Assembly: GCF_006094275.1 (NCBI RefSeq)
Contig: NZ_CP034412.1
Span: forward strand, 2,604,001 to 2,668,000
Direction: 5' to 3'
DNA length: 64,000 nucleotides
Origin: Glutamicibacter creatinolyticus
Lineage (GTDB): Bacteria > Actinomycetota > Actinomycetes > Actinomycetales > Micrococcaceae
Shown here: piece after piece, positions 1-64,000 of the stretch
How the letters are laid out: every line of letters starts with the position of its first letter
How positions within the stretch are numbered: the first letter of the stretch is position 1
Position numbers and translations under genes: made by a program
Notes under the pieces: generated by a model
Seen by the model: the letters and a program-made list of their open reading frames with translations, nothing else
What the model was told of the DNA's origin: nothing
Database searches by the model: none

Positions 1-846
1 CCCCTCGGTCTGGATGTTGTAGGCCAACAGGTCAATCTGTCCGTCGGCGAGCGCATCGTTCATCTTCTTCAGGGTCTGCGGCGGGATGTCGCCGCCGGCC
101 TCGACCGCTTCGCTCAGCCCCTGCGGGGTGGCGTCGTGCATCCCGGCGTCCTTCAGCAGGTAGAAGGGCACCGGCTCGGTCATCGCAAAGCTCTTGCCGT
201 CCAGCCCGGCGGCCGCCGCCCGGTCCTTCAGTTCCTGCAGCTCGGTGCTGAACTGCTCGGCGTTGGACTGGAACTGCTCGGCGTGCTGCGGGTCGAGTTT
301 GCCGAACTCGCTGGCCAACCGCTCCCCCAGGGCCTGCATCGAGTCCAGGTCGAACCAGACGTGCTCGTTGTACCCGGCATGCTGGTGGCCCTCATGCCCG
401 CCATGCTCGTGCTCGTGCTCTCCTTGTTCATCGTGCCCGGCCTCGGCGCTCGCTTCGACGGCCTCGGGCGAGGTGTCCACGGCGTGGATCTGCTGGGCCA
501 CCTGTTCGGAGGGCATTGAGGAGATCAGCTGGTCCATGAAGGCGTCGTAGCCGCCGCCGTTGGCCAGCACCACCTCGGCCTTGGAAATGGTCAGCTTGTC
601 CCGTGCGGTGGGCTCGTAGGAGTGCGGGTCCTGGGCCGGGGAGGAGATGATCTCGGTGGCCTGCACGCGGTCGGCGCCAATGCGCTGGGCAATGTCACGG
701 TAGACGTTGGTGGTGGCGACCACCTCAATGGCATCGGGGTTCTGTTGCTCCTGCGGGGACTGGGCGCTGCCCTGGGCGCACCCGGCCAGGATCAGTGCGC
801 CCACCGGCAGCAGCAGAAGCGTCGGGGTCAGGTGGCGTGCGGTCAC
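1..846 (-). CDS. znuA: Metal (probably zinc) ABC transporter substrate-binding lipoprotein, 3' end cut by window edge
   Basis: This is a TroA/ZnuA-type lipoprotein that would bind Zn(II), or possibly Mn(II), outside the membrane and deliver it to an ABC permease. The GTG start at 846 follows a GGAG Shine-Dalgarno; an in-frame ATG lies at 858. A signal peptide ends in the lipobox LAGC (Cys23). Likely ligand His75 is in DPHSYEP and His162 in NEHVWFD. Residues 138-156 form a His-rich loop with seven histidines, typical of zinc rather than manganese binders. All 282 codons in the window are open and the C-terminus lies outside. The yibE/F-like gene ends 34 bp upstream on the same strand, so the two may be cotranscribed. 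ATPase and permease genes would be expected beyond the edge. Confidence 0.9.
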   Translation of the reverse strand, partial: MTARHLTPTLLLLPVGALILAGCAQGSAQSPQEQQNPDAIEVVATTNVYRDIAQRIGADRVQATEIISSPAQDPHSYEPTARDKLTISKAEVVLANGGGYDAFMDQLISSMPSEQVAQQIHAVDTSPEAVEASAEAGHDEQGEHEHEHGGHEGHQHAGYNEHVWFDLDSMQALGERLASEFGKLDPQHAEQFQSNAEQFSTELQELKDRAAAAGLDGKSFAMTEPVPFYLLKDAGMHDATPQGLSEAVEAGGDIPPQTLKKMNDALADGQIDLLAYNIQTEG

Positions 847-874
847 GGGCGGCTCCATTCCAAAGAATCACTAA

Positions 875-911
875 TGAGAACTATTCTACATTAATGTGAG
901 AATGGTTCGCA
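875..911 (-). promoter_or_regulatory. Two Zur-box-like sites before znuA
   Basis: Two 15-mers resemble the actinobacterial Zur box TGANAATNATTNTCA. TGAGAACTATTCTAC (875-889) matches 9 of 12 fixed positions, and TGAGAATGGTTCGCA (897-911) matches 10 of 12. They overlap the last codons of the yibE/F gene. Together they form an imperfect inverted repeat at 878-908. The position just upstream of a zinc-binding lipoprotein suggests zinc repression, which is an inference. Confidence 0.45.
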
Positions 912-2170
912 CCAGCGGTTTCGGCGCCGGCTCGCCGGGCCCGCGGCAGGGTCCCATGGGCTCCCCCGGTTCCGGTGGCCTTGACCACCAGCACGGCGAT
1001 CAGCGTGGTCACCGGGATCGCCAGCACCAGCCCGATCGAGCCAATCAGGATGCGGATGACCTCCTCGGCCATCGACCCGGTGCTCAGCGTGCTGCCCACC
1101 CCCTGGTTGCTCAGCGCCGCGATCGCCAGGATCGGCAGCGCCGCCCCGGCGTAGGCGAAGGCGATCGTGTACACGGTGGAGGCGATGTGGTCCCGCCCGA
1201 TGCGCATCCCCTTGGCGAACAGTTCGCCGGCCGTGGCCCGCGGCGCGGCCTCGGCCAGCTCCCAGACGGTGGCGGACTGGGTGATGGTCACGTCGTTGAG
1301 CACCCCCAGCCCGCCGATCAGCAGCCCGCAAATCAGCAGCCCCGTTAACGACACCTGCGGCGCCACCGTGGACAGGGTCAACGCGTGCTCATCGGTGGCC
1401 CCGGTCAACGCCGCCGCATCGGTCAGCCACACGGCCAGCCAGGCGGTGACGCCCAGCCCGAAGAGGGTGCCCAGCAGCGCCGTGGAGGTCTTCGCGTTCA
1501 GGCCGTGGGCAAAATACAGCGCCCCGAACATGATCACCGTGGAACCCACCAGCGCCACCAGCACCGGGTTCTGCCCCTCCAGCAGGGCCGGGACCATGAA
1601 CATCATCATGAACGCCACCCCGCCCAGCAGCCCGATCAGTGCCCGCCCGCCACGCCACCCGGCGACCAGCACCACCACCAGCGCGTAGGCCAGGGCCAGC
1701 AGCACCATCGGGGTGGTGCGCACGAAATCGACGAAGACATAGGGCACCGCCTCGGTGCTGGCCCCCGCCAAATCCAGGTAGCGCACCCGATCCCCGGAAC
1801 CCACATCCCGGGAGCTGAGCGTTTCGGGCGGCACCTCCAGCTGGATCTCCGCCCCGCCGCCGTCGGGCATCACGTAGGTGACCGGGCACTGCAGCTCCTT
1901 GCCGCCCACCTCGTCCAGCCCCTGGCTGGAGGGGCAGATCTGCGACTCGGTGCGGGTGACCGTGCCGGTGGACATCTGCACCGACCCGCTGGTGTCCATC
2001 GGGCCGCTGAGCGCGAAGCGATCGTAGTTTCCCTGGGGCCACAGCACGATCACCATCACCAGCGCAATGGCTCCCACCGGCGCCAGCAGCGCCCAGAGGA
2101 TGATCGAGGCGCGCTTGCGGCGCCGGGGATCCAAGAGGATCTGCGAATGTTCGTGATGGTGATGGCCCAC
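881..2170 (-). CDS. YibE/F family multi-pass membrane protein
   Basis: The protein has about 429 residues with a His-rich N-terminus (HHHHEH, residues 3-8). One membrane helix lies at about residues 22-45, a soluble extracytoplasmic domain follows, and the C-terminal half is a YibE/F membrane domain with several helices. I chose the GTG at 2170 because AAAGGCAGG lies just upstream; the frame stays open to 2344, but that extension is Arg-rich and has no clear start signal. The family has no settled biochemical role. The His-rich tail and the zinc-binding lipoprotein downstream hint at a link to metal handling, which is inference. Confidence 0.8.
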   Translation of the reverse strand: MGHHHHEHSQILLDPRRRKRASIILWALLAPVGAIALVMVIVLWPQGNYDRFALSGPMDTSGSVQMSTGTVTRTESQICPSSQGLDEVGGKELQCPVTYVMPDGGGAEIQLEVPPETLSSRDVGSGDRVRYLDLAGASTEAVPYVFVDFVRTTPMVLLALAYALVVVLVAGWRGGRALIGLLGGVAFMMMFMVPALLEGQNPVLVALVGSTVIMFGALYFAHGLNAKTSTALLGTLFGLGVTAWLAVWLTDAAALTGATDEHALTLSTVAPQVSLTGLLICGLLIGGLGVLNDVTITQSATVWELAEAAPRATAGELFAKGMRIGRDHIASTVYTIAFAYAGAALPILAIAALSNQGVGSTLSTGSMAEEVIRILIGSIGLVLAIPVTTLIAVLVVKATGTGGAHGTLPRARRAGAETAGANHSHINVE

Positions 2171-2400
2171 GTGCCTGCCTTTGTCGTCCTGCCCGAGATG
2201 GGCCGCTGCGTGCCCGGATGTCGTGGCACCACATCGAAGACGATGCGCAATGGTGCCCGCACCAGTGTAGCCAGCGCGCCGGGGCCAGGACAGCGGCGAA
2301 TCGCACAACGCCCCGCGTGCGGCGCCGTCCGCGGGGATGAGCAAACAAATCCACCCAAAGGTTCATGGGTTTACCCCACCGCACCAGCGAGAATTGCCTT

Positions 2401-3666
2401 ATGACCAGCCAGCCAGAACGCCTTGAGCCTTCGCCTTCCCCCGCGGGCGGCGATCCGCAGACCGAACCCCGCTACGCCTTCCACCGCCTGATGCGCCGCG
2501 ACCGGCAGTACCGGTGGTGGCGGCCGCTGGCGGTGGGCGGCACCACCCTGGGCTTCTATCTGGCGCTCACGGTCCTGATCGTCATCGCCATGATCGCGAT
2601 GATGCTGGCCTCCCCCACCGCGTGGATGGACACCGGTACCGGCGACCCGTTGGCGGCCAGCGAGGAACTGGCACTGGACATGAGCAATCCCTCGGATTTC
2701 ATCCTGACCATGCTCTCGCTCATCCTGCTGATCCCGGCCTGCTTCTTCGCCTACCTGCTGCTGGGCCCCAAGCCGGTGGGCCTGCTGTGGTCGGTGACCG
2801 GCAGGCTGCGGTTCCGCTGGCTGGCGGTGTGCCTGGGTGCGGCGCTGGGGGTGTACCTGCTCTACTTTGGCGGCGGGCTGCTGCTGGAAAAGACCGGGGT
2901 GCTGCCCTCCGCGCCGGTGCCCGCCCAGAGCGTGCCCGATTCCCCGCTGCTGATGGTGATCCTGGTGCTGCTGCTGGTGCCGTTCCAGGCACTGGCCGAG
3001 GAGTACCTGTTCCGCGGGATGCTGATGCAGATCATCGGCGGCTGGCTGAAACATCCGCTGTTCGCGATCCTGCTGCCCCTGCCGTTGTTCGTCTTCGGGC
3101 ACCTCTACGACGTCTACGGCCTGCTGGATGTGGCGGCCTTCGCGCTGGCCGCCGGCTATCTCACCTGGCGCACGGGTGGGCTGGAGGCGGCCATCGGAAT
3201 GCACGTGGTGAACAACGTGCTGCTGTTCCTGATGGGCGCGGCCGGGCTGATGGACATGAACGCCACCGAGGGATCCCTCGCGGCCCTGCTGCCCTCACTG
3301 GTGCTGACCGCGGTCCTGACCTTCCTGCTGGTGCGCCTGGCCGATCGTTTCGGCGTGCAGCGCACCGCCGGGCCGGCTCCGCTGCCGCCGCAGCCGCAAT
3401 ACCTGGTGCCGTGGTCAACCGGCGGTCACCCGCATTTCCCGCAGTACCACCAGCAGCAGTACCCGGGGCAGCAGTACCCGGTGCCGGGGCACCCGGCCCC
3501 GGGGAACTACCCGTCGGGCCATGCCCCGCACCCCGGGCACCCCACGGGCGCCTATTGGGCGCCGCCGGCCGAACAGCTTCCGCCGTACCCGAACCCACCG
3601 CAGCAGGGACCGGGCGCTGCGGGGCAGGGAACCGATAACCCGCCGGAGCAACAGCCCGGCGGCTAA
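2401..3666 (+). CDS. CPBP family intramembrane glutamic protease
   Basis: This multi-spanning membrane protein of about 421 residues carries the CPBP/Abi signature EEYLFRG at residues 200-206 and a downstream FGHL motif near residue 234. These match the glutamate and histidine active-site motifs of Rce1-type proteases. The last 80 or so residues are a soluble tail rich in Pro, Gln, Gly and His with repeated PGQQYP/PGHPAPG-like units, which is not part of the protease core. ATG 2401 (MTSQPERL) fits family N-termini; an upstream in-frame ATG at 2365 is possible. Substrates are unknown. It is divergent from the yibE/F gene and converges on the baeRF gene. Confidence 0.82.
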   Translation: MTSQPERLEPSPSPAGGDPQTEPRYAFHRLMRRDRQYRWWRPLAVGGTTLGFYLALTVLIVIAMIAMMLASPTAWMDTGTGDPLAASEELALDMSNPSDFILTMLSLILLIPACFFAYLLLGPKPVGLLWSVTGRLRFRWLAVCLGAALGVYLLYFGGGLLLEKTGVLPSAPVPAQSVPDSPLLMVILVLLLVPFQALAEEYLFRGMLMQIIGGWLKHPLFAILLPLPLFVFGHLYDVYGLLDVAAFALAAGYLTWRTGGLEAAIGMHVVNNVLLFLMGAAGLMDMNATEGSLAALLPSLVLTAVLTFLLVRLADRFGVQRTAGPAPLPPQPQYLVPWSTGGHPHFPQYHQQQYPGQQYPVPGHPAPGNYPSGHAPHPGHPTGAYWAPPAEQLPPYPNPPQQGPGAAGQGTDNPPEQQPGG

Positions 3667-3707
3667 GCGCCGCCCCTGACGCCCCGGTCGGCGGCGGGCA
3701 GGGAAAA

Positions 3708-3735
3708 GGCGTGAGCATTGGGTAATGCTCACGCC
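3708..3735. terminator. Bidirectional hairpin terminator
   Basis: A perfect 12-bp stem, GGCGTGAGCATT with its complement, closes a 4-base loop between the convergent CPBP and baeRF genes. A GAAAAG run on the left gives a short U-rich tail for minus-strand transcripts. Confidence 0.75.
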
Positions 3736-3750
3736 TTGGGACTAGTGGGA

Positions 3751-4887
3751 TCAGTGGTTGTTGCGCGGCCAGCGCAGCAGGGCAGCGATGCCCACCCCGT
3801 TGGGCAGCAGCCCGTCGGGGACGTAGCGGATGGTCGCATCGGTCAGCGCGGTGGCCCGCAGCAGCACCTCAGGCGCCGGCCATTGGCCGATGACCAGTTC
3901 GGCGTGGTTCGGATCATCCTCCACCGCCACCCAGGGTTCGGCGCTCAGGGCCCGCAGCGTGTGCTCATCCTGGTACTGGCTGACCAGGATCGTGTCGGCC
4001 TGCGCCTGCTGCAGGGCCTCCACCACCTCGTTGATGCCCAGGGCCAGGTTCGCCCGCGAGTTGCCCGAGTTGTCCGCCACCCGCTGGGAGAGGGTCTCCA
4101 GCTCGGTCGCGGTCACGGTGTCCACCAGCTTGCGGATTTCCGCGTCCACGGCGTTGCGGTCGGCCCCGCCGGTGCGGGTATTGGCCTCCAGCATGGCCAC
4201 CAGGGGCTGCAGCGAGGAGTGCACATAGTCGCGCACCATCTCCCGGGATTTCACATCCCCGGAGATCACGATGAGCCGCACGTAGTTATCGTGCGCCATC
4301 TCCCGGATCAGGTCGGCGACCTCCTCGGCGTTGCGCCGGGCCATTTCTTCGGCCGCGGCCTGGTTCTTGGGCTGGTCGTATTCCCCGGGCACCTTGCGGG
4401 CCACGTGGGTTTCCTCCGGCACGCCCACGATGCCCCGGCTGGCGACCCGTTCGGGGGAGGTGGTGTTGTACAGGTGCACTTCACCGCCGGCCCGCCCGGC
4501 CTCGGCCACCAGATAGGAGAAGGCCCCGCCGCGGGCGCGGGCCAGGGCCACAAAGTTCGGGAACGGTCCGGTGTCCACCGCAGTGTTTTCCACCTTCAGG
4601 CCCGGGATGATTTCATTGAGCACCACCTGTCCGTCGTGGACGGCAACCATGCGGGCCACCGGGGCGCGCAGCCCCTCGACCGGCTGCAGGGCTTCGGTCA
4701 TTGCTGAGATGTCGCGAGGATCCGCTTGCTGACTTTTGAGGGTCTTGGCAACTTCATCAGGTAGCCGGTCAGCGGCCTCCTGCGCCGCCGTGGTTCCCAG
4801 CGAAGCATCTGCCAAAACAGTGCTCCAAGAGCCGGTCTTTCGATAGAGCGAAGCGTCGATTCCATTAGAATCCGCGCGCAGTGCCAT
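3751..4887 (-). CDS. Bacterial/archaeal-eRF1-like (baeRF, Rv2629-type) protein
   Basis: The 378-residue protein resembles the actinobacterial Rv2629 family, which has an eRF1/Vms1-like fold. Supporting stretches are the N-terminal VARMVAVHDGQVVLNE region, the central RLIVISGDVKSREMV region (a release-factor-like Rossmann strand and turn) and a C-terminal VGIAALLRWP end. The family is thought to act on ribosomes or to hydrolyse peptidyl-tRNA, but no activity can be read from the sequence. ATG 4887 has a strong GGAAGGGAG Shine-Dalgarno, so an upstream in-frame ATG at 4905 is unlikely. It is a single-gene unit with hairpins on both sides. Confidence 0.75.
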   Translation of the reverse strand: MALRADSNGIDASLYRKTGSWSTVLADASLGTTAAQEAADRLPDEVAKTLKSQQADPRDISAMTEALQPVEGLRAPVARMVAVHDGQVVLNEIIPGLKVENTAVDTGPFPNFVALARARGGAFSYLVAEAGRAGGEVHLYNTTSPERVASRGIVGVPEETHVARKVPGEYDQPKNQAAAEEMARRNAEEVADLIREMAHDNYVRLIVISGDVKSREMVRDYVHSSLQPLVAMLEANTRTGGADRNAVDAEIRKLVDTVTATELETLSQRVADNSGNSRANLALGINEVVEALQQAQADTILVSQYQDEHTLRALSAEPWVAVEDDPNHAELVIGQWPAPEVLLRATALTDATIRYVPDGLLPNGVGIAALLRWPRNNH

Positions 4888-5029
4888 GCTGACTCCCTTC
4901 CGCACGCGACCGTTGCAGTCGCGCAGCGACTAGATCCGTGTGACTAACCTAACACCCCAAGTGGTTCCCCGGAAGAGGTGCGGCTCATCAGCTGGTGTCT
5001 TGCCAGTGTGCCCCATCGCGACGGTTCAT

Positions 5030-5059
5030 GGCACCGCAGAAGACCGGTTCTGCGGTGCC
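5030..5059. terminator. Hairpin terminator
   Basis: GGCACCGCAGAA and its exact complement enclose a 6-base loop and are followed on the plus strand by CTTTG. It lies just past the stop codon of the old-yellow-enzyme gene. The T-run favours plus-strand use, but position suggests it ends the minus-strand message. Confidence 0.6.
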
Positions 5060-5069
5060 TTTGAGGGAA

Positions 5070-6179
5070 CTACCAGCGCCCGCGCCAGTATTGTGGTGGG
5101 ATGGCAGGTTCGGCCTGTAGGGTGTGCGCGGCGCGGTTGGCCCACTGCGGGTCGCCCAGCGCGGCCCGTCCGATGCTCACCCCGTCCGCAGCGCCGGTGA
5201 CCAGGACCTGTTCGGCCTGCACCGGGTCGGTAATCGCCCCGACGGCGGTGACGAACGCGTCCTGCGGCAGCCCCTGGCGCACGGCGGCGGCCAGCGGCAC
5301 CTGGTAGCCCGGGCCGCTGGGGCCGTGGAAGGCGCCGATCCCGGCACTGGAGATGTCAAAGGCCCGCACCCCCATCTGGTACAGCTCCCCGGCCAGGCGC
5401 ACCGTGTCCGCAATCCCCCAGCCCTGCGGCACCCAGTCCTCCCCGGAGAAGCGGATGCCCAGCACCTTCTCCTGCGGCCAGACCTCGGCCACCGCCTGCA
5501 CCACCTGCTTCAGGTAGCGCACCCGGTTCTCGTAGCTGCCGCCGTACTCGTCGGTGCGCGTGTTGGACAGCGGGGAGAGGAACTGGTGGATCAGGTAGCC
5601 GTGGGCGGCGTGGATCTGGATCGCGTCGAACCCGGCAACGTCGGCACGCTGGGCGGCCGCCGCCCAGTCGCGCACCGAACGCTGGATCTGTTCGATGCTC
5701 ATTGCGGTGGACGGGGCCAGCCCGTAGAGGTCAGAGGGGCTGGAGGTATAGGTCTGCCAGCCGCCGTCCTGCTCGCCGATGCTGCCGGTCTTGCCGTCCT
5801 TCGCCGGGCCGGGCAGCCAGGCGTAGGTGGAGGCCTTCGCCCCGGCGTGGGCCAGCTGCACGCTGATCTTCGCGCCGTGGGAGTGGACGTAGTCCACGAT
5901 CGGCGCCCAGGCCCGCTCCTGTTCGTTGTTCCACAGCCCGGCATCCCGATCCGAGATCCGCCCCTCGGCGGCGACCGCGGTGGCCTCGGTGTGGATCAGG
6001 GAGAACCCGCCGTGGGCCATCGAGCCCAGGTGCACCAGCTGCCAGCTGGTGGGCACCCCGTCGCGGGCGTCGACCGCGTACTGGCACATCGGGGCCAGCA
6101 CCACGCGGTTGCGCAGCTCAAGGCCCTGCCCGTCGCGGGTGGGAATGGTGATGGGGGTAAAGAGTTTGCTTTGCGCCAT
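5070..6179 (-). CDS. NADH:flavin oxidoreductase, old yellow enzyme of the YqjM class
   Basis: This 369-residue TIM-barrel flavoprotein should use FMN and NAD(P)H to reduce activated C=C bonds of enones. It carries APMCQYA with Cys32, the redox-tuning cysteine of the YqjM (thermophilic-like) class. It also has QLAHAG, the IHAAHGYLIHQFLSP substrate-binding histidine pair and the C-terminal GVSIGRAALGDP phosphate-binding region. I chose ATG 6179 (MAQSKLF); upstream codons look non-coding. It lies 87 bp behind mgtE on the same strand, separated by two operator-like palindromes, so it probably has its own control. Confidence 0.9.
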   Translation of the reverse strand: MAQSKLFTPITIPTRDGQGLELRNRVVLAPMCQYAVDARDGVPTSWQLVHLGSMAHGGFSLIHTEATAVAAEGRISDRDAGLWNNEQERAWAPIVDYVHSHGAKISVQLAHAGAKASTYAWLPGPAKDGKTGSIGEQDGGWQTYTSSPSDLYGLAPSTAMSIEQIQRSVRDWAAAAQRADVAGFDAIQIHAAHGYLIHQFLSPLSNTRTDEYGGSYENRVRYLKQVVQAVAEVWPQEKVLGIRFSGEDWVPQGWGIADTVRLAGELYQMGVRAFDISSAGIGAFHGPSGPGYQVPLAAAVRQGLPQDAFVTAVGAITDPVQAEQVLVTGAADGVSIGRAALGDPQWANRAAHTLQAEPAIPPQYWRGRW

Positions 6180-6183
6180 GCTA

Positions 6184-6257
6184 GGTGTGACACCGCGGCC
6201 GGCGGCATTATTCCGTCCCGCACGCGCTCGGTGCCCAAATGTTGGCGGTGTCACACC
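6184..6257 (-). promoter_or_regulatory. Pair of palindromic operator-like sites upstream of the old yellow enzyme gene
   Basis: GGTGTGACACCGC (6184-6196) and GCGGTGTCACACC (6245-6257) are exact reverse complements. Each also contains its own small palindrome (GGTGT-N-ACACC). Their centres are 63 bp apart, about six helical turns. This suits paired repressor sites with looping; the arms could alternatively pair as a hairpin ending mgtE. Confidence 0.4.
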
Positions 6258-6266
6258 CCGGCGCCG

Positions 6267-7643
6267 CTACATCCCGCCGAAGTTTTGCACCACGCTCATG
6301 GCGACGCTGAAGTACACGACCAGCCCGGCCGCGTCGACGAACGTGGAGATGAACGGGTTGGAGAACACCGCCGGATCCACCCGCAGCAGCTTGCCGATGA
6401 TCGGCATGATCCCGCCCACGGCCGCGGCGATCGTGCACAACGCCACCAGGGTGATGCCGATGATCACCGCCACCTGCAGGTCAAAGACCAGGCTGGCGAT
6501 CAGCAGCGCCAGCGAGCCCAGGCACAACCCCAGGATCCCGCCCACGCGCACCTCGCGCAGCAGCACCCGGCCCAGGTCCGCCACCCGGATGTCCCCAACC
6601 GCCAGGGCGCGGGTCACGGTGGTGGCCGCCTGGTTGCCGGTGTTCCCGCCGATGCCCACGACCAGCGGGATGAACAGGCTGAGCACCACCATGGACTCCA
6701 GGGTCTCCTCGAAGCTGGAGAGCACCTGCACGGTCAGGGTCGCGCCGATGCCCAGCACCAGCAGCCACACCAGCCGGGACTTGACCAGTGAGCGGATCGG
6801 GGTGGTCAGGTAGGGGCGGCGCAGCGGTTCGGTGCCGGCTCCGCGCGCCGAACGCTCCTCTTCCTCCAGGTCGATCAGCCGGATGGCATCGTCGATGGTC
6901 AGCACCCCCACGACCCGTTCCTCCAGGTCGAGCACGGGCATGACCATCACCCGGGTGTCGATGGTGCGCCGCGCAGCGACCGCCACCGGTTCGTTCGCGG
7001 TGGCGGTGTAGGGCTCGCTGGCCAGTTCGCCGACCAGCTGCTCATCATCCGCCCCCATCAGTTCACGCAGGCTGACCACCCCGACCAGGCGCCGCGCGCC
7101 GTCGGTGATCAGCACGGTGTAGATGCTTTCCACATCGTCCATGACCCGGTGGATGCGCCGCATCGTCTGGGCGACGCTGAGACCGGGGTGGGTGGTGACG
7201 AAGTTCGGGCTCATCACGTGGCCCACCACCCCGGAGGAGTAGCCCAGCAGCACATTGGTTTCACGCCGTTCACGCTCCCCCAGGCCCTGCAGCAGTTTGG
7301 CGGCGACCTGGGCGGGAAGCTCATCCAGCAGCGCCACCCGGTCATCGGGGTCCATCGCGGCAAAGACCTCGGTGACCGGGTGGCCCTGCATGGCCTCGAG
7401 CAGTTCGGCCTGCACGGGGGCGTCGAGCATCTCGAAGACGTCCATGGCCCGGTCCTTGTGCAGCATCCGGTAGGCGATCGCCGAGTCCTTCAGCGGCAGG
7501 CTTTCCAGGTGCTCAAGCACCTCGGGGACCTCCAGGGCGTCCAGCACCCGGGACAGTTCGGCCATGTCGCGCTCGTCAATGGCGCGACGGATCATACGGG
7601 AAGTAGTTGAGAAATCTACCTTGTCGGTGGTGTTCACTGGCAT
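6267..7643 (-). CDS. mgtE: Magnesium transporter MgtE
   Basis: The protein of about 458 residues has the full MgtE layout: an N-terminal helical MgtE_N domain (about 30-130), paired CBS domains (about 135-255) that sense cytosolic Mg(II), and a C-terminal five-helix pore. The pore carries the conserved stretch PLVVGIGGNTGNQ. It is a Mg(II)-gated channel/importer of the inner membrane. The start is ATG 7643 or GTG 7655; neither has a strong Shine-Dalgarno, in contrast to the leader ORF upstream. Weak initiation of mgtE behind a structured leader fits control at the leader. Confidence 0.93.
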   Translation of the reverse strand: MPVNTTDKVDFSTTSRMIRRAIDERDMAELSRVLDALEVPEVLEHLESLPLKDSAIAYRMLHKDRAMDVFEMLDAPVQAELLEAMQGHPVTEVFAAMDPDDRVALLDELPAQVAAKLLQGLGERERRETNVLLGYSSGVVGHVMSPNFVTTHPGLSVAQTMRRIHRVMDDVESIYTVLITDGARRLVGVVSLRELMGADDEQLVGELASEPYTATANEPVAVAARRTIDTRVMVMPVLDLEERVVGVLTIDDAIRLIDLEEEERSARGAGTEPLRRPYLTTPIRSLVKSRLVWLLVLGIGATLTVQVLSSFEETLESMVVLSLFIPLVVGIGGNTGNQAATTVTRALAVGDIRVADLGRVLLREVRVGGILGLCLGSLALLIASLVFDLQVAVIIGITLVALCTIAAAVGGIMPIIGKLLRVDPAVFSNPFISTFVDAAGLVVYFSVAMSVVQNFGGM

Positions 7644-7990
7644 CAGTCCAAACACGGTTCAGGGGCGCGCCGAGACCCGCCCTTCCGCAGATTTCCGCGG
7701 ACTTTTGCAGGAAGCCCGGAACGAAGCCCGCTTCTTGGATGCGGGGATAAATCTACTGGTCAGGCAGCTGGCGCGCTGGCGAATGGGGTCATGGTCGCGA
7801 GACCCCCGTGCATGACTGAGTACTTCCGGGCTAGCGGGCCAGGAACAAAGAGGGAACGGAGGTTCGCGTGGTGGTAGATCGACTCGGTCCGTCTTCCATG
7901 CGGTTCACCTCCTGGATTGGTCGGGGATCGGCACCCCGGAACGTATCCTTATCTCTTAGTTCTATCACCGAACGGTTGCTTTCCCGAATC
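7644..7990 (-). promoter_or_regulatory. Long structured 5' leader of mgtE
   Basis: About 340 bases upstream of mgtE contain no ordinary gene on the same strand but several elements. There is a GGGG..CCCC hairpin just before the leader ORF's Shine-Dalgarno. A GGGGTC/GACCCC stem (7785-7806) follows the ORF. A CCGC..GCGG stem lies near 7680-7700. A distant pair, GGCGCGC (7770-7776) with GGCGCGCC (7664-7671), could fold across the region ahead of the mgtE start. I do not see the conserved M-box core. Farther upstream (7991-8155) I see only a GGCATCG/CGATGCC hairpin at 8053-8068. Confidence 0.5.
7831..7899 (-). CDS. 22-residue leader peptide upstream of mgtE (candidate Mg-responsive)
   Basis: ATG 7899 follows an almost ideal Shine-Dalgarno, AGGAGGTGA (7905-7913), and opens a 22-codon ORF ending in TAG at 7831. 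The product starts MEDGPSRSTTTR and ends SLFLAR. Its length, the acidic residues and proline just after the start, and its basic C-terminus recall enterobacterial MgtL (starting MEPDPTPLP, ending in basic residues). In MgtL, early Asp/Glu/Pro codons destabilise the ribosome at low Mg and relieve attenuation of mgtA. No homology is claimed; the parallel is positional and compositional. Confidence 0.5.
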   Translation of the reverse strand: MEDGPSRSTTTRTSVPSLFLAR

Positions 7991-8155
7991 GGTGCCGCGA
8001 ATCTCACAGCCCGTGACGCCCCGGCAGGGCCGCATTCGGTGGAACGCTGCCAGGCATCGAACGATGCCGGGTGAGCGCTTTAAAGGTGTGTCCCCACTAA
8101 TGACGGCGCGGTCAAGGGGTGTTTCTCCAGTCCCGGGGCTCACCGCGTTAAATGG

Positions 8156-8187
8156 CAACGGGTGGCGGAGCATTCCGCCACCCGTTG
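8156..8187 (-). terminator. Hairpin terminator of the gcv-sdaA operon
   Basis: A perfect 14-bp stem (CAACGGGTGGCGGA and its complement, loop GCAT) lies about 50 bp past the sdaA stop. There is no long U-run, so it may act as an L-shaped actinobacterial terminator. Confidence 0.6.
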
Positions 8188-8238
8188 GGTGTCCGCGGCC
8201 GCCGACGGTGCTGCCCGCCGCGGCTCAGGCGTCGGCGA

Positions 8239-9648
8239 TCAGCATTCGACGACGTTGACGGCCAGGCCGCCCATCGCGGTTTCCTTGTACTTGTCGCTCA
8301 TGTCCTTGCCGGTTTCGCGCATCGTGATGATCACTTCGTCCAGCGTCACGTGATGCTGCCCGTCGCCCATCAGGGCCATCTTCGCGGCGTTCACCGCCTT
8401 GGAGGCGGCGATCGCGTTGCGTTCGATGCACGGTATCTGCACCAGTCCCCCGATCGGGTCGCAGGTCAGACCAAGGTTGTGTTCCATGGCGATCTCCGCG
8501 GCGTTCTCCACCTGGGCGGGGGTGCCGCCCAGCACCTCCGCCAGGCCGCCTGCGGCCATGGAGGAAGCCGAACCGACCTCACCCTGGCAGCCGACCTCTG
8601 CCCCGGAGATGGAGGCCTGCTCCTTGTAGAGCACGCCGATGGCCCCGGCGGTGAGCAGGAACTTGACCACGGCCTCGTGCTTTTCCTCCTCGTTCCAGAA
8701 CTTGGCGCCCGGAGCGTAATGGGTGGCGTAGAACAGGACGGCTGGGATGATGCCGGCGGCCCCGTTGGTCGGGGCGGTGACCACCCGGCCACCGGAGGCG
8801 TTTTCCTCGTTGACGGCCAGCGCCACGAGGTTGATCCACTCCTGCCAGTAGACCGGGTCGCGGTCCTTGTCCTCCTTGCGCAGCCGGGCATGCCATTCCG
8901 GCGCGCGGCGGCGGACGTTCAGCCCACCGGGCAGCACCCCGGTGCGTTCCAGCGCCGAGTCCTTGCACTGTTCCATGACGTTGTAGATGTGCACCAGCCC
9001 GGAGTAGATTTCCTCCCGGGTGCGCCAGGTTTCCTCGTTGGCGAGCATGATCTGGGCGATCGACTTGCCGGTCTCGGCGCAGTAGTCCAGCAGCTGCGCG
9101 GCGGTGGTGAACGGGTAGGGCTGGGCCTTGACCTTTTCCTCGAGGTTTTTCTCGATCCGTTCCTCGGCGCCGTCCTTGACGATGAACCCGCCGCCCACCG
9201 AGTAGAAGGTCTCCTCCAGCAGCGTTTCACCGCTGGCGTCCAGCGCCGCGAACTTCACGCCGTTGGTGTGCCGGGGCAGGATGGTCAGCGGGTGTTGGAT
9301 CATGTCGGGCACCGAGTAGGCGATGTCCTTGCGGGAGCCGAGCTGCTCGGCCAGGCGCAGCGGTGCGCCGGATTCGATGTCGGCCAGGCGCTCATCGACC
9401 TGTGCGGGCAGGATGCTTTCCGGCTCGTAGCCCTCCAGCCCCAGCAGGATGGCGGTGAAGGTGCCGTGTCCCCGCCCGGTGGCAGCCAGCGAACCGTAGA
9501 CATCAACCCGCACGGTTTCCAGCTGCTCCAGGTATCCCTTGTTCACGACATGGGAGATGAAGGCATGGGCCGCGCGCATCGGGCCCACGGTGTGGCTGGA
9601 TGAGGGGCCGATACCCACAGAAAACAAATCAAAGACGCTGATTGCCAT
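8239..9648 (-). CDS. sdaA: L-serine ammonia-lyase (serine dehydratase), iron-sulfur type
   Basis: This cytosolic enzyme converts L-serine to pyruvate and ammonia using a [4Fe-4S] cluster. The 469-residue protein is the single-chain form with fused beta and alpha domains. The N-terminus has [20 protein letters not shown], the serine-binding SSSHT motif. The alpha domain carries GCQGEVG and [12 protein letters not shown] cysteine motifs plus [13 protein letters not shown]. The start MAISVFDLF is standard for the family. It is the last gene of the glycine/serine unit, separated from gcvH by a glyA remnant and hairpins, so it may have both read-through and its own promoter. Confidence 0.95.
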
Positions 9649-9768
9649 CGCAGATCACTTCCTTAGGTATAACGAGACCGGCCGGGCCGGCCCTAAAGTA
9701 GGTGCGGGTTCCAGGGCTCGGCCTGGAACACCCGCGGTGTGGGAACGCGAAGTTCCCGTGATGACGAA

Positions 9769-9805
9769 GGGTCCGGAAAGTGCGTCCAGCGCACTTCCCG
9801 GACCC
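9769..9805 (-). terminator. Hairpin between the glyA remnant and sdaA
   Basis: GGGTCCGG pairs with CCGGACCC, and inner AAGTGCG pairs with CGCACTT. It follows the glyA remnant and probably once ended, or partly attenuates, the upstream operon. A second stem-loop (GCGGGTTCCAGG / CCTGGAACACCCGC, about 9705-9736) lies between it and sdaA. A 10-bp unit, CGGGTGTTAC, is repeated in tandem at 9811-9830. Confidence 0.55.
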
Positions 9806-9826
9806 CTCATCGGGTGTTACCGGGTG

Positions 9827-10025
9827 TTACTTGGACACCTTCGGCAGCTCCGGGTAGAGCGGGTGGGCCGCAGCCAAATCCAGCACCCGCTGCTTCAACT
9901 CCCCAAGCTTGCCCGTACTAACGCGCCAACTCAGCATCAATCCGCGCCGCCACCTCAGGATCAAGCTCACCCAACGACTGGGTCAGCGAGGCGGGGGCCA
10001 TTGACTGGAAAGTGGTGTTGCCCAT
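9827..10025 (-). pseudogene. glyA: Remnant of serine hydroxymethyltransferase with the middle deleted
   Basis: ATG 10025 directly abuts the gcvH stop and encodes about 35 residues that look like a GlyA N-terminus (LTQSLGELDPEVAARIDAEL) before a TAG. One base out of frame, about 30 residues follow that look like a GlyA C-terminus (GELKQRVLDLAAAHPLYPEL) and end in TAA at 9827. The whole catalytic body, about 350 codons with the PLP lysine, is missing. The position between gcvH and sdaA is the usual actinobacterial glyA slot. This is an internal deletion with a frameshift, not a small gene. Confidence 0.8.
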
Positions 10026-10406
10026 TTACTCGACGCTCCCGCCGTTGGCGCTGGCGTAGTCGGCGGCCGAGAGCAGCGGGCCTTCCTCGCTGACCTCGAC
10101 GGTGAACAGCCAGCCGTTGCCGTACGGGTCCTCGTTCAGGATGGCTGGGTTGTCCACGGCCTCCGAGTTGACCTCGACGATGGTGCCGGTGACCGGGGAG
10201 TACAGGTCGGAGACCGACTTGGTCGACTCGACCTCGCCGCAGGTCTCACCGGCGGTGACGGAGTCGCCGACCTCCGGCAGGTCCACGTACACCACGTCGC
10301 CCAGCGCATCGGCTGCGACCTGGGTGATGCCGACCTTGGCCGGGCTGGAATCGTCAATCCACTCGTGCTCGGCCGAGTAGCGCAGGCTTGAAAGAACTTT
10401 ACTCAT
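10026..10406 (-). CDS. gcvH: Glycine cleavage system H protein
   Basis: This 126-residue lipoyl carrier shuttles the aminomethyl intermediate between GcvP, GcvT and the lipoamide dehydrogenase. The lipoylation motif [15 protein letters not shown] places lipoyl-lysine at Lys63. ATG 10406 has a GAGAGGA Shine-Dalgarno; the frame extends upstream to 10568 but that extension is not GcvH-like. It lies 58 bp behind gcvT, and its stop touches the start of the glyA remnant. Confidence 0.96.
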
Positions 10407-10464
10407 GATGGTTCCTCTCCGAAGGGAATCAATGGGCGCTGTGCGACGCCCGTCGGTATCAACG

Positions 10465-11589
10465 TTACTTGGCGCGGGTGTAGAACGGCAGTTCGACAAC
10501 TTCAAATGGCAAAGTCTTACCGCGCAGCTCCACTTCGAGCTGCGTCCCGACTTCACTGTGCGCAACATCCACGTAACCCAGGGCCACCGGGTAGCCCAGG
10601 GTTGGCGAGGGCAGGCCGGAAGTGATCTCGCCGATGACTTCCCCGTCCTTCAGGATCGGGTAGCCGGCGCGCCCGGCCCGCTTGCCCAGGCCCTTCAGGC
10701 CCACCAGCTTGCGGGCGGTGCCGTTGGCGCGCACCTCTTCCAGGGCCTGGCGGCCGATGAAGTTCTCCTCCTTCTTGAAGGAGACCACCGGGCCCAGGTT
10801 CGCCTCGAACGGGTTGCGTTCGGTGGACAGCTCGTTGCCGTACAGAGGCATGCCGGCCTCCAGGCGCAGCGAGTCGCGGGCGGCCAGCCCGCAGGGCACC
10901 AGCTCGTGGTCCTTGCCGATCTGCACGATCTGCTCCCACAGGCCTTCGGCGTCCTCGTTCGCGATGATCAGCTCGAAGCCGTCCTCACCGGTGTACCCGG
11001 TACGGGCCAGGATGGTGTCCACCCCGCCCAGGGCCAGGCGGGCGGCGGAGTAGTACTTCATCTCCTCCACGGCGCTTGCGCCGGCCTCGTCGGCGGCCAG
11101 CGCCTTGACGATGGCCTGCGCGTTCGGGCCCTGCACGGCGATCAGCGAGGTTTCGGCGGTGACGTCCTGGACGGTGGCGTCAAAGCCCTTGGCGCGTTCG
11201 GCCAGTTCGCGGGCGACCAGTGCGGCGTTGCCGGCGTTCGGCACGACCAGGAACTTCTCCTCCTCCAGGCGGTAGACGATCAGGTCATCGAGGATTCCGC
11301 CGGCCTCGTTGAGGATCAGCGAGTACTTCGCCTTGCCCAGCTTCACCACCCCGAGGTTCCCGGCCAGGGCCGTGTTCAGCGCGGTGGCGGCCTGCGGGCC
11401 GCTGACCCACACCTCGCCCATGTGGGAGAGGTCGAACAGGCCGGCGGTGGAGCGCACCGCCTTGTGCTCGGCCAGTTCCGAACCGTAGCGCAGCGGCATG
11501 TCCCAGCCGCCGAAGTCGGTGAAGTTCGCGCCGAGCTGCTCGTGCTTGGCGTGCAGCACGGTGTGCTTGATGTCAGTCACGGTAGTCAT
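10465..11589 (-). CDS. gcvT: Aminomethyltransferase, glycine cleavage T protein
   Basis: GcvT transfers the methylene group from aminomethylated GcvH to tetrahydrofolate and releases ammonia. The 374-residue length is standard. Visible family marks are [24 protein letters not shown] near the N-terminus (folate site), [27 protein letters not shown] and the C-terminal barrel with [13 protein letters not shown]. The ATG lies 3 bases after the gcvP stop, so translation is probably coupled. Confidence 0.96.
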
Positions 11590-11592
11590 GTC

Positions 11593-14439
<2,847 letters not shown>

Positions 14440-14499
14440 GGTGCAGGAAACTCCGTGGGATCTGTCAAGGCGCATGCCAATGGAAGGTCGTTTCCCTCC

Positions 14500-14695
14500 C
14501 CATCCCTGTTGTCATACCTGAGAGTTTTACGTAGCCGGCAAACGGATGCGACTACTTGCACCTTCGGTGAACCGGTCAAACCGGCTGCTTTCCAGAGTTG
14601 CCTCTTGATGGCGGTACGGTGGCCTGAGAGTTTCCCGGGGAGGAATTGCTCCTTCGGCGCCCTTCCGTGGCGTGGGAGGGTCTCTCCCGCCATCC
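14500..14695 (-). ncRNA. Tandem glycine riboswitch
   Basis: Two gcvT-type aptamers lie in series in the gcvP leader. The first contains GGGAGAGACC, GCGCCGAAGGAGCAA and GAAACTCTCAGG. The second contains CTCTGGAAAGCAGCC, CACCGAAGGTGCAAG and AAAACTCTCAGGTA, then ACAGGGATGGGGA. These are the conserved joining and ligand-binding segments of the family. Glycine binding normally turns the downstream cleavage operon on. The expression platform lies between about 14500 and the gcvP start; no strong terminator stem is visible there, so control could be translational. Confidence 0.93.
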
Positions 14696-14739
14696 GTCAG
14701 CGGCGTGGATCCCGGGGCCAGCCCCGGAACTCCTCGTTA

Positions 14740-14769
14740 AGGATAGCCGGTGCGTGGCGGAACCCACAA
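14740..14769 (-). promoter_or_regulatory. Candidate promoter for the glycine riboswitch transcript
   Basis: On the minus strand TTGTGG (14764-14769) is followed after 18 bases by TATCCT (14740-14745). It is about 45 bases upstream of the first aptamer. A CCGGGG/CCCCGG hairpin lies in between. Confidence 0.4.
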
Positions 14770-14827
14770 CACCGGCTGTCAGCCGCGCGCCCGGCACAGA
14801 TGCGCCCGGCGCGGGCAATGCCGCGGG

Positions 14828-15610
14828 CTACTGCCCGGTGCCCAGCGTGATGTAGTGCGGATACTTGGCCTGCAGGGTGTCGCCCGAGGAAGTGCCGGTC
14901 AGCCGGCGTTTGATCCACGGGGCCAGGTGTTCGCGCGCCCAGCCCAGGTCCTGGCGGATCTTTTCCCCGCGCGAGTTCTCCGGCACCGGGGCCAGCACCG
15001 GGGCCGGGATCTGCTCCTGCCAGGCTTCGGGCACCACGCCGTGGGCGCCAAGCACGCCCAGCACGCGCCGGGCCATCATCGTGTGCCCCAGCTCGTTCAT
15101 GTGCAGCCGGTCCACCGCCCACAGGCGCGGGTCGCTGAATTCGCGCCAGCGCCAGTAGTCGGCGATCATCGCCCCGTGGCGTTCGGCGATGGTGCGCACC
15201 AGCTCGTTGTACAACGCGGTGCGCGGGCGGGTGCGGGAAAACAGGGGCGAGTCGGCCGTGTCGAACCCGGTGAACAGCACCACCTTCGCCCCGGAGTCCG
15301 TGAAGCGCTGCACCATGCCCTCATACCCGCCCATCAGCGAGTTGATGTCGACCTTCGGACGCAGGATGTCGTTGCCGCCGGCGTAGATGGTCACCAGGTC
15401 CGGCTCCAGGGCCAGGCCCGCCTCCAGCTGCTGGTTGATGACCTGGCGGATCTTCTTGCCGCGGATGGCCAGGTTCGCGTACTGCCAGTCCCCCTGGGCG
15501 CACAGCACCTCGGCGACCCGGTCCGCCCACCCGCGCACCTGGTTTGGGCGCAGCTGGTCCACGTCGCCCACCCCTTCGGTGAACGAGTCACCCAGTGCCA
15601 CGAACTTCAT
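14828..15610 (-). CDS. SGNH/GDSL-family hydrolase
   Basis: The 260-residue protein has the block I motif ALGDSFTEG with nucleophile Ser9, the oxyanion motif GGND (78-81) and the block V dyad DRLHMNELGH (Asp167, His170). It is an esterase or lipase-like hydrolase of unknown substrate. There is no signal peptide, so it is probably cytosolic. ATG 15610 overlaps the stop of the upstream serine hydrolase (TAATG), implying translational coupling. Confidence 0.88.
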   Translation of the reverse strand: MKFVALGDSFTEGVGDVDQLRPNQVRGWADRVAEVLCAQGDWQYANLAIRGKKIRQVINQQLEAGLALEPDLVTIYAGGNDILRPKVDINSLMGGYEGMVQRFTDSGAKVVLFTGFDTADSPLFSRTRPRTALYNELVRTIAERHGAMIADYWRWREFSDPRLWAVDRLHMNELGHTMMARRVLGVLGAHGVVPEAWQEQIPAPVLAPVPENSRGEKIRQDLGWAREHLAPWIKRRLTGTSSGDTLQAKYPHYITLGTGQ

Positions 15611-16758
15611 TACTTCTCCTTCGCTTGCAGAATCTGGCGGATCGTTCGGCTGAGCTGGACCCCGGTCGGGTTCTGGGTCTCGCCTTCCGGCCCGGCCGGC
15701 AGGTAGGCGACCGCGAGCTTGTGCGCCGGATCGGCGAACGCGATCGACGAATTCGCCCCGTTGTGCCCGTAGGCGAAGATCGAGCCGTACTCCTGGCCGG
15801 GGGTGCCCTTGGTGAACCCCAGCCCGAAGGACTGCGGCTGCCCGCTGATCCGGTCCGGGCCGAAGACCCGTTCGCGGGAGACCTGCGCCCAGGTGTCCGG
15901 ATCCAACAGCCCGCGCTCGATACCCAGCTCCGGCACCGGCCCAAAGGAGGCGGCGTAGATCGCCGCCAGGGCCTGGGCGTTGGCCACCCCGCCCAGGCTG
16001 GTGGGCCCGGCGGCGCGCACGTTGGGCTTGTTCGCCCACGCCAGCAGCCCGGCCTGGCCGTGGCGCACGCCGTCCACGGCGAACCCCGCCCGCGAGTTCA
16101 GCGACATCCCGGACAGTGACAACGGGTCCACGAACGTCTCGGGCGTATTGGTGATCAGGGTGGGGCGGAAGCGCGGCTCCAGCTCGGCGGGCTGGCCGAT
16201 GTAGGCGTCCACGCCCAGCGGCCGGCGGATGCGCTGTTCAAAGATCTGCTGCAGCTCCTGTCCGCTGACCCGGCGCACCAGTTCCTCCATCAAGGTGCCC
16301 ATGCTCAGCGAGTGGTAGCCCACGATGTGCTGGCTCAGCGGCCAGTAGCTGGGGATCTGGGCCAGCATCCCGGCCAGCCGGCGCGAGTCCAGCAGGACCT
16401 CCTCCGGCACCCCGCCGGGCACCCCCAGCACCCCGGCCTGATGGCTGAGCAGCTGCCCGACGGTAACCTGCTCCTTGCCGGCGACCGCGAATTCGGGCCA
16501 GTAGCGCCCCACCGGGGCCTCGGGGTCCAATTTACCCTCCTGCACCAGCAACGCGATGACCAGCGCCCCCAGCCCCTTGGTCACCGAGTAGATGCAGGTC
16601 AGCGCGTCCCCGGCCAGGTAATCTCCGGCGGTGTGGCTGAGCACCAGTTCCCCGCGGTGGTAGACGGCCAACTGGGCGCAGAATTCGGTACCCTGCCCGG
16701 CCCGCTCATCGAGCTGCGCGGCCAGCTCGGCGAACTGCTCGGTGATCACTTGTTTCAT
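15610..16758 (-). CDS. Serine hydrolase of the beta-lactamase/class C family
   Basis: This 382-residue member of the class C beta-lactamase/esterase superfamily has SVTK (Ser58-x-x-Lys61) as the acyl-enzyme motif, and GHNGANSSIAFADP near the C-terminus. It lacks an obvious signal peptide, which argues for an intracellular esterase rather than a drug-resistance beta-lactamase. ATG 16758 (MKQVITEQF) starts the conserved domain; the longer frame to 16848 adds unrelated residues. It is cotranscribed with the SGNH hydrolase and lies 11 bp behind the RNase HI gene. Confidence 0.85.
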   Translation of the reverse strand: MKQVITEQFAELAAQLDERAGQGTEFCAQLAVYHRGELVLSHTAGDYLAGDALTCIYSVTKGLGALVIALLVQEGKLDPEAPVGRYWPEFAVAGKEQVTVGQLLSHQAGVLGVPGGVPEEVLLDSRRLAGMLAQIPSYWPLSQHIVGYHSLSMGTLMEELVRRVSGQELQQIFEQRIRRPLGVDAYIGQPAELEPRFRPTLITNTPETFVDPLSLSGMSLNSRAGFAVDGVRHGQAGLLAWANKPNVRAAGPTSLGGVANAQALAAIYAASFGPVPELGIERGLLDPDTWAQVSRERVFGPDRISGQPQSFGLGFTKGTPGQEYGSIFAYGHNGANSSIAFADPAHKLAVAYLPAGPEGETQNPTGVQLSRTIRQILQAKEK

Positions 16759-16769
16759 GGTTTCCGATC

Positions 16770-17768
16770 CTATCGCGGCTGTTCGGCGGTTTCCTGCCGG
16801 AAGCGCAGCTTCCAACCCTGCTCGGTGTGCTGCCACCAGGAGGAGCACACCAGCGTCGCCGACCCGTCGGCCGGCTTCATCCGGTAGGCGAGCAGCACCA
16901 GGTCATCGGCCAGCGCGTGGGCGGTGAGCAGCTGGGTGGGACCGGTGGCCGGTAGCCGCTGCCCGGAGTCGAGCACCTGCTGCACGGTGGCCACGTCCAG
17001 CAGCCCGCCGTGGCGGCTGACCTCCTGGTATCCGGGATGCAGGAAGTCGACGAACTCCTCAAAGGAGGTGCGCACCTTCCCATCGAGCATCCCCCGCTCC
17101 AGGCCGAACACCATGGCGGTGGTTTCCGCTCCGGCCGGCTCCGCCTGGCCCGATGCGGCCAGCTCCCCGGGCGCCGCGGCATGCGACCCGGTGTGCACCG
17201 GCGCGGCCTGGCCCGCGCCGGTCTCAGCCTCGGTCTTCGCTGTGGTCCTCGGCCCCGCCGCGGACACCGTCGTGGCCGCAGCCGCCGACCCGGGGGCGGC
17301 GTCGCGGGTGAAGCCCGGCCCGTGCGGGACCGGGGCGGAGCGCTGGTGGGCGGTGGCCGCGGCCCGCGCCCGCTCATCGGCCGCCTCGTTCAGCTCATGT
17401 CCGGCGTGGCCGCGCACCCATTCGAAGGTGTAGGAACGGTTCTGGATCGCCGCATCCAGCTCCTTGAGGATTTCCTGGTTCATGACCGGCTTGCCGTCGG
17501 CCTTCTTCCAGCCGCGCTTCTTCCATCCGGGCATCCACTTGCTGATGCAGTTGATGGCGTACTGCGAATCGCACAGGATCCGCAGCTCCTCGCCCGCCAG
17601 GTGCTCGGTGGCCCGAAACAGTTCCAGCACCGCCTGCAGCTCGCCCATGTTGTTGGTTCCGTGGTCCCACCCGCCGGCCGCCCAGTTCTGTTCGTCGATG
17701 TACCAGGCCCATCCCGCCGGCCCGGGGTTGCCCAGTGCCGATCCGTCCGCTGCAGCAATGATCGTCAT
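16770..17768 (-). CDS. rnhA: Ribonuclease HI with C-terminal NTF2-like (DUF4440-type) domain
   Basis: The first 145 or so residues are RNase HI, which cuts the RNA strand of RNA-DNA hybrids. The catalytic residues are Asp8 (AAADGSALGNPG), Glu43 (NNMGELQAV), Asp67 (ILCDSQYAI) and Asp131 (NEAADERA), with GHAGHELN before the last. A low-complexity Ala/Pro/Thr linker of about 80 residues follows. The last 110 residues look like an NTF2/DUF4440 fold (FEEFVDFLHPGYQEVSRHG ... WWQHTEQGWKLRFRQET). At 332 residues it is about twice the size of E. coli RNase HI. The role of the extra domain is unknown. Confidence 0.88.
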   Translation of the reverse strand: MTIIAAADGSALGNPGPAGWAWYIDEQNWAAGGWDHGTNNMGELQAVLELFRATEHLAGEELRILCDSQYAINCISKWMPGWKKRGWKKADGKPVMNQEILKELDAAIQNRSYTFEWVRGHAGHELNEAADERARAAATAHQRSAPVPHGPGFTRDAAPGSAAAATTVSAAGPRTTAKTEAETGAGQAAPVHTGSHAAAPGELAASGQAEPAGAETTAMVFGLERGMLDGKVRTSFEEFVDFLHPGYQEVSRHGGLLDVATVQQVLDSGQRLPATGPTQLLTAHALADDLVLLAYRMKPADGSATLVCSSWWQHTEQGWKLRFRQETAEQPR

Positions 17769-17872
17769 GGGTTTAATCCTGCCACGCGACGCCCACGGTT
17801 TCCGATTTGCGCCCCAGCGCGGTACGGGTGCGGCGCGGGCACGGCACCGGCAGGACAGCGGTCCGAAAATTG

Positions 17873-17881
17873 TTATCCACA
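17873..17881 (+). promoter_or_regulatory. Perfect DnaA-box sequence upstream of the HNH gene
   Basis: TTATCCACA matches the strict DnaA box. It is a single copy 50 bp before the DUF222/HNH start, in the divergent region shared with rnhA. One box is not an origin; it could bring DnaA control or be chance. Confidence 0.35.
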
Positions 17882-17931
17882 GATTTGCTTCATCGGCTCC
17901 AGCCGCCGGTTTTTGCGGGCATCATCGGGTC

Positions 17932-19494
17932 ATGGCACCAACACTTCCCGGTTCGCTCATGGACCGGCTCACCCAGCTGGTCACCGGCGGCGAGGCCGAC
18001 TCGCCCTCGGGGCGCGGCCTACGTGTGCTCGCGCTGCTGGATGCCGCCGCCCGCCAGGTGCTTGACGGGCTGGATGATGAGCAACTCACCGCCGCCGAGG
18101 CGCTGAGCATGCTGCGGGTGACCGAGTCGCTGCAGCGCAGCGCCACCTACGCCCGGGTGCGGGCGGCCGGTGCGGTGGCGGGCACCGCCGCGCACCGGTT
18201 GCAGGCCGACTCGCTTTCCCATGCGCTGGATACCTCCACCGCCGAGTTGGCCACCGGGGCGCCGCTGCCGGTCAACGCCAAGATCCCCGCCGCGGCCAAG
18301 TCCCGGTTCCGCTCGGAAATTGACCTGGTGGCCCGGGTCATCGACGCGAACTTCTTTGCCGCCAAGGCGCTGGTGCGCACCCACCGCCAGCTGGTGGGCA
18401 GCGGCAGCCGTCCGGCCCAGTTCACGCAGCTGTCCAGCCGTTTTGCCGACGCCTCCCAGAACCCGGCCACCGTGGGCGCGGCCGCCGCGAAGCTCGGTTC
18501 GCTGCAGCTGTCCGGCGCAAGGCTGCGCGATGCCGAACGCCGGGTGGACGGGGCCGCCGCGCAGGGGCATTCGGCCGTGAAGTCGGAGCTGAAGTCGATC
18601 AGCGAGGAGCTCAGCACCCCGGATCTTGCCGAACGCGAAGCGGTGCATGAACGCTGCGCGGGCCTGCGCTACCGCGGGCTGGGCCCCTACGGCCACGTGT
18701 GGGAACTGACCTGCACCACCACGGATCACGAACTGCTGCTGATGACCGCCGACCGCTTGTCCAACCCGAACCTGGCGGCCAACCGGCAAGCCCGGGCCGC
18801 GGCCGGCGCCGCCCCCGAAAGCCCGAGCGGAGACACCAGCGACCCGAGCGCCGTGCGCGCCCGCAAGCTGCTGCGCACGGTCCTGGACATCGTGCGCCAG
18901 TCCCTGTTCAGCCCCCGTCCGGCCACCGCCACGCGGCGTGGTCCCGGGGAGCCGGCCTCCATCGCGGTACCCAACGGCTCGGGTCTGGTGCTGCCCTCGA
19001 TGGTCGACCTGCTGGTCACCATCGAATACGACGCACTGCGCGGAATGACGGACGCGGCGGGGCTAACCAGTCACGGCCAGCGGATCAGCGCCAGCGAACT
19101 GCGTTGCAGCGCCTCCATCGGCGGAATCATCCCGGGAATCCTGGGCGGGGCCGGCGAAGTGCTGGACCTGGGACGACGACGAAGACTCTTCACCATCGGG
19201 CAGACCCGCTCGGTGGTGGCCCGAGACCGTGGATGCATCAATCCCGGTTGCACGATGCCGGCTCACCGGTGCGAGGTGAACCACTGCCAGCCCTGGGTGC
19301 TGGGCGGGAAAACCAGCGTGGACAATGGATGCCTGCTGTGCAAGTCCTGCCACCTGGCCTTCCACGCCGGATTCCTGAAAATCCGCATGGTCAACGGGGT
19401 TCCCTATGTGCTGCAAAGTCCGCAGCAGGATCCGGAGCAAAGATACCGACGCAACTGGGTCTGGCACCCCAACCAGCCGGCACTGGCCGCGTAG
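17932..19494 (+). CDS. DUF222 / 13E12-repeat HNH endonuclease-like protein
   Basis: This 520-residue protein has an N-terminal helical DUF222 domain (about residues 10-330) and a C-terminal HNH nuclease domain (about 430-485). The HNH domain has the zinc-type CxxxC...H core in RGCINPGCTMPAHRCEVNH and CLLCKSCHLAFHAG. The family is multicopy and mobile in actinobacterial genomes, with no firm function. I chose ATG 17932 (MAPTLPGS); the frame is open far upstream but that stretch is antisense to rnhA. No transposase or repeat flanks it. Confidence 0.85.
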   Translation: MAPTLPGSLMDRLTQLVTGGEADSPSGRGLRVLALLDAAARQVLDGLDDEQLTAAEALSMLRVTESLQRSATYARVRAAGAVAGTAAHRLQADSLSHALDTSTAELATGAPLPVNAKIPAAAKSRFRSEIDLVARVIDANFFAAKALVRTHRQLVGSGSRPAQFTQLSSRFADASQNPATVGAAAAKLGSLQLSGARLRDAERRVDGAAAQGHSAVKSELKSISEELSTPDLAEREAVHERCAGLRYRGLGPYGHVWELTCTTTDHELLLMTADRLSNPNLAANRQARAAAGAAPESPSGDTSDPSAVRARKLLRTVLDIVRQSLFSPRPATATRRGPGEPASIAVPNGSGLVLPSMVDLLVTIEYDALRGMTDAAGLTSHGQRISASELRCSASIGGIIPGILGGAGEVLDLGRRRRLFTIGQTRSVVARDRGCINPGCTMPAHRCEVNHCQPWVLGGKTSVDNGCLLCKSCHLAFHAGFLKIRMVNGVPYVLQSPQQDPEQRYRRNWVWHPNQPALAA

Positions 19495-19546
19495 GGCCAC
19501 TACCGGCTGGGGCGTCGGCCGGGCTGGGGCCACCTGGGGCGTCGAA

Positions 19547-20656
19547 CTAGGCCGGGTAGAGCGGGTTGTGCCCGGCCGGAACCCGTTCCTCCTCCCGCAC
19601 CGGATCCGGTGCGGTGCCGTCCAGGAACTGGGGACCGTTGGCCAGCGACTCGCGCCCGTGGGGTTCGAGCCACACGGACAGGTCCGGGCCCTTGGGCACG
19701 ATCTGGGTCGGGTTCACGTCCTCGTGCACGATGTAGTAGTGCTGCTTGATCTGCACGAAGTCGATGGTGTCGCCGAACCCCGGGGTCTGGAACAGGTCCC
19801 GGGCGTACCCCCACAGATTGGGCATCTCGGTGAGCTTGTTGCGGTTGGACTTGAAGTGTCCGTGGTAGACGGCGTCGAAGCGCACCAGGGTCACGAACAG
19901 GCGCACATCCGCCTCGGTGATGTGGTCCCCCATCAGGTAGCGGCGGGTTTCCAGGCGCTCCTCGAGCTGGTCCAGGGCCGCGAACAGGCGGTCGTAGGCA
20001 TCCTCATAGGCCTGCTGGTTCCCGGCAAACCCGGCACGATAGACCCCGTTGTTCACCTCGGTGAAGATCAGCTTGATCAGCGGCAGCATTTCCTCCAGCT
20101 GCTCACGCGGGAACAGGTTCGGGGCCCCTTCGCGGTGGAACTGCTTCCACTGGGTGGAGAAGTCCCAGGTGATCTGGGGGTAGTCGTTGGTGACCACGCC
20201 GCCGCTGGGGATGTCCACAAGCGCCGGCACGGTGATGCCCCGCGGGTAGCCGGCGAAGCGCTTGAGGTAGTTTTCCTGCAGCCGCTCGGTGCCCAGCACC
20301 GGGTCGCGGCCATCGGGATCCAGGTCGAAGGACCAGCTGCGGGCGTCGTGGGTGGGCCCGGGCATGCCGACCGAGATCGCGTCTTCCAGGCCCATCAGCC
20401 GGCGCACGATCAGGGTGCGGTTCGCCCAGGGGCAGGCGCGTGCCGCGATGAGCCGGTACCGCCCGGCCTCCACGGGCCAGGTTTCGGCGCCCTCGCCCAG
20501 CGCGGCGTCCGGGTGGCCGATCTTGCTGTCCGACGGGCCGGCGGCCTGCTCCAGGTCGGTGTCCGCGTCCACGATCCGGTCCTGGATGTAGTTGGTGTCC
20601 CGCTTGAACTCGTCGCCGGTCACATAGGTGCCCTTGGTGGAATGTTCCTCGCTCAT
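19547..20656 (-). CDS. Glutathionyl-hydroquinone reductase-like (ECM4/Xi class) protein
   Basis: The 369-residue length and architecture match the Xi-class GST/ECM4 family: a thioredoxin-fold N-domain with the active-site motif ARACPWANRT (Cys75) and a helical C-domain. The family reduces thiol conjugates of hydroquinones; in actinobacteria mycothiol, not glutathione, would be the likely thiol. ATG 20656 follows GGAGG. A tandem 20-bp near-repeat lies about 85 bp upstream. It converges with the HNH gene. Confidence 0.85.
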   Translation of the reverse strand: MSEEHSTKGTYVTGDEFKRDTNYIQDRIVDADTDLEQAAGPSDSKIGHPDAALGEGAETWPVEAGRYRLIAARACPWANRTLIVRRLMGLEDAISVGMPGPTHDARSWSFDLDPDGRDPVLGTERLQENYLKRFAGYPRGITVPALVDIPSGGVVTNDYPQITWDFSTQWKQFHREGAPNLFPREQLEEMLPLIKLIFTEVNNGVYRAGFAGNQQAYEDAYDRLFAALDQLEERLETRRYLMGDHITEADVRLFVTLVRFDAVYHGHFKSNRNKLTEMPNLWGYARDLFQTPGFGDTIDFVQIKQHYYIVHEDVNPTQIVPKGPDLSVWLEPHGRESLANGPQFLDGTAPDPVREEERVPAGHNPLYPA

Positions 20657-20740
20657 GATGCCCTCCTGCAATCATTGGTCACGGATGCAGCTCATTGATC
20701 ACACCCTAACGCGTTGGCATGGCAGCGCAATGAGCGGGGT

Positions 20741-20780
20741 CGGTGAAAAATGTTAATGCTCGGTGGAAAACGTTAAAGCA
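20741..20780. repeat. Tandem 20-bp near-repeat upstream of the ECM4-like gene
   Basis: CGGTGAAAAATGTTAATGCT is immediately followed by CGGTGGAAAACGTTAAAGCA (16 of 20 identical). The 20-bp period is two helical turns and the block is AT-rich against its surroundings. It could be a pair of direct-repeat operator sites. Confidence 0.5.
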
Positions 20781-20782
20781 CT

Positions 20783-20824
20783 GGCGCGGGGGCGGGGAGG
20801 CGCTGCTCCGCGCACTCCCGCGCC
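20783..20824 (-). terminator. GC-rich hairpin after the FMN reductase gene
   Basis: GGCGCGGG pairs with CCCGCGCC around a GC-rich loop, about 80 bp past the reductase stop. No U-run is present. Confidence 0.35.
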
Positions 20825-20901
20825 GTGCGATGGGTTATCGGTGTGCCCGCCTTCGCGGCTCGCGGTCGGTGACCGGCTCGCGCGAGGCGGCGTGCCGGCT
20901 G

Positions 20902-21477
20902 CTAGGCGTCGGCCAGGGCCGGCTTGCGCACCGAGTTCATGGCGGTGGTCCAGGCGGCGAGCTGGTCAAACATCGGTTCCACCGAGGTGGCCGAGATCTC
21001 GGTCGGGGCGAAGCTGGTGAAGTTCTCAAAGTCGGTGAACAGGGAGAACAGCCCGGTCTTCTGCACGTGGGCGACCTGCAGTTCGGAGAGCATCCCGCGC
21101 AGGTGCTCGATCGCGCGGGCGCCCATGGCCGAGCCGTAGCCCACGATGCCGGCGGCCTTGTTGTTCAGCTCCAGGTTCACGTAGCTCAGTGCGTTGGCCA
21201 GGGCCGGCTGCACGGAGTGGTTGTACTCGCCGGTGATGAAGATGTAACCGTCGAATTCCTCCAGCTTGGCGGCCCAGGCCTTGGTGTGCTCCTGCTGGTA
21301 GTTCTGGTAGGCGGCCGGGAACGGCTCATCGAGCACCGGCAGGTTGAAGTCCTGGATGTCGACGATTTCATATTCGGCGTCCCCGCGCTGCTGGGCACGC
21401 TCCAGCACCCACTGGGCAACGGAGAGGTTCAGGCGTCCGGGGCGGGTGGAGCCGGTAACGATGGCGATCTTGTTCAT
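20902..21477 (-). CDS. NAD(P)H-dependent FMN reductase, flavodoxin-like
   Basis: The 191-residue protein begins MNKIAIVTGSTRPGR, the phosphate-binding loop of the NADPH-dependent FMN reductase family. It has the central FITGEYNHSVQPALANALSYV segment, where the family binds the isoalloxazine ring. It probably reduces FMN, quinones or azo/nitro compounds. It is divergent from a MarR regulator across a 139-bp gap holding two TGAC/GTCA palindromes, which suggests MarR-controlled redox or quinone sensing. Confidence 0.88.
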   Translation of the reverse strand: MNKIAIVTGSTRPGRLNLSVAQWVLERAQQRGDAEYEIVDIQDFNLPVLDEPFPAAYQNYQQEHTKAWAAKLEEFDGYIFITGEYNHSVQPALANALSYVNLELNNKAAGIVGYGSAMGARAIEHLRGMLSELQVAHVQKTGLFSLFTDFENFTSFAPTEISATSVEPMFDQLAAWTTAMNSVRKPALADA

Positions 21478-21516
21478 GTGCTGCTTTCCTCACTGGGTCG
21501 AACTGCGCCATCAAAT

Positions 21517-21573
21517 TGACGCGTCATCTATGTTTGCCAAAAACAGAATGCCACGGAATAATTGATGTGTCAA
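21517..21573. promoter_or_regulatory. Two palindromes between the FMN reductase and marR
   Basis: TGACGCGTCA (21517-21526) is a perfect 10-bp palindrome. TTGATGTGTCAA (21562-21573) has a 4-bp palindromic arm on each side. They are 45 bp apart in the divergent promoter region and are candidate MarR operators. Confidence 0.4.
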
Positions 21574-21616
21574 CAACATCTAGCATTCCGGGGTTCCGAC
21601 GAGGAGATGACGGCAC

Positions 21617-22108
21617 ATGGCCGAGGAAACGCGCTGGCTCGATGACCAGGAGCAGCGCCTGTGGCGCATCATCCGCGAGTTCCTGTGGCACTTTCCCAGT
21701 GCCATGGACCGCCAGCTGATGCGGGATTCAAAGATGCAGTCCGGAGAGTACTCCGTACTGGCCACCCTATCGGAATCCAGCTCCAAGCAGCTGCGCCCGG
21801 CCGATGTGGCGCGTGAACTGGATTGGGACCGCTCCCGCCTGTCCCACCTGCTGCGCCGAATGGAGAACAAGGGGCTGATCGAACGCTGCACGGACGCCCG
21901 CGACGGGCGCGGCAACCTGATCAGCCTGACCGAGCAGGGCTGGCACACCATCCGCACCGCCGCCCCCAGCCATGTGAACTTCATCCGCGAAGCCATCTTC
22001 GATCAGCTGGAGGCCGACGAGCGCGAGGTCATCGGCCGCGCCCTGACCCGGATCCTTTCCAACCTCGACGGCCAGCAGCCCGGCGGGCAGCCGGAGGCTA
22101 ACTGCTGA
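21617..22108 (+). CDS. MarR family transcriptional regulator (next to FMN reductase)
   Basis: This 163-residue winged-helix protein has the MarR helix-turn-helix and wing: LRPADVARELDWDRSRLSHLLRRMENKGLIER, then DARDGRGNLISLTEQG. It probably represses the divergent FMN reductase gene and itself in response to a quinone or electrophile. Its last 11 bases overlap the 3' end of the convergent ABC exporter gene. Confidence 0.88.
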   Translation: MAEETRWLDDQEQRLWRIIREFLWHFPSAMDRQLMRDSKMQSGEYSVLATLSESSSKQLRPADVARELDWDRSRLSHLLRRMENKGLIERCTDARDGRGNLISLTEQGWHTIRTAAPSHVNFIREAIFDQLEADEREVIGRALTRILSNLDGQQPGGQPEANC

Positions 22109-23948
22109 GCTGGCGCGAGTAGTCGCTGCTGCCCAGCAGCCGGGCAAAGGCGCCGCCGGCGGCAGCCAGCCCATCGAACGAGCCTTCTTCCACGACGCGC
22201 CCGGCATCAAGCACCACGATCTTTTCCGCCCGGGCAATGGTGCTCAGCCGGTGGGCGATCAGCAGCGTCGTGCGCCCCTGGGCCAGGCGGTCCAGGGCCC
22301 GCTGCACCTGCGCCTCGGTCACGGTATCCAGCGCACTGGTGGCCTCATCGAGCACCAGCACCTTCGGATTGCGCAGCATCGTGCGGGCGATCGCCAGGCG
22401 CTGCTGCTCCCCGCCGGAGAAGCGGTGCCCGCGCTGGCCGACCATGGTCTCCAGCCCCTCGGGCAGCGAGGAGATCAGCTCGGCGATCTGCGCATCCTCA
22501 AGCACCTGCCACATCTGCTCCTCGGTGGCCTGCGGTGCCGCCCAGGACAGATTCTCGCGGATCGTGCCGTGCAGCAGGTAGCTCTCCTGGGAGACCACCC
22601 CCACCACCGCGGCCACATCCTGCGGGTCCAGGGTGCGAAGATCCTGCCCGTCCAGCAGCACCCGGCCGCTGGTGGGATCGGCCAGGCGCGGGATCAGCGA
22701 GCCCAGGGTGGACTTGCCCGAGCCGGTGGCCCCGACCACCGCGGTCGTCTGCCCGGCGACCAGTTCCAGGTTGATCCCGCGCAGCGTGTCCTGGTGCCCC
22801 TGCGGGTAGCGGAATCCAACGTTCTCCAGACGCACCTGTCCGCGCACCCGCGTCGGCTCCAGGCGCACGGGCCGCTCGGGCAACGGCAGCGCCTGGTCGG
22901 TATCCAGGTACTCAAAGACCCGGCTGAACAACGCCAAGGCGGAAACCCACTGCACCGAGACGCTCATCAGCCCCATGACCGGGCGGAAGATCCCGGCCTG
23001 CAGCCCGGTGAAGGCCACCAGCGTGCCGATGGTCATCCCGCCGGAGGTGGCCGGCAGCCCGGCGGCCAGGTAGAGCAGCGCCGGCACCACCGCGAAGATC
23101 ACCGACATGGTGGCCATGCGCCAGCGTCCGGCCAGCTGGCTGCGCATTTCCAGGTCGATCAGCCGGGCGCTGGATTCGGAGAAGCGGGCGCTGTCCGCGG
23201 CGGTGGTTCCCATCAGCTTGGCCAGGCGCACCCCGGAGATGCTCAGCCGCTCCTCGATCAATGAGGTGAGCGTGGACATTTCGGCCTGCCGCCGGGAGGT
23301 GATCCGGCGGCGCAGCTGCGCGACCTGGCGGGCGAGGATGATGGCCAGGGGCAGCACCACCAGGGAGATCAGGCTCAACCGCCAGGAGATGGCGACCATC
23401 GCCGCCGCGGTGGCGACCACCGTGGTCAGGTTGGAGGCGATGGTGGTCGCCGAGTTGGTGACCACGGACTGCATCTGGCCCACGTCGTTAATGAGCCGGG
23501 ACTGCACCTCCCCGGAGCGCGACCGGGTGAAGAACGCCAGCGACTGGCGCTGCAGGTGGCTGAACAGTGAGGTGCGCAGCCCGTGCATGACCTTTTGCCC
23601 CATCAGCGTGGCCCGCCAGGTCTGGATCACCCCGAACAGCGCGGTAATCACCGCAACCCCCACCAGCCCGGCGGCACCCAGCACCAGCGCGCGCACGTCC
23701 TGCTGCGGAATGGCGTGGTCGATCAGCTCGCGCACGATGAACGGCTGGGCCAGCCCGATCAGCGAGGAGGCTACGATCAGCAGCACCACCACGATCAGCG
23801 TGGCGCGGTGCGGGGCGAACAGGGCCCCGATGCGGCGCAGCGAGACCGGGTGCTGCTCAAGCTGGGCGCGGTCCTGGCGCAGCTTGCGTTCGCGGTTGGA
23901 TCCGCCGGCGCGCTCGGTTCCGGGCGCTGCCCGATGGGTTTGGCTCAT
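22098..23948 (-). CDS. Multidrug-type ABC exporter half-transporter (permease fused to ATPase)
   Basis: The 616-residue protein has a six-helix ABC membrane domain (about 40-330) followed by a nucleotide-binding domain with Walker A GATGSGKST, signature FSGGEQQRLAIARTM and Walker B VLVLDEATSALD. It would act as a homodimeric exporter of drugs or lipids. ATG 23948 has a strong AGGAGG Shine-Dalgarno. It is divergent from a second MarR gene, the usual arrangement for a substrate-induced efflux pump. Confidence 0.9.
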   Translation of the reverse strand: MSQTHRAAPGTERAGGSNRERKLRQDRAQLEQHPVSLRRIGALFAPHRATLIVVVLLIVASSLIGLAQPFIVRELIDHAIPQQDVRALVLGAAGLVGVAVITALFGVIQTWRATLMGQKVMHGLRTSLFSHLQRQSLAFFTRSRSGEVQSRLINDVGQMQSVVTNSATTIASNLTTVVATAAAMVAISWRLSLISLVVLPLAIILARQVAQLRRRITSRRQAEMSTLTSLIEERLSISGVRLAKLMGTTAADSARFSESSARLIDLEMRSQLAGRWRMATMSVIFAVVPALLYLAAGLPATSGGMTIGTLVAFTGLQAGIFRPVMGLMSVSVQWVSALALFSRVFEYLDTDQALPLPERPVRLEPTRVRGQVRLENVGFRYPQGHQDTLRGINLELVAGQTTAVVGATGSGKSTLGSLIPRLADPTSGRVLLDGQDLRTLDPQDVAAVVGVVSQESYLLHGTIRENLSWAAPQATEEQMWQVLEDAQIAELISSLPEGLETMVGQRGHRFSGGEQQRLAIARTMLRNPKVLVLDEATSALDTVTEAQVQRALDRLAQGRTTLLIAHRLSTIARAEKIVVLDAGRVVEEGSFDGLAAAGGAFARLLGSSDYSRQLSS

Positions 23949-23993
23949 GTCCGCCTCCTGGGGTGCGGGAAAACTTACCACCCAATAATAACA

Positions 23994-24004
23994 GAGGTAA
24001 CCTC
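23994..24004. promoter_or_regulatory. Palindrome between the ABC exporter and marR
   Basis: GAGGTAACCTC is a perfect 5-1-5 inverted repeat in the 108-bp divergent gap. It is a candidate operator for the adjacent MarR. Confidence 0.4.
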
Positions 24005-24056
24005 ACTATGTGGCTGCATCTTGAATTTCTTGGCGGCACTGCCATATTCTGAATCC

Positions 24057-24506
24057 ATGCCCGATGCGAAAACACAGCCCGACTTGGCCTCCCTCTTCCA
24101 CCGTGCGGCCCGGTCTGTGAGGCGGCAGACACGCCTGGCCCTGGACCCGCACGGCATCACCCCGCACCAGTCCCGGGCGATGATGCTGCTCGCCCGCGCC
24201 AGTCAGGGTGGGGATGGCCCTGGCGGGCTGCGCAATTCCCAACTGGCCGAACAGTTGCGCATCGCGCCGCGCTCGGCCACCGAGGTGGTCGACCAGCTGC
24301 AGGACAAGCAGCTGGTGCGCCGCACCCAGGACCCGGCCGACCGCCGTGCCTGGCTGATCAGCCTGACCCCGGCCGGCGCGGAACTGAGCGCCGTGCTGCG
24401 CGAGGACCGCCGCGTGCAGATGAACGACTTCTTCGCCCGGCTGGACCCGGCGGACCAGGCCCAGCTGGCCCGGATCCTCACCGCGCTGATCGACGACGAC
24501 TGCTAG
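24057..24506 (+). CDS. MarR family transcriptional regulator (next to ABC exporter)
   Basis: The 149-residue protein has a MarR fold: ITPHQSRAMMLL, then the recognition segment LRIAPRSATEVVDQLQDKQLVRRTQDPADRRAWLISLT with the wing basic residues. I chose ATG 24057 (MPDAKTQ); the much longer frame from 23583 is antisense to the exporter. It probably controls the divergent exporter. Confidence 0.88.
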   Translation: MPDAKTQPDLASLFHRAARSVRRQTRLALDPHGITPHQSRAMMLLARASQGGDGPGGLRNSQLAEQLRIAPRSATEVVDQLQDKQLVRRTQDPADRRAWLISLTPAGAELSAVLREDRRVQMNDFFARLDPADQAQLARILTALIDDDC

Positions 24507-24518
24507 GCACGCCCCTTG

Positions 24519-24549
24519 GCGCAGCGCAGCGCACCGCACCGCACCGCAT
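24519..24549. repeat. Pentanucleotide microrepeat
   Basis: Six consecutive copies of a CGCAG/CGCAC/CGCAT unit lie directly after the marR stop. No gene is present. Confidence 0.6.
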
Positions 24550-24576
24550 CCGCGCCGGGTTCGGGTTAACGACCGC

Positions 24577-24611
24577 GGGGCAGGAGCGCGGAACATCCGC
24601 ACTCCTGCCCC
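24577..24611. terminator. Hairpin between marR and the iron-uptake ATPase gene
   Basis: GGGGCAGGAG and CTCCTGCCCC form a perfect 10-bp stem around a 15-base loop. It lies between two convergent genes and could serve both. Confidence 0.55.
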
Positions 24612-24653
24612 GGCAGCAACTCCGTCTGGCGTCGAAAAAGGGAGGGTGGCAGC

Positions 24654-26558
24654 CTAGTTTTCGGTCTTCCCCTCGCGCCAGTAGCCCATGAAGGCCACCT
24701 GCTTGCGGTCGATGCCCACGTCCTTGACCAGGTAGCGGCGCAGCGTCTTGACCGCGGAGGCCTCCCCGGCGATCCACGCGTAGAACGGCCCGGCCGAGCC
24801 GCCGCCGGTTTCCCACAGGATCGTCGAATCGATGTCCACGTCCTCCGGGTCGGCGTTGGTGTGCACCACCCCCGCCGCGGGGATCGCCACCGCCTCCCGC
24901 ACGGCGGACTCCAACAGCTTGCCGTGCGGCTGGGTGCCGCGGGTCAGCCACTGCACCGACACCCCGGAGGCGGTCGTGGTGCCCAGGATGTCCCCGGCCT
25001 CCGGGACCTCGATGAACGCATCGCCGGTCACCGTGGAGGGCAGCGCCTCCAGGATCGAGCAGATCGCCGGCGCGGCGGTCTCATCGCCCACCAGCAGCAC
25101 GCGGGTGGCGTTGCCGGGCCGGAATTCGATGCCGCCGTAGCTGGCGTCGTTCAGCGCCTTGTTCGGCCCCAGCAGGAGCATCCGGTCCCCGAGCTTCGCC
25201 CCGGCGCCCCATTCGGTGGCCGGCCCGCCCTGCAGGTGCCCGTCCACGTAGCGTCCGTGCAGCACGAAGTCGATGTCCAGTTCCGGCCAGTCCCCGCTCT
25301 GGTTGTCGCGGTGCCCGGCGTCGCGGAAGGCGCGCACCGTGTAGGTGCGCATCACCCCGCGCTCCTGCGGGTCGATCGCCAGCCAGCGCTGGTACCAGCC
25401 GGCCTGCTCGGCGGGGCTGGTCAGCCCGGCCGGGCGCATCGCGGCCAGCTCCTGGGGCAGCATGCCGGCCTTGTTGGTGGCCAGCAGCAGCTTGATGCGC
25501 ATGTCCAGCGGGTGGCTGTTGGTGCCAAAGTGCTCCAGGTCCGGACCGGCCAGGGTGATGCGCCGGAAGGAGTGGGAGATGTTCTCGGCGCGTACCACCT
25601 CGGTCTCAAACGCCAGGGTCGGGCAGTGCTCGGCACTGGGCCGCAGCTCGGCGGAGAGCTCCTGCCGCCCCTCCGGGGTCCGCGGCTGCTTCGCCGGCTG
25701 CTCGGTGACCTCCGGGGTGGAGATGTCCCGGCGCACGATCCCGTTCGCGGCCAGCAGGCTTTCGGCGCGCAGCACCCGGTGCTTGCCGATGGGCAGCACC
25801 AGCGGGGTGCCGGCCACCGGGTCGGGGATGACCCGCGAGGGCATCCCGAACACCTCCTTGACGGTTTTCTCGGTGACCACCACGCTGGGGTGCCCGGAGG
25901 CGAAGACCTTCCCGTCCTTCAGCGCCACCAGGTGGTCGGCGTAGCGGGCGGCCAGATTCAGATCGTGCAGCACGATCACCACGGTGATCCCGCGGGTGCG
26001 GTTCAGCTCGGCGATCACGTCCAGCACCTCGAGCTGGTGGGCGATGTCCAGGTAGGTGGTCGGCTCATCCAGCAGCAGCAGCCCGGTTTCCTGGGCCAGC
26101 GCCATCGCGATCCACACGCGCTGGCGCTGCCCGCCGGAGAGCTCATCGACCGGGCGTTCGGACAGCTCCGAGGTGCGGGTCAGCTCCATGGCCCGGGCCA
26201 CGGCGGCCTCGTCCTCCGCGGAGAAGCGCTTGAACCAGCCCTGGTGCGGGTAGCGGCCGCGGCTGATCAGCTCGCGCACGGTGATCCCGTCCGGGGCGTT
26301 GGGGGTCTGCGGCAGCAGCCCCAGCTTCTTGGCCACCTCCCGCGCCGGGCGGGTGTGGATGTCCGAGCCGTCCAGCAGCACCTGGCCCTGGGCGGGCTTG
26401 AGCAGCCGGGCCAGCGCGCGCAGCAGCGTGGACTTTCCGCAGCCGTTGGCGCCGACCACCATGGTCACTTCCCCGGTGGGGATTTGCAGTGAGAGTTCAT
26501 CGACGATGGTGACCTTGTCGTAGGCCAGCGTCAGGCCTGTGGCCCGCAGATCGGCCAT
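24654..26558 (-). CDS. Fusion of siderophore ABC ATPase and siderophore-interacting (SIP) ferric reductase
   Basis: Residues 1-265 or so are a FepC/FhuC-type ATPase: Walker [10 protein letters not shown], signature [18 protein letters not shown], Walker [13 protein letters not shown] and switch His in VLHDLNLAA. After a linker of about 40 residues, residues 305-634 are a ViuB/YqjH-type SIP flavoreductase with [14 protein letters not shown], the FAD motif RTYTVRAFR and C-terminal [10 protein letters not shown]. These are normally two proteins: one powers ferric-siderophore import, the other reduces the complex and frees Fe(II). Here both are one continuous frame with no internal stop. It is the last gene behind two FecCD permeases. 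Confidence 0.9.
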
Positions 26559-26561
26559 GGG

Positions 26562-27611
26562 TTATCCCCCGTTTCCAGTTGAGTTGGCACGCACCAGGAC
26601 CCATAGCAGGAACGGTGCGCCGAATGCTCCGGTGATCACGCCCACCGGCAGGGACACTTGCGCAAAGAGGTTCGCGGCCGCGAAGTTCGCCACCACGACG
26701 ATCACCGCGCCGGTCAGGGCTGATAATCCAATGTTAATGGCCGATCGGGTCAGCGCGGCACTGATCGGCCCGGCCAGGAAGGCGACGAAGGCCAGCGGGC
26801 CGGTGACCGCCACCGGGATCGCGCCCATCGCCACCGCGGTGAACACCAGCAGCGCACGGGCCGCCGGAACGTTCAGCCCCAGTGCCGCGGCGGTGTCCTC
26901 CCCCAGCTCCAGCAGCTTCAGCTGGCGCACCACCACCGGCACCAGCACCAGGCCCACCACCCCCAGCCCGAGGCCCAGCACCGTCGCCGCATCCCAGGTG
27001 GCGGCGGACAGCGAGCCGGTCAGCCAGCGGATCGCGTCCCCGGCGGTGTTCAGCTGGGCCTGGGTGAGCAGGTACTGGATCACCGCCTGCAGCATCGCCC
27101 CGATCGCCAGCCCGGCCAGGATCAGCCGCGGGCCGGTGCGGGTGCCGGAGGCCGAGAGCCAGTAGATCACCGCCGCCACCCCCAGCCCGCCGGCCAGGGC
27201 GGCGGCGTTCATCGCCCAGCCGTTGACCCCGAAGTACACCATCGCCACGATCGCCGCGGCCGCCGCACCGTATCCGACGCCGATCACGTCGGGGCTGGCC
27301 AGCGGGTTGCCCAGCCAGCGCTGGAACAGGGCGCCGCTGACCCCGAAACCGGCCCCGGCCAGCGCCCCGACCACCAGGCGGGGCAGGCGGTCCTCCATCA
27401 CGATGAACGAGGTGCCCGGCACGCTTTGCCCGCCCAGCACGGCCAGCACCTCGCCGGGGTCCAGGGCCTCGCGCCCCCAGAACAGGTAGGCGGCGGCGCC
27501 GCCCAGCAGCGCCAGCACCAGCCACAGGGCGCTGGCCGCTGCCCGGGTGCGCCGCGGGGCGCGTTCGGCCAGGGCGGCGGTGACCCGGGATTTTGAGGTT
27601 GGCAGGTTCAC
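26562..27611 (-). CDS. FecCD-family siderophore ABC permease, second subunit
   Basis: This permease of about 349 residues and nine to ten membrane helices carries LGNPLASPDVIGVGYGAA and GPLAFVAFLAGPI, hallmarks of FepD/FepG-type subunits. The GTG start at 27611 overlaps the stop of the preceding permease (GTGA) and has GGTGAG upstream, so translation is coupled. It should pair with the upstream permease and the fused ATPase that starts 3 bases after its stop. Confidence 0.9.
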   Translation of the reverse strand: MNLPTSKSRVTAALAERAPRRTRAAASALWLVLALLGGAAAYLFWGREALDPGEVLAVLGGQSVPGTSFIVMEDRLPRLVVGALAGAGFGVSGALFQRWLGNPLASPDVIGVGYGAAAAAIVAMVYFGVNGWAMNAAALAGGLGVAAVIYWLSASGTRTGPRLILAGLAIGAMLQAVIQYLLTQAQLNTAGDAIRWLTGSLSAATWDAATVLGLGLGVVGLVLVPVVVRQLKLLELGEDTAAALGLNVPAARALLVFTAVAMGAIPVAVTGPLAFVAFLAGPISAALTRSAINIGLSALTGAVIVVVANFAAANLFAQVSLPVGVITGAFGAPFLLWVLVRANSTGNGG

Positions 27612-28645
27612 AGGCTCACCGCCTTCATGCCGCGGCGCATCAGCGCGATGAACAGCGGCGCGCCAACCAGCGCGCACATCACCCCGGCCTGCACTTCCCC
27701 CGGCGGGGCGATCAGCCGTCCAAGCACGTCGGCGGCGAGCATCAGCACCGGCCCGGCCAGCAGGCACCCCGGCATCAGCCAGCGGTAGTCCGAACCGATC
27801 AGCAGGCGCACCGCATGCGGGATGATCAGCCCGACGAACGCGATCGGCCCGGCCACCGCGGTGGCGGTCCCGGCCAGCAGCACGATCCCGATCGACCCCA
27901 GCAGCCGCATCCGGCCCAGGTTGAAGCCCAGCGCGGTCGCGGTCTGCTCGCCCATCGCCACCGCATTGGAGACCCGGGCGGTGCCCAGCACGATGAGGCA
28001 GCCCAGCAGCACCACCGGCAGGGCGGTGAGGTAGGTGTCCACCCCGCGCGCGGCCAGGGTGCCGATCTGCCAGAACCGGAATTCGTCCAGCGCGGCCCGG
28101 GAAATCATCAGCAGCGCGTTGGTCACCGCGGTCAGCCCCACCGCCAGGGCGGCGCCGGCCAACGCCAGCTTGATCGGGGTGGCGCCCTCCCGCCCGATGG
28201 AGGCGACCAGGTAGACCAGGGTCATCACCGCCGCGGCCCCGGCAAACGCGGCCAGCATCATCCCGCCCAGGCCCAGCGAGCCGAACAGCGCGATCGAGGC
28301 GACCACCGCCAGCGCGGCGCCGGCGTTCAGCCCCAGGATCCCGGGGTCGGCCAGCGGGTTGCGGGTCAGCCCCTGCATCCCGGCCCCGGCCAGCCCCAGC
28401 GCCGCGCCGGTGACCAGGGCCCCGACGGTGCGCGCAATGCGCGAATGCACCACCGCATGTTCCGGGTTGGCCGCGTCATAATCGGCCAGGGTGCCCAGCA
28501 CCGAGGCCAACGGCACCGGCCGGGCCCCCAACGCCAGGGAGGCGCCCACGCCCAGGATGAGCAGCAGCAGCAGGCCCAGGCACACCCCGAGCTTGCGCCC
28601 GGGGCGGATCGCGGTGCTGCGCGTTGTACTTTCGATCGCGCTCAT
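27608..28645 (-). CDS. FecCD-family siderophore ABC permease, first subunit
   Basis: The 345-residue permease shows TRNPLADPGILGLNAGAA and GPIAFVGLIIPHAVRLLIGSD, classic FecCD motifs. ATG 28645 has AGGAAG upstream. Only 20 bp separate it from the start codon of the divergent metallo-hydrolase, so its promoter must lie inside that gene or upstream of fepB. Confidence 0.9.
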   Translation of the reverse strand: MSAIESTTRSTAIRPGRKLGVCLGLLLLLILGVGASLALGARPVPLASVLGTLADYDAANPEHAVVHSRIARTVGALVTGAALGLAGAGMQGLTRNPLADPGILGLNAGAALAVVASIALFGSLGLGGMMLAAFAGAAAVMTLVYLVASIGREGATPIKLALAGAALAVGLTAVTNALLMISRAALDEFRFWQIGTLAARGVDTYLTALPVVLLGCLIVLGTARVSNAVAMGEQTATALGFNLGRMRLLGSIGIVLLAGTATAVAGPIAFVGLIIPHAVRLLIGSDYRWLMPGCLLAGPVLMLAADVLGRLIAPPGEVQAGVMCALVGAPLFIALMRRGMKAVSL

Positions 28646-28665
28646 TGCTTCCTACACTCGTTGCT

Positions 28666-29460
28666 ATGAAAGATCTTGCCAGTCCCACCATTCTGGGCCC
28701 CGGGCTCGCCGTGCTGCGGGCCGCGAACCCCTCGCAGATGACCCTGGAGGGCACCAACAGCTACCTGCTCTTCGACGTCCACGCCACGCTGGGCTCCGGC
28801 AGCCCCGTGGTGCTCATCGATCCGGGCCCGGACCTGGAGGAGCACCTGGCCGCGTTGGCCGCCCACCGGGTGGTGCTGGTGCTGATCACCCACCGGCATG
28901 CCGATCACACCGGCGGGATCGACCGGCTGCACCGGCTGACCAACGCCCCGGTGCGCGCGCTGCTGCCCGAGCACTGCCGCGACGCCGCGCCGCTGTCGGA
29001 CCGGGAGGTCATCGACGCGGCCGGGGTGCGGCTGCAGGTGCTCACCACGCCGGGGCACACCTCCGATTCGGTGTGCTTCCTCCGCCAGGACGCGCCGGGG
29101 CTGTTCACCGGGGACACGATCCTGGGCCGGGGCACCACCATCCTGGAGCACCCGGACGGCACACTGGTGGACTACCTGGATTCGCTGCAGCGCCTGGCCG
29201 GGTTGCCGGACCTGCCGCTGCATCCAGCCCACGGGCCGCAGCATGCCGGGTCGCACGCGCTGATCGCCGCCTACCGGCAGCACCGCGAACAGCGCCTGGA
29301 GCAGGTGCGTGCCGGGTTGCGCGCATTGGGCAAGGCCGGGGCCCACGCCACGCCCGCTGAACTGCTGGACCTGGTGTACCCCGACCTTGATCCGCGCCTT
29401 GTCGGCGCGGCAACCCATTCGCTTGAGGCGCAACTGCACTACCTGGCGATCAACTCCTAG
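28666..29460 (+). CDS. Metallo-beta-lactamase-fold hydrolase (LACTB2-like)
   Basis: The 264-residue protein has the MBL metal motif THRHADHTGG and further ligands in TTPGHTSDS and FTGDTILG. A C-terminal winged-helix segment (TPAELLDLVYPDL) is typical of LACTB2-type proteins, which include nucleases and hydrolases. TACACT lies 7 bases before ATG 28666, spaced for a leaderless mRNA. It lies opposite to, and between, fepB and fepD, with 14 bp to the fepB stop and 20 bp to the fepD start. Confidence 0.88.
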   Translation: MKDLASPTILGPGLAVLRAANPSQMTLEGTNSYLLFDVHATLGSGSPVVLIDPGPDLEEHLAALAAHRVVLVLITHRHADHTGGIDRLHRLTNAPVRALLPEHCRDAAPLSDREVIDAAGVRLQVLTTPGHTSDSVCFLRQDAPGLFTGDTILGRGTTILEHPDGTLVDYLDSLQRLAGLPDLPLHPAHGPQHAGSHALIAAYRQHREQRLEQVRAGLRALGKAGAHATPAELLDLVYPDLDPRLVGAATHSLEAQLHYLAINS

Positions 29461-29474
29461 CCGCAAACGCGGCG

Positions 29475-30515
29475 CTACTTGGCCTCGGCGGCCTTCTGGG
29501 CGGCGTCGGCCAGCTTCGGCACGACGTTGTCGATGGCCCAGGACAGGGACAGCGGGGAGGCCGCGGAGACCGAAAGCACCTGCTGGTCGTTCTCCATGGC
29601 CACCAGCCCGCCGGTCTTGGAGGCCGGGATCTGGGCGAAGAGCTCGTTGCTCTTCAGCGCGTCCTGCACAGTGGTGCCCGAGGCGACCGAGGCGAAGAAG
29701 ATGTCGGACTTCAGCTCATTGGCCTTCTCCGGGGACCATTCGAAGTAGAAGGAGCCTTCCGGGGTGTTCTGGGTGACCACTTCGGCCTGCTTCATGCCCA
29801 GCGAGGTCAGGAAGCGCGGGCGGTTGTCCTCCCCGGCGTACAGGCTGATGGTCTTGGGCTGGGACAAATCCCCGGCGATGAAGCTGGTGTCCTTGAAGAC
29901 CGGGTACTTCTCGGCCTGCCCGGCCAACTCACCTTCCAGGTCCTCGATCAGCTGCTGCGCCTGCTCGTCCTTGCCCAGCAGCTCGCCGGCCGCTTCGGTG
30001 GTCTGCTGCCAGCTGGTCAGGTAGTTGGCCTCGATCGGCCCCACGGTCGGAGCGATCTTGGACAGCTTGTCGTACTCCTCCTTGGTCAACCCGGAGTACG
30101 CGGCAAAGATGGCCTGCGGCTTGGCCTGGGCGATCGCCTCGAAGTCGATCCCGTCGGCGACGGAGAACTGCGTCGGCGCGTTCTCGGAGCCGATCTGCGC
30201 GCCCAGCTCCTTGAGCTTGGCGTCCTTCCAGTCGGTCGAGTTGTTGGCGTTCTGCCCCCAGATGTCGCTGTCCATGCCGACCGGAACGGTGTCCAGGGCC
30301 AGCAGGGCGTCGGCATTGACCCAGGAGATCGTGGCGATGTCCTCGGGCACCTGGTCGAAGGTGGTTTCCCCATAGATGTGCTCGATGGTGATCGGGCCGG
30401 AGGCGGCAGCGCTGCTCTGCTGCGCCTCCTTCGCGGTGTCCGCGGCGCAGCCGGTCAGGGCCAGCGCGGTGGCGGCCGCCGCGGCGACCAGGGTATGACG
30501 ACGAGTTAGTTTCAT
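29475..30515 (-). CDS. fepB: Iron-siderophore ABC transporter substrate-binding lipoprotein
   Basis: The 346-residue FepB/FhuD-type protein has a lipoprotein signal ending LTGC (Cys23) and the helical-backbone two-lobed fold. It binds ferric siderophore outside the membrane for the FecCD permeases. ATG 30515 starts a typical RR-containing signal; the frame continues to 30557 without support. A DtxR/IdeR-like box lies 49 bp upstream. An MBL gene on the other strand separates it from its permease genes. Confidence 0.9.
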   Translation of the reverse strand: MKLTRRHTLVAAAAATALALTGCAADTAKEAQQSSAAASGPITIEHIYGETTFDQVPEDIATISWVNADALLALDTVPVGMDSDIWGQNANNSTDWKDAKLKELGAQIGSENAPTQFSVADGIDFEAIAQAKPQAIFAAYSGLTKEEYDKLSKIAPTVGPIEANYLTSWQQTTEAAGELLGKDEQAQQLIEDLEGELAGQAEKYPVFKDTSFIAGDLSQPKTISLYAGEDNRPRFLTSLGMKQAEVVTQNTPEGSFYFEWSPEKANELKSDIFFASVASGTTVQDALKSNELFAQIPASKTGGLVAMENDQQVLSVSAASPLSLSWAIDNVVPKLADAAQKAAEAK

Positions 30516-30563
30516 CTTGTTTCCATCTGCAGTAGCAAGGGACCAAAAACCGGCCAAGGTTGG

Positions 30564-30582
30564 TTAGGCAAACCATACCTGG
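30564..30582 (-). promoter_or_regulatory. DtxR/IdeR-like iron box before fepB
   Basis: TTAGGCAAACCATACCTGG matches the DtxR/IdeR consensus TTAGGTTAGCCTAACCTAA at 12 of 19 positions, including the TTAGG and ACCT ends. A second TTAGGCAA half-site lies near 30615. This fits iron repression of fepB. Confidence 0.6.
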
Positions 30583-30756
30583 ACCGGATGCAACATTACG
30601 CGGTGCCGCATTCATTAGGCAACACGCGTCAACTGTAATTCAGGCCACAGCTTCGAGTGGGTTTCCGCCATCCCCGGTTTTCCGGTGCGGTGCGGCCACC
30701 GGCACCGATGAACAAATATTGCGCCCCAACCCGGAACCGCCCCGCCAGACGCTAAG

Positions 30757-30800
30757 GGAACGGGTCGGCGACAGCCCGATGCTCGCCGCCGACCCGTTCC
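30757..30800 (-). terminator. Hairpin terminator after the FtsX-like permease
   Basis: GGAACGGGTCGGCG and its exact 14-bp complement enclose a 16-base loop, 20 bp past the permease stop. Confidence 0.65.
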
Positions 30801-30820
30801 GGGCCTGCCCGGTGCCCGCC

Positions 30821-32173
30821 CTATTCGGCGAGCGCGTGGATCCCGCCGCGCTCCCCGGCCGAAAGCAGGCGTTGCGGGGCGGCAACGGAAATCGCCAGGC
30901 GGATCAGCAGCAGCCCGGCGCCGGTCGCCCCGACGCAGACGGTCAGCACGGTCAGCGGCTGCATGATCAGGGCCATTCCGGCCAGCGGGAACACCAGGAC
31001 CAGGGAGGCCAGCCCAAACCCGATGGCCGCGGTGAGGGTGGGGATCATGACCGACTTCACCCGGGCCCGGTTCATCAGCTCGTAGGGCATGCCCAGCCGG
31101 TTCAGCCCGTGGTACAGGTCCGCCCGGTCCAGGGTGGCGGCGGCCTGGGTGATCGTGCTGGAGGCGGCCACGCAGATGAAGCTCACCGCCAGGGTCAGCA
31201 GCACCCCGCTCAGCACGTCCTTGCCCAGGTGCTGCTCCCATCCGGCGCTGCCGGTGTCCCCGGTCAGCTGCATCATCGCCGCGCCGGTGCCGCCGACCAC
31301 GGCGATGAAGGCGGCCATCGCCACCCCGGAGACCTGGCGCCAGGCCTGCTGCGGGGATTCCAGGATCATCCGGGCCGCCAGCAGTTGCGCCCCGTCCTGG
31401 GCCTTGCGCAGCTTGGCACGGCCCACCATGGCCACCAGCCACGGGCCGACCAGGTTCATCACGCCCAGCCCCATTCCCATGCCCAGCACCAGGATCACCA
31501 GCATCGTAGCCAGATCCCGGGCGATGACATCCAGGTAGGTGAACACGTTGTACAGCACCACCAGCACGCCCAGGGCGATCAGGGCGCGCACCCAGCGGGG
31601 CTTGGGGGTCAGTGCGCGGCGGCGCACGGCCAGCGGGGTGATCACCAGTTTGCGCAGCCCGATCAGCGAGCTGATCACCGAAAGCACCGCCACCGCCAGC
31701 AGCACCCCGACCACCACCAGCGCGGAGGCGTAGACCGCGTTGCCCAGCGCCCGGCCCTGGAAGTGGATCAGCCCCACCAGCGGGGCCAGCAGGTAATACA
31801 GCCCCACGCCCAGCACCGCGCCGGCCATCGCCGCGGCCACCGCCTGCAGCACGCTGATCCATCGCACCTGCCCACCGGTGGCGCCCATCAGGCGCAGCGA
31901 GGACAGGGCCCGGTCGTGGCTGCGCGCCGAGAGCTGGGCCGCGGCCCGTCCAAGCACCAGCAACGGGATGATCAGCAGCATGACCGCCAGTGCGGCCAGG
32001 GACAGGTAGGTGCCCTGGGCCTCGGCCGGCAGCTGGCGGAATGCCAGTGCACCGCCGACCACGGTGAGCACCAGGGCGGTGACCACCGCGTAGCTGGTGA
32101 TCGTCAGCAGCAGGGGCCCGCGCCGCCCGCTGGTGCGCCGCCCCAGCAGCCAGGCCAGATACAGCGAGTTCAT
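30821..32173 (-). CDS. FtsX-like ABC transporter permease
   Basis: The 450-residue permease contains two FtsX-like four-helix units, the second starting near LAVSFICVAASSTITQAAATLDRA. RALSSLRLMGATGGQVRWISVLQ after the first unit is the usual FtsX/MacB cytosolic helix. Its ATG overlaps the stop of the ATPase gene (ATGA). Transporters of this type act as mechanotransmitters or exporters of lipids, peptides or antibiotics; the substrate is unknown. Their common association with bacitracin-type resistance is not testable here because no adjacent histidine kinase is present. Confidence 0.87.
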   Translation of the reverse strand: MNSLYLAWLLGRRTSGRRGPLLLTITSYAVVTALVLTVVGGALAFRQLPAEAQGTYLSLAALAVMLLIIPLLVLGRAAAQLSARSHDRALSSLRLMGATGGQVRWISVLQAVAAAMAGAVLGVGLYYLLAPLVGLIHFQGRALGNAVYASALVVVGVLLAVAVLSVISSLIGLRKLVITPLAVRRRALTPKPRWVRALIALGVLVVLYNVFTYLDVIARDLATMLVILVLGMGMGLGVMNLVGPWLVAMVGRAKLRKAQDGAQLLAARMILESPQQAWRQVSGVAMAAFIAVVGGTGAAMMQLTGDTGSAGWEQHLGKDVLSGVLLTLAVSFICVAASSTITQAAATLDRADLYHGLNRLGMPYELMNRARVKSVMIPTLTAAIGFGLASLVLVFPLAGMALIMQPLTVLTVCVGATGAGLLLIRLAISVAAPQRLLSAGERGGIHALAE

Positions 32174-32895
32174 CAGCGCAACACCCCGTCGGCCTGGCCG
32201 GAGAGCGAATCGCTGGCGATCCGCCCGTCGAGCAGGCGCACCACGCGGTCGCAGCGCGAGGCGACCTGTTCGTCGTGGGTGACCATCACCAGGGTCTTGC
32301 CTTCGGCGACGGTGCCGGCAAAGAGCGCGTCCAGCACCTCGGCCCCGGTGGCCGAATCCAGCGCACCGGTGGGCTCATCGGCGAAGATCAGCTGGGCGCC
32401 GGTGACCTGGGCGCGGGCGATCGCCACGCGCTGCGCCTGCCCGCCGGACAGTTCACCGATCCGCCGCTGCTCCATGCCGGCCAGCCCCATCCGGACCAGC
32501 GCCTGGCGGCCCAGTTCGATGGCCCGCTGGCGCGGGGTGGAGTTGATCAGCAGGGCCATCGCCACGTTCTCCTCCGCGGTCAGCTCCGGGATCAGCAGCC
32601 CGGACTGGAAGACGAAGCCGAACGCCTCACGGCGCAGCTTCGAGCGCTGCCCCTCCCCCAGGCCGGTGATTTCCACCGGGACCCGGCCGGGCAGAGCCAG
32701 GGTGACGGACCCGGAGTTCGGGGCCTCGATCCCGGCCAGGGTGTGCAGCAGGGTGGACTTCCCGGATCCGGAGGGCCCCATGATGGCCAGGGAGCCTCCG
32801 CGCGCCACGTCCAGGTCCACCCCGTCCAGGGCGGTGGTCGAACCGTAGCGGCGGGTCAGGGCCCGGGCACTGAGAACAGCAGTATTTTCAAGCAT
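32173..32895 (-). CDS. ABC transporter ATPase of the MacB/LolD type
   Basis: This 240-residue ATPase has Walker A GPSGSGKST, signature LSGGQAQRVAIARAQ, Walker B LIFADEPTGALDS and switch His in VMVTHDEQVA, the profile of ATPases that partner FtsX-like permeases. I chose ATG 32895 (MLENTAVLSARALTRRYG). The gap to the next gene holds a CTACC-GT-GGTAG inverted repeat (32967-32978) that may be its operator. Confidence 0.92.
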   Translation of the reverse strand: MLENTAVLSARALTRRYGSTTALDGVDLDVARGGSLAIMGPSGSGKSTLLHTLAGIEAPNSGSVTLALPGRVPVEITGLGEGQRSKLRREAFGFVFQSGLLIPELTAEENVAMALLINSTPRQRAIELGRQALVRMGLAGMEQRRIGELSGGQAQRVAIARAQVTGAQLIFADEPTGALDSATGAEVLDALFAGTVAEGKTLVMVTHDEQVASRCDRVVRLLDGRIASDSLSGQADGVLR

Positions 32896-33023
32896 GATCC
32901 CAGCTTTCCAGCCGCGCACCCACCGCGTCCTCGGCCGAGCGGGCGAAAAACGCCGCCCGTTTTCTCCTACCGTGGTAGCACTCACGGCGGGCCGGGCCAA
33001 CGCCCGGGTATGCTGGGCGCACC

Positions 33024-33281
33024 ATGGTTTTGGAACTCTACACCCAGCCGTTTTGTGCCCCCTGCGTCCGTGCCCGCCAGGTGGTGCGCCGGGTGGCGGA
33101 GCTGGTCCCGGCGCTGGAGGTGCGCGAGGTCGACGTGGTGGCCCAGTGGCAGCTGGGCCGGGAGCTGGGGATCAGTTCCACCCCGGTGATCCGGCTGCTG
33201 GATGAGGACCGCCAGCTGCTGCGCGCCGAATCGGTGCCCACCGTGAACCAGCTGCTGGCAGCGGTCGCCGAGCACCTCTAG
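33024..33281 (+). CDS. Small thioredoxin-fold/glutaredoxin-like protein
   Basis: The 85-residue single-domain protein has the redox motif CAPC (QPFCAPCVRAR) and the cis-proline motif STPVIRLL. This is the minimal thioredoxin/glutaredoxin fold. It probably reduces disulfides or mixed thiols in the cytosol, perhaps as a mycoredoxin-like protein, though mycoredoxins more often have CxYC. It is divergent from the ABC ATPase gene. Confidence 0.85.
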   Translation: MVLELYTQPFCAPCVRARQVVRRVAELVPALEVREVDVVAQWQLGRELGISSTPVIRLLDEDRQLLRAESVPTVNQLLAAVAEHL

Positions 33282-33377
33282 GTCCGGCGCTGGCCCGCCG
33301 GTGTGACGCATCCCGGATCCCGGGTGGTGCGACTCGCACCCCGCCGAAGCCGGGTTTCGGCCCCCGGATGGGGAACA

Positions 33378-34055
33378 ATGGGACGGGTGAGTGTTGCTTC
33401 TTCCCTTGGTTCGCCGGTCGGGTCCCCTGCGGGGCATGAGTGCTTCCAGCGGGTGCTGGCCGATTCGTCGAACCGCATCGAATGGCTGCGGGCCCGCTCA
33501 CAGGGCATCACCGCCACCGACGTGGCCAAGCTGTCCACCGAACGCTCCATCAAGTCCGCGGCCTGGGACAAGCTGTACGGTTCCGGTTTTTCCGGCAACC
33601 CCTACACCGAGCACGGCCGGCGCCGCGAGCCGGTGATCGCCAACTGGGTGCTGGAGAACTTCAACATCTTCCCCTCCAGCCAGCTGTTCCATTCCCGGGA
33701 GAACCGCCTGCACCTGGCCACCCCGGACGGGCTGGGCTTCGATGCCCAGGGCACCCCGGTGCTGGCTGAAATCAAGACCACGAACAAGCCCTTCAACCGG
33801 GTTCCGCGCCACTACCTGCGCCAGATCCTGTGGCAGCAGTACGTGATCGGCGCCGAACGCACGCTGTTCGTGTGGGAACAGCACGAGAACTTCATCCCGC
33901 TGAACGCGGTGCCCGAATTCCGTTGGGTTGAGCGCGATGACACCATGATCGCGGACCTGATCGCCAAGGCGGGGTCGCTGATCGACGAGCTGCGCCGCCG
34001 CACCCTGCGCCAGCAGCAGCTCGACGACTACGGCCCGGCCGCCCTGCGCCTCTAG
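33378..34055 (+). CDS. YqaJ-type (lambda exonuclease-like) PD-(D/E)XK nuclease
   Basis: The 225-residue protein resembles YqaJ/lambda-exonuclease recombinases. Visible marks are RSQGITATDVAKL near the start, HGRRREPVIANWV (conserved GxxxEP glutamate), ATPDGLGFD (catalytic Asp) and AEIKTT (Glu-x-Lys). Phage members chew dsDNA ends together with a RecT/Beta annealase, but none is encoded nearby and no other phage gene is visible. ATG 33378 is used here; GTG 33387 is also possible. The cellular role of such orphan actinobacterial copies is unclear. Confidence 0.75.
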   Translation: MGRVSVASSLGSPVGSPAGHECFQRVLADSSNRIEWLRARSQGITATDVAKLSTERSIKSAAWDKLYGSGFSGNPYTEHGRRREPVIANWVLENFNIFPSSQLFHSRENRLHLATPDGLGFDAQGTPVLAEIKTTNKPFNRVPRHYLRQILWQQYVIGAERTLFVWEQHENFIPLNAVPEFRWVERDDTMIADLIAKAGSLIDELRRRTLRQQQLDDYGPAALRL

Positions 34056-34159
34056 GCGTCCTGCTTCCGCCGCTACCCCCCTTGCGCCGAACCCGGCCGG
34101 CAACGAACCGCGGCACACCCACGCTCTGCCGCCCAAGGCTGCACGGGCGTTAAACGGCG

Positions 34160-34191
34160 ACGGCGCCGGCAGCACAGGCTGCGGGCGCCGT
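34160..34191. terminator. Hairpin between the YqaJ and mscS genes
   Basis: ACGGCGCC...GGCGCCGT, with an inner GCAGC/GCTGC stem, lies between two convergent genes. Confidence 0.5.
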
Positions 34192-34217
34192 CCTCAGCTG
34201 CGGCCGGCCGGATGCGG

Positions 34218-35327
34218 CTAGGAGCCGATCTCGGGCTGGATCCGCGGGTCGGGCAGGCTTTCGGGGTAGTCGGCCACCAGCTCCGCGAGCAGCTTTTCGC
34301 GCACCATGTTGCGCAGGTCCCACAGGTCGCCGGCGTTGCGGGCCGATAAATAGATGGTCACGGTCTGCAGCCCGCCGACCGCGTCGGTCACGACCAGGGA
34401 GTTGCTGCGCCCGTCCCACAGGTCCGAGGACTCCAGCAGTTCGGTGGTGCGCTTGCGCAGGTAGTCCACCGGGGCGTTCCACTTCAGCTCCAGCACCACA
34501 TTGCCGCTGATCTCGGTGGAGCGCCGCGACCAGTTCTCAAACGGCGTGGTGGTGAAGTAGGTGGAGGGCAGGATCATGCGCCGCCCGTCCAGCAGCAGGA
34601 CCACCACGTAGCTCAGGGTGATCTCCTCCACCGAGCCGCGTTCGCCTTCCACCACGATGGTGTCGCCCACGCGGATCGAGTCGGTGAAGGCCACCTGCAT
34701 GCCGGCAAAAACATTGGACAGCGGGGTCTGCACCGCCAGGCCGACGACCACCGACATCAGGCCGGCGGAGGCCAGAATACCGGCGCCCAGCGCCCTGACC
34801 TGTTCGATTGTCAGCAGGATCGCGGCGACCGCCAGCACCACCAGGATCGCGGCCAGCACCCGGCGCAGCAGCCCGATCTGGGTTTCCACCTTCGCCAGCT
34901 TGCGTCCGGTGCCGATCTTCTTCTGCAACCGCTCCAGCATGAAGTTCTCGATCCCCTTGGACAGGCGGATCAGGAACCAGGTGACGCAGGTGACCAGCAC
35001 GACCAGCCAGGCGAACTGCCAGAACTGGTATCCGGTCTGGTCCCGGCGCAGTGCCAGCAGTGCGCTCTTGACCACAATTGCGGCCAGGGCGCCGAAGAAC
35101 GGCAGCCGGGTGGCGGCAATGTCGCTGGACATGGTCTGGCTGCGGTGGAAAATCCGGGTGAACGCGAAGCTGAGCACGAAGGTCAGGACCGCCGCCAGCA
35201 GTAACCCGACCGCGATCACCGCCCAGAATCGCAACGATTCGGGTAGGAACCCGGAGGCTTCGACAACGTCGGTGACTTTGCTTTCGAGGTCTTCAATCGG
35301 TGCAGTAGGACTGGGAAGCATGTTCAC
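34218..35327 (-). CDS. mscS: Mechanosensitive ion channel, MscS family
   Basis: The 369-residue channel has N-terminal helices including one near residues 35-55, and the pore-lining region ALGAGILASAGLMSVVVGLAVQTPLSNVFAG, an MscS TM3 rich in Ala and Gly. The cytosolic beta domain follows with DSIRVGDTIVVEGERGSVEEI. It releases solutes on hypo-osmotic shock. ATG 35327 or the ATG 6 bases later both fit. It is a single-gene unit. Confidence 0.9.
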   Translation of the reverse strand: MNMLPSPTAPIEDLESKVTDVVEASGFLPESLRFWAVIAVGLLLAAVLTFVLSFAFTRIFHRSQTMSSDIAATRLPFFGALAAIVVKSALLALRRDQTGYQFWQFAWLVVLVTCVTWFLIRLSKGIENFMLERLQKKIGTGRKLAKVETQIGLLRRVLAAILVVLAVAAILLTIEQVRALGAGILASAGLMSVVVGLAVQTPLSNVFAGMQVAFTDSIRVGDTIVVEGERGSVEEITLSYVVVLLLDGRRMILPSTYFTTTPFENWSRRSTEISGNVVLELKWNAPVDYLRKRTTELLESSDLWDGRSNSLVVTDAVGGLQTVTIYLSARNAGDLWDLRNMVREKLLAELVADYPESLPDPRIQPEIGS

Positions 35328-35404
35328 AGCATGTCACAGTCGGCTTTAACGTTGCTGGGCGACATCCGAATGTACGCCCAGCGTGGAACCGCGCAAAGTT
35401 CCTA

Positions 35405-35421
35405 GGTATCGAACCGATACC
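35405..35421. promoter_or_regulatory. Perfect 7-3-7 palindrome between mscS and a secreted-protein gene
   Basis: GGTATCG-AAC-CGATACC lies in the 200-bp divergent gap. Its symmetry is complete over 17 bp, so a dimeric regulator site is likely. The regulator is unknown. Confidence 0.45.
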
Positions 35422-35529
35422 GTTTGGGCGCCGAATCCAACAGTCCCTTGTTTTCGTGGGGCACACCACCTGTACTGGTTTCATGGATCACTGTGCTGTG
35501 GTCCAGGCGCTCAAACAGAAGGGAAGCCG

Positions 35530-36102
35530 GTGAGGGCAATGCGCCGCAAGAAGCTCGGATTAGCCGCGGCAATAATAGCAACAGGACTCATGACAGTGGC
35601 ACCATCGGCCACTGCAGTATCGGTGCCGGCAGCGTCGCCGGCCACCGCATGCGCCACCGTCTACTGGGGATCGCTGACCAAGACGGTGTCCACCCATGCA
35701 CGATCCACCAGCGTTGACGATGTGCGTACCGGACGCCACGCCTGCTTCGACCGCCTGGTCATTGACCTGACGGGCAAGAAGACCGGGTACACCGTCAAGT
35801 ACGTCAACGCGCTCTACGCCCCGGGCAGCGGCAAGAAGGTCACGCTGCGCGGCGGGGCCACGCTGTCCATCACGGTCAACGCCCCGGCCTACAACTCCAA
35901 GGGGCAGCCGACCTACAACCCGGGGGCGACGATCCGCTCCCTGGACTACACCACCTTCCGGCAGCTGGCCTACCTGGGCAGCTTCGAAGGCCAAACCGAC
36001 TGGGGCCTGTCCACCCGGGCCCGGCTGCCGATGCGGGCCTTCACGCTGGATGGACCGGGCACCGGTTCACGGCTGGTGATCGATGTCGCCCACCATTGGT
36101 AG
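35530..36102 (+). CDS. Secreted protein with AMIN-like domain
   Basis: The protein of about 190 residues has a signal peptide (MRRKKLGLAAAIIATGLMTV then SATA). Its single beta-rich domain resembles the actinobacterial AMIN-like domain: CFDRLVIDLTGKKTGYTVKY, then VTLRGGATLSITV and a C-terminal SRLVIDVAHHW. Two cysteines (TACATV and HACFDRL) may form a disulfide. AMIN domains bind cell-wall glycans in other bacteria, which would suit an envelope role. The start is GTG 35530 (AAGGGAAG upstream) or ATG 35539 (GAGGG upstream). Confidence 0.7.
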   Translation: MRAMRRKKLGLAAAIIATGLMTVAPSATAVSVPAASPATACATVYWGSLTKTVSTHARSTSVDDVRTGRHACFDRLVIDLTGKKTGYTVKYVNALYAPGSGKKVTLRGGATLSITVNAPAYNSKGQPTYNPGATIRSLDYTTFRQLAYLGSFEGQTDWGLSTRARLPMRAFTLDGPGTGSRLVIDVAHHW

Positions 36103-36170
36103 GCAGCCTGTAGGCCGTCACCCGGCGGCTGTCAGTTTGCCCCTCCGGCCCGTGGGCCGGCAACGCTAAG

Positions 36171-36218
36171 GGTCAGCCGGTGTCATGCGCCCACTTCAGT
36201 GCGTAACACCGGCTGACC
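36171..36218 (+). terminator. Hairpin terminator after the AMIN-like gene
   Basis: GGTCAGCCGGTGT and its exact 13-bp complement ACACCGGCTGACC flank a 22-base loop with an inner CGC/GCG pair. Confidence 0.6.
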
Positions 36219-36239
36219 CGCGCGCACGGATGTGCCACC

Positions 36240-37253
36240 ATGCAATATATGAACCCCGTCTTCGCCTATCAGCAGGTTGATGTGTTCGCGCCCACCGCCT
36301 TCAGCGGCAACGGGCTGGCCGTGGTCTTCGACGCCGATGAGCTGGACACCGAGGCGATGCAGAGCTTCGCACGGTGGATGAACCAGTCCGAAACCGTTTT
36401 CTTCATTGCCCCCACCGAGCCGGGGGCCGACTACTCCATCCGGATCTTCACCCCCAGCACGGAGCTGCCCTTCGCCGGGCACCCCACCCTGGGTGCCGCC
36501 CAGGCCTGGCTGGAGGCCGGCGGGCAGCCGGCCCGCGACGAACACCTGGTTCAGCAGTGCGCCGCGGGCCTGATCGAGGTGCGCGTCGAGCGGGAGGCCG
36601 GGGCGAAGCACCTGCGCCGCCTTTCCTTCCTGGCCCCGCCGCTGACGCGCAGCGGACCGGTGGAGGACGATGTGCTGCAGTGGGCGATCAGCGGGCTGGG
36701 GATCAGCCCGAAGGACGTGCTCGCCCACCAGTGGCTGGTTAACGGGCCGAACCATGTGGGGCTGCTGCTGCGCGATGCGGACGTGGTGCTGGGCATCGAA
36801 CCGGACTACCCCGCCCTGGAGGGCCTGGAGCTGGGGGTGATCGGGCCCTACACCTCCTCCAGCGTCACCTTTGGTTCCTGGCAGCCGCGCGGCAGCGTGC
36901 TGCCCCGCGTGTCCGGCACCCGGGAGGAGCTGCGCCCGCTGGATGCCTCGGACCGCTACCGTTCCGAGGAGCGCTTCGGCTCGGTGGTGCTGCAGCCTCC
37001 GGCCGACTTCGAGGCCCGCTCCTTCGTGCCCAGCGAGGCGATCCAGGAGGACCCGGCCACCGGCTCGCTGAACGCCGGATTCGGGCAGTGGCTGACCGAG
37101 GCGGCCCTGGCCCCGCAGCGCTACACCGTCCGCCAGGGCACCCGGGTGGGGCGCTCGGCGATCCTGCACGTGGAAAACGACGGCACCGGCATCTGGGTGG
37201 GCGGGGATGTGGTCACCCGGATCTGCGGCAACGTGGAATTCCCCTCACCCTAG
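36240..37253 (+). CDS. PhzF family isomerase/epimerase-like protein
   Basis: The 337-residue protein has the two-lobed PhzF/diaminopimelate-epimerase-like fold. It carries QVDVFAPTAFSGNGLAVVF at the N-terminus, WMNQSETVFF with candidate catalytic Glu51, TPSTELPFAGHPTLGAA and EDPATGSLNAGFGQWL. PhzF proper isomerises trans-2,3-dihydro-3-hydroxyanthranilate in phenazine synthesis; no other phz genes are present, so the substrate here is unknown. A DHA2 exporter gene follows 45 bp downstream on the same strand. Confidence 0.88.
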   Translation: MQYMNPVFAYQQVDVFAPTAFSGNGLAVVFDADELDTEAMQSFARWMNQSETVFFIAPTEPGADYSIRIFTPSTELPFAGHPTLGAAQAWLEAGGQPARDEHLVQQCAAGLIEVRVEREAGAKHLRRLSFLAPPLTRSGPVEDDVLQWAISGLGISPKDVLAHQWLVNGPNHVGLLLRDADVVLGIEPDYPALEGLELGVIGPYTSSSVTFGSWQPRGSVLPRVSGTREELRPLDASDRYRSEERFGSVVLQPPADFEARSFVPSEAIQEDPATGSLNAGFGQWLTEAALAPQRYTVRQGTRVGRSAILHVENDGTGIWVGGDVVTRICGNVEFPSP

Positions 37254-37298
37254 GCCCAGGGAACGGCAAGCCGGGCCACAGGGGTCTAAGCTTGGCAG

Positions 37299-38813
37299 GT
37301 GACTTCCCCCGAATTTGACTCCAAGGCCGCATGGCGGGCGCTATGGGCGCTGGTCATCGGCTTCTTCATGATCCTGCTGGACACCACGATCGTGTCCATG
37401 GCGATGCCGGCCATCATGGGGGCGCTGCACGCGGATTTGACCGCGATCATCTGGGTGAACAGCGCCTACCTGCTCACCTTTGCGGTGCCGCTGCTGATTA
37501 CCGGGCGCCTGGGCGACCGCTTCGGCCCGCGCAACATCTACCTGATCGGTCTGGTGCTGTTCACCGGCGCCTCGGCCTGGTGCGGGCTTTCCCCCAGCAT
37601 CGGCTCGCTGATTGCCGCCCGCGCCGTGCAGGGCTTCGGCGCGGCGATGATGTCCCCGCAGTCGATGACGATGATCACCCGGCTCTTCCCCTACCGTCAC
37701 CGTGGCGCGGCCATGGGCGTGTGGGGCGCGGTGGCCGGGGTGGCCTCGCTGGTGGGCCCGATCGCCGGCGGGCTGCTGGTGGACACCCTGGGCTGGGAGT
37801 GGATCTTCTTCATCAACCTGCCGGTGGGCGTGCTGACCTTCATCCTGGTGATGCGCTGGGTGCCCAAGCTCCAGCCGCACTCGCCGACCTTCGACACGCT
37901 GGGCGTGATCCTCTCCGCGGCGGCCATGTTCGCCCTGGTCTACGGCATCCAGGAGGGGGATTCCACCAACTGGGAACCGTTCATCGGGCCGATCGGCTCG
38001 GTGCACCTGATCATTGCCGGGCTGGTGCTGCTCGCGGCGTTCATCTGGTGGCAGTCGCGCACCACCAAGGAACCGCTGGTGCCGCTGGGCCTCTTCCGCG
38101 ACCGGAACTTCTCCCTGGCGAACCTGGGCATCAGCTTCATGGGCCTGGCCATCACCACGCTGAGCCTGCCGATGATCTTCTACCTGCAGTCGGTGCGCGA
38201 ACTGAGCCCCACCCAGGCGGCGCTGCTGATGTCACCGATGGCGATCGTCTCGGCCGTGTGCGCACCGTGGGTGGGCAAGCGCGTGACCGCCCACGACCCG
38301 CGCAAGTTCGCGATCCCGGGCTTCGCACTGTTCGGCGGGGGCATCGTCAGCTACGCGTTCCTGATGCACGCCGACACCCCACTGTGGGTGCTGCTGCTTC
38401 CACCGGTGCTGCAGGGGCTGGGTTCGGCCATGATCTGGCCGTCGCTGTCACTGACCGCCACCCGCGACCTGGGCCCGGCCAACGCCGGGGCCGGTTCCGG
38501 GGTGTACAACACGACCCGGCAGATCGGTGCGGTGCTCGGCTCGGCGCTGATCGCGGTGATGATGCAGTCGCGCATCTCGGCGCAGGTGCAGTCCCAGGCC
38601 GGCCCGGACGCCCCGCTGCCCGATGTCTCCGGGGAGCTGACCCCGGGCGCGGTGCTACCCGACTTCCTGCATGAGCCGATCTCGGTGGGCCTGGGGCAGG
38701 CAATGCTGCTGCCCGGGCTGGTGGCCCTGGCCGCCATCCTGGTGGTCGTCTTCTTCCGCGGCCGCCCGGCGGAGCAGCCGCAGCAGGCCAAGCAGCCGGT
38801 CCAGCAGGACTAG
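37299..38813 (+). CDS. MFS drug:H+ antiporter, DHA2 (EmrB/QacA) family
   Basis: The 504-residue protein has the 14-helix layout of DHA2 exporters. It shows LDTTIVSMAMPAI in helix 1, GRLGDRFGPR in loop 2-3, and the motif-C-like GAVAGVASLVGPIAGGLLVD in helix 5. It would export drugs or toxic metabolites using proton motive force. The start is GTG 37299. No dedicated regulator adjoins it; it may be cotranscribed with phzF. Confidence 0.9.
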   Translation: MTSPEFDSKAAWRALWALVIGFFMILLDTTIVSMAMPAIMGALHADLTAIIWVNSAYLLTFAVPLLITGRLGDRFGPRNIYLIGLVLFTGASAWCGLSPSIGSLIAARAVQGFGAAMMSPQSMTMITRLFPYRHRGAAMGVWGAVAGVASLVGPIAGGLLVDTLGWEWIFFINLPVGVLTFILVMRWVPKLQPHSPTFDTLGVILSAAAMFALVYGIQEGDSTNWEPFIGPIGSVHLIIAGLVLLAAFIWWQSRTTKEPLVPLGLFRDRNFSLANLGISFMGLAITTLSLPMIFYLQSVRELSPTQAALLMSPMAIVSAVCAPWVGKRVTAHDPRKFAIPGFALFGGGIVSYAFLMHADTPLWVLLLPPVLQGLGSAMIWPSLSLTATRDLGPANAGAGSGVYNTTRQIGAVLGSALIAVMMQSRISAQVQSQAGPDAPLPDVSGELTPGAVLPDFLHEPISVGLGQAMLLPGLVALAAILVVVFFRGRPAEQPQQAKQPVQQD

Positions 38814-38824
38814 GCGCAGACGCA

Positions 38825-38876
38825 AAAACCGCGGTGTTGGCATGACCGAAACTGGTCCTGCCAACACCGCGGTTTT
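38825..38876. terminator. Strong bidirectional terminator
   Basis: An 18-bp perfect stem beginning AAAACCGCGGTGTTGGCA closes a 16-base loop. The A-run on one side and T-run on the other give a U tail in both directions. Confidence 0.85.
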
Positions 38877-38967
38877 GCTTAAGCCACCCCGAACCAACCG
38901 CGCCCGCCCCGGCCGGGACGGACATCGGCGATGGCGGGGGCACCCGGTGGGTTCGGCCCCGAAAAGC

Positions 38968-39408
38968 CTACTTGTTGTTGTTCTTCTTCTTTTGCTGCCG
39001 GTAGGAGCGGCGCCCGAAGATCAGGGCGACGGCGATTCCGGCCAGCCACACGTCCTTGGCCAGGGTGCCGCCCTCGGCGGTGGGGCGGATGCCGTCGGAC
39101 TCGGTCAGCCCCGGGGTGCGCAGGTACATGCTGAGCATGACTCCGGAGAAGCCGGCCAGCCCCAGTCCGGCCAGACGGGAGGGAACCAGTGGCAGCAGCA
39201 GCGCAGAGCCCAGCGAGATCTCGGTGGCGGAGACCGCCTTGCCGAACGCTGCCGGTTCCATGTTGCCCAGCTGCGGCACGCCGTTGGAGGCCATCTGCTG
39301 CAGCCCGGCGGCGCTTTCCTCATCCAGGCGCAGCTTGTTGATGCCGCTGTTGAGGATGTACGCACCGCTGACCAGACGTAGTGCGGCATTTGCAATTGAG
39401 ATACCCAT
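38968..39408 (-). CDS. DoxX-like small membrane protein
   Basis: The 146-residue protein has four predicted membrane helices and the DoxX-type opening RLVSGAYILNSGINKL, followed by SATEISLGSALLLPLVPSRLAGLGLAGFS. It ends in a strongly basic tail (SYRQQKKKNNNK). DoxX-type proteins are linked to quinone or thiol redox homeostasis; no activity can be assigned here. Confidence 0.7.
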   Translation of the reverse strand: MGISIANAALRLVSGAYILNSGINKLRLDEESAAGLQQMASNGVPQLGNMEPAAFGKAVSATEISLGSALLLPLVPSRLAGLGLAGFSGVMLSMYLRTPGLTESDGIRPTAEGGTLAKDVWLAGIAVALIFGRRSYRQQKKKNNNK

Positions 39409-39660
39409 CGATCCTCACTTCTTTCGTTTCAGGTCGTGCTTCGGGCCGATGCCCACACCACAGTGCGGCGCATCATGTTGTTTAGCCTAATCACGGCGGC
39501 GGCCTATCACAATCTCAACGCGGCCCCACACTGGCAGATCCCAGCTTCGGCCCAACGCCCCGTCCCACTGCGAAGCTGGGGCACCGCCGTCGTGGCCGGG
39601 GTGGCACACCCGGGTCGGACGGGGCGGGAAACCGCGGAAACATGCTAGATTCAACAAATC

Positions 39661-40350
39661 ATGATCACTTCTTCCGCCGTGCCCGTTGCCGCCCTCGAAC
39701 TGCTGATCGACCAGGGATTTGACGCCACCAGCGTCGATGAGCTGGCCAACGCCGCCGGCATGTCCCGTTCCACGTTTTTCCGCCGTTTCGGTTCCAAGGA
39801 GAATATGGTCTTCGCGGACCAGGAAATGATCATCACCCATCTGCAGACGGTGCTGGGCACCAGTTCGGCCCCGACCATGCAGGCGCTGACCGAGGCGGTG
39901 TCGGTCGTGTTTGACCAGTACACCGCCAATCCCCCGGCAGCGGAACTGCGCCACCAGCTGCTGCAGGAGGTGCCCGCGCTGCGTGACCGGGAGCTGGTTT
40001 CCACCCACCGCTTCGAACGGGCCTTTAACGACTATCTGCGCGCCAAGGGATTGTTTGCCGCACCCGGGGAGCGTTCCCTGCGCCTGGGGCTGAGCGCGGC
40101 CCTGGTCTCGATCCACAACGATCACCTGCGCACCTGGCTGCGCGACCATGCGGCGACCGGCCGTGACGAGCTGGCCGCGGACGTGCGCCGCTTCCTGAGC
40201 CGCTTTGCCGACCTCATTTCCCCGGAGCAGGCCGAGACGGCTCCCGGGCAGCGCACCACCGTGGTGGTTTCCGTGATCAACCCCGGCGGCGACCAGCAGG
40301 CCGTGCTGGATGAGGTGGCCCAGGCGCTGAAGCAGGCCGGCGGGATCTGA
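39661..40350 (+). CDS. TetR family transcriptional regulator
   Basis: This 229-residue protein has an N-terminal TetR helix-turn-helix (FDATSVDELANAAGMSRSTFFRRFGSKENMVF) and a helical ligand domain. TAGATT lies 9 bases before ATG 39661, with little room for a leader, so the mRNA may be leaderless. It probably controls the acyl-CoA dehydrogenase gene 100 bp downstream, whose promoter carries an inverted repeat, and may sense an acyl-CoA. An inverted repeat with CCCAGCTTCG arms (39540-39580) lies upstream. Confidence 0.9.
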   Translation: MITSSAVPVAALELLIDQGFDATSVDELANAAGMSRSTFFRRFGSKENMVFADQEMIITHLQTVLGTSSAPTMQALTEAVSVVFDQYTANPPAAELRHQLLQEVPALRDRELVSTHRFERAFNDYLRAKGLFAAPGERSLRLGLSAALVSIHNDHLRTWLRDHAATGRDELAADVRRFLSRFADLISPEQAETAPGQRTTVVVSVINPGGDQQAVLDEVAQALKQAGGI

Positions 40351-40389
40351 ACCGCGCCGCCGACGGCGGCAGACGAAGATATGACACAA

Positions 40390-40423
40390 AGTTTCTTGAC
40401 ATGAAACTGAGTTCCATTAGGCT
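40390..40423 (+). promoter_or_regulatory. Promoter with overlapping inverted repeat before the acyl-CoA dehydrogenase gene
   Basis: AGTTTC-TTGACAT-GAAACT (40390-40408) is a perfect 6-7-6 inverted repeat enclosing a consensus -35 TTGACA (40396-40401). TAGGCT (40418-40423) follows after 16 bp as a -10. A repressor here, probably the adjacent TetR, would block the polymerase. Confidence 0.6.
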
Positions 40424-40464
40424 GGTGGACGAGAGATTCACCTTCGCCGATGGAGCAACCTGCC

Positions 40465-41694
40465 ATGACCCAAGAAACCACCTACGAATTCCCCACCGGT
40501 GTCACCGAGCCGGACTACGAGCTGTGGACCACCGACGTGGAGATCGATCCCACCGGCGTCTTCGAGGACCTTGACCCCGAGGACCGGGCCTGGTGGGACA
40601 AGGCCCGCGCCTTCACCTTGGATGAGGTGCGCCCGGTCGCGCACGAATACTGGGAGACCGCCGACTACCCGCTGCACCTGGTCAAGAAGCTGGGCGACGC
40701 CGATCTGCTGCGCGACGGGCAGACCCCCAAGGGGTACGCCCCCATGAGCGCCATGGCCGCCGGGCTGGTGAACATGGAGCTGCACCGCGGCGACGGCTCG
40801 GTGGGCACCATTGTGGGCGTGCAGGCCGGGTTGGCACTGCGTTCCATCCTGCAGTGTGGCAGCCCCGAGCAGATCGAAAAGTTCGGCGTGCCGATGCTGC
40901 GCGGGGAACTGCCCGGCGCCTTCGCCCTGACCGAACCCACCCACGGTTCGGACTCGGTGTCCCTGGAAACCCGGGCCACCCGGGTGGAGGGCGGCTACGT
41001 GCTCAACGGCGAGAAGAAGTGGATCGGCAACGGCTCGGTCGGCGGGATCAGCGTGGTCTGGGCGCGTGATGACGAGGGCAAGGTGCGCGGGTTGCTGGTG
41101 GACCAGCAGTCCGCGGGCTACACCGCGACCACGATCAAGAACAAGCTGTCGCTGCGCGCCATCTGGCAGGCGCACATCCGGCTGGAGAACGTGTTTGTTC
41201 CCGATGAGATGGTCCTGCCCGGCGCGAACAGCTTCAAGGACACCGCCGCGGTGCTCTTCGCCACCCGCCTGGGCGTGGCCTGGGCGGCGGTTGGGCATGC
41301 GACCGCCTGCTATGAATCCGCGGTGGCCTACGCCAAGCAGCGCGTGCAGTTCGGTCGCCCGCTGGCCGCCTCCCAGGTGGTGCAGGAGCGACTGGCGCGC
41401 ATGCAGTCCGAGCTGGCGACCATCCAACTGCTGGCCGTGCAGTCCACCCGCCGCGAAATGGCGGGCAAGCTCACCGGCCCGGCCGCCTCGCTGGCCAAGT
41501 ACACCGCCACCCGCACCGCCCGTTCGATCGCGGCGAACGCGCGGGACCTGTTGGGCGGCAACGGCATCCTGACCGACAACCGGGTGGCCCGCCACTTCGC
41601 GGACATGGAGGCGCTGCACACCTATGAGGGCACCGAAACGGTGCAGGCGCTGATCATGGGCCGGGCGATCACCGGCATCTCCGCCTTCGCCTAA
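40465..41694 (+). CDS. Acyl-CoA dehydrogenase, glutaryl-CoA-dehydrogenase-like
   Basis: The 409-residue FAD enzyme oxidises acyl-CoA to enoyl-CoA. It has FALTEPTHGSD (FAD/substrate signature), GEKKWIGNGS, the C-terminal LLGGNGILTDNRVARHFADME and the catalytic base region YEGTETVQALIMGRAITG. That last context resembles glutaryl-CoA dehydrogenases, though the usual HD after the YEGT motif is ET here. ATG 40465 follows GGAG; ATG 40450 is the alternative. The chain length of the substrate is not determinable. Confidence 0.87.
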   Translation: MTQETTYEFPTGVTEPDYELWTTDVEIDPTGVFEDLDPEDRAWWDKARAFTLDEVRPVAHEYWETADYPLHLVKKLGDADLLRDGQTPKGYAPMSAMAAGLVNMELHRGDGSVGTIVGVQAGLALRSILQCGSPEQIEKFGVPMLRGELPGAFALTEPTHGSDSVSLETRATRVEGGYVLNGEKKWIGNGSVGGISVVWARDDEGKVRGLLVDQQSAGYTATTIKNKLSLRAIWQAHIRLENVFVPDEMVLPGANSFKDTAAVLFATRLGVAWAAVGHATACYESAVAYAKQRVQFGRPLAASQVVQERLARMQSELATIQLLAVQSTRREMAGKLTGPAASLAKYTATRTARSIAANARDLLGGNGILTDNRVARHFADMEALHTYEGTETVQALIMGRAITGISAFA

Positions 41695-41724
41695 GCCCAG
41701 GCCTTCGGCGACCCGTGGCACCAG

Positions 41725-41760
41725 TGATCCCCGCCAGCTGCACCCAGCTGGCGGGGATCA
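41725..41760 (+). terminator. Perfect 16-bp hairpin terminator
   Basis: TGATCCCCGCCAGCTG and its exact complement flank a 4-base loop, 30 bp past the acyl-CoA dehydrogenase stop. It also faces the convergent hrpB gene. Confidence 0.75.
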
Positions 41761-41797
41761 CCCGTTCCGGGCGGCCGCAAGCACTGGCCAGCGGCGC

Positions 41798-44377
41798 CTA
41801 GCGCAACCGGTTTTTGGTTTTTGCGGTGGCCACGTGCTCCCAGGGGTTTTCCGGCCACGGATGCTTGGGATAGCGCCCGCGCATCTCTGCGCGCACCTGT
41901 CGGTACGGGCCATCCCAGAAACTGCGCAGGTCATCGGTGACCGCCAGGGGCCGGCCGGCCGGGGAGAGCAGGTGGAACTGGATCGGCACCTGTCCGTGCA
42001 GCAGCCGCGGCGTTTGGGCCAGCCCGAAGCATTCCTGCAGCTTCACCGCCGCCACCACCCGGCCCTGCGCCGTGCCCGGCTCCGGGTACTGCAGGGCGAT
42101 GCGCGAGCCGCTGGGAACCTGCAGCCGCTCGGGCAGCAGCTCATCCAGGTCATGGGCGTGCTGCCAGGGAATCAACGAGCGCAGCGCCTGGGCCAAGTCG
42201 ACCTTTGCCGCCGCGGTCCCCCGGGCCATCTGCAGCAGCCCCTCCTGCAGCCACTCATCAGCCCGCTGCAGCAACGCCGGTTCATCCATGGCCGTGAACG
42301 GTTCGCCCAGTTCCCGGTGCGCCAGCGCCAGGCGGGCGCGCAGCGCCTGGAACTTCGGCTGCTGCCCGAAAATCCCCAGGCCCTCGGCCTGCAGCGCCCG
42401 CAGCACCGCGGCCCCGGCCTGCTCGGCGGTGGGTTTGACCGGGCGGGTTGAAAGCTCGATGGCGCCCAGCAGCTGTACCTGCCGCGCGCTCACCTTCCCG
42501 GCCGTGAACTCGGCCCGGGTCTGCACCCGGTGCATCTGCGGCAGCAGTTCCAGCAGCAGCTCCAACTCGATCCCGGCGGCGGAGCGGATCACCGCCCCGG
42601 CCCCGGCGCGGGCCACATCGGCGATGGCCAGGAACTCATGCCCGTGCAGCGGGCTGTGGCGCGGCAGGCTGGCCCGGGTGCCCGAGGCCAGCAGATACTC
42701 GTCCCCGGCCACCAGCCGCCCCACCCACTGCGGGTAGGCCAGGGCCATCACCCCGGCCAGCGCCGCGGATTCCGCGCCCGCCCCCGGGGTGGGCGCAACC
42801 TCGGCCGGGGCCTGCTGCCGGCGCAGCAGCTGGGCAAAGCGCCGGGTTTCGGCGGCCCAGGGGCCGTGGCCAGGATGCCCGCCCCGGCGCAGTTCGCGCA
42901 ACAGCGCCCCGGCATCGGCGCCGCCGGCCCGTTCGGTGCCGCTGAGCATGGCCACCGCCTCGGCGGCCGCGCGGGGCCCGAAGTGCCGTGCCCCTTCCAG
43001 CAGGGCGCGGGCCAGCCGCGGGTCGGCCGGCACCTGCACCAGGCGCTGCCCGGCAGGGGTCAGCTGCCCGGTCTCGTCGATCGCGCCCAATGAGCGCAGC
43101 ACGGATTCGGCATCATCCAACGCGGCGGCCGGAGGCTGCTGCCACAACTCCAACCCCTCCCCGCGCGGGGTCCCCCACGCCGCCAGGTACAGCGCCGCCT
43201 GGGTCAGCTCCGCGGTGGCGATCTGCGGGCTGGTGAAGGCCGGGGCGGCGGCGAAGGAACGCTGATCCAGGGTGCGCACCACCCGGCCGGGCTCCAGGCG
43301 TCCGGCACGGCCGGCCCGCTGGGTGGCCGAGGCGCGGCTGGCCACCACGGTGACCAGCCCGCTCATCCCGCGCACCGCGTCCCGCCGCGGTTCCCGGGCG
43401 TACCCGGCGTCCACCACCAGGTTCACCCGCGGCACCGTGAGGGAGGATTCGGCGATCGGGGTGGAAATGATGATCCGCGGCCGCGCCGCAGGGCCCGGGT
43501 CCTGCAGGATCGCATCCTGCGCCGCGGCCTCGACCTGCCCGTGCAGGGCCAGGACCTCAAAGCGCGGATCGCCGGCCGCCAGCGCCCGCACCCGCTCCAC
43601 CTCCCCGGCCCCGGGCACGAACACCAGGGTGTCCCGGGCCGGGCCCTGGGCGGTGTTGCGGGCGGTCTGCTCGACGGCGGTGGCCGCCACGTGGTCCAGG
43701 TAGCCACGCTCCAGCCCGCGTTCGGCGTTGCGGGTGCCGCTGTAGGAACAGAATTCCTCGGCGACCGGATGCTGGATGCCGGACCCGGAAATGATCCCGG
43801 CCGCTGCCCCGCGCCCCAGATAGCCGGCCAGGTCCTCGGCGTGCAGGGTTGCGCTCATCACCAGCAGGGCCAGGTCATCGCGCAGCTGGTTGACCTGGTT
43901 GAGCATCGCCAGCACCAGGTCGGTTTCAATGGAGCGCTCATGGACCTCATCGACGATCACCGCGCCCACCGAGGCCAGGTCCGGGTCGGCCAGCAGCCGG
44001 CGCAGCAGCAGCCCGGCGGTGACGAACTCAATGCGGGTGCGCGGACCGCTCAGGCTTTGCCCGCGCACCGAGAAGCCGATCCGCTCCCCCAGTTCGCTGC
44101 CGTCCAGCTGGGCCAGGCGGCGGGCCGCGGCCCGTGCCGCCATCCGGCGCGGCTGGGTGACGATCACCCGTCCGCCCAACCCTGCGGCGGCCAGGGCGTT
44201 GGCCACGGTGGGCGGCACGATCGTGGTCTTGCCGGAGCCCGGCGGGGCCTGGATGACCAGCGGGGCATCCACCGCGTCGCCCAGGCGTCGGCTGATTTGG
44301 GTGTGCGCCGGGCCGAAGGCAAGGCCCCGGCCGATCGCGGCAAGGTCAAAGGGGGCGCTGGCGCGGTTCACCATCAT
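41798..44377 (-). CDS. hrpB: ATP-dependent DExH helicase HrpB
   Basis: The 859-residue protein has Walker A APPGSGKTT (44-52), the DEVH box (143-146), SAT in LLVMSATLHAE and motif VI in SATQRAGRAGR. It continues with HA2/winged-helix regions and the HrpB C-terminal domain, ending RYPKHPWPENPW. HrpB is a DEAH-type RNA-helicase-like protein of uncertain substrate. It starts 6 bp after the alpha/beta hydrolase stop, so the two are probably cotranscribed. Confidence 0.93.
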   Translation of the reverse strand: MMVNRASAPFDLAAIGRGLAFGPAHTQISRRLGDAVDAPLVIQAPPGSGKTTIVPPTVANALAAAGLGGRVIVTQPRRMAARAAARRLAQLDGSELGERIGFSVRGQSLSGPRTRIEFVTAGLLLRRLLADPDLASVGAVIVDEVHERSIETDLVLAMLNQVNQLRDDLALLVMSATLHAEDLAGYLGRGAAAGIISGSGIQHPVAEEFCSYSGTRNAERGLERGYLDHVAATAVEQTARNTAQGPARDTLVFVPGAGEVERVRALAAGDPRFEVLALHGQVEAAAQDAILQDPGPAARPRIIISTPIAESSLTVPRVNLVVDAGYAREPRRDAVRGMSGLVTVVASRASATQRAGRAGRLEPGRVVRTLDQRSFAAAPAFTSPQIATAELTQAALYLAAWGTPRGEGLELWQQPPAAALDDAESVLRSLGAIDETGQLTPAGQRLVQVPADPRLARALLEGARHFGPRAAAEAVAMLSGTERAGGADAGALLRELRRGGHPGHGPWAAETRRFAQLLRRQQAPAEVAPTPGAGAESAALAGVMALAYPQWVGRLVAGDEYLLASGTRASLPRHSPLHGHEFLAIADVARAGAGAVIRSAAGIELELLLELLPQMHRVQTRAEFTAGKVSARQVQLLGAIELSTRPVKPTAEQAGAAVLRALQAEGLGIFGQQPKFQALRARLALAHRELGEPFTAMDEPALLQRADEWLQEGLLQMARGTAAAKVDLAQALRSLIPWQHAHDLDELLPERLQVPSGSRIALQYPEPGTAQGRVVAAVKLQECFGLAQTPRLLHGQVPIQFHLLSPAGRPLAVTDDLRSFWDGPYRQVRAEMRGRYPKHPWPENPWEHVATAKTKNRLR

Positions 44378-44383
44378 CGGCTC

Positions 44384-45166
44384 CTACCGGTCGTGGCGGT
44401 CCAGGAACTGTGCAATCTGGGTGGCTCCCGGTTCGATCGGGAACAGGGTGCTGCCGTGGGTGCGGTCGACCAGCGGCACCAGCCGGGCGTGGGGCATGGT
44501 GCGGGCCATCACCTTGTTGTGTTCAAAGCGCGGCTGGTCGCGGGTTCCGGCCAGCAGCAGGGTCGGCACCCGTAGGGCGCGCAGCTGCTCCAGTTCCAGG
44601 CGCTGCAGGGTTTCGGCGGCCTCGAAGTAGGCGGCCAGGGCCAGCGGGTCGTTGGCCAGGAACGCCATCCGGGTCGCCGGGTCCAGGCGCCCCTGCCCGC
44701 TGACGAAGCCCTCGATGTCCCCGGCGCGCAGGACCTGGAGGTAGCCCTCGAAGAACAGCCCGTCGATCTCGCCGCTTTCAATCGCGTAGGTTCCGCCCAG
44801 CATGCTCAGGCTAAGCACCCGTTCGGGCTGCTGCAGTGCGATCGACAGGGCGGTGCGGCTGCCAAAGGAGTACCCCAGCAGGTGGGCCCGCTCGATACCC
44901 AGGGAATCCAGCACGGCCAGCACGTCCCCGGTGATCAGCTCCATGGTGTAGGACTCGGTCCGGTGCGGCTTGCCGGACTTGCCGTGCCCGCGCAGGTCGA
45001 TGCGGATGTTGCGGCGTCCGGCCCCCACCGTCTTGGTGTAGCCCAGGCCGCGCCAAATGGAGCGGGAGAGTGCTGAACCGTGCAGGTAGACGACGGCCTC
45101 GCCCGCGGCGCGGTCATCGTCGAAGAAGATCTCGGTTCCGTCGGCTGGATTCGTGATGCTGGGCAT
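44384..45166 (-). CDS. Alpha/beta-fold hydrolase
   Basis: The 260-residue enzyme has the nucleophile elbow GYSFGS with Ser100, candidate acid Asp210 (AGTRDQP) and His237 (DRTHGST). The oxyanion region is YLHGSALS. It is a cytosolic esterase/lactonase-like hydrolase of unknown substrate. I chose ATG 45166 (MPSITNPADGTEIFF). It probably forms an operon with hrpB. Confidence 0.88.
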   Translation of the reverse strand: MPSITNPADGTEIFFDDDRAAGEAVVYLHGSALSRSIWRGLGYTKTVGAGRRNIRIDLRGHGKSGKPHRTESYTMELITGDVLAVLDSLGIERAHLLGYSFGSRTALSIALQQPERVLSLSMLGGTYAIESGEIDGLFFEGYLQVLRAGDIEGFVSGQGRLDPATRMAFLANDPLALAAYFEAAETLQRLELEQLRALRVPTLLLAGTRDQPRFEHNKVMARTMPHARLVPLVDRTHGSTLFPIEPGATQIAQFLDRHDR

Positions 45167-45189
45167 GTCTCGATTAAAACCCAGTGCGG

Positions 45190-45219
45190 GCGGCGCCGCC
45201 CAATCCTGGGCGGCGCCGC
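45190..45219. other. GC-only hairpin in the alpha/beta hydrolase leader
   Basis: GCGGCGCCGCCCA and its exact 13-bp complement enclose ATCC, 24 bp upstream of the hydrolase start. Each arm contains the palindrome GGCGCC. It could be an attenuator of the hydrolase-hrpB message. Confidence 0.4.
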
Positions 45220-45330
45220 TTCCGCCTGCCACCGGCGGGCAGGGGCCGATCCCTCGACAACCCGGACGAAAAGTAGAACACTGAAAGTACCTCAGGATTG
45301 CCCGTTAGGGCACCAGCGGAAGGAGGGGCC

Positions 45331-45450
45331 ATGACACAGCAGCCTCAGGAACGAAGCGACGAGGACGTCCGGCACGACCATGATGAGGAACTGGTCGAGG
45401 AGTGGGAGGACGAATCCTTTCCCGCCTCGGACCCACCCTCGAACTACTAG
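45331..45450 (+). CDS. 39-residue acidic protein with ESFPASDPP motif
   Basis: ATG 45331 follows the strong Shine-Dalgarno AAGGAGGGG and opens a 39-codon ORF. The product is very acidic (17 Asp/Glu) and contains EEWEDESFPASDPPSNY at its C-terminus. The ESFPASDPP string recurs in small uncharacterised bacterial proteins from many phyla, which supports a real gene. Function is unknown. Confidence 0.75.
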   Translation: MTQQPQERSDEDVRHDHDEELVEEWEDESFPASDPPSNY

Positions 45451-45625
45451 CGCCTGGTTGAGCGCCGGGCATCGTCCCGCCCTGGCACCGGGACCAGGGT
45501 TGTCCCCGGCCCGGTGCCAACCGGCGCGCACAAAGCATTGCCGCGGCCGGACCCGCCCCGCTCGCGTCACGCTTTCTCTATGTGACCGCTCATTCGACGC
45601 ACAGCTAATAACAAGAATCGCTTCC
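45451..45625. other. Intergenic region with no gene seen
   Basis: A GGCACCGGG/CCCGGTGCC hairpin follows the small ORF and probably terminates it. A TAATAAC/GTTATTA inverted repeat (about 45606-45638) straddles the candidate promoter of the small RNA downstream. Confidence 0.4.
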
Positions 45626-45721
45626 TATAGTGGTTATTACCTTCTCAAGGTGCGAGTGATCTAGAAGAACCGATCCGAAGCGGCGTTACCTCCTTGGCCG
45701 CCCGGGTCGGTTCTTCATGTT
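45626..45721 (+). ncRNA. Candidate small RNA
   Basis: TATAGT (45626-45631) could be a -10. It is followed by an ACCTT-CTC-AAGGT hairpin (45639-45651) and a long terminator-like stem (45664-45716: GAAGAACCGA pairs TCGGTTCTTC, then GCGGC pairs GCCGC). The 12-base apical loop GTTACCTCCTTG contains CCTCCTT, complementary to a Shine-Dalgarno, as in many trans-acting small RNAs. No ORF is present. The -35 is weak; it might instead be an attenuator for the aldo-keto reductase. Confidence 0.4.
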
Positions 45722-45847
45722 AAGCACCGTGAACCATGGGGCACCGGTGGGTGCGTCGTGGCCCCGATGAATCGGATCCGGCCCTTTTCCTGCCCTAGTC
45801 TTGAACTTGTGCAATGGCATCTGCCGCCAAGAAGAGAAAGGTGCACC

Positions 45848-46909
45848 GTGGAGTACGAGCGCTTCCAACCAGTTGTTGATTCACACCGCCCATGGGTCGC
45901 GTCAGAAGACCGCTACGAGCATTTCGGCTACCGCCGCGTCGGCGCCTCCGGGCTGCTGCTGCCGCCGATCTCGCTGGGTCTGTGGTGGAACTTCGGCGAC
46001 AACCGAACCTTCGACTCCCAGCGTGAAATCCTGCGCCATGCCTTCGACTCGGGCATCAACCACTTCGACCTGGCCAACAACTACGGCCCGCCGGCCGGTT
46101 CGGCGGAGGAGAACTTCGGCCGGATGCTGCGCGGGGACTTCCGCCCCTACCGCGATGAACTGATCATCTCCTCCAAGGCCGGCTGGGACATGTGGCAGGG
46201 CCCGTTTGGCACATTTGGTTCGCGCAAGTACCTGATGGCCTCCGCCGATGCGTCCCTGGAGCGCCTGGGCGTGGACTACGTGGACGTCTTCTACTCGCAC
46301 CGCTTTGATCCCAAGACGCCGCTGGAGGAGACCATCGGCGCGCTGGATACCCTCGTGCGCCAGGGCAAGGCCCTCTACGTGGGCATCTCCTCCTACTCGG
46401 CCGAACGCACCGCCGAGGCCGCCGCGATCGCCAAGGACCTGGGCACCCCGCTGGTCATTCACCAGCCCTCGTACAACATGCTCAACCCCTGGGTGGAGCA
46501 CGGTCTGCTGCAAACCCTGGAGCAGGAGCGGATGGGCTCGATCGCGTTCACCCCGTTGGCGCAGGGGCTGCTGACCAACAAGTACCTGGGCACCACCGAC
46601 GTCGAACGCTCCGGCGGGCGCCGCTCGCTGCAGGACCAGCTGACCGAGGAGAACCTGAAGAAGATCCGCAGCCTGAACGAGCTGGCACAACAGCGTGGCC
46701 AGTCGCTGGCGCAGATGGCGATCGCCTGGCTGCTGCGCGACGGCGCGGCCACCTCGGTGCTCATCGGCGCCTCCTCCACGCAGCAGCTGGATGAGAACCT
46801 GGCGGCGCTGCAGAACACCGAGTTCACCACCCAGGAGCTGGAGCAGATTTCCACCATCACCCAGGGCGATGCCGGCATCGACTGGTGGAAGAGTTCGGCC
46901 ATCGGCTAA
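45848..46909 (+). CDS. Aldo/keto reductase, YghZ (L-glyceraldehyde 3-phosphate reductase)-like
   Basis: This 353-residue NADPH-dependent TIM-barrel enzyme shows the AKR catalytic set: Asp and Tyr in HFDLANNYGPPAGSAEENFG, Lys in ISSKAGWDMWQGP and His in YSHRFDPKTPLEET. The GPPAGSAEE and W-rich segments are typical of the AKR14/YghZ group, which detoxifies aldehydes such as methylglyoxal. GTG 45848 with GAGAAAGG upstream is preferred over ATG 45758. Confidence 0.9.
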   Translation: MEYERFQPVVDSHRPWVASEDRYEHFGYRRVGASGLLLPPISLGLWWNFGDNRTFDSQREILRHAFDSGINHFDLANNYGPPAGSAEENFGRMLRGDFRPYRDELIISSKAGWDMWQGPFGTFGSRKYLMASADASLERLGVDYVDVFYSHRFDPKTPLEETIGALDTLVRQGKALYVGISSYSAERTAEAAAIAKDLGTPLVIHQPSYNMLNPWVEHGLLQTLEQERMGSIAFTPLAQGLLTNKYLGTTDVERSGGRRSLQDQLTEENLKKIRSLNELAQQRGQSLAQMAIAWLLRDGAATSVLIGASSTQQLDENLAALQNTEFTTQELEQISTITQGDAGIDWWKSSAIG

Positions 46910-46924
46910 ATCCACACCCCATGC

Positions 46925-46953
46925 CAGGGCCGGGAGCACCGCTTCCGGCCCTG
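46925..46953 (+). terminator. Terminator of the aldo/keto reductase gene
   Basis: CAGGGCCGG pairs with CCGGCCCTG and TTTCG follows. The rest of the gap to 47151 holds a CCCTCC/GGAGGG stem (about 47073-47089) and AT-rich sequence with GTACG repeats (46990-47040), probably the next promoter. Confidence 0.65.
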
Positions 46954-47151
46954 TTTCGCGCTTTGGCGCTACGGTTTCCGAATCGAAAATCTGCTGTACG
47001 TACTGAATTCGTAGTAGCTATATTCTCGTACGGACGATATGCTCAGAGGAGAGCTTCGTGACCGGGTTCACAGCCCTCCCGATCGGAGGGTTCGGGCACG
47101 GACACGAGCGCCAGCTGACAGTCCATTGCATGCACTATGACAGGAGCGAGA

Positions 47152-48534
47152 ATGAGCGCCCAAACCTATAAGGTCCTGAATCCTGCCACCGGCGAAACGG
47201 TCGAGGAATTCCCGGTGGCCACCGATGAGCAGGTGCAGGAGACCCTGAGTGCAGCCTCCTCAGCCTACGAGTCGTGGGGCAAGACCGACATCAACGAGCG
47301 CGCCAAGATCGTGCACCGCATCGCCGAGCTGTTCGGCGAGCGTGCCGAGGAGCTGGGCAAGATCATGACCACCGAGATGGGCAAGCCGCTGTCCGAGGCC
47401 GTCGGTGAGGCAGAGTTCTGCAAGGACATTTTCGAGTACTTCGCCACCGAGGGCCCGACCCTGGCCGCCGACCAGGAAATCAAGTCGCTCTCCGGCGGCC
47501 GCGCGGTCGTGCAGAAGCGTCCGATCGGCCCGCTGCTGGGCATCATGCCGTGGAACTTCCCGCTGTACCAGGTGGCCCGCTTCGCGGCGCCAAACCTGAT
47601 GCTGGGCAACACCATCATCCTCAAGCACGCCGAGTCCTGCCCGCGCTCCGCGCTGGCCATCCAGGAAATCTTCGACGAGGCCGGAGTACCGGCCGGGGTC
47701 TACAACAACCTGTTCGCCACCCACGACCAGATCTCCACCATCATCGAGGACCCGCGTATCCAGGGTGTCTCGCTGACCGGTTCCGAGCGCGCCGGCGCCA
47801 TCATCGGCGAACAGGCCGGACGCAACCTGAAGAAGGCCGTCCTGGAGCTGGGCGGTTCGGATCCGTTCGTCGTCCTGGACTCGCAGAACATCTCCGACAT
47901 CGCCGAAACCGCGTGGGGCTTCCGCATCGACAACACCGGCCAGGCCTGCAACTCGAACAAGCGAATGATCGTCATGGAGGACATCTACGACGAGTTCGTC
48001 TCCGAGCTGACCAAGCGCGCCGAAGGCCTTCAGCCCGGCGACCCGATGAAGGAAGAGGATGGGACCTTCGCCCCGATGTCTTCCCGCAAGGCGGCCGAGG
48101 ACCTGCACGAGCAGGTCCAGGACGCCGTCTCCAAGGGTGCCACCCTGCACGCGGGCGGTGTGCTGCACGACGGCCCGGCAGCCTACTACTCCCCCGCCGT
48201 GCTCACCGGTGTCACCAAGGACATGCGCGCCTACTACGAGGAGCTCTTCGGGCCGGTTGCCGTGGTCTACAAGGTCTCCAGCGATGAAGAGGCGCTGGAA
48301 ATGGCCAATGACACCGTCTACGGCCTGGGTGGCTCGGTGCACTCCGAGGACCGGGCACGCGCGGAGAAGGTTGCCATGGGCCTGCAGGCCGGTATGGCCA
48401 GCGTGAACGCCGCCAGCGCCGAGGGCGCCGAGATGCCGTTCGGCGGCGTGAAGCGTTCGGGCTTCGGCCGCGAGCTTGGCCCGCTGGGAATGGACGAGTT
48501 CGTCAACAAGCGCCTGTACTACATCGGCGAGTAA
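47152..48534 (+). CDS. NAD(P)-dependent succinate-semialdehyde/aldehyde dehydrogenase
   Basis: The 460-residue ALDH has catalytic Cys266 in NTGQACNSNKR and general base Glu232 in LELGGSDPF, with the oxyanion Asn in IMPWNFPLYQ. The small size and the EMPFGGVKRSGFGRELG end match the GabD/Sad-type group that oxidises succinate semialdehyde to succinate. ATG 47152 (MSAQTYKVLNPATG) follows AGGAGCGAGA. A role in GABA or polyamine breakdown is possible but no partner transaminase is adjacent. Confidence 0.88.
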   Translation: MSAQTYKVLNPATGETVEEFPVATDEQVQETLSAASSAYESWGKTDINERAKIVHRIAELFGERAEELGKIMTTEMGKPLSEAVGEAEFCKDIFEYFATEGPTLAADQEIKSLSGGRAVVQKRPIGPLLGIMPWNFPLYQVARFAAPNLMLGNTIILKHAESCPRSALAIQEIFDEAGVPAGVYNNLFATHDQISTIIEDPRIQGVSLTGSERAGAIIGEQAGRNLKKAVLELGGSDPFVVLDSQNISDIAETAWGFRIDNTGQACNSNKRMIVMEDIYDEFVSELTKRAEGLQPGDPMKEEDGTFAPMSSRKAAEDLHEQVQDAVSKGATLHAGGVLHDGPAAYYSPAVLTGVTKDMRAYYEELFGPVAVVYKVSSDEEALEMANDTVYGLGGSVHSEDRARAEKVAMGLQAGMASVNAASAEGAEMPFGGVKRSGFGRELGPLGMDEFVNKRLYYIGE

Positions 48535-48547
48535 TCGCTGAAACAAA

Positions 48548-48581
48548 GAGAGGGGAAGCACCAGCCGGCGCTTCCCCTCTC
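48548..48581. terminator. Bidirectional hairpin terminator
   Basis: GAGAGGGGAAGC pairs exactly with GCTTCCCCTCTC between the dehydrogenase gene and the convergent HTTM gene. Confidence 0.75.
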
Positions 48582-48597
48582 GTCATATCTTGACTTC

Positions 48598-49716
48598 TTA
48601 AGCGCCGACGGTGACACGGTATTCCTCGTGTGACTCAATAGGTGACGTTTCCTCGACGTTTGATGCTGTTTGCACGTATTCCGTCTCGCGCGCGGAACGC
48701 TTGAACCAATTAGTCAATCGCGCCCAGGTGACATCGCGGATGAAAATGGCATCAATGCCAACCATAGCCAGTGAGAACCAGGGCAGGCCCATCAGGATAG
48801 CGATTCCAGCGTGGAAAGAAATCATCGCGAAGAGAACCGGAATACGGGTCCAGCGGAAGAGCAAGGCTCCCGGGAAGCACACCTGAAGAATTACGGAACC
48901 GATGCTTCCCACCGCCACGACCCAGCCGAAGGTAGTTACCAGCTCGCTCAACTCAGGCCACGGTCCGAATCGCATGGTATGTAGTGGACCATAGATTGCG
49001 GTACCGTTCTGCCATGGTTTACCACCAGCCTTGAACAGCGCACCGGAAACGTAGATCATGAAGACCTGGCAGGCTAGCACCACGAGCGCCAGGTTGTGCC
49101 ATAGATTGGTCAGGTTCTCCGGGACGAAACGGGTTCCCCTCCACATTTTGGCGAGTAGCGAACCTTGATAATTTGTGTTTCGTTCACGGCGACGCTCATC
49201 GAATGACCATTTGGCGGAATGATCAGTAAACAGCATTAGGAACAGGGCGATACGAAGTGCGTTGTCTCCCTGGTCGCCGCCGAAGTACGGAGTCTCAATC
49301 AAGCCGATCCAAAGAGCCAGGAACACCGGAAGAACGATCCTGGCTCGATACCCTACGAGAAGCGCGGCTGCTAGTACGATCAGCATGAGGAAATAGGCGG
49401 TCACTGCCGCGTCGTTGCTCGCGATATTGAAAAAGAGCCCGAAGAACGGATTGCCCGCGAAACTCCCGTTTGGTTCCTCTAACTGCCCACTCCATGCAGC
49501 ACCGCTGCCGTACGTGTAGTGACGTGTGCTGAAGTTCGTCATAAGCAACCCGAGTGCCGAGGCTGCGAAGATCATTCGGGCTACGGCAATGCCGTACGTA
49601 GCGTGTTTCCCGTCAAATAGCCAGTCGTCAATAATAGCAACGACGCCCCTAGAGGCGTCCAGCAAATGAACCGGCCCTTCCTTCCAAAAGGCAGACCAGA
49701 TCCGTGCCAGTTTCAT
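48598..49716 (-). CDS. HTTM-domain membrane protein
   Basis: This protein of about 372 residues has several membrane helices and the HTTM pattern of vitamin-K-dependent gamma-carboxylase-like proteins: ARMIFAASALGLLM, then GGDQGDNALRIALFLMLFTDHSAKW and LSELVTTFGWVV. No carboxylase activity can be inferred. The start is ATG 49716, or GTG 49737 seven bases after the DUF5819 stop. It always appears coupled to a DUF5819 gene in actinobacteria as far as I know. GC content is clearly lower than in flanking genes. Confidence 0.82.
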   Translation of the reverse strand: MKLARIWSAFWKEGPVHLLDASRGVVAIIDDWLFDGKHATYGIAVARMIFAASALGLLMTNFSTRHYTYGSGAAWSGQLEEPNGSFAGNPFFGLFFNIASNDAAVTAYFLMLIVLAAALLVGYRARIVLPVFLALWIGLIETPYFGGDQGDNALRIALFLMLFTDHSAKWSFDERRRERNTNYQGSLLAKMWRGTRFVPENLTNLWHNLALVVLACQVFMIYVSGALFKAGGKPWQNGTAIYGPLHTMRFGPWPELSELVTTFGWVVAVGSIGSVILQVCFPGALLFRWTRIPVLFAMISFHAGIAILMGLPWFSLAMVGIDAIFIRDVTWARLTNWFKRSARETEYVQTASNVEETSPIESHEEYRVTVGA

Positions 49717-49742
49717 AGCGAAGTTGAACTTTCCCACTATGC

Positions 49743-50531
49743 TTATTTCACGCCTTCCAAGGAATTGAAAACTTCGGCAAAGTTCTGTTCGTTCTGGCCG
49801 TCGCGAACGGTCAGCCCACGCCAACCGGATTCGATTATCGCTGGGCTGGGCCGTATAGCCCCGGGTTTGTTGCGCTGTTCGAAAGGGATCACGCCCTGAC
49901 GTCCGACCCTGAACTGCACCGACCTGACTTCCTGCCCCCACAGAGCTTTGGCAACCTGCGTGGCGTAGGCGCTGGCAGTGCGTTCGGACTCAACAAAAGA
50001 CATCGTGTTCTTCTGCGAGCTACCGGTCTTCGCCGCACGCTCGTTCAACTCACGAGCCAGCCGCTGAGTCCAGTCGTCACCCTTGAAATATCCAAGTTTA
50101 ACGATGTCTCTCTGTCTATCGTTAAGTTTCTGCCACCCTGTTCTGTAATCGCTAGCCAGCTGGTTACCTGCTAATGATGCCCTGGCAGGGAAAAGGTTGC
50201 GGTGGATCATGCCCATTTCTAGATTGACCGCATCCACCCATTGCGTAGGGCTTGGTTTGCCACTGGTATCCTCCAGCATGGCGCGCACTTCAAAGGAATA
50301 GTCGCCATCAATCGGCTTCGGGGCAAAAACTGACCAGCTTTGTCCAAACATCGGCTGTATGTAACTCCGTAGCGCGTTGCCCGGTATTGCATTGCGCAGC
50401 TCGCTGGGGGGAGAGACCCAGAGGAATGTCGCATAAACGTGCCATATAGTCAGCCCAATGCAGGCCACCGCAACTAAGCGAAGCCATAAGGGTCGCTTTT
50501 TGATCTTGGACGTGCTGTCAGTTTCGGTCAT
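49743..50531 (-). CDS. DUF5819 family membrane-anchored protein
   Basis: The 262-residue protein has one N-terminal membrane helix (about 14-33, LWLRLVAVACIGLTIWHVYATF) and an extracytoplasmic domain. The conserved YIQPMFGQSWSVFAPKP segment after the helix is characteristic of DUF5819. It lies 26 bp before the HTTM gene on the same strand, and the pair probably forms one membrane complex. Function is unknown. Codon use is relatively AT-rich, as in the HTTM gene. Confidence 0.8.
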   Translation of the reverse strand: MTETDSTSKIKKRPLWLRLVAVACIGLTIWHVYATFLWVSPPSELRNAIPGNALRSYIQPMFGQSWSVFAPKPIDGDYSFEVRAMLEDTSGKPSPTQWVDAVNLEMGMIHRNLFPARASLAGNQLASDYRTGWQKLNDRQRDIVKLGYFKGDDWTQRLARELNERAAKTGSSQKNTMSFVESERTASAYATQVAKALWGQEVRSVQFRVGRQGVIPFEQRNKPGAIRPSPAIIESGWRGLTVRDGQNEQNFAEVFNSLEGVK

Positions 50532-50618
50532 GACCCTGTCCTGTCAGTTCGGGAATTCGGTTGGGCTGGAAACAATCAGCTGCGGCAACCGACTAGGATG
50601 TGCAAAGTCGAGAAGCCA

Positions 50619-50695
50619 AATGCCAGCAGTCTCATGACTACTGGCATTCGGCTGGCGATTAGCCGAGATGGCCTATAGGTCATCCCGGCTAATCG
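50619..50695 (-). terminator. Two tandem hairpins after the wall-protein remnant
   Basis: CGATTAGCCG/CGGCTAATCG (50656-50695) is followed on the minus strand by AATGCCAGCAGT/ACTACTGGCATT (50619-50648, one mismatch) and a TTTGGCTTCT tail. Confidence 0.7.
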
Positions 50696-50717
50696 TTATG
50701 AGCGCGTCACAACGCGG

Positions 50718-51827
50718 TTACGCCTTCTTGCGGCGGGCGAACAAGACGCCAGCACCTGCCAGGGCAAGTATCAGTGCAGCGCCTGCCGCAATCAGTACAC
50801 CATTGGCACCAGTATCAGCCAGTTCGTCCTTGTTACCGCCGGATTCAGGCTTGGAAGGTGAGTCCTCATCCTTGCCGCCCGTGGATGCGTCGGTTTCAGT
50901 GGACGAAGTGTCGCTTGCACCTTCGGTAGCCGACGAATCACTGCCACCCTCGGTAGCCGACGAATCACTGCCTACCGATGGATCGACGACAAAGAAAGTA
51001 GTCGTGTCCTCGGTAAGACCGTCAGCCGCATGGGCTGTGTACTTACCGGACTCAACACCGGCAACGGTCACGGACCAGTTGCCCTCATCATCGGCATCGG
51101 TCTCCTGCTGCGGATTGGTGACGGCAGCCTTGGCTGCGGCGCCTTCAGGCACGCGGGAAACGGAAACCGTTACCTTTGCATTCGGATCCGAGACACCAGA
51201 AATCGTGATGTTTGGACCCTCAACTTCTGAGTTTTCTTTGGGCGAGGTGATATTCACCGGTTCGTAATCAGCATCGGTGTCGCCATCGACATCTGCGTCT
51301 GTCTGGCCGTTGGCATTAGCCTCGGCACTCGCATCCGCCTGGGCGTTGGAAGTTGCATCAGCCTGAGCATCCGCACCGGACTCAGCATCAGCGTTGGTGT
51401 CAGCCTCAGCATCAGCGTTGGCGTCAGCATTAGCCTGAGCATCAGCGTTGGCGTCGGCATTAGCCTGAGCATCAGCGTTGGCGTCAGCATCAGCGTTGGC
51501 ATCAGCCTGAGCGTCCGCACCGGACTCAGCATCAGCGTTGGCATCAGCCTGAGCATCCGCACCGGACTCAGTATCAGCGTCGGCATCAGCGTTGGCGTTG
51601 GCTTCAGCGTCGGCGTCGGCATTAGCCTGAGCATCAGCGTTGGCGTCAGCATCAGCGTCGGTGTCGGCATTAGCCTGAGCATCAGCATCCGCATCAGCGT
51701 TGGTGTCAGCCTCAGCATCAGCGTTTGCGTCGGCGCTGGCATCAGCCTCAGCATCAGCGTTGGCGTCAGCAGTTGCATCAGCCTGAGCGTCCGCACCGGA
51801 CTCAGCATCAGCGTTGGCGCTGTGGTG
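50718..51827 (-). pseudogene. Headless LPXTG-type cell-wall anchored protein with Ala-Asp repeats
   Basis: The reading frame runs 370 codons. First come about 160 residues of alternating Ala with Asp/Asn/Glu/Gln. Next is a beta-type domain ([20 protein letters not shown] ... [16 protein letters not shown]) and a Ser/Thr/Glu linker. The end is a sorting signal: LADTG, a hydrophobic helix and ARRKKA. LADTG is an LPXTG variant. The frame begins at a TGA (51828-51830) and contains no start codon or signal peptide before GTG 51257, which has no Shine-Dalgarno. A transposase fragment in another frame abuts the repeat, so the 5' end appears to have been lost. Confidence 0.75.
51340..51818. repeat. 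Imperfect tandem repeats encoding (Ala-Asx/Glx)n
   Basis: On the plus strand units such as GCATCAGCGTTGGCGTCA recur with 6-, 12- and 18-base periods for almost 480 bp. They encode alternating Ala and acidic/amide residues on the minus strand. A second minus-strand frame through the same repeats is also stop-free (51254-51982), which is an artefact of the repeat. Confidence 0.85.
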
Positions 51828-51982
51828 TCAGCTCGCTGGAAAGTGGTGCTGCAATTGCCGTTCTTGCATCGCCAGCGTTGGGTTCCTTTGGATGTCGTGC
51901 CGTTCTTTTTCATGGGTGAATGGCAGATAATACAAGTATGGGATTGTCCAGCAAGCTTCACACTTATGGATTGAATACCCAT
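51820..51982 (-). mobile_element. 5' fragment of an IS transposase (IS1249-like zinc-ribbon N-terminus)
   Basis: ATG 51982 opens about 50 residues with a zinc ribbon: CIICHSPMKKNGTTSKG, then QRWRCKNGNC and TTFQRADTT. The KNGTTSxGxxRWRC pattern is typical of N-termini of actinobacterial IS1249/IS256-related transposases. The match ends abruptly at the Ala-Asp repeat around 51820. No catalytic domain remains and I could not identify terminal inverted repeats. Confidence 0.65.
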
Positions 51983-51990
51983 GTGAACCT

Positions 51991-52022
51991 TGATCCTGTC
52001 CCGGCTTTCCGGGGCAGGATCA
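51991..52022. terminator. Hairpin upstream of the transposase fragment
   Basis: TGATCCTG pairs with CAGGATCA, with an inner CCCGG/CCGGG stem, and GGTTTTC follows on the plus strand. Confidence 0.5.
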
Positions 52023-52046
52023 GGTTTTCAGACACACTTTATTGCC

Positions 52047-52140
52047 TATAGGCCACGACTACCGCCTCCACCCGCCCACGGGTGTGACCGGCAGATGGTC
52101 GGCGCGGCTGGCACCAGGACACTGGTGCCAGCCGCTTTTT
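52047..52140 (+). ncRNA. Candidate small RNA with strong intrinsic terminator
   Basis: A plus-strand intrinsic terminator (52105-52134: CGGCTGGCACCAG, loop GACA, exact complement, then CTTTTT) has no gene upstream of it. Before it lie CACCCG-CCCA-CGGGTG and GACC..GGTC hairpins and a pyrimidine-rich stretch, ACTACCGCCTCCACCC. A TATAGG (52047-52052) could be the -10. An orphan remnant of a deleted gene's terminator is the alternative. The rest of the gap to 52299 shows nothing further. Confidence 0.4.
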
Positions 52141-52299
52141 CGTCTGCGGCCCGCTACCTGCGTGAAGATCGCCTGTCGCAAAACTGCGACAACCCTGAAA
52201 CAGCGGTGCGACCTGCCCAGGACCGAAACCCCATAGGCTCAAGGGTAGAAAGATTGATTTTGGCGGGATCCCCGCCTTGACGATAAGGAGTCGTTCACC

Positions 52300-52923
52300 G
52301 TGGAAAAGAAGACAATGCATAGCGCGGGACTCTCGCTGGCGGTCCTCCTGCTCGCCTCCGCCGGGTTGAGCGGTTGTGTGAGCGTGCAACCGGAAAACGG
52401 CACCGAAACCTCCAGCGGACCGATCACCAGCCCCTCGGCCCCGGAGCAGGACACCCAGTCCCCCACCGCGCAGCCGAGCCCCAGCTCCTCCGCCCCGGCG
52501 GCCACCTCTTCCAGCCCCGCCGCGAAGGGCGCCCAGGAGGCGAGCTTCTCGGAAATCTTCAAGAGCATCAATTCCAACGCCGCCAAGAAGCTGGAGTGCC
52601 TGGATGAGGACCATGGCCGGAACGACGCCGATGACCTGTACATCAAGGACAAGAACACGGTCATCAGCATCACCGGCGACTGTGACGACGTGGTGATCAG
52701 CGGGCACAACCTGGTGATTGCCGCCACCGAGATTGATGACCTGATCGTGCGCGGGAACAACAACGTCATCGCCGTGCAGGACCTGGACAACGTGGAGGTC
52801 AGCGGTTCGGGCAACCACGTGGGCTGGGATCCGGCCTATGAGGATGACCCGGATGTGGAGAACCACGGGTCCAAGAACGTGCTGCGCCACGACGCGGTGG
52901 GCAGCGCCGAACTGGATCTCTAG
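52300..52923 (+). CDS. DUF3060-domain lipoprotein
   Basis: This protein of about 207 residues has a lipoprotein signal ending LSGC (Cys26) and a Ser/Pro/Thr-rich linker (about 35-78). The DUF3060 domain follows, with repeated xxxGxxNxVxI turns (DKNTVISITGDCDDVVISGHN, RGNNNVIAVQ, VSGSGNHVGW). Such repeats form a short beta-solenoid outside the membrane. GTG 52300 has AAGGAG 10 bases upstream. It precedes a two-component system by about 60 bp, which might place it in the same signalling unit. Confidence 0.8.
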   Translation: MEKKTMHSAGLSLAVLLLASAGLSGCVSVQPENGTETSSGPITSPSAPEQDTQSPTAQPSPSSSAPAATSSSPAAKGAQEASFSEIFKSINSNAAKKLECLDEDHGRNDADDLYIKDKNTVISITGDCDDVVISGHNLVIAATEIDDLIVRGNNNVIAVQDLDNVEVSGSGNHVGWDPAYEDDPDVENHGSKNVLRHDAVGSAELDL

Positions 52924-52986
52924 GCCGCAAGCTCAATAGGCTGGGATCCTGTCCACCACCCGCCCACCGGTAAGGAAACTTCGCCC

Positions 52987-53718
52987 ATGACCGCTAGCGA
53001 CGGCGCCTCGGTCCTGCTCGTCGATGACGAGCAGGACATTTTGGCTACCCTGGGCGGCTACCTGCGCCGCAGCGGACTGGAGGTGCACACCGCCGGCAAC
53101 GGCGCCGAGGCACTGCAGCTGCTGGAGAGCCAACCGGTGTCGGTCATCGTCTCGGATGTGATGATGCCCTACCTGGATGGCAGGGCGCTGCTGCGCACCC
53201 TGCGTGAACGCGAGGACTGGACCCCGGTGATCCTCTTGACCGTGGTCGGGGAGGCCGACGAACGTTCGGCGGCGCTGGACGAGGGAGCCGATGACTACCT
53301 GAACAAGCCCTTCGCCCCGCAGGAGCTGCTCTCCAGGATCCGGGCGGTGCTGCGCCGCCTGCAGTCCGCCACCCAGTCGCTGGGCAACGCCCAGGTGCTG
53401 GTGGCCGAACACGCCGGGGGCACCCTGAAATTGGACCGATCCGCCCGCCGGGTATGGAATTCTGGCTCCGAGGTCACTTTGACCCCCAAGGCGCTGACGC
53501 TGCTGGAATACCTGATGAGCCGGCCCGACGAGGTACACAGCCGTGAACGGCTGCTCGAAACCCTGTGGGGCTTTGAATTCGCGGTCTCCACCCGTGCGGT
53601 GGACCACCGGATCGCCGAAATCCGCCGCTCCTTTGGTGATGACGCCGCGGCCCCCACCCTGATTGAAACGGTGCCCGGCCACGGGTACCGCCTGGCCGCG
53701 CAGGTGCGCCGTGGCTAG
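52987..53718 (+). CDS. OmpR/PhoB-type response regulator
   Basis: The 243-residue protein has a receiver domain with acidic pocket VDDEQD (13-17), phospho-acceptor Asp57 (VSDVMMP) and Lys in LNKPF. A winged-helix DNA-binding domain follows (SREVHSRERLLETLWGFEF-type region, then ETVPGHGYRLAAQ). Its last 8 bases overlap the GTG start of the kinase gene. The target genes are unknown; the neighbouring DUF3060 lipoprotein is a candidate. Confidence 0.93.
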   Translation: MTASDGASVLLVDDEQDILATLGGYLRRSGLEVHTAGNGAEALQLLESQPVSVIVSDVMMPYLDGRALLRTLREREDWTPVILLTVVGEADERSAALDEGADDYLNKPFAPQELLSRIRAVLRRLQSATQSLGNAQVLVAEHAGGTLKLDRSARRVWNSGSEVTLTPKALTLLEYLMSRPDEVHSRERLLETLWGFEFAVSTRAVDHRIAEIRRSFGDDAAAPTLIETVPGHGYRLAAQVRRG

Positions 53719-54685
53719 GGTACGGACCACCACCGACACCGGCCGCCGTGCCGCCGACGGGGCCCAGCGCGCATTGTTGTTCGCGTTGTTCAGCATCCCG
53801 GTGCTCGCCCTGGCGGCCGCGATCCTGCTGTTCTTCTTGGCCGGCGGATTGGACCTGTCCATCCTCATGCCGCTGTGGCTGGTGCCGTTGGTCCTTGGGG
53901 TCGCGGCCTTCACCGGCTGCGCCCTGGTGCTGCGCCAGCGCCGCAGCACCGAACGGCAAATCCAGGACCTGCGGGCCAAGATCACCTCCGAGGGCGACCA
54001 GGCCCGGCGGCGGCTGCTGCGGCGGCTGGATCACGAGCTGAAAAATCCGCTGACCGTGTTGCAGGCGGTGATCAGCGGCAGTGAGGACCAGCTGCCCGAT
54101 GCGGCCAGTTGGGGCAGCGTTGCCACCCAAACCCGGCGGCTTTCCCGGCTGGTTGGGGACCTGCGCGGGCTGGCCGAGCTGGAGGTCGCCCAGCTTGAAC
54201 GCGTTCAGGTGGACGTGGAACAGCTGCTGCGTGACGTGCTGGATGACACGGCCGAAGGACCCCAGGGCCGGGACGCCGAACAACGCCGGATCTCCCTGCA
54301 CCTGCCCAAGGCTCCATGGCCGCTGCCGGCAATTCAGGGCGACCCGGACCTGCTGCGCCTGAGCCTGCACAACCTGTTGAGCAACGCCATCAAGTACTCA
54401 TCGGCCGGGGACAGCATCGAGATCACCGCCCAGGAACTGGATGGCTCGCTCATCATTGACATTGCCGACACCGGTCGCGGGATCCCGGAGGAGGAACAGG
54501 ACCTGGTGCTGGAGGAGCTGGCCCGCGCCTCCAACGCCCGGGACATGCCCGGCTCCGGGATCGGTCTGGCGCTGGTGCGGGTCATCGTGGCCCGCCACGG
54601 CGGCACCCTGATCCTGCGTTCGCGTGACGGGCACGGCACATCGGTCTCCATGCGCCTGCCGCTGCACCCGCCGGCCGCGGCCTAG
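53711..54685 (+). CDS. Sensor histidine kinase
   Basis: The 324-residue kinase has two N-terminal membrane helices (about 20-45 and 52-74) with almost no loop between them, so it probably senses within the membrane or through a partner. The phospho-acceptor is His108 (RLDHELKNPL). The N box is HNLLSNAIKY, G1 DTGRGIP and G2 GSGIGLALV. GTG 53711 overlaps the regulator gene. The stop overlaps that of the convergent S66 peptidase by 4 bases. Confidence 0.92.
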   Translation: MARVRTTTDTGRRAADGAQRALLFALFSIPVLALAAAILLFFLAGGLDLSILMPLWLVPLVLGVAAFTGCALVLRQRRSTERQIQDLRAKITSEGDQARRRLLRRLDHELKNPLTVLQAVISGSEDQLPDAASWGSVATQTRRLSRLVGDLRGLAELEVAQLERVQVDVEQLLRDVLDDTAEGPQGRDAEQRRISLHLPKAPWPLPAIQGDPDLLRLSLHNLLSNAIKYSSAGDSIEITAQELDGSLIIDIADTGRGIPEEEQDLVLEELARASNARDMPGSGIGLALVRVIVARHGGTLILRSRDGHGTSVSMRLPLHPPAAA

Positions 54686-55740
54686 CAGTTCTCGGCGCTC
54701 CCGCCTGCCTGGTCCAGCTGCTCGCGGCGGTGCGCGAACCGCAGCTGCACCCTGTCCGGCTGCCCCTGGGCCGGTGTTGCCGCGAGCCGGGCCTGCCCGC
54801 CGATGGGCAGGGTGAACATGGGACTGGTGTGCCCGAAGTCCAGGTTCGCGACCACCGGCACCGAGTCAAGCAGCGGATGCTTGTCCACCGCTTGTTGGAG
54901 CATTGAGCGGGTGACGCCCGAATCCTGCTGGAAGCGGCCGATTCCAAGACCGGTGATGCCGGCGGCGTCGGGGCGCTGCAGCAGCGCGGCGAGGTTGCGG
55001 GCGAATTCATGGATGTCCCCGGCCGCGTCGTCCTCCAGGAACAGCATGGCACCCTCCAGCCGGGGCATCAACCCGGTGCCCTGCAGCAGGTTCAGCGTGC
55101 ACAGATTCCCGCCGATGACCCGTCCGGTGCCCGCTCCCTCGCGCAAGACCCACGGTCCGTCGGTGGGCAGCGTCTGCCGCCCATCCTGGTTCATGAACCA
55201 CAAGTCATCGGTGTAGGCCGTGGCCGGCTCAATGCTCCATGCCTGGCCGGAGGTGGCGGCGGTGAACCACTGGCCAGTGGGTTCAAAATGGTCGCGCATG
55301 CCAAACATGGACCAGTGCGGGCCAACATAGGTGATCATCCCGGTGCGTGCATGGATCGCGTTGGCCAGCACGGTGAAGTCCGAGTAGCCGCAAAACACCT
55401 TCGGGTTGGCGGCAATCAGGTCCCAATCCAGGTACGGCAGCAGCTCGTTGGCGTTAAACCCGCCGATCACGCTCATGATCCCGTCCACCGCCGGATCAGC
55501 GAACGCCGCGTGCAGGTCCTCCAGGCGCGAGGTGATCGACGAGCTGTCGAAGTCGTCGCGCTCATCCACATGCCATCCGAAGGAAAGCTTGATCCCCAGG
55601 GCCGCGAAACGCTCGTTGATCCAGCGCGTGTTGTCATGTTCCATGACATAGCTGCGCGAGCAGGAGGGGGCAACCACCCGCACCTGAGCGCCGGGGCGCA
55701 GCCGGGCGGGAACGGTGACGTGCTTATCAGTCCAAGTCAT
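54682..55740 (-). CDS. S66 family LD-carboxypeptidase / MccF-like peptidase
   Basis: The 352-residue protein has the S66 fold with nucleophile Ser120 in CGYSDFTVL, MSVIGGFNANELLPYLDW before it, and the C-terminal NLDFGHTSPMFTLPIGG, where the catalytic His is expected. Family members either trim murein tetrapeptides in the cytosol or, as in MccF, cleave microcin-C-like antibiotics for self-immunity. The GGFNANELLPY and FGHTSPM context looks closer to the MccF branch. Which role applies is open. Confidence 0.87.
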   Translation of the reverse strand: MTWTDKHVTVPARLRPGAQVRVVAPSCSRSYVMEHDNTRWINERFAALGIKLSFGWHVDERDDFDSSSITSRLEDLHAAFADPAVDGIMSVIGGFNANELLPYLDWDLIAANPKVFCGYSDFTVLANAIHARTGMITYVGPHWSMFGMRDHFEPTGQWFTAATSGQAWSIEPATAYTDDLWFMNQDGRQTLPTDGPWVLREGAGTGRVIGGNLCTLNLLQGTGLMPRLEGAMLFLEDDAAGDIHEFARNLAALLQRPDAAGITGLGIGRFQQDSGVTRSMLQQAVDKHPLLDSVPVVANLDFGHTSPMFTLPIGGQARLAATPAQGQPDRVQLRFAHRREQLDQAGGSAENC

Positions 55741-55812
55741 CGTCCCAGCCTACCGGCCGCACGGCCGCGGCGTGAGCTGGGTCTTAGGGGCGCCGAGCCG
55801 CGGTATTGCCCG

Positions 55813-58530
55813 TTAGCCGCGTTTGTCCTGCTCTACCAGGGCCAGGGCCTCGGGGGTGAACACCTGGTACCCGTATTGGCGGTGGTAGCCGTGGATTTCC
55901 CTGGTGTCCAACGCGTCCATGTAGTCCAGGATGGGCAGGCTGATCACCTGGCCGGGCACCAGCACCGGGAAGCCCGGCGGGTAGGGGGTGACGAACGCGG
56001 CCGACACCACCTCCTGGCCCGCCGCGATGCGCTCGCGGATGGCCGGGGAATGGTAGAACGTCGTGGCCGGGTCGTCGTAGGTCAGGTAGTAGGCCCGGCG
56101 CATGTCCCCGCTCTGTGCTCCCCCGTCGAAGGCCGGGGCGAAATGGCTGAAGTCCGGCAGCGGCACCTGCGGCTGGGCGGTGGGCTGGGCCGGGTAGGCG
56201 TCCCGCCCGTCCAGCCGGCGCTGGCGTTCCAGTTCGTTGGCGATCTTGATCAGCACCTCGATCAGGTAGGCGACGGCGCTGCGGTTGGTGCCGATGTTGG
56301 TCATCAGCAGCACGCTGGTGCGGCTGGTCTTGTTCACCTGGATGGCGTGCCCGTCCATCAGATAGCTGTGCTTGAACGTGTCCCCGTCCACCCCTGTGCG
56401 GCTGATGTCCAGGGTCAGCCGGCTGGGGTCAACCACAAACTCGTCGGTGTCCCAGGCCTGGTCCCAGGCCGCCAGCCCGTCGCGCACCGGGTTGGTATTG
56501 CGCGAGGTGCGGAACTGCTCGGGAATCAGATCGCTGCTGTCCAGCACCCGGAAGTACTTGCGCAGCAGGTCGTGGCGGGCAATGGCCTTGGAGATGGACA
56601 GGGCCAGGTCGACCTGCCGCTGCACCAGCGCATAGCCTTCCAGCTCCACCTGGCGGCGGCCAATGTCCAGGGAGGCCAGGATCTGGTAGTTCGGCGAGGT
56701 GGAGGTGTGCGTCATGTACGCCTCGCGGAAGGAGTTGGCGTTGCGGCTGGCGAAGTCCTGGTCATGCACGTGGATCATCGAGCCCTGGCGCAGCGAGGTC
56801 AGGGTCTTGTGGGTGGACTGGGTGGCGTAGATCCGCAGCCGGGTGGCCTGCGGGTCCGGGATGAGCCGGGCGTTCAACCAGGCCTCGTCATTGGCCGGGT
56901 CCTCATGCGTGCCCGGTTCGGGCAGCTGCCCAACCTGTTCTTCGTACCGGCGGCGGTGCTGCGCGGTGGACAGGTCCGCCTCCAGGCCGCGGGCCGCGGC
57001 CATGGCGGTGCGTTTGCGGTAGATCGGGTGGAATCCGGCAAACGCGTACCAGGCCTCATCCCAAAGGAAGACCAGGTCGGGTTTGATGGCCAGGCATTCC
57101 TCCATGACCCGGCGCGGGTCGTAGATGATCCCGTCAAAGGTGCAGTTGGTCAGGGTGATCATCTTGACCTTGTGCAGCTTCCCGGCCCGCCGCAGTTCCA
57201 GCAGCGCCTTCTTGATCTCCCGCAGCGGCACCGCCCCGTAGATCGCGTGCTCCTGCAGCGGGTAGGCCTCCAGGTACTTCACGTGCGCGCCGGCCAACAC
57301 CAGGGAGTAGTGGTGGGATTTGTGGCAGTTGCGGTCCACCAGCACGATGTCCCCGGGAGCCAGAATCGATTGGTGGACGATCTTGTTGGCCGTTGAGGTG
57401 CCATTGGTGACGAAGTAGGTGCGGTGCGAACCAAACGCCCGGGCCGCCAGTTCGTGGGCATCCCGGATCGAACCGTGCGGGTCCAGCAGCGAATCCAGAC
57501 CACCGGAGGTGGCCGAGGTTTCGGCCAGCAGCAGGTTGATCCCGTAGAAGTCGACCAGGTCCCGGGCCCAGGGGGAGTTTTGCACGGATCCGGCACGGGA
57601 GATGGGCATGGCGTGGAAAACGCCTCCCGGGCGGCGGGCGTGGCGCTGCAGCGCGTTGAAGAACGGGGTCTCGTAGCGGGAGAGGATTTCGCCAATGATC
57701 GACAGGTGCAGGTCCATCCCGTCGTTGCGGGAGAAGATGCGGCGGAACCTGCCGGTCAGTTCCCGGGCCAGGGATTCCAGGGCCACCCCGGCCACCAGGT
57801 AGACCGCCACTTCCGGGCGCAGCCGCTCCACCAGGCGTTCCAGGTCCAGCAGCAGGTCAACCTGCTTGCCGCTGGAGAACATCCCGTCCATCTGCGCGCT
57901 GATGTAGCCGTGCAGGGCGGTGCTCAGCTTCTGCCGGGTGTGCAGCTCAAAGCGCGGGGTGAGCACGCAGGTTTGAATGGTCGGATTGATCATGAGTGCC
58001 ACCAGCGCATCCTCCACGCTGGGCACCACCACCAGGTTGTAGGTGAACTCGTCGCTGCTGCGCCGCTGGTCAAGCATTTCCTGCTTGAAGCCCTCGATTT
58101 CCTCGACCCGCCCGTTGTCGACCATCAGCACCTCGACCACCGGCGTGAAGCGTGCGGTCGGTTCGTTTTCCTCATCCTCCGCGTGCAGGGTGTCCGGCTC
58201 AATGTACTGGGTTTGGGAGCGGAAAGTCTGGTTTACCAGGTATACCTTCTCCATGGCCGGGTCGTAGTCGTCGGCTTCCAGCGCCGCGACCATCTCATTG
58301 AAGTAGCTGATGCCCGGGGTCGCCCAATACGGTTCAATGGCAGCGATCAGCCCGATCAGCTTGCCCGCCTCCTGCACCAGCGTTTCGGGTTCCCCCGAGC
58401 CGTTGCCCACGACCCGCACCAGCTCGCTGAGAATGTAGCCCAGATGCTCCCAGGCGTCCTTGCGCCGGCGCCAGGCGCTTTCAGGGGTTCCCGTTGCGTT
58501 GACGGCTGGCTTGGCTAACCCGGTATCCAC
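55813..58530 (-). CDS. Large PLP-dependent Orn/Lys/Arg decarboxylase-type protein
   Basis: The 905-residue protein has an N-terminal wing-like domain (about 1-330), an Orn/Lys/Arg decarboxylase PLP domain and a C-terminal domain. The PLP lysine is in STHKTLTSLRQGSMIHV; other marks are VTNGTSTANKIVHQS, VDRNCHKSHHYSL and LWDEAWYAF. It is clearly longer than E. coli LdcC/AdiA (about 715-755). It probably decarboxylates a basic amino acid for acid resistance or polyamine supply, but the substrate cannot be told. A 15-bp palindrome lies 88 bp upstream. Confidence 0.85.
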   Translation of the reverse strand: MDTGLAKPAVNATGTPESAWRRRKDAWEHLGYILSELVRVVGNGSGEPETLVQEAGKLIGLIAAIEPYWATPGISYFNEMVAALEADDYDPAMEKVYLVNQTFRSQTQYIEPDTLHAEDEENEPTARFTPVVEVLMVDNGRVEEIEGFKQEMLDQRRSSDEFTYNLVVVPSVEDALVALMINPTIQTCVLTPRFELHTRQKLSTALHGYISAQMDGMFSSGKQVDLLLDLERLVERLRPEVAVYLVAGVALESLARELTGRFRRIFSRNDGMDLHLSIIGEILSRYETPFFNALQRHARRPGGVFHAMPISRAGSVQNSPWARDLVDFYGINLLLAETSATSGGLDSLLDPHGSIRDAHELAARAFGSHRTYFVTNGTSTANKIVHQSILAPGDIVLVDRNCHKSHHYSLVLAGAHVKYLEAYPLQEHAIYGAVPLREIKKALLELRRAGKLHKVKMITLTNCTFDGIIYDPRRVMEECLAIKPDLVFLWDEAWYAFAGFHPIYRKRTAMAAARGLEADLSTAQHRRRYEEQVGQLPEPGTHEDPANDEAWLNARLIPDPQATRLRIYATQSTHKTLTSLRQGSMIHVHDQDFASRNANSFREAYMTHTSTSPNYQILASLDIGRRQVELEGYALVQRQVDLALSISKAIARHDLLRKYFRVLDSSDLIPEQFRTSRNTNPVRDGLAAWDQAWDTDEFVVDPSRLTLDISRTGVDGDTFKHSYLMDGHAIQVNKTSRTSVLLMTNIGTNRSAVAYLIEVLIKIANELERQRRLDGRDAYPAQPTAQPQVPLPDFSHFAPAFDGGAQSGDMRRAYYLTYDDPATTFYHSPAIRERIAAGQEVVSAAFVTPYPPGFPVLVPGQVISLPILDYMDALDTREIHGYHRQYGYQVFTPEALALVEQDKRG

Positions 58531-58618
58531 GGTGCTGGTCTTTCTCTCGTCCTAGTGCTGCACGAACCCTTGTGCCGGGAAGCCTAGCGGTCTTTGGTGA
58601 CTGCCGTGTTTCACAGTT

Positions 58619-58633
58619 TTAACGGTCCGTTAA
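58619..58633 (-). promoter_or_regulatory. Perfect 15-bp palindrome upstream of the decarboxylase gene
   Basis: TTAACGG-T-CCGTTAA has complete 7-1-7 symmetry, upstream of the decarboxylase start. It is a candidate operator. The rest of the 381-bp gap (58531-58911) has no convincing gene. Confidence 0.5.
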
Positions 58634-58812
58634 GGACGGCGCATGACATCGGTGCCTTCGGCATGATCCTCATTGACCGTCCGGTGTAGGCAGACTATGC
58701 CAAGTTTGCTTTTGTTGCCCCGTTGAGGCGCAAAGTTACCAGCGAACGCGTCGCCAGGGGTTGCAGCGCCCGTAACACGAAGGATCCGCGCCCAACCGCG
58801 CTAAAGGGCGCA

Positions 58813-58847
58813 GGCGGGGAACCGCGTCCAAGCGCGGTTCCCCCGCC
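58813..58847 (-). terminator. Hairpin after the small membrane-protein gene
   Basis: GGCGGGGAACCGCG pairs with CGCGGTTCCCCCGCC (one bulged C) downstream of the 58912 stop codon. Confidence 0.6.
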
Positions 58848-58911
58848 CACATGGTGCCCGGCGGGTTCTGCCCGGCTTCGGGGGTGCCGGACAGGACCCG
58901 TTGCTGGTTTC

Positions 58912-59451
58912 CTAGCGTTTCAGCAGCCCCAGCTTCACATTCTTGGGCCGCTGCATCTCCCCGTGCTGGGCGCCGAGCACAATCACGGTGGCCGCGAAAC
59001 CGGGGATCAGCCACTGCAGCTGGCGCAGCTGCTTTTGGGCCTTGGCCAGTTCATCGGAGCTTCCGGCGCGGGGTTCGGTGGCGCCCTTCGCCCCCTCTTC
59101 GGCCAGCTGATCCACCTTCTTGCCCAGTACCGCGGCATAGAACGTCACCGCGGCTCCGGCCAGGGTCACTCCGGTCTTGATCCACGTCCAGGCCATCACC
59201 CCGTCCTGGGTGGCATACCGGCCCTTGTTTTCCCACAGGATCGGGCCCAGGGAGGCCAGGTGGGCGGCAAACGCACCGGTCTGCACCGGCGCCCATTTCT
59301 TCCATCCCAGGCTTGAGAGCCGGGTTCGTTCGGTTGCGTCCTTGGCTTCGGACGTCGCTCCGTTCAGGCCCACGGCACCCATCAGCGAACCGCCGAACCA
59401 GGCGGCGGCCGTCAGGTCATGGACCGAGCGCGCAAAGAGATTTCCGGACAT
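58912..59451 (-). CDS. Uncharacterised membrane protein, about 179 residues
   Basis: I do not recognise a named family. The protein has about four hydrophobic segments (LTAAAWFGGSLMGAVGL; FAAHLASLGPILW; WTWIKTGVTLAGAAVTFYAAVLG; WLIPGFAATVIVLGAQ) with an Ala/Glu-rich cytosolic stretch (about 115-145) between the last two. ATG 59451 has AGGAAAGG upstream. The order of segments resembles DUF1772-like small actinobacterial membrane proteins only loosely. Confidence 0.7.
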   Translation of the reverse strand: MSGNLFARSVHDLTAAAWFGGSLMGAVGLNGATSEAKDATERTRLSSLGWKKWAPVQTGAFAAHLASLGPILWENKGRYATQDGVMAWTWIKTGVTLAGAAVTFYAAVLGKKVDQLAEEGAKGATEPRAGSSDELAKAQKQLRQLQWLIPGFAATVIVLGAQHGEMQRPKNVKLGLLKR

Positions 59452-59628
59452 GAGTACATACCTTTCCTGAAAGTTGTCTCCCGGCCAGTTTCCCCAGCAG
59501 CCCGGGGTGGTGTTCATCGGCCGCGGTTGAACATCTCCACGGTGCCGGGGGCGCCGCCGAGAGGTAAAGACCAACCCGGAAACTGCCAGCTAAGCCAAGG
59601 AAGACACCGAAGATCCCCCGGCGCGAAA

Positions 59629-59711
59629 GTCCGGGATCCCGGACAACGACTTCGAGGGCGCCAGCCATTGCCCCGACCGGTGGCCAATGATGGAAGGTAA
59701 GTCCCATTGGC
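59629..59711 (+). promoter_or_regulatory. Two inverted repeats upstream of hutH
   Basis: GTCCGGGATCCCGGAC (59629-59644) is a perfect 16-bp palindrome. GCCAATG...CATTGGC (59683-59711) is a perfect 7-bp inverted repeat around 15 bases, close to where the hutH promoter must be. Either could bind a histidine/urocanate-responsive repressor. Confidence 0.4.
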
Positions 59712-59733
59712 TCTCGTCCCGCGGAAGTGAAGT

Positions 59734-61290
59734 ATGGAAGCAAATCTCAAAAACAGTGCAGTGACCCTGAACCTCGGCGGGACCACCGCCGAGGACGTGA
59801 TCGCCGTGGCACGGCAGCAGGCCCCGGTGATGATCGCCGATGCGGTGCTCGCCGAGTTGGGGCGGGTACGCACCCACATCGAGCAGATGGCCGCCAGCGA
59901 CACCCCGGTCTACGGCGTCTCCACCGGCTTCGGTGCCCTGGCCACCCGCCACATCCCCCAGGCCGACCGGGCCAAGCTGCAGCGCTCGCTGATCCGTTCG
60001 CACGCCGCCGGCATGGGTGAGCCGGTGGAACGCGAAGTGGTGCGGGCCCTGATGTTCCTGCGCGCCAAGACCCTGGCCACCGGCCGCACCGGCGTGCGCC
60101 CGGTGGTGCTGCAGACCATGGTGGAGGTGCTCAACGCCGGGATCACCCCGGTGGTGCGCGAATTCGGTTCGCTGGGCTGCTCCGGTGACCTGGCGCCGCT
60201 GGCGCACTGCGCCCTGGTGCTCATGGGTGAGGGTGAGGCGGTGGACCGCCAGGGCGTGCTGCGCCCGGTGCCGCAGCTGCTGGCCGAGGCCGGCATTGAA
60301 CCGCTGGTGCTGGAGGAAAAGGAGGGCCTGGCCCTGATCAACGGCACCGACGGGATGCTGGGGATGCTGCTTTTGGCGCTGGCGGACCTGGGCGAGCTGG
60401 TGGACATCGCGGATTTGAGCGCGGCCATGAGCGTGGAGGCCCAGCTGGGCACCGACCAGGTGTTCCGGGCCGATCTGCACGAGCCGCTGCGCCCGCATCC
60501 CGGGCAGGCGACCAGCGCCGCGAACATGTTCAACGCCCTGGCCGGCTCCCCGATCGTGGCCTCCCACCGCGAAGGGGACGGGCGGGTGCAGGACGCCTAT
60601 TCGCTGCGCTGCTCCCCGCAGGTCACCGGCGCCACCCGGGACACAATGGACCACGCCGCCACCGTCGCCCGGCGCGAACTGGCCGCGGCCATCGACAACC
60701 CGGTGGTGCTGCCCGACGGCCGGATCAGCTCCAACGGCAACTTCCATGGTGCCCCGGTCGCCTACGTGCTGGACTTCCTGGCCATTGCCGTCGCCGATTT
60801 GGGGTCCATCGCCGAACGGCGCACCGACCGGATGCTGGATCCGGCCCGTTCCCGGGATCTTCCGGCCTTCCTGGCCGATGATCCGGGGGTGGATTCGGGG
60901 ATGATGATCGCCCAGTACACCCAGGCTGGTTTGGTGGCCGAAAACAAGCGCCTGGCCGTGCCGGCCAGCGCGGACTCGATTCCCAGCTCGGCGATGCAGG
61001 AGGATCATGTGTCCCTGGGGTGGCATGCCGCCCGCAAGCTGCGCAAATCCGTGGAGAACCTGCGCCGCATCCTGTCGATCGAGCTGGTGGTGGCCGGGCG
61101 CGCCCTGGACCTGCGCCGGCCGTTGCAGCCCTCCCCGGTGACCGGCGCGGTGCTGGGGCTGCTGCGCAGCAAGGTGCAGGGCCCGGGTCCGGATCGGTTC
61201 CTCTCCGCCGATTTGGAGGCCGCCTACCAGCTGCTGGCCGACGGGCAGGTGCACCGGGTGCTGCGCGAGGCGCTGGCCGGGGGCCGTTAA
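59734..61290 (+). CDS. hutH: Histidine ammonia-lyase
   Basis: HutH deaminates L-histidine to urocanate using the self-formed MIO cofactor. The 518-residue protein has [15 protein letters not shown] near the N-terminus and the selectivity pair Ser89-His90 (IRSHAAGMG), typical of histidine rather than tyrosine or phenylalanine lyases. The MIO segment is [14 protein letters not shown], so the cyclising triad reads Cys149-Ser150-Gly151 instead of the textbook Ala-Ser-Gly. No hutU, hutI or hutG is adjacent. It ends at a strong hairpin before panD. Confidence 0.92.
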
Positions 61291-61293
61291 CCC

Positions 61294-61337
61294 CCGCCCC
61301 GGGCAGGGTGAGCAGTACCGCAGCCTGCCCGGGGCGG
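61294..61337 (+). terminator. Hairpin terminator between hutH and panD
   Basis: CCGCCCCGGGCAGG and its exact 14-bp complement flank a 16-base loop, three bases past the hutH stop. Confidence 0.7.
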
Positions 61338-61394
61338 AAAGGGCGTAAACTTGGTGAGCAAGAATTCGCTCTGCCTGCAGGAAAGAACCAGCTG

Positions 61395-61817
61395 ATGCAA
61401 CGCACCATGTTCAAGTCCAAGATCCACCGCGCCACCGTGACCCAGGCGGATCTGCACTACGTCGGGTCGGTCACCATTGACCAGGACCTGTTGGACGCCT
61501 CCGACATCCTGCCCGGGGAGCTGGTGAGCATCGTGGATGTGACCAACGGGGCCCGCCTGGAGACCTACACGATCGCCGGCGAGCGCGGCAGCGGCGTGGT
61601 GGGCATCAACGGGGCCGCGGCCCACCTGGTGCACCCCGGTGACCTGGTCATCATCATCAGCTACGCGCAGATGGAAGATGCCCAGGCCCGCGCCTACGCC
61701 CCGGCGGTGGTGCACGTGGATGAGCACAACCGGATGATCCACCTGGGTGATGACCCGGCGGTGGCGGTCGCCGACGGTGTGCAGACTCCCCCGTTCGCGC
61801 AGGTCACCGGCAACTAG
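61395..61817 (+). CDS. panD: Aspartate 1-decarboxylase (pyruvoyl enzyme)
   Basis: PanD makes beta-alanine for pantothenate. The 140-residue proenzyme begins [29 protein letters not shown]; self-cleavage at Gly-Ser in YVGSVTI forms the pyruvoyl group. Other family marks are [10 protein letters not shown] and [16 protein letters not shown] 61395 is preceded by AGGAAAG. No other pan gene is adjacent. It converges with the UvrA-like gene. Confidence 0.95.
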
Positions 61818-61826
61818 TCGAGCCTG

Positions 61827-64000
61827 CTAGCCGGCGTCCGGCTGCGGCTTCGTCCCGGGCCGGTCCTGGTCGGGGAACCGGGCGGCCAGGTAGGTTCCGG
61901 TGCGGCTGGCCGGGTTGGCCGCCACCTGTTGCGGGGTCCCCGCTGCGATGATCCGTCCCCCGGCGTCCCCGCCGGCAGGGCCCAGATCGATTACCCAGTC
62001 CGCGGCCGCGACCACGTCCAGGTGGTGTTCGACCACCACCACAGTGTTGCCCTGCTCCACCAGCCGGTGCAGCTGCGCCACCAGCAGCTGCACGTCGGCC
62101 GGGTGCAGACCCGTGGTCGGCTCATCAAGCAGATACAGGGTGTGCCCGCGCCGGGCGCGTTGTAGCTCGGTGGCCAGTTTGATGCGCTGGGCTTCCCCGC
62201 CGGAGAGTTCGGTGGCCGGCTGCCCCAGGCTGAGGTACCCCAGCCCCACTTCCTGCAGGGTTGCCAGCGCCCGGGCGGCGGCCGGGATTGGGTGCAGGAA
62301 TTCTGCGGCCTCGTCCACGCTCATCGCCAGCACTTCGGCAATGTTCTTAGGCTGCGCGCCGTCCGTCGGCTGGTAGGTCACCTCCAGGGTCTGCGGGTTG
62401 TACCGGGCCCCGTGGCAGGTGGGACACGGTCCGTAGGTGCCGGGCAGGAAGAGAAGCTCGATTTCCAGGTAGCCCTCCCCCTGGCAGGTTTCGCAGCGCC
62501 CGCCGGCCACGTTGAAGGAGAACCGGCCAGCCCCGTAGCCGCGTTCCCGCGCCAGCTGGGTGTCGGCGAACGTCTTGCGCACCGCATCGAACAGGCCGGT
62601 GTAGGTGGCCAGGTTGGAGCGCGGGGTGCGCCCAATAGGTTTTTGATCCATGACCACGCAGCGGTTCAGGGCCTCGGCGCCCAGCACCCGACCGACCTGT
62701 GCGGTGACTTCCTCGGAAGGCTCGGCGTTCCTTGGGCTGGCGGGGGCGGTGCGCAGCTTGCCCTGCACGGATTGGGCCAGGGCGTGAGAGACCAGGGAGG
62801 ACTTGCCCGAACCGGACACCCCGGTCACCGCGGTGAAGACCCCCAACGGGAAACGGGCCTGCAGATCCATCAGGTTGTGCAGGTTCACCCCCTGCAGTTC
62901 CAGCCAGCCGCTGGCCTGCCGTATCTGGTGGTCGGGGGCCGGGGGCGGGGTCAGGAAGCGGCGGGTCACCGAGGACTGAACTTCCTTCAGCCCGGGCACC
63001 GGGCCACTGTAGAGGACTTGTCCCCCGTTGCGTCCGGCCCGCGGGCCGACATCCACGATCCAGTCGGCGGCGGCGACCACATCCATGTTGTGCTCCACCA
63101 CGAACACCGAGTTTCCGGCCTCCTTCAGCGAACCGAGCACCTGGATCAGCGGCTGCGCGTCGGCCGGGTGCAGTCCCGCGGAGGGTTCATCCAGCACGTA
63201 GATCACTCCGAACAGGCCCGAGCGCAACTGGGTGGCGATGCGCAGGCGCTGCATCTCCCCCGGGGAAAGGGTGGGGGTGGCCCTGTTCAGGCTCAGGTAG
63301 CCCAGCCCCAGGTCCAGCAGCACCTGGATGCGGGCGCGCAGGTCCGTGCCGATGGTCTGGGCGACCTGCTGCTCGGCGGCGGTGGCCTGCTGCTGGGGTT
63401 GATAGGTATCAAGCAGTTCGGCCAGCTCGGTGAGCGAGGCCGCGTTGAACTCGGCAATGGTGCGCTCTGCGAAGCGCACCGCGAGGGACTCCTGGCGGAA
63501 TCCGCTGCCCCCGCACAGCGGGCAGGGCCCGGTCTTCAGGAAGCGCAGGGCCTTGGCCCGCATGGTTTCACTCTTGGACTCGGCCACCGTATGCAGCACA
63601 TAGCGTTTGGCGCTCCAGAACCGGCCCTTGTACGGCTTTTCGATGCGGTCCCGTTCCGGGGTCACCTCCACCACCGGCTGCTCGTCCGTGAACAGCAGCC
63701 AGTCCCGGTCCTTGCGGGCCAGCTGCCCGAAGGGCTTGTCCACGTCATAACCCAGGTGGCTGGCCACGTCGCGCAGGTTCTTGCCCTGCCAGGCCCCGGG
63801 CCAGGCGGCGATCGCGCCCTGTCGGATGCTCAGGGACGGGTCGGGCACCAGCAGCTCCTCGCTGACCGTGTGGGCCTGGCCCAGCCCGTGGCATTGCGGG
63901 CAGGCACCGACCGCGGTGTTCGGGGAGAACGCGTCCGAATCCAGGCGCGCCGCACCCGGCGGGTAGCTGCCGGCCCGGGAGAAGAGCATGCGCACCGAAT
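61827..64000 (-). CDS. UvrA-like excinuclease ATPase (UvrA2-type), 5' end outside the window
   Basis: At least 724 codons are present; the first Walker A lies beyond the edge. Visible in order are a zinc-type CPQCHGLG, CPLCGGSGF, signature LSPGEMQRLRIATQL, DEPSAGLHP, then Walker A TGVSGSGKSSL. The second zinc module follows (CETCQGEGYLEIELLFLPG ... CPTCHGARYNP), then signature LSGGEAQRIKLATEL and DEPTTGLHP. The protein looks shorter than housekeeping UvrA (about 950), which fits UvrA2-type proteins linked to drug tolerance. DNA repair proper is possible. Confidence 0.85.
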   Translation of the reverse strand, partial: SVRMLFSRAGSYPPGAARLDSDAFSPNTAVGACPQCHGLGQAHTVSEELLVPDPSLSIRQGAIAAWPGAWQGKNLRDVASHLGYDVDKPFGQLARKDRDWLLFTDEQPVVEVTPERDRIEKPYKGRFWSAKRYVLHTVAESKSETMRAKALRFLKTGPCPLCGGSGFRQESLAVRFAERTIAEFNAASLTELAELLDTYQPQQQATAAEQQVAQTIGTDLRARIQVLLDLGLGYLSLNRATPTLSPGEMQRLRIATQLRSGLFGVIYVLDEPSAGLHPADAQPLIQVLGSLKEAGNSVFVVEHNMDVVAAADWIVDVGPRAGRNGGQVLYSGPVPGLKEVQSSVTRRFLTPPPAPDHQIRQASGWLELQGVNLHNLMDLQARFPLGVFTAVTGVSGSGKSSLVSHALAQSVQGKLRTAPASPRNAEPSEEVTAQVGRVLGAEALNRCVVMDQKPIGRTPRSNLATYTGLFDAVRKTFADTQLARERGYGAGRFSFNVAGGRCETCQGEGYLEIELLFLPGTYGPCPTCHGARYNPQTLEVTYQPTDGAQPKNIAEVLAMSVDEAAEFLHPIPAAARALATLQEVGLGYLSLGQPATELSGGEAQRIKLATELQRARRGHTLYLLDEPTTGLHPADVQLLVAQLHRLVEQGNTVVVVEHHLDVVAAADWVIDLGPAGGDAGGRIIAAGTPQQVAANPASRTGTYLAARFPDQDRPGTKPQPDAG

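Follow-up and report, generated by a model that had tools for sequence, protein, structure and literature searches.

A short upstream open reading frame (uORF) precedes the magnesium transporter gene mgtE of Glutamicibacter creatinolyticus and very probably regulates it as a conserved, cis-acting element through alternative RNA pairing. Sequence comparison supports the uORF, its acidic start, the co-varying pairings of an internal RNA strand (A), the linkage to mgtE in the Micrococcaceae and the presence of an M-box riboswitch upstream of it in three sister genera. The uORF probably helps to tune magnesium uptake. The analysed stretch of DNA, henceforth referred to as the window, covers 64,000 nt of a 3.31 Mb genome and contains the following features, given in the order of transcription:

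7958 to 7967, minus strand: possible −10 promoter element TGATAGAACT, proposed from the TGATAG/TGATAT kept in leaders of the genus
7922 to 7938, minus strand: small hairpin CGGGG..CCCCG ahead of the Shine-Dalgarno (SD), predicted in the window; a hairpin there is also predicted in sub-alignments of relatives
7913 to 7905, minus strand: SD of the uORF, AGGAGGTGA, strand 1 of the switch, able to pair with strand A (from the sequence, folds and swap test)
7899 to 7831, minus strand: uORF of 22 residues, MEDGPSRSTTTRTSVPSLFLAR, plus stop, read from the sequence and kept in relatives
7875 to 7898, minus strand: start-codon hairpin, TGGA.GAC / GTC.GATCTA, from predicted folds, its register in the window being uncertain
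7858 to 7869, minus strand: core of strand A, ACGCGAACCTCC, inside the uORF, pairing with the SD region or with strand B (duplex, fold and swap tests)
7795 to 7807, minus strand: core of strand B, GGGGGTCTCGCGA, giving A its best duplex in the window and matching GAGTTCGYG of relatives
6267 to 7643, minus strand: mgtE, magnesium transporter of 458 residues (TIGR00400)

The mgtE product scored 337 bits against TIGR00400 (cut-off 233), and its start was placed at ATG 7643, with an alternative GTG possible at 7655. The initial annotation had described a tiny SD-driven ORF ahead of mgtE, about 175 nt of leader after it, an mgtE start nearly devoid of an SD and no M-box core. The ORF was confirmed at 7831–7899 with a near-perfect SD, the 3' end of AGGAGGTGA lying 5 nt and the GGAGG core 8 nt from the uORF ATG. 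The leader is present, but 187 nt separate the uORF stop from the mgtE ATG. The window mgtE is preceded by a very weak SD, TTTGGACTG, and an mgtE SD is absent across the genus; many leaders of the genera g18, g23, g24 and g32, however, carry GGAGGG or a similar motif, so that this part of the description applies to the genus of the window. No Rfam match, M-box included, was found at window 7600–8100 even with E values up to 5, in agreement with the annotation, and the Rfam model search found no M-box in the entire genome.

A simple scan of the minus strand from 7500 to 8300 called no intrinsic terminator and no sigma-70 promoter. All 17 leaders of the genus carry TGATAG or TGATAT 60–75 nt 5' of the start of the uORF, which suggests that transcription starts upstream of the uORF, although the sigma-70-type scan called no promoter there.

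Conservation of the uORF and of its acidic start

Conservation was assessed at the level of genus, family and order. The genus sample comprised 18 genomes, 17 of which contain an mgtE orthologue (E ≤ 1e-100), and an SD-led uORF of 17–22 codons occupies the same place in all 17. The remaining genome (G013) gave neither an mgtE match at this threshold nor a uORF match. Conservation among close relatives, on which the initial annotation had made its proposal depend, was therefore found. A family search model built on sequence only, from the SD plus 15 codons, gave a single match in the own genome (window 7914–7860, E 5.5e-13). Among 390 Micrococcaceae genomes, 74 were matched at E up to 0.01. Strong matches (E ≤ 4.8e-6) were obtained in 66 genomes of seven genera (g1, g4, g18, g22, g23, g24 and g32), and all 66 lie 131–366 nt 5' of an mgtE match on the same strand. 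Among the eight genomes with weaker matches, one (G215, L129) has a uORF preceding mgtE, six are without mgtE, and in the last (G240, L131) mgtE is present at 43% while the scan found no uORF.

Leaders from 30 of 41 family genomes with mgtE were taken as loci and read individually. By reading, the uORF was also recognised in g21 (L040) and Nesterenkonia (L009); it was absent at the mgtE loci of g6, g8 and g13 and at one of g22 (L043, L049, L046, L050–L052, L053). At the order level (396 genomes), strong matches were confined to seven genomes, all Micrococcaceae. Weak matches in 21 others (L089–L109; E 5e-4 to 0.0095, 17–21 bits), with no mgtE in the fetched stretch, were rejected as noise, and L130 and L132–L137 were treated likewise. 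A DNA pattern with a five-base spacer matched two of 395 genomes; its negatives were disregarded because most members have a different spacer.

Three further observations concern these loci. The genome of the window (G000) holds a second MgtE-like gene (contig 1, 188728–189972; L002), 43% identical, that has no uORF leader. In G017 (contig 3, 4966–5004; L128), a weaker second copy of the uORF start, MDGEPSRSICRQGPRP (25 bits), lies about 750 nt 5' of the mgtE uORF and precedes an unrelated-looking open frame. A tRNA gene is found close 5' of the mgtE leader at seven g32 loci (L031, L035, L038, L074, L111, L113 and L125).

Codons were counted in 64 of 68 Micrococcaceae uORF loci, representing 62 distinct uORFs, with L118, L121, L124 and L127, which resemble retained loci, and Nesterenkonia L009 left out. 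Codon 2 is acidic in all 62 and codon 3 in 57. By comparison, among 42 SD-led open frames of at least 120 codons in the window, an uncurated set, codon 2 is acidic in three and both codons in none. Acidic codons are kept in g18, g21, g22 and Nesterenkonia even though the pairing partner has changed or been lost there. Only a single early acidic codon is present in five distinct uORFs, which come from six Glutamicibacter genomes, and this counts against the preferred explanation set out below.

In 47 distinct 12-codon starts, Ser6 was observed in 45, and both AGT and TCT encode it within g18. Codons 6–8 are nearly fixed as AGT, CGA and TCT (41, 42 and 35 of 47). Codon 7, which encodes Arg in the window, is Pro in two of 47, and Nesterenkonia L009 reads MDESSSP. 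Pro5 was present in only 17 of 47, and an EPDP-like alternation of acidic residues and proline is not conserved. Of the early acidic and proline codons emphasised in the initial annotation, the acidic ones were retained across the Micrococcaceae uORFs counted and the proline was not. The basic end of the peptide that it had pointed out is likewise not conserved.

Beyond about codon 8 the peptide drifts, with lengths of 17–38 codons and use of all three stops. In alignments, frame-shifting indels of one or two bases (L125, L126, L021, L025 and L026) preserve the pairing, and in this part, as judged from these alignments, conservation is stronger in the RNA than in the peptide. RNA pairing can account for much of the uORF conservation. 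A small protein acting in trans on MgtE, as proposed for the mycobacterial rv1805A in the part of PMC12810186 drawn on here, would fit the conserved N-terminus; the C-terminus, however, varies in length, in sequence and, in five genomes, in frame, and on account of these indels and this variability a free small protein is judged extremely unlikely.

The near-fixed codons 6–8 also bear on the nature of the signal. If AGT, CGA and TCT were kept as rare codons, the uORF could sense translation stress or the charging of Ser or Arg tRNAs. There is, however, no run of a single amino acid, and codons 7–8 change in g18, g21, g22 and Nesterenkonia. The start-codon hairpin can explain the fixed codons, and near-fixation of GTCGATCTA would follow from it. 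The downstream gene, moreover, codes for a channel for Mg2+, and elsewhere the uORF stands behind M-boxes. A signal of this kind is considered very unlikely.

Alternative pairing of strand A

Strand A corresponds to uORF codons 8–16, and block B lies about 105–165 nt 5' of mgtE. The pairing of A with the SD takes the form GGTGAGCT:AGCTCACC in six genus members. In the window, the centroid fold contains GGAGGT:ACCTCC, and in the minimum-energy fold AGGAGG is paired with the adjacent CCTCTT. In many leaders A forms its best duplex with B; exceptions include L017, L019, L023, L081 and L122. The A:B duplex of the window was computed at −22.1 kcal/mol with a z of only −0.7 relative to shuffles, which counts against the preferred explanation, and the whole window leader folds at a z of −1.7. 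Tests of co-variation and partner swapping were added because many GC-rich leaders, that of the window among them, give weak A:B z-scores when taken singly.

Co-variation of A with B was evaluated on 37 distinct g23, g24 and g32 rows, using a sequence-only alignment and a pairing scheme taken from one row. Paired cells amounted to 79.9%, compared with 27–48% when the strands were slid by one to three columns. Double-sided cells numbered 22 versus 7.8 (sd 2.2) in shuffles, with none of 1000 shuffles reaching as many, and eight pairs changed on both sides versus 4.4 in shuffles (7 of 1000). The number of pair types was unremarkable (131 of 1000 shuffles), and slid versions also gave 5–19 double-sided cells in 3–8 pairs.

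Partner swapping was carried out on 76 distinct leaders in four groups with 5000 permutations each, kinship among the leaders making the resulting figures approximate. Native SD:A pairs outperformed swapped homologues in all four groups, with 25, 48, 116 and 6 of 5000 permutations as good. For A and the downstream leader, two groups showed a clear effect (119 and 0 of 5000) and the other two a weak one (406 and 292 of 5000). A control pairing the SD with the downstream leader showed no effect in the four groups (3122, 2129, 4893 and 4627 of 5000). Taken across these comparisons, both pairings of A, with the SD and with B, show co-variation.

The same folds could in principle respond to Mg2+ directly, forming a small riboswitch outside Rfam with the uORF as its expression platform. 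Of 58 leaders scanned, 55 keep the structure without an M-box, and M-boxes occur nearby in sister genera, both of which would be in keeping with this. The elements, however, look like simple helices with no conserved unpaired core besides the uORF start, and that start is conserved at the peptide level, including the AGT/TCT exchange at Ser6 in g18. Direct sensing by the RNA is accordingly regarded as unlikely.

Relation to M-box leaders and to known leader peptides

The Micrococcaceae leaders were searched for M-boxes (RF00380) with cmscan, which covered 58 of 64 leaders (L014, L019, L120, L122, L123 and L126 were left out, and several loci had only about 300 nt upstream). An M-box of 129–135 bits was found in three of the 58, namely L036 (g4), L037 (g18) and L040 (g21), directly 5' of the same uORF, with 71–94 nt from aptamer to uORF start. 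None was found in the other 55, the window included. Within g18, uORF leaders occur both with an M-box (L037) and without (L041, L042). A tie between the uORF and Mg2+ is given by the M-box that stands ahead of it in three sister genera; together with the position of all 66 strong matches 5' of mgtE, this bears out the magnesium connection drawn by the initial annotation, and Mg2+ is considered the likely signal.

In a class-level sample of 197 genomes, 18 M-boxes were detected in nine mycobacteria-like and other actinobacterial genomes. Sixteen are followed by a strong SD and a uORF 60–127 nt further on, for example MSPGDSPYPKSVL, MSSSDSPDRSPGG, MSPGHSPRLSWAG and MSSGGSPQPFHPV; for the other two (L180 and L184) the scan found no uORF start. 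Codon 6 is AGT in 15 of these 16 uORFs; here too, the start region pairs with the interior of the uORF. Their acidic residue usually sits at codon 5, and an early one is missing from f35 and f36, which counts against the preferred explanation. In an order-level sample of 218 genomes, six M-boxes were found, all in a single other family of the order, two with a uORF and four without one before the main ORF. The two uORFs (L164 and L169) start MDGDYSSSS and MDDVPHHSN.

A codon profile made from 15 distinct class uORFs placed 26 of 43 distinct Micrococcaceae-type starts above the 95th percentile of a background of 1278 other SD-led starts, with 14 exceeding the 99th; the 43 starts, which include L009, are mutually related and not independent, and the lowest scorers, L009 among them, score poorly. 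These results are suggestive, though not proof, of homology between the Micrococcaceae uORF and the class M-box uORFs. Because similar uORFs stand behind M-boxes, the window uORF is probably not an independent counterpart of MgtL, and the independent solution proposed in the initial annotation is disfavoured. The window uORF is probably an M-box-linked leader uORF of the rv1805A/uORF2 kind that stands without the riboswitch; with no M-box upstream in the window, it was filed as a likely relative of this kind and not as a member.

As described in the part of PMC12810186 consulted, uORF2/rv1805A lies behind the M-boxes of pe20 and rv1535, is translated, is masked by an anti-SD and is associated with Rho termination; its N-terminus and Pro7 are conserved, and the peptide is termed specific for mycobacteria. 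Judged by position, size and Pro7, the class M-box uORFs would be identical with this uORF2. The Micrococcaceae leaders resemble those of pe20 and rv1535 in the strong SD, similar short length, conserved N-terminus, Mg2+-linked gene and anti-SD pairing and, in three genera, in the M-box 5' of the same kind of uORF. They differ from rv1805A, so far as that part of the source goes, in the lack of an M-box (window and 55 of 58 leaders), in the gene controlled (mgtE), in acidic codons 2–3 and in the rarity of Pro7. The strand pairing with the SD lies inside the uORF here and has a second partner downstream, whereas the mycobacterial anti-SD lies upstream. Should the Micrococcaceae uORF indeed be related to the mycobacterial uORF2, the latter would belong to a wider actinobacterial family, with a role likely in cis and not as a free peptide.

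Leader peptides of enterobacterial Mg2+ transporter genes provide the closest functional parallels, and by analogy the nearest tested mechanism is that of Salmonella mgtQ. In the sections of PMC8092293 used here, Asp2 and Glu5 of mgtQ destabilise the ribosome, the Pro codon is dispensable and stems overlapping the uORF decide expression. The window uORF shares with mgtQ a strong AGGAGG SD, an acidic codon 2, alternative stems over the uORF and a Mg2+ transporter gene downstream. The two have no sequence relation, and mgtQ, as presented there, has eight codons, lies between mgtC and mgtB, precedes a P-type ATPase gene and has a clearly masked mgtB ribosome site. MgtL of mgtA likewise has early acidic residues in a leader peptide 5' of a Mg2+ importer gene. 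According to the portion of PMC11282234 drawn upon, drop-off occurs at EPDP at low Mg2+, acidic residues and prolines are both essential and a Rho-dependent terminator follows, whereas proline is not conserved here; the source adds that di-acidic residues alone are insufficient, which counts against the preferred explanation. A general destabilisation of the ribosome by N-terminal acidic residues is described in the part of PMC9718836 consulted. Hallmarks of mgtL- and mgtQ-type leaders found in the Micrococcaceae are a strong SD with a short ORF 5' of a Mg2+ transporter gene, conserved early acidic codons and, from comparative and computed evidence, alternative stems overlapping the uORF. The mgtE motif of Thioalkalivibrio is also a candidate regulatory RNA 5' of mgtE; in the excerpt of PMC11109978 considered, it is a riboswitch candidate without a uORF and is reported in Thioalkalivibrio only. 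No description of this leader in Micrococcaceae was found in the literature searched, a body outside which most subscription journals fall.

Candidate mechanisms from leader to mgtE

The preferred explanation is a cis-acting leader uORF that works as a translation-coupled RNA switch, with Mg2+ as the signal and early ribosome drop-off as the readout; the explanation as a whole is given an even chance, and drop-off as the readout, which rests on analogy with mgtL and mgtQ, is put slightly lower. The ribosome-binding site and start codon of the uORF can form a hairpin that strand A closes, and A can alternatively pair with B further downstream in the leader. An initiating ribosome would cover the binding site and free A, so that A:B could form, and a ribosome elongating beyond codon 8 would disrupt A:B. 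At low Mg2+, ribosomes would abort or pause on reaching the early acidic codons, in the manner of mgtL and mgtQ, leaving A free to pair with B and raising mgtE expression. At normal Mg2+, ribosomes would traverse A and mgtE would stay low. The output step may be Rho termination or translation of mgtE.

Computed folds hardly support masking of the mgtE ribosome site as the output, which counts against the preferred explanation. With A masked, the accessibility of this site shifted only a little, from 0.45 to 0.42 (21 of 36 leaders in the predicted direction) and, in a second set, from 0.45 to 0.37 (12 of 17). A partner of B near mgtE exists, but without one homologous position. A C-rich, G-poor stretch (C over G) lies 5' of mgtE in 38 of 38 g23, g24 and g32 leaders, which would suit Rho; with seven of 17 Glutamicibacter leaders, it is unremarkable in the genus of the window.

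In the main rival, regulation would act on uORF translation itself, and the acidic codons would be incidental. An SD closed by A, or by an M-box, would leave the uORF untranslated and allow Rho to stop transcription before mgtE, whereas an open SD would admit ribosomes that protect the RNA and keep Rho off the leader. This fits the mycobacterial M-box leaders, which mask the uORF2 SD and terminate by Rho according to the part of PMC12810186 consulted, as well as the co-variation of SD:A in all four swap-test groups, the C-rich stretch in the 38 leaders and the lack of an intrinsic terminator call on the minus strand. The low count of that stretch in Glutamicibacter speaks against it; it also accounts for neither the acidic codons nor strand B and still needs a Mg2+ sensor where the M-box is missing. 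Control through uORF translation by itself is considered rather improbable, although less so than the other rivals.

Under the preferred explanation, one kind of uORF brings together two routes of Mg2+ control that have until now been described separately, namely M-box riboswitches and leader peptides that destabilise the ribosome. It is conceivable, though doubtful, that a uORF once behind an M-box took over Mg2+ sensing itself, the acidic codons and the three-strand switch replacing the aptamer in most uORF-carrying Micrococcaceae. If so, the sister genera retain both a tandem stage and one with the ribosome alone, from a process in which a riboswitch passed its task to the ribosome. The forms with and without a riboswitch, in sister genera and within g18, constitute a natural comparison for the question whether a few acidic codons, read by a ribosome, can take the place of a metal aptamer.

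Elsewhere in the window, a glycine riboswitch aptamer (RF00504, 72.6 bits) was identified at 14602–14699 on the minus strand. The ORFs at 10465–11589 and 10026–10568 presumably resemble the glycine-cleavage proteins GcvT and GcvH.
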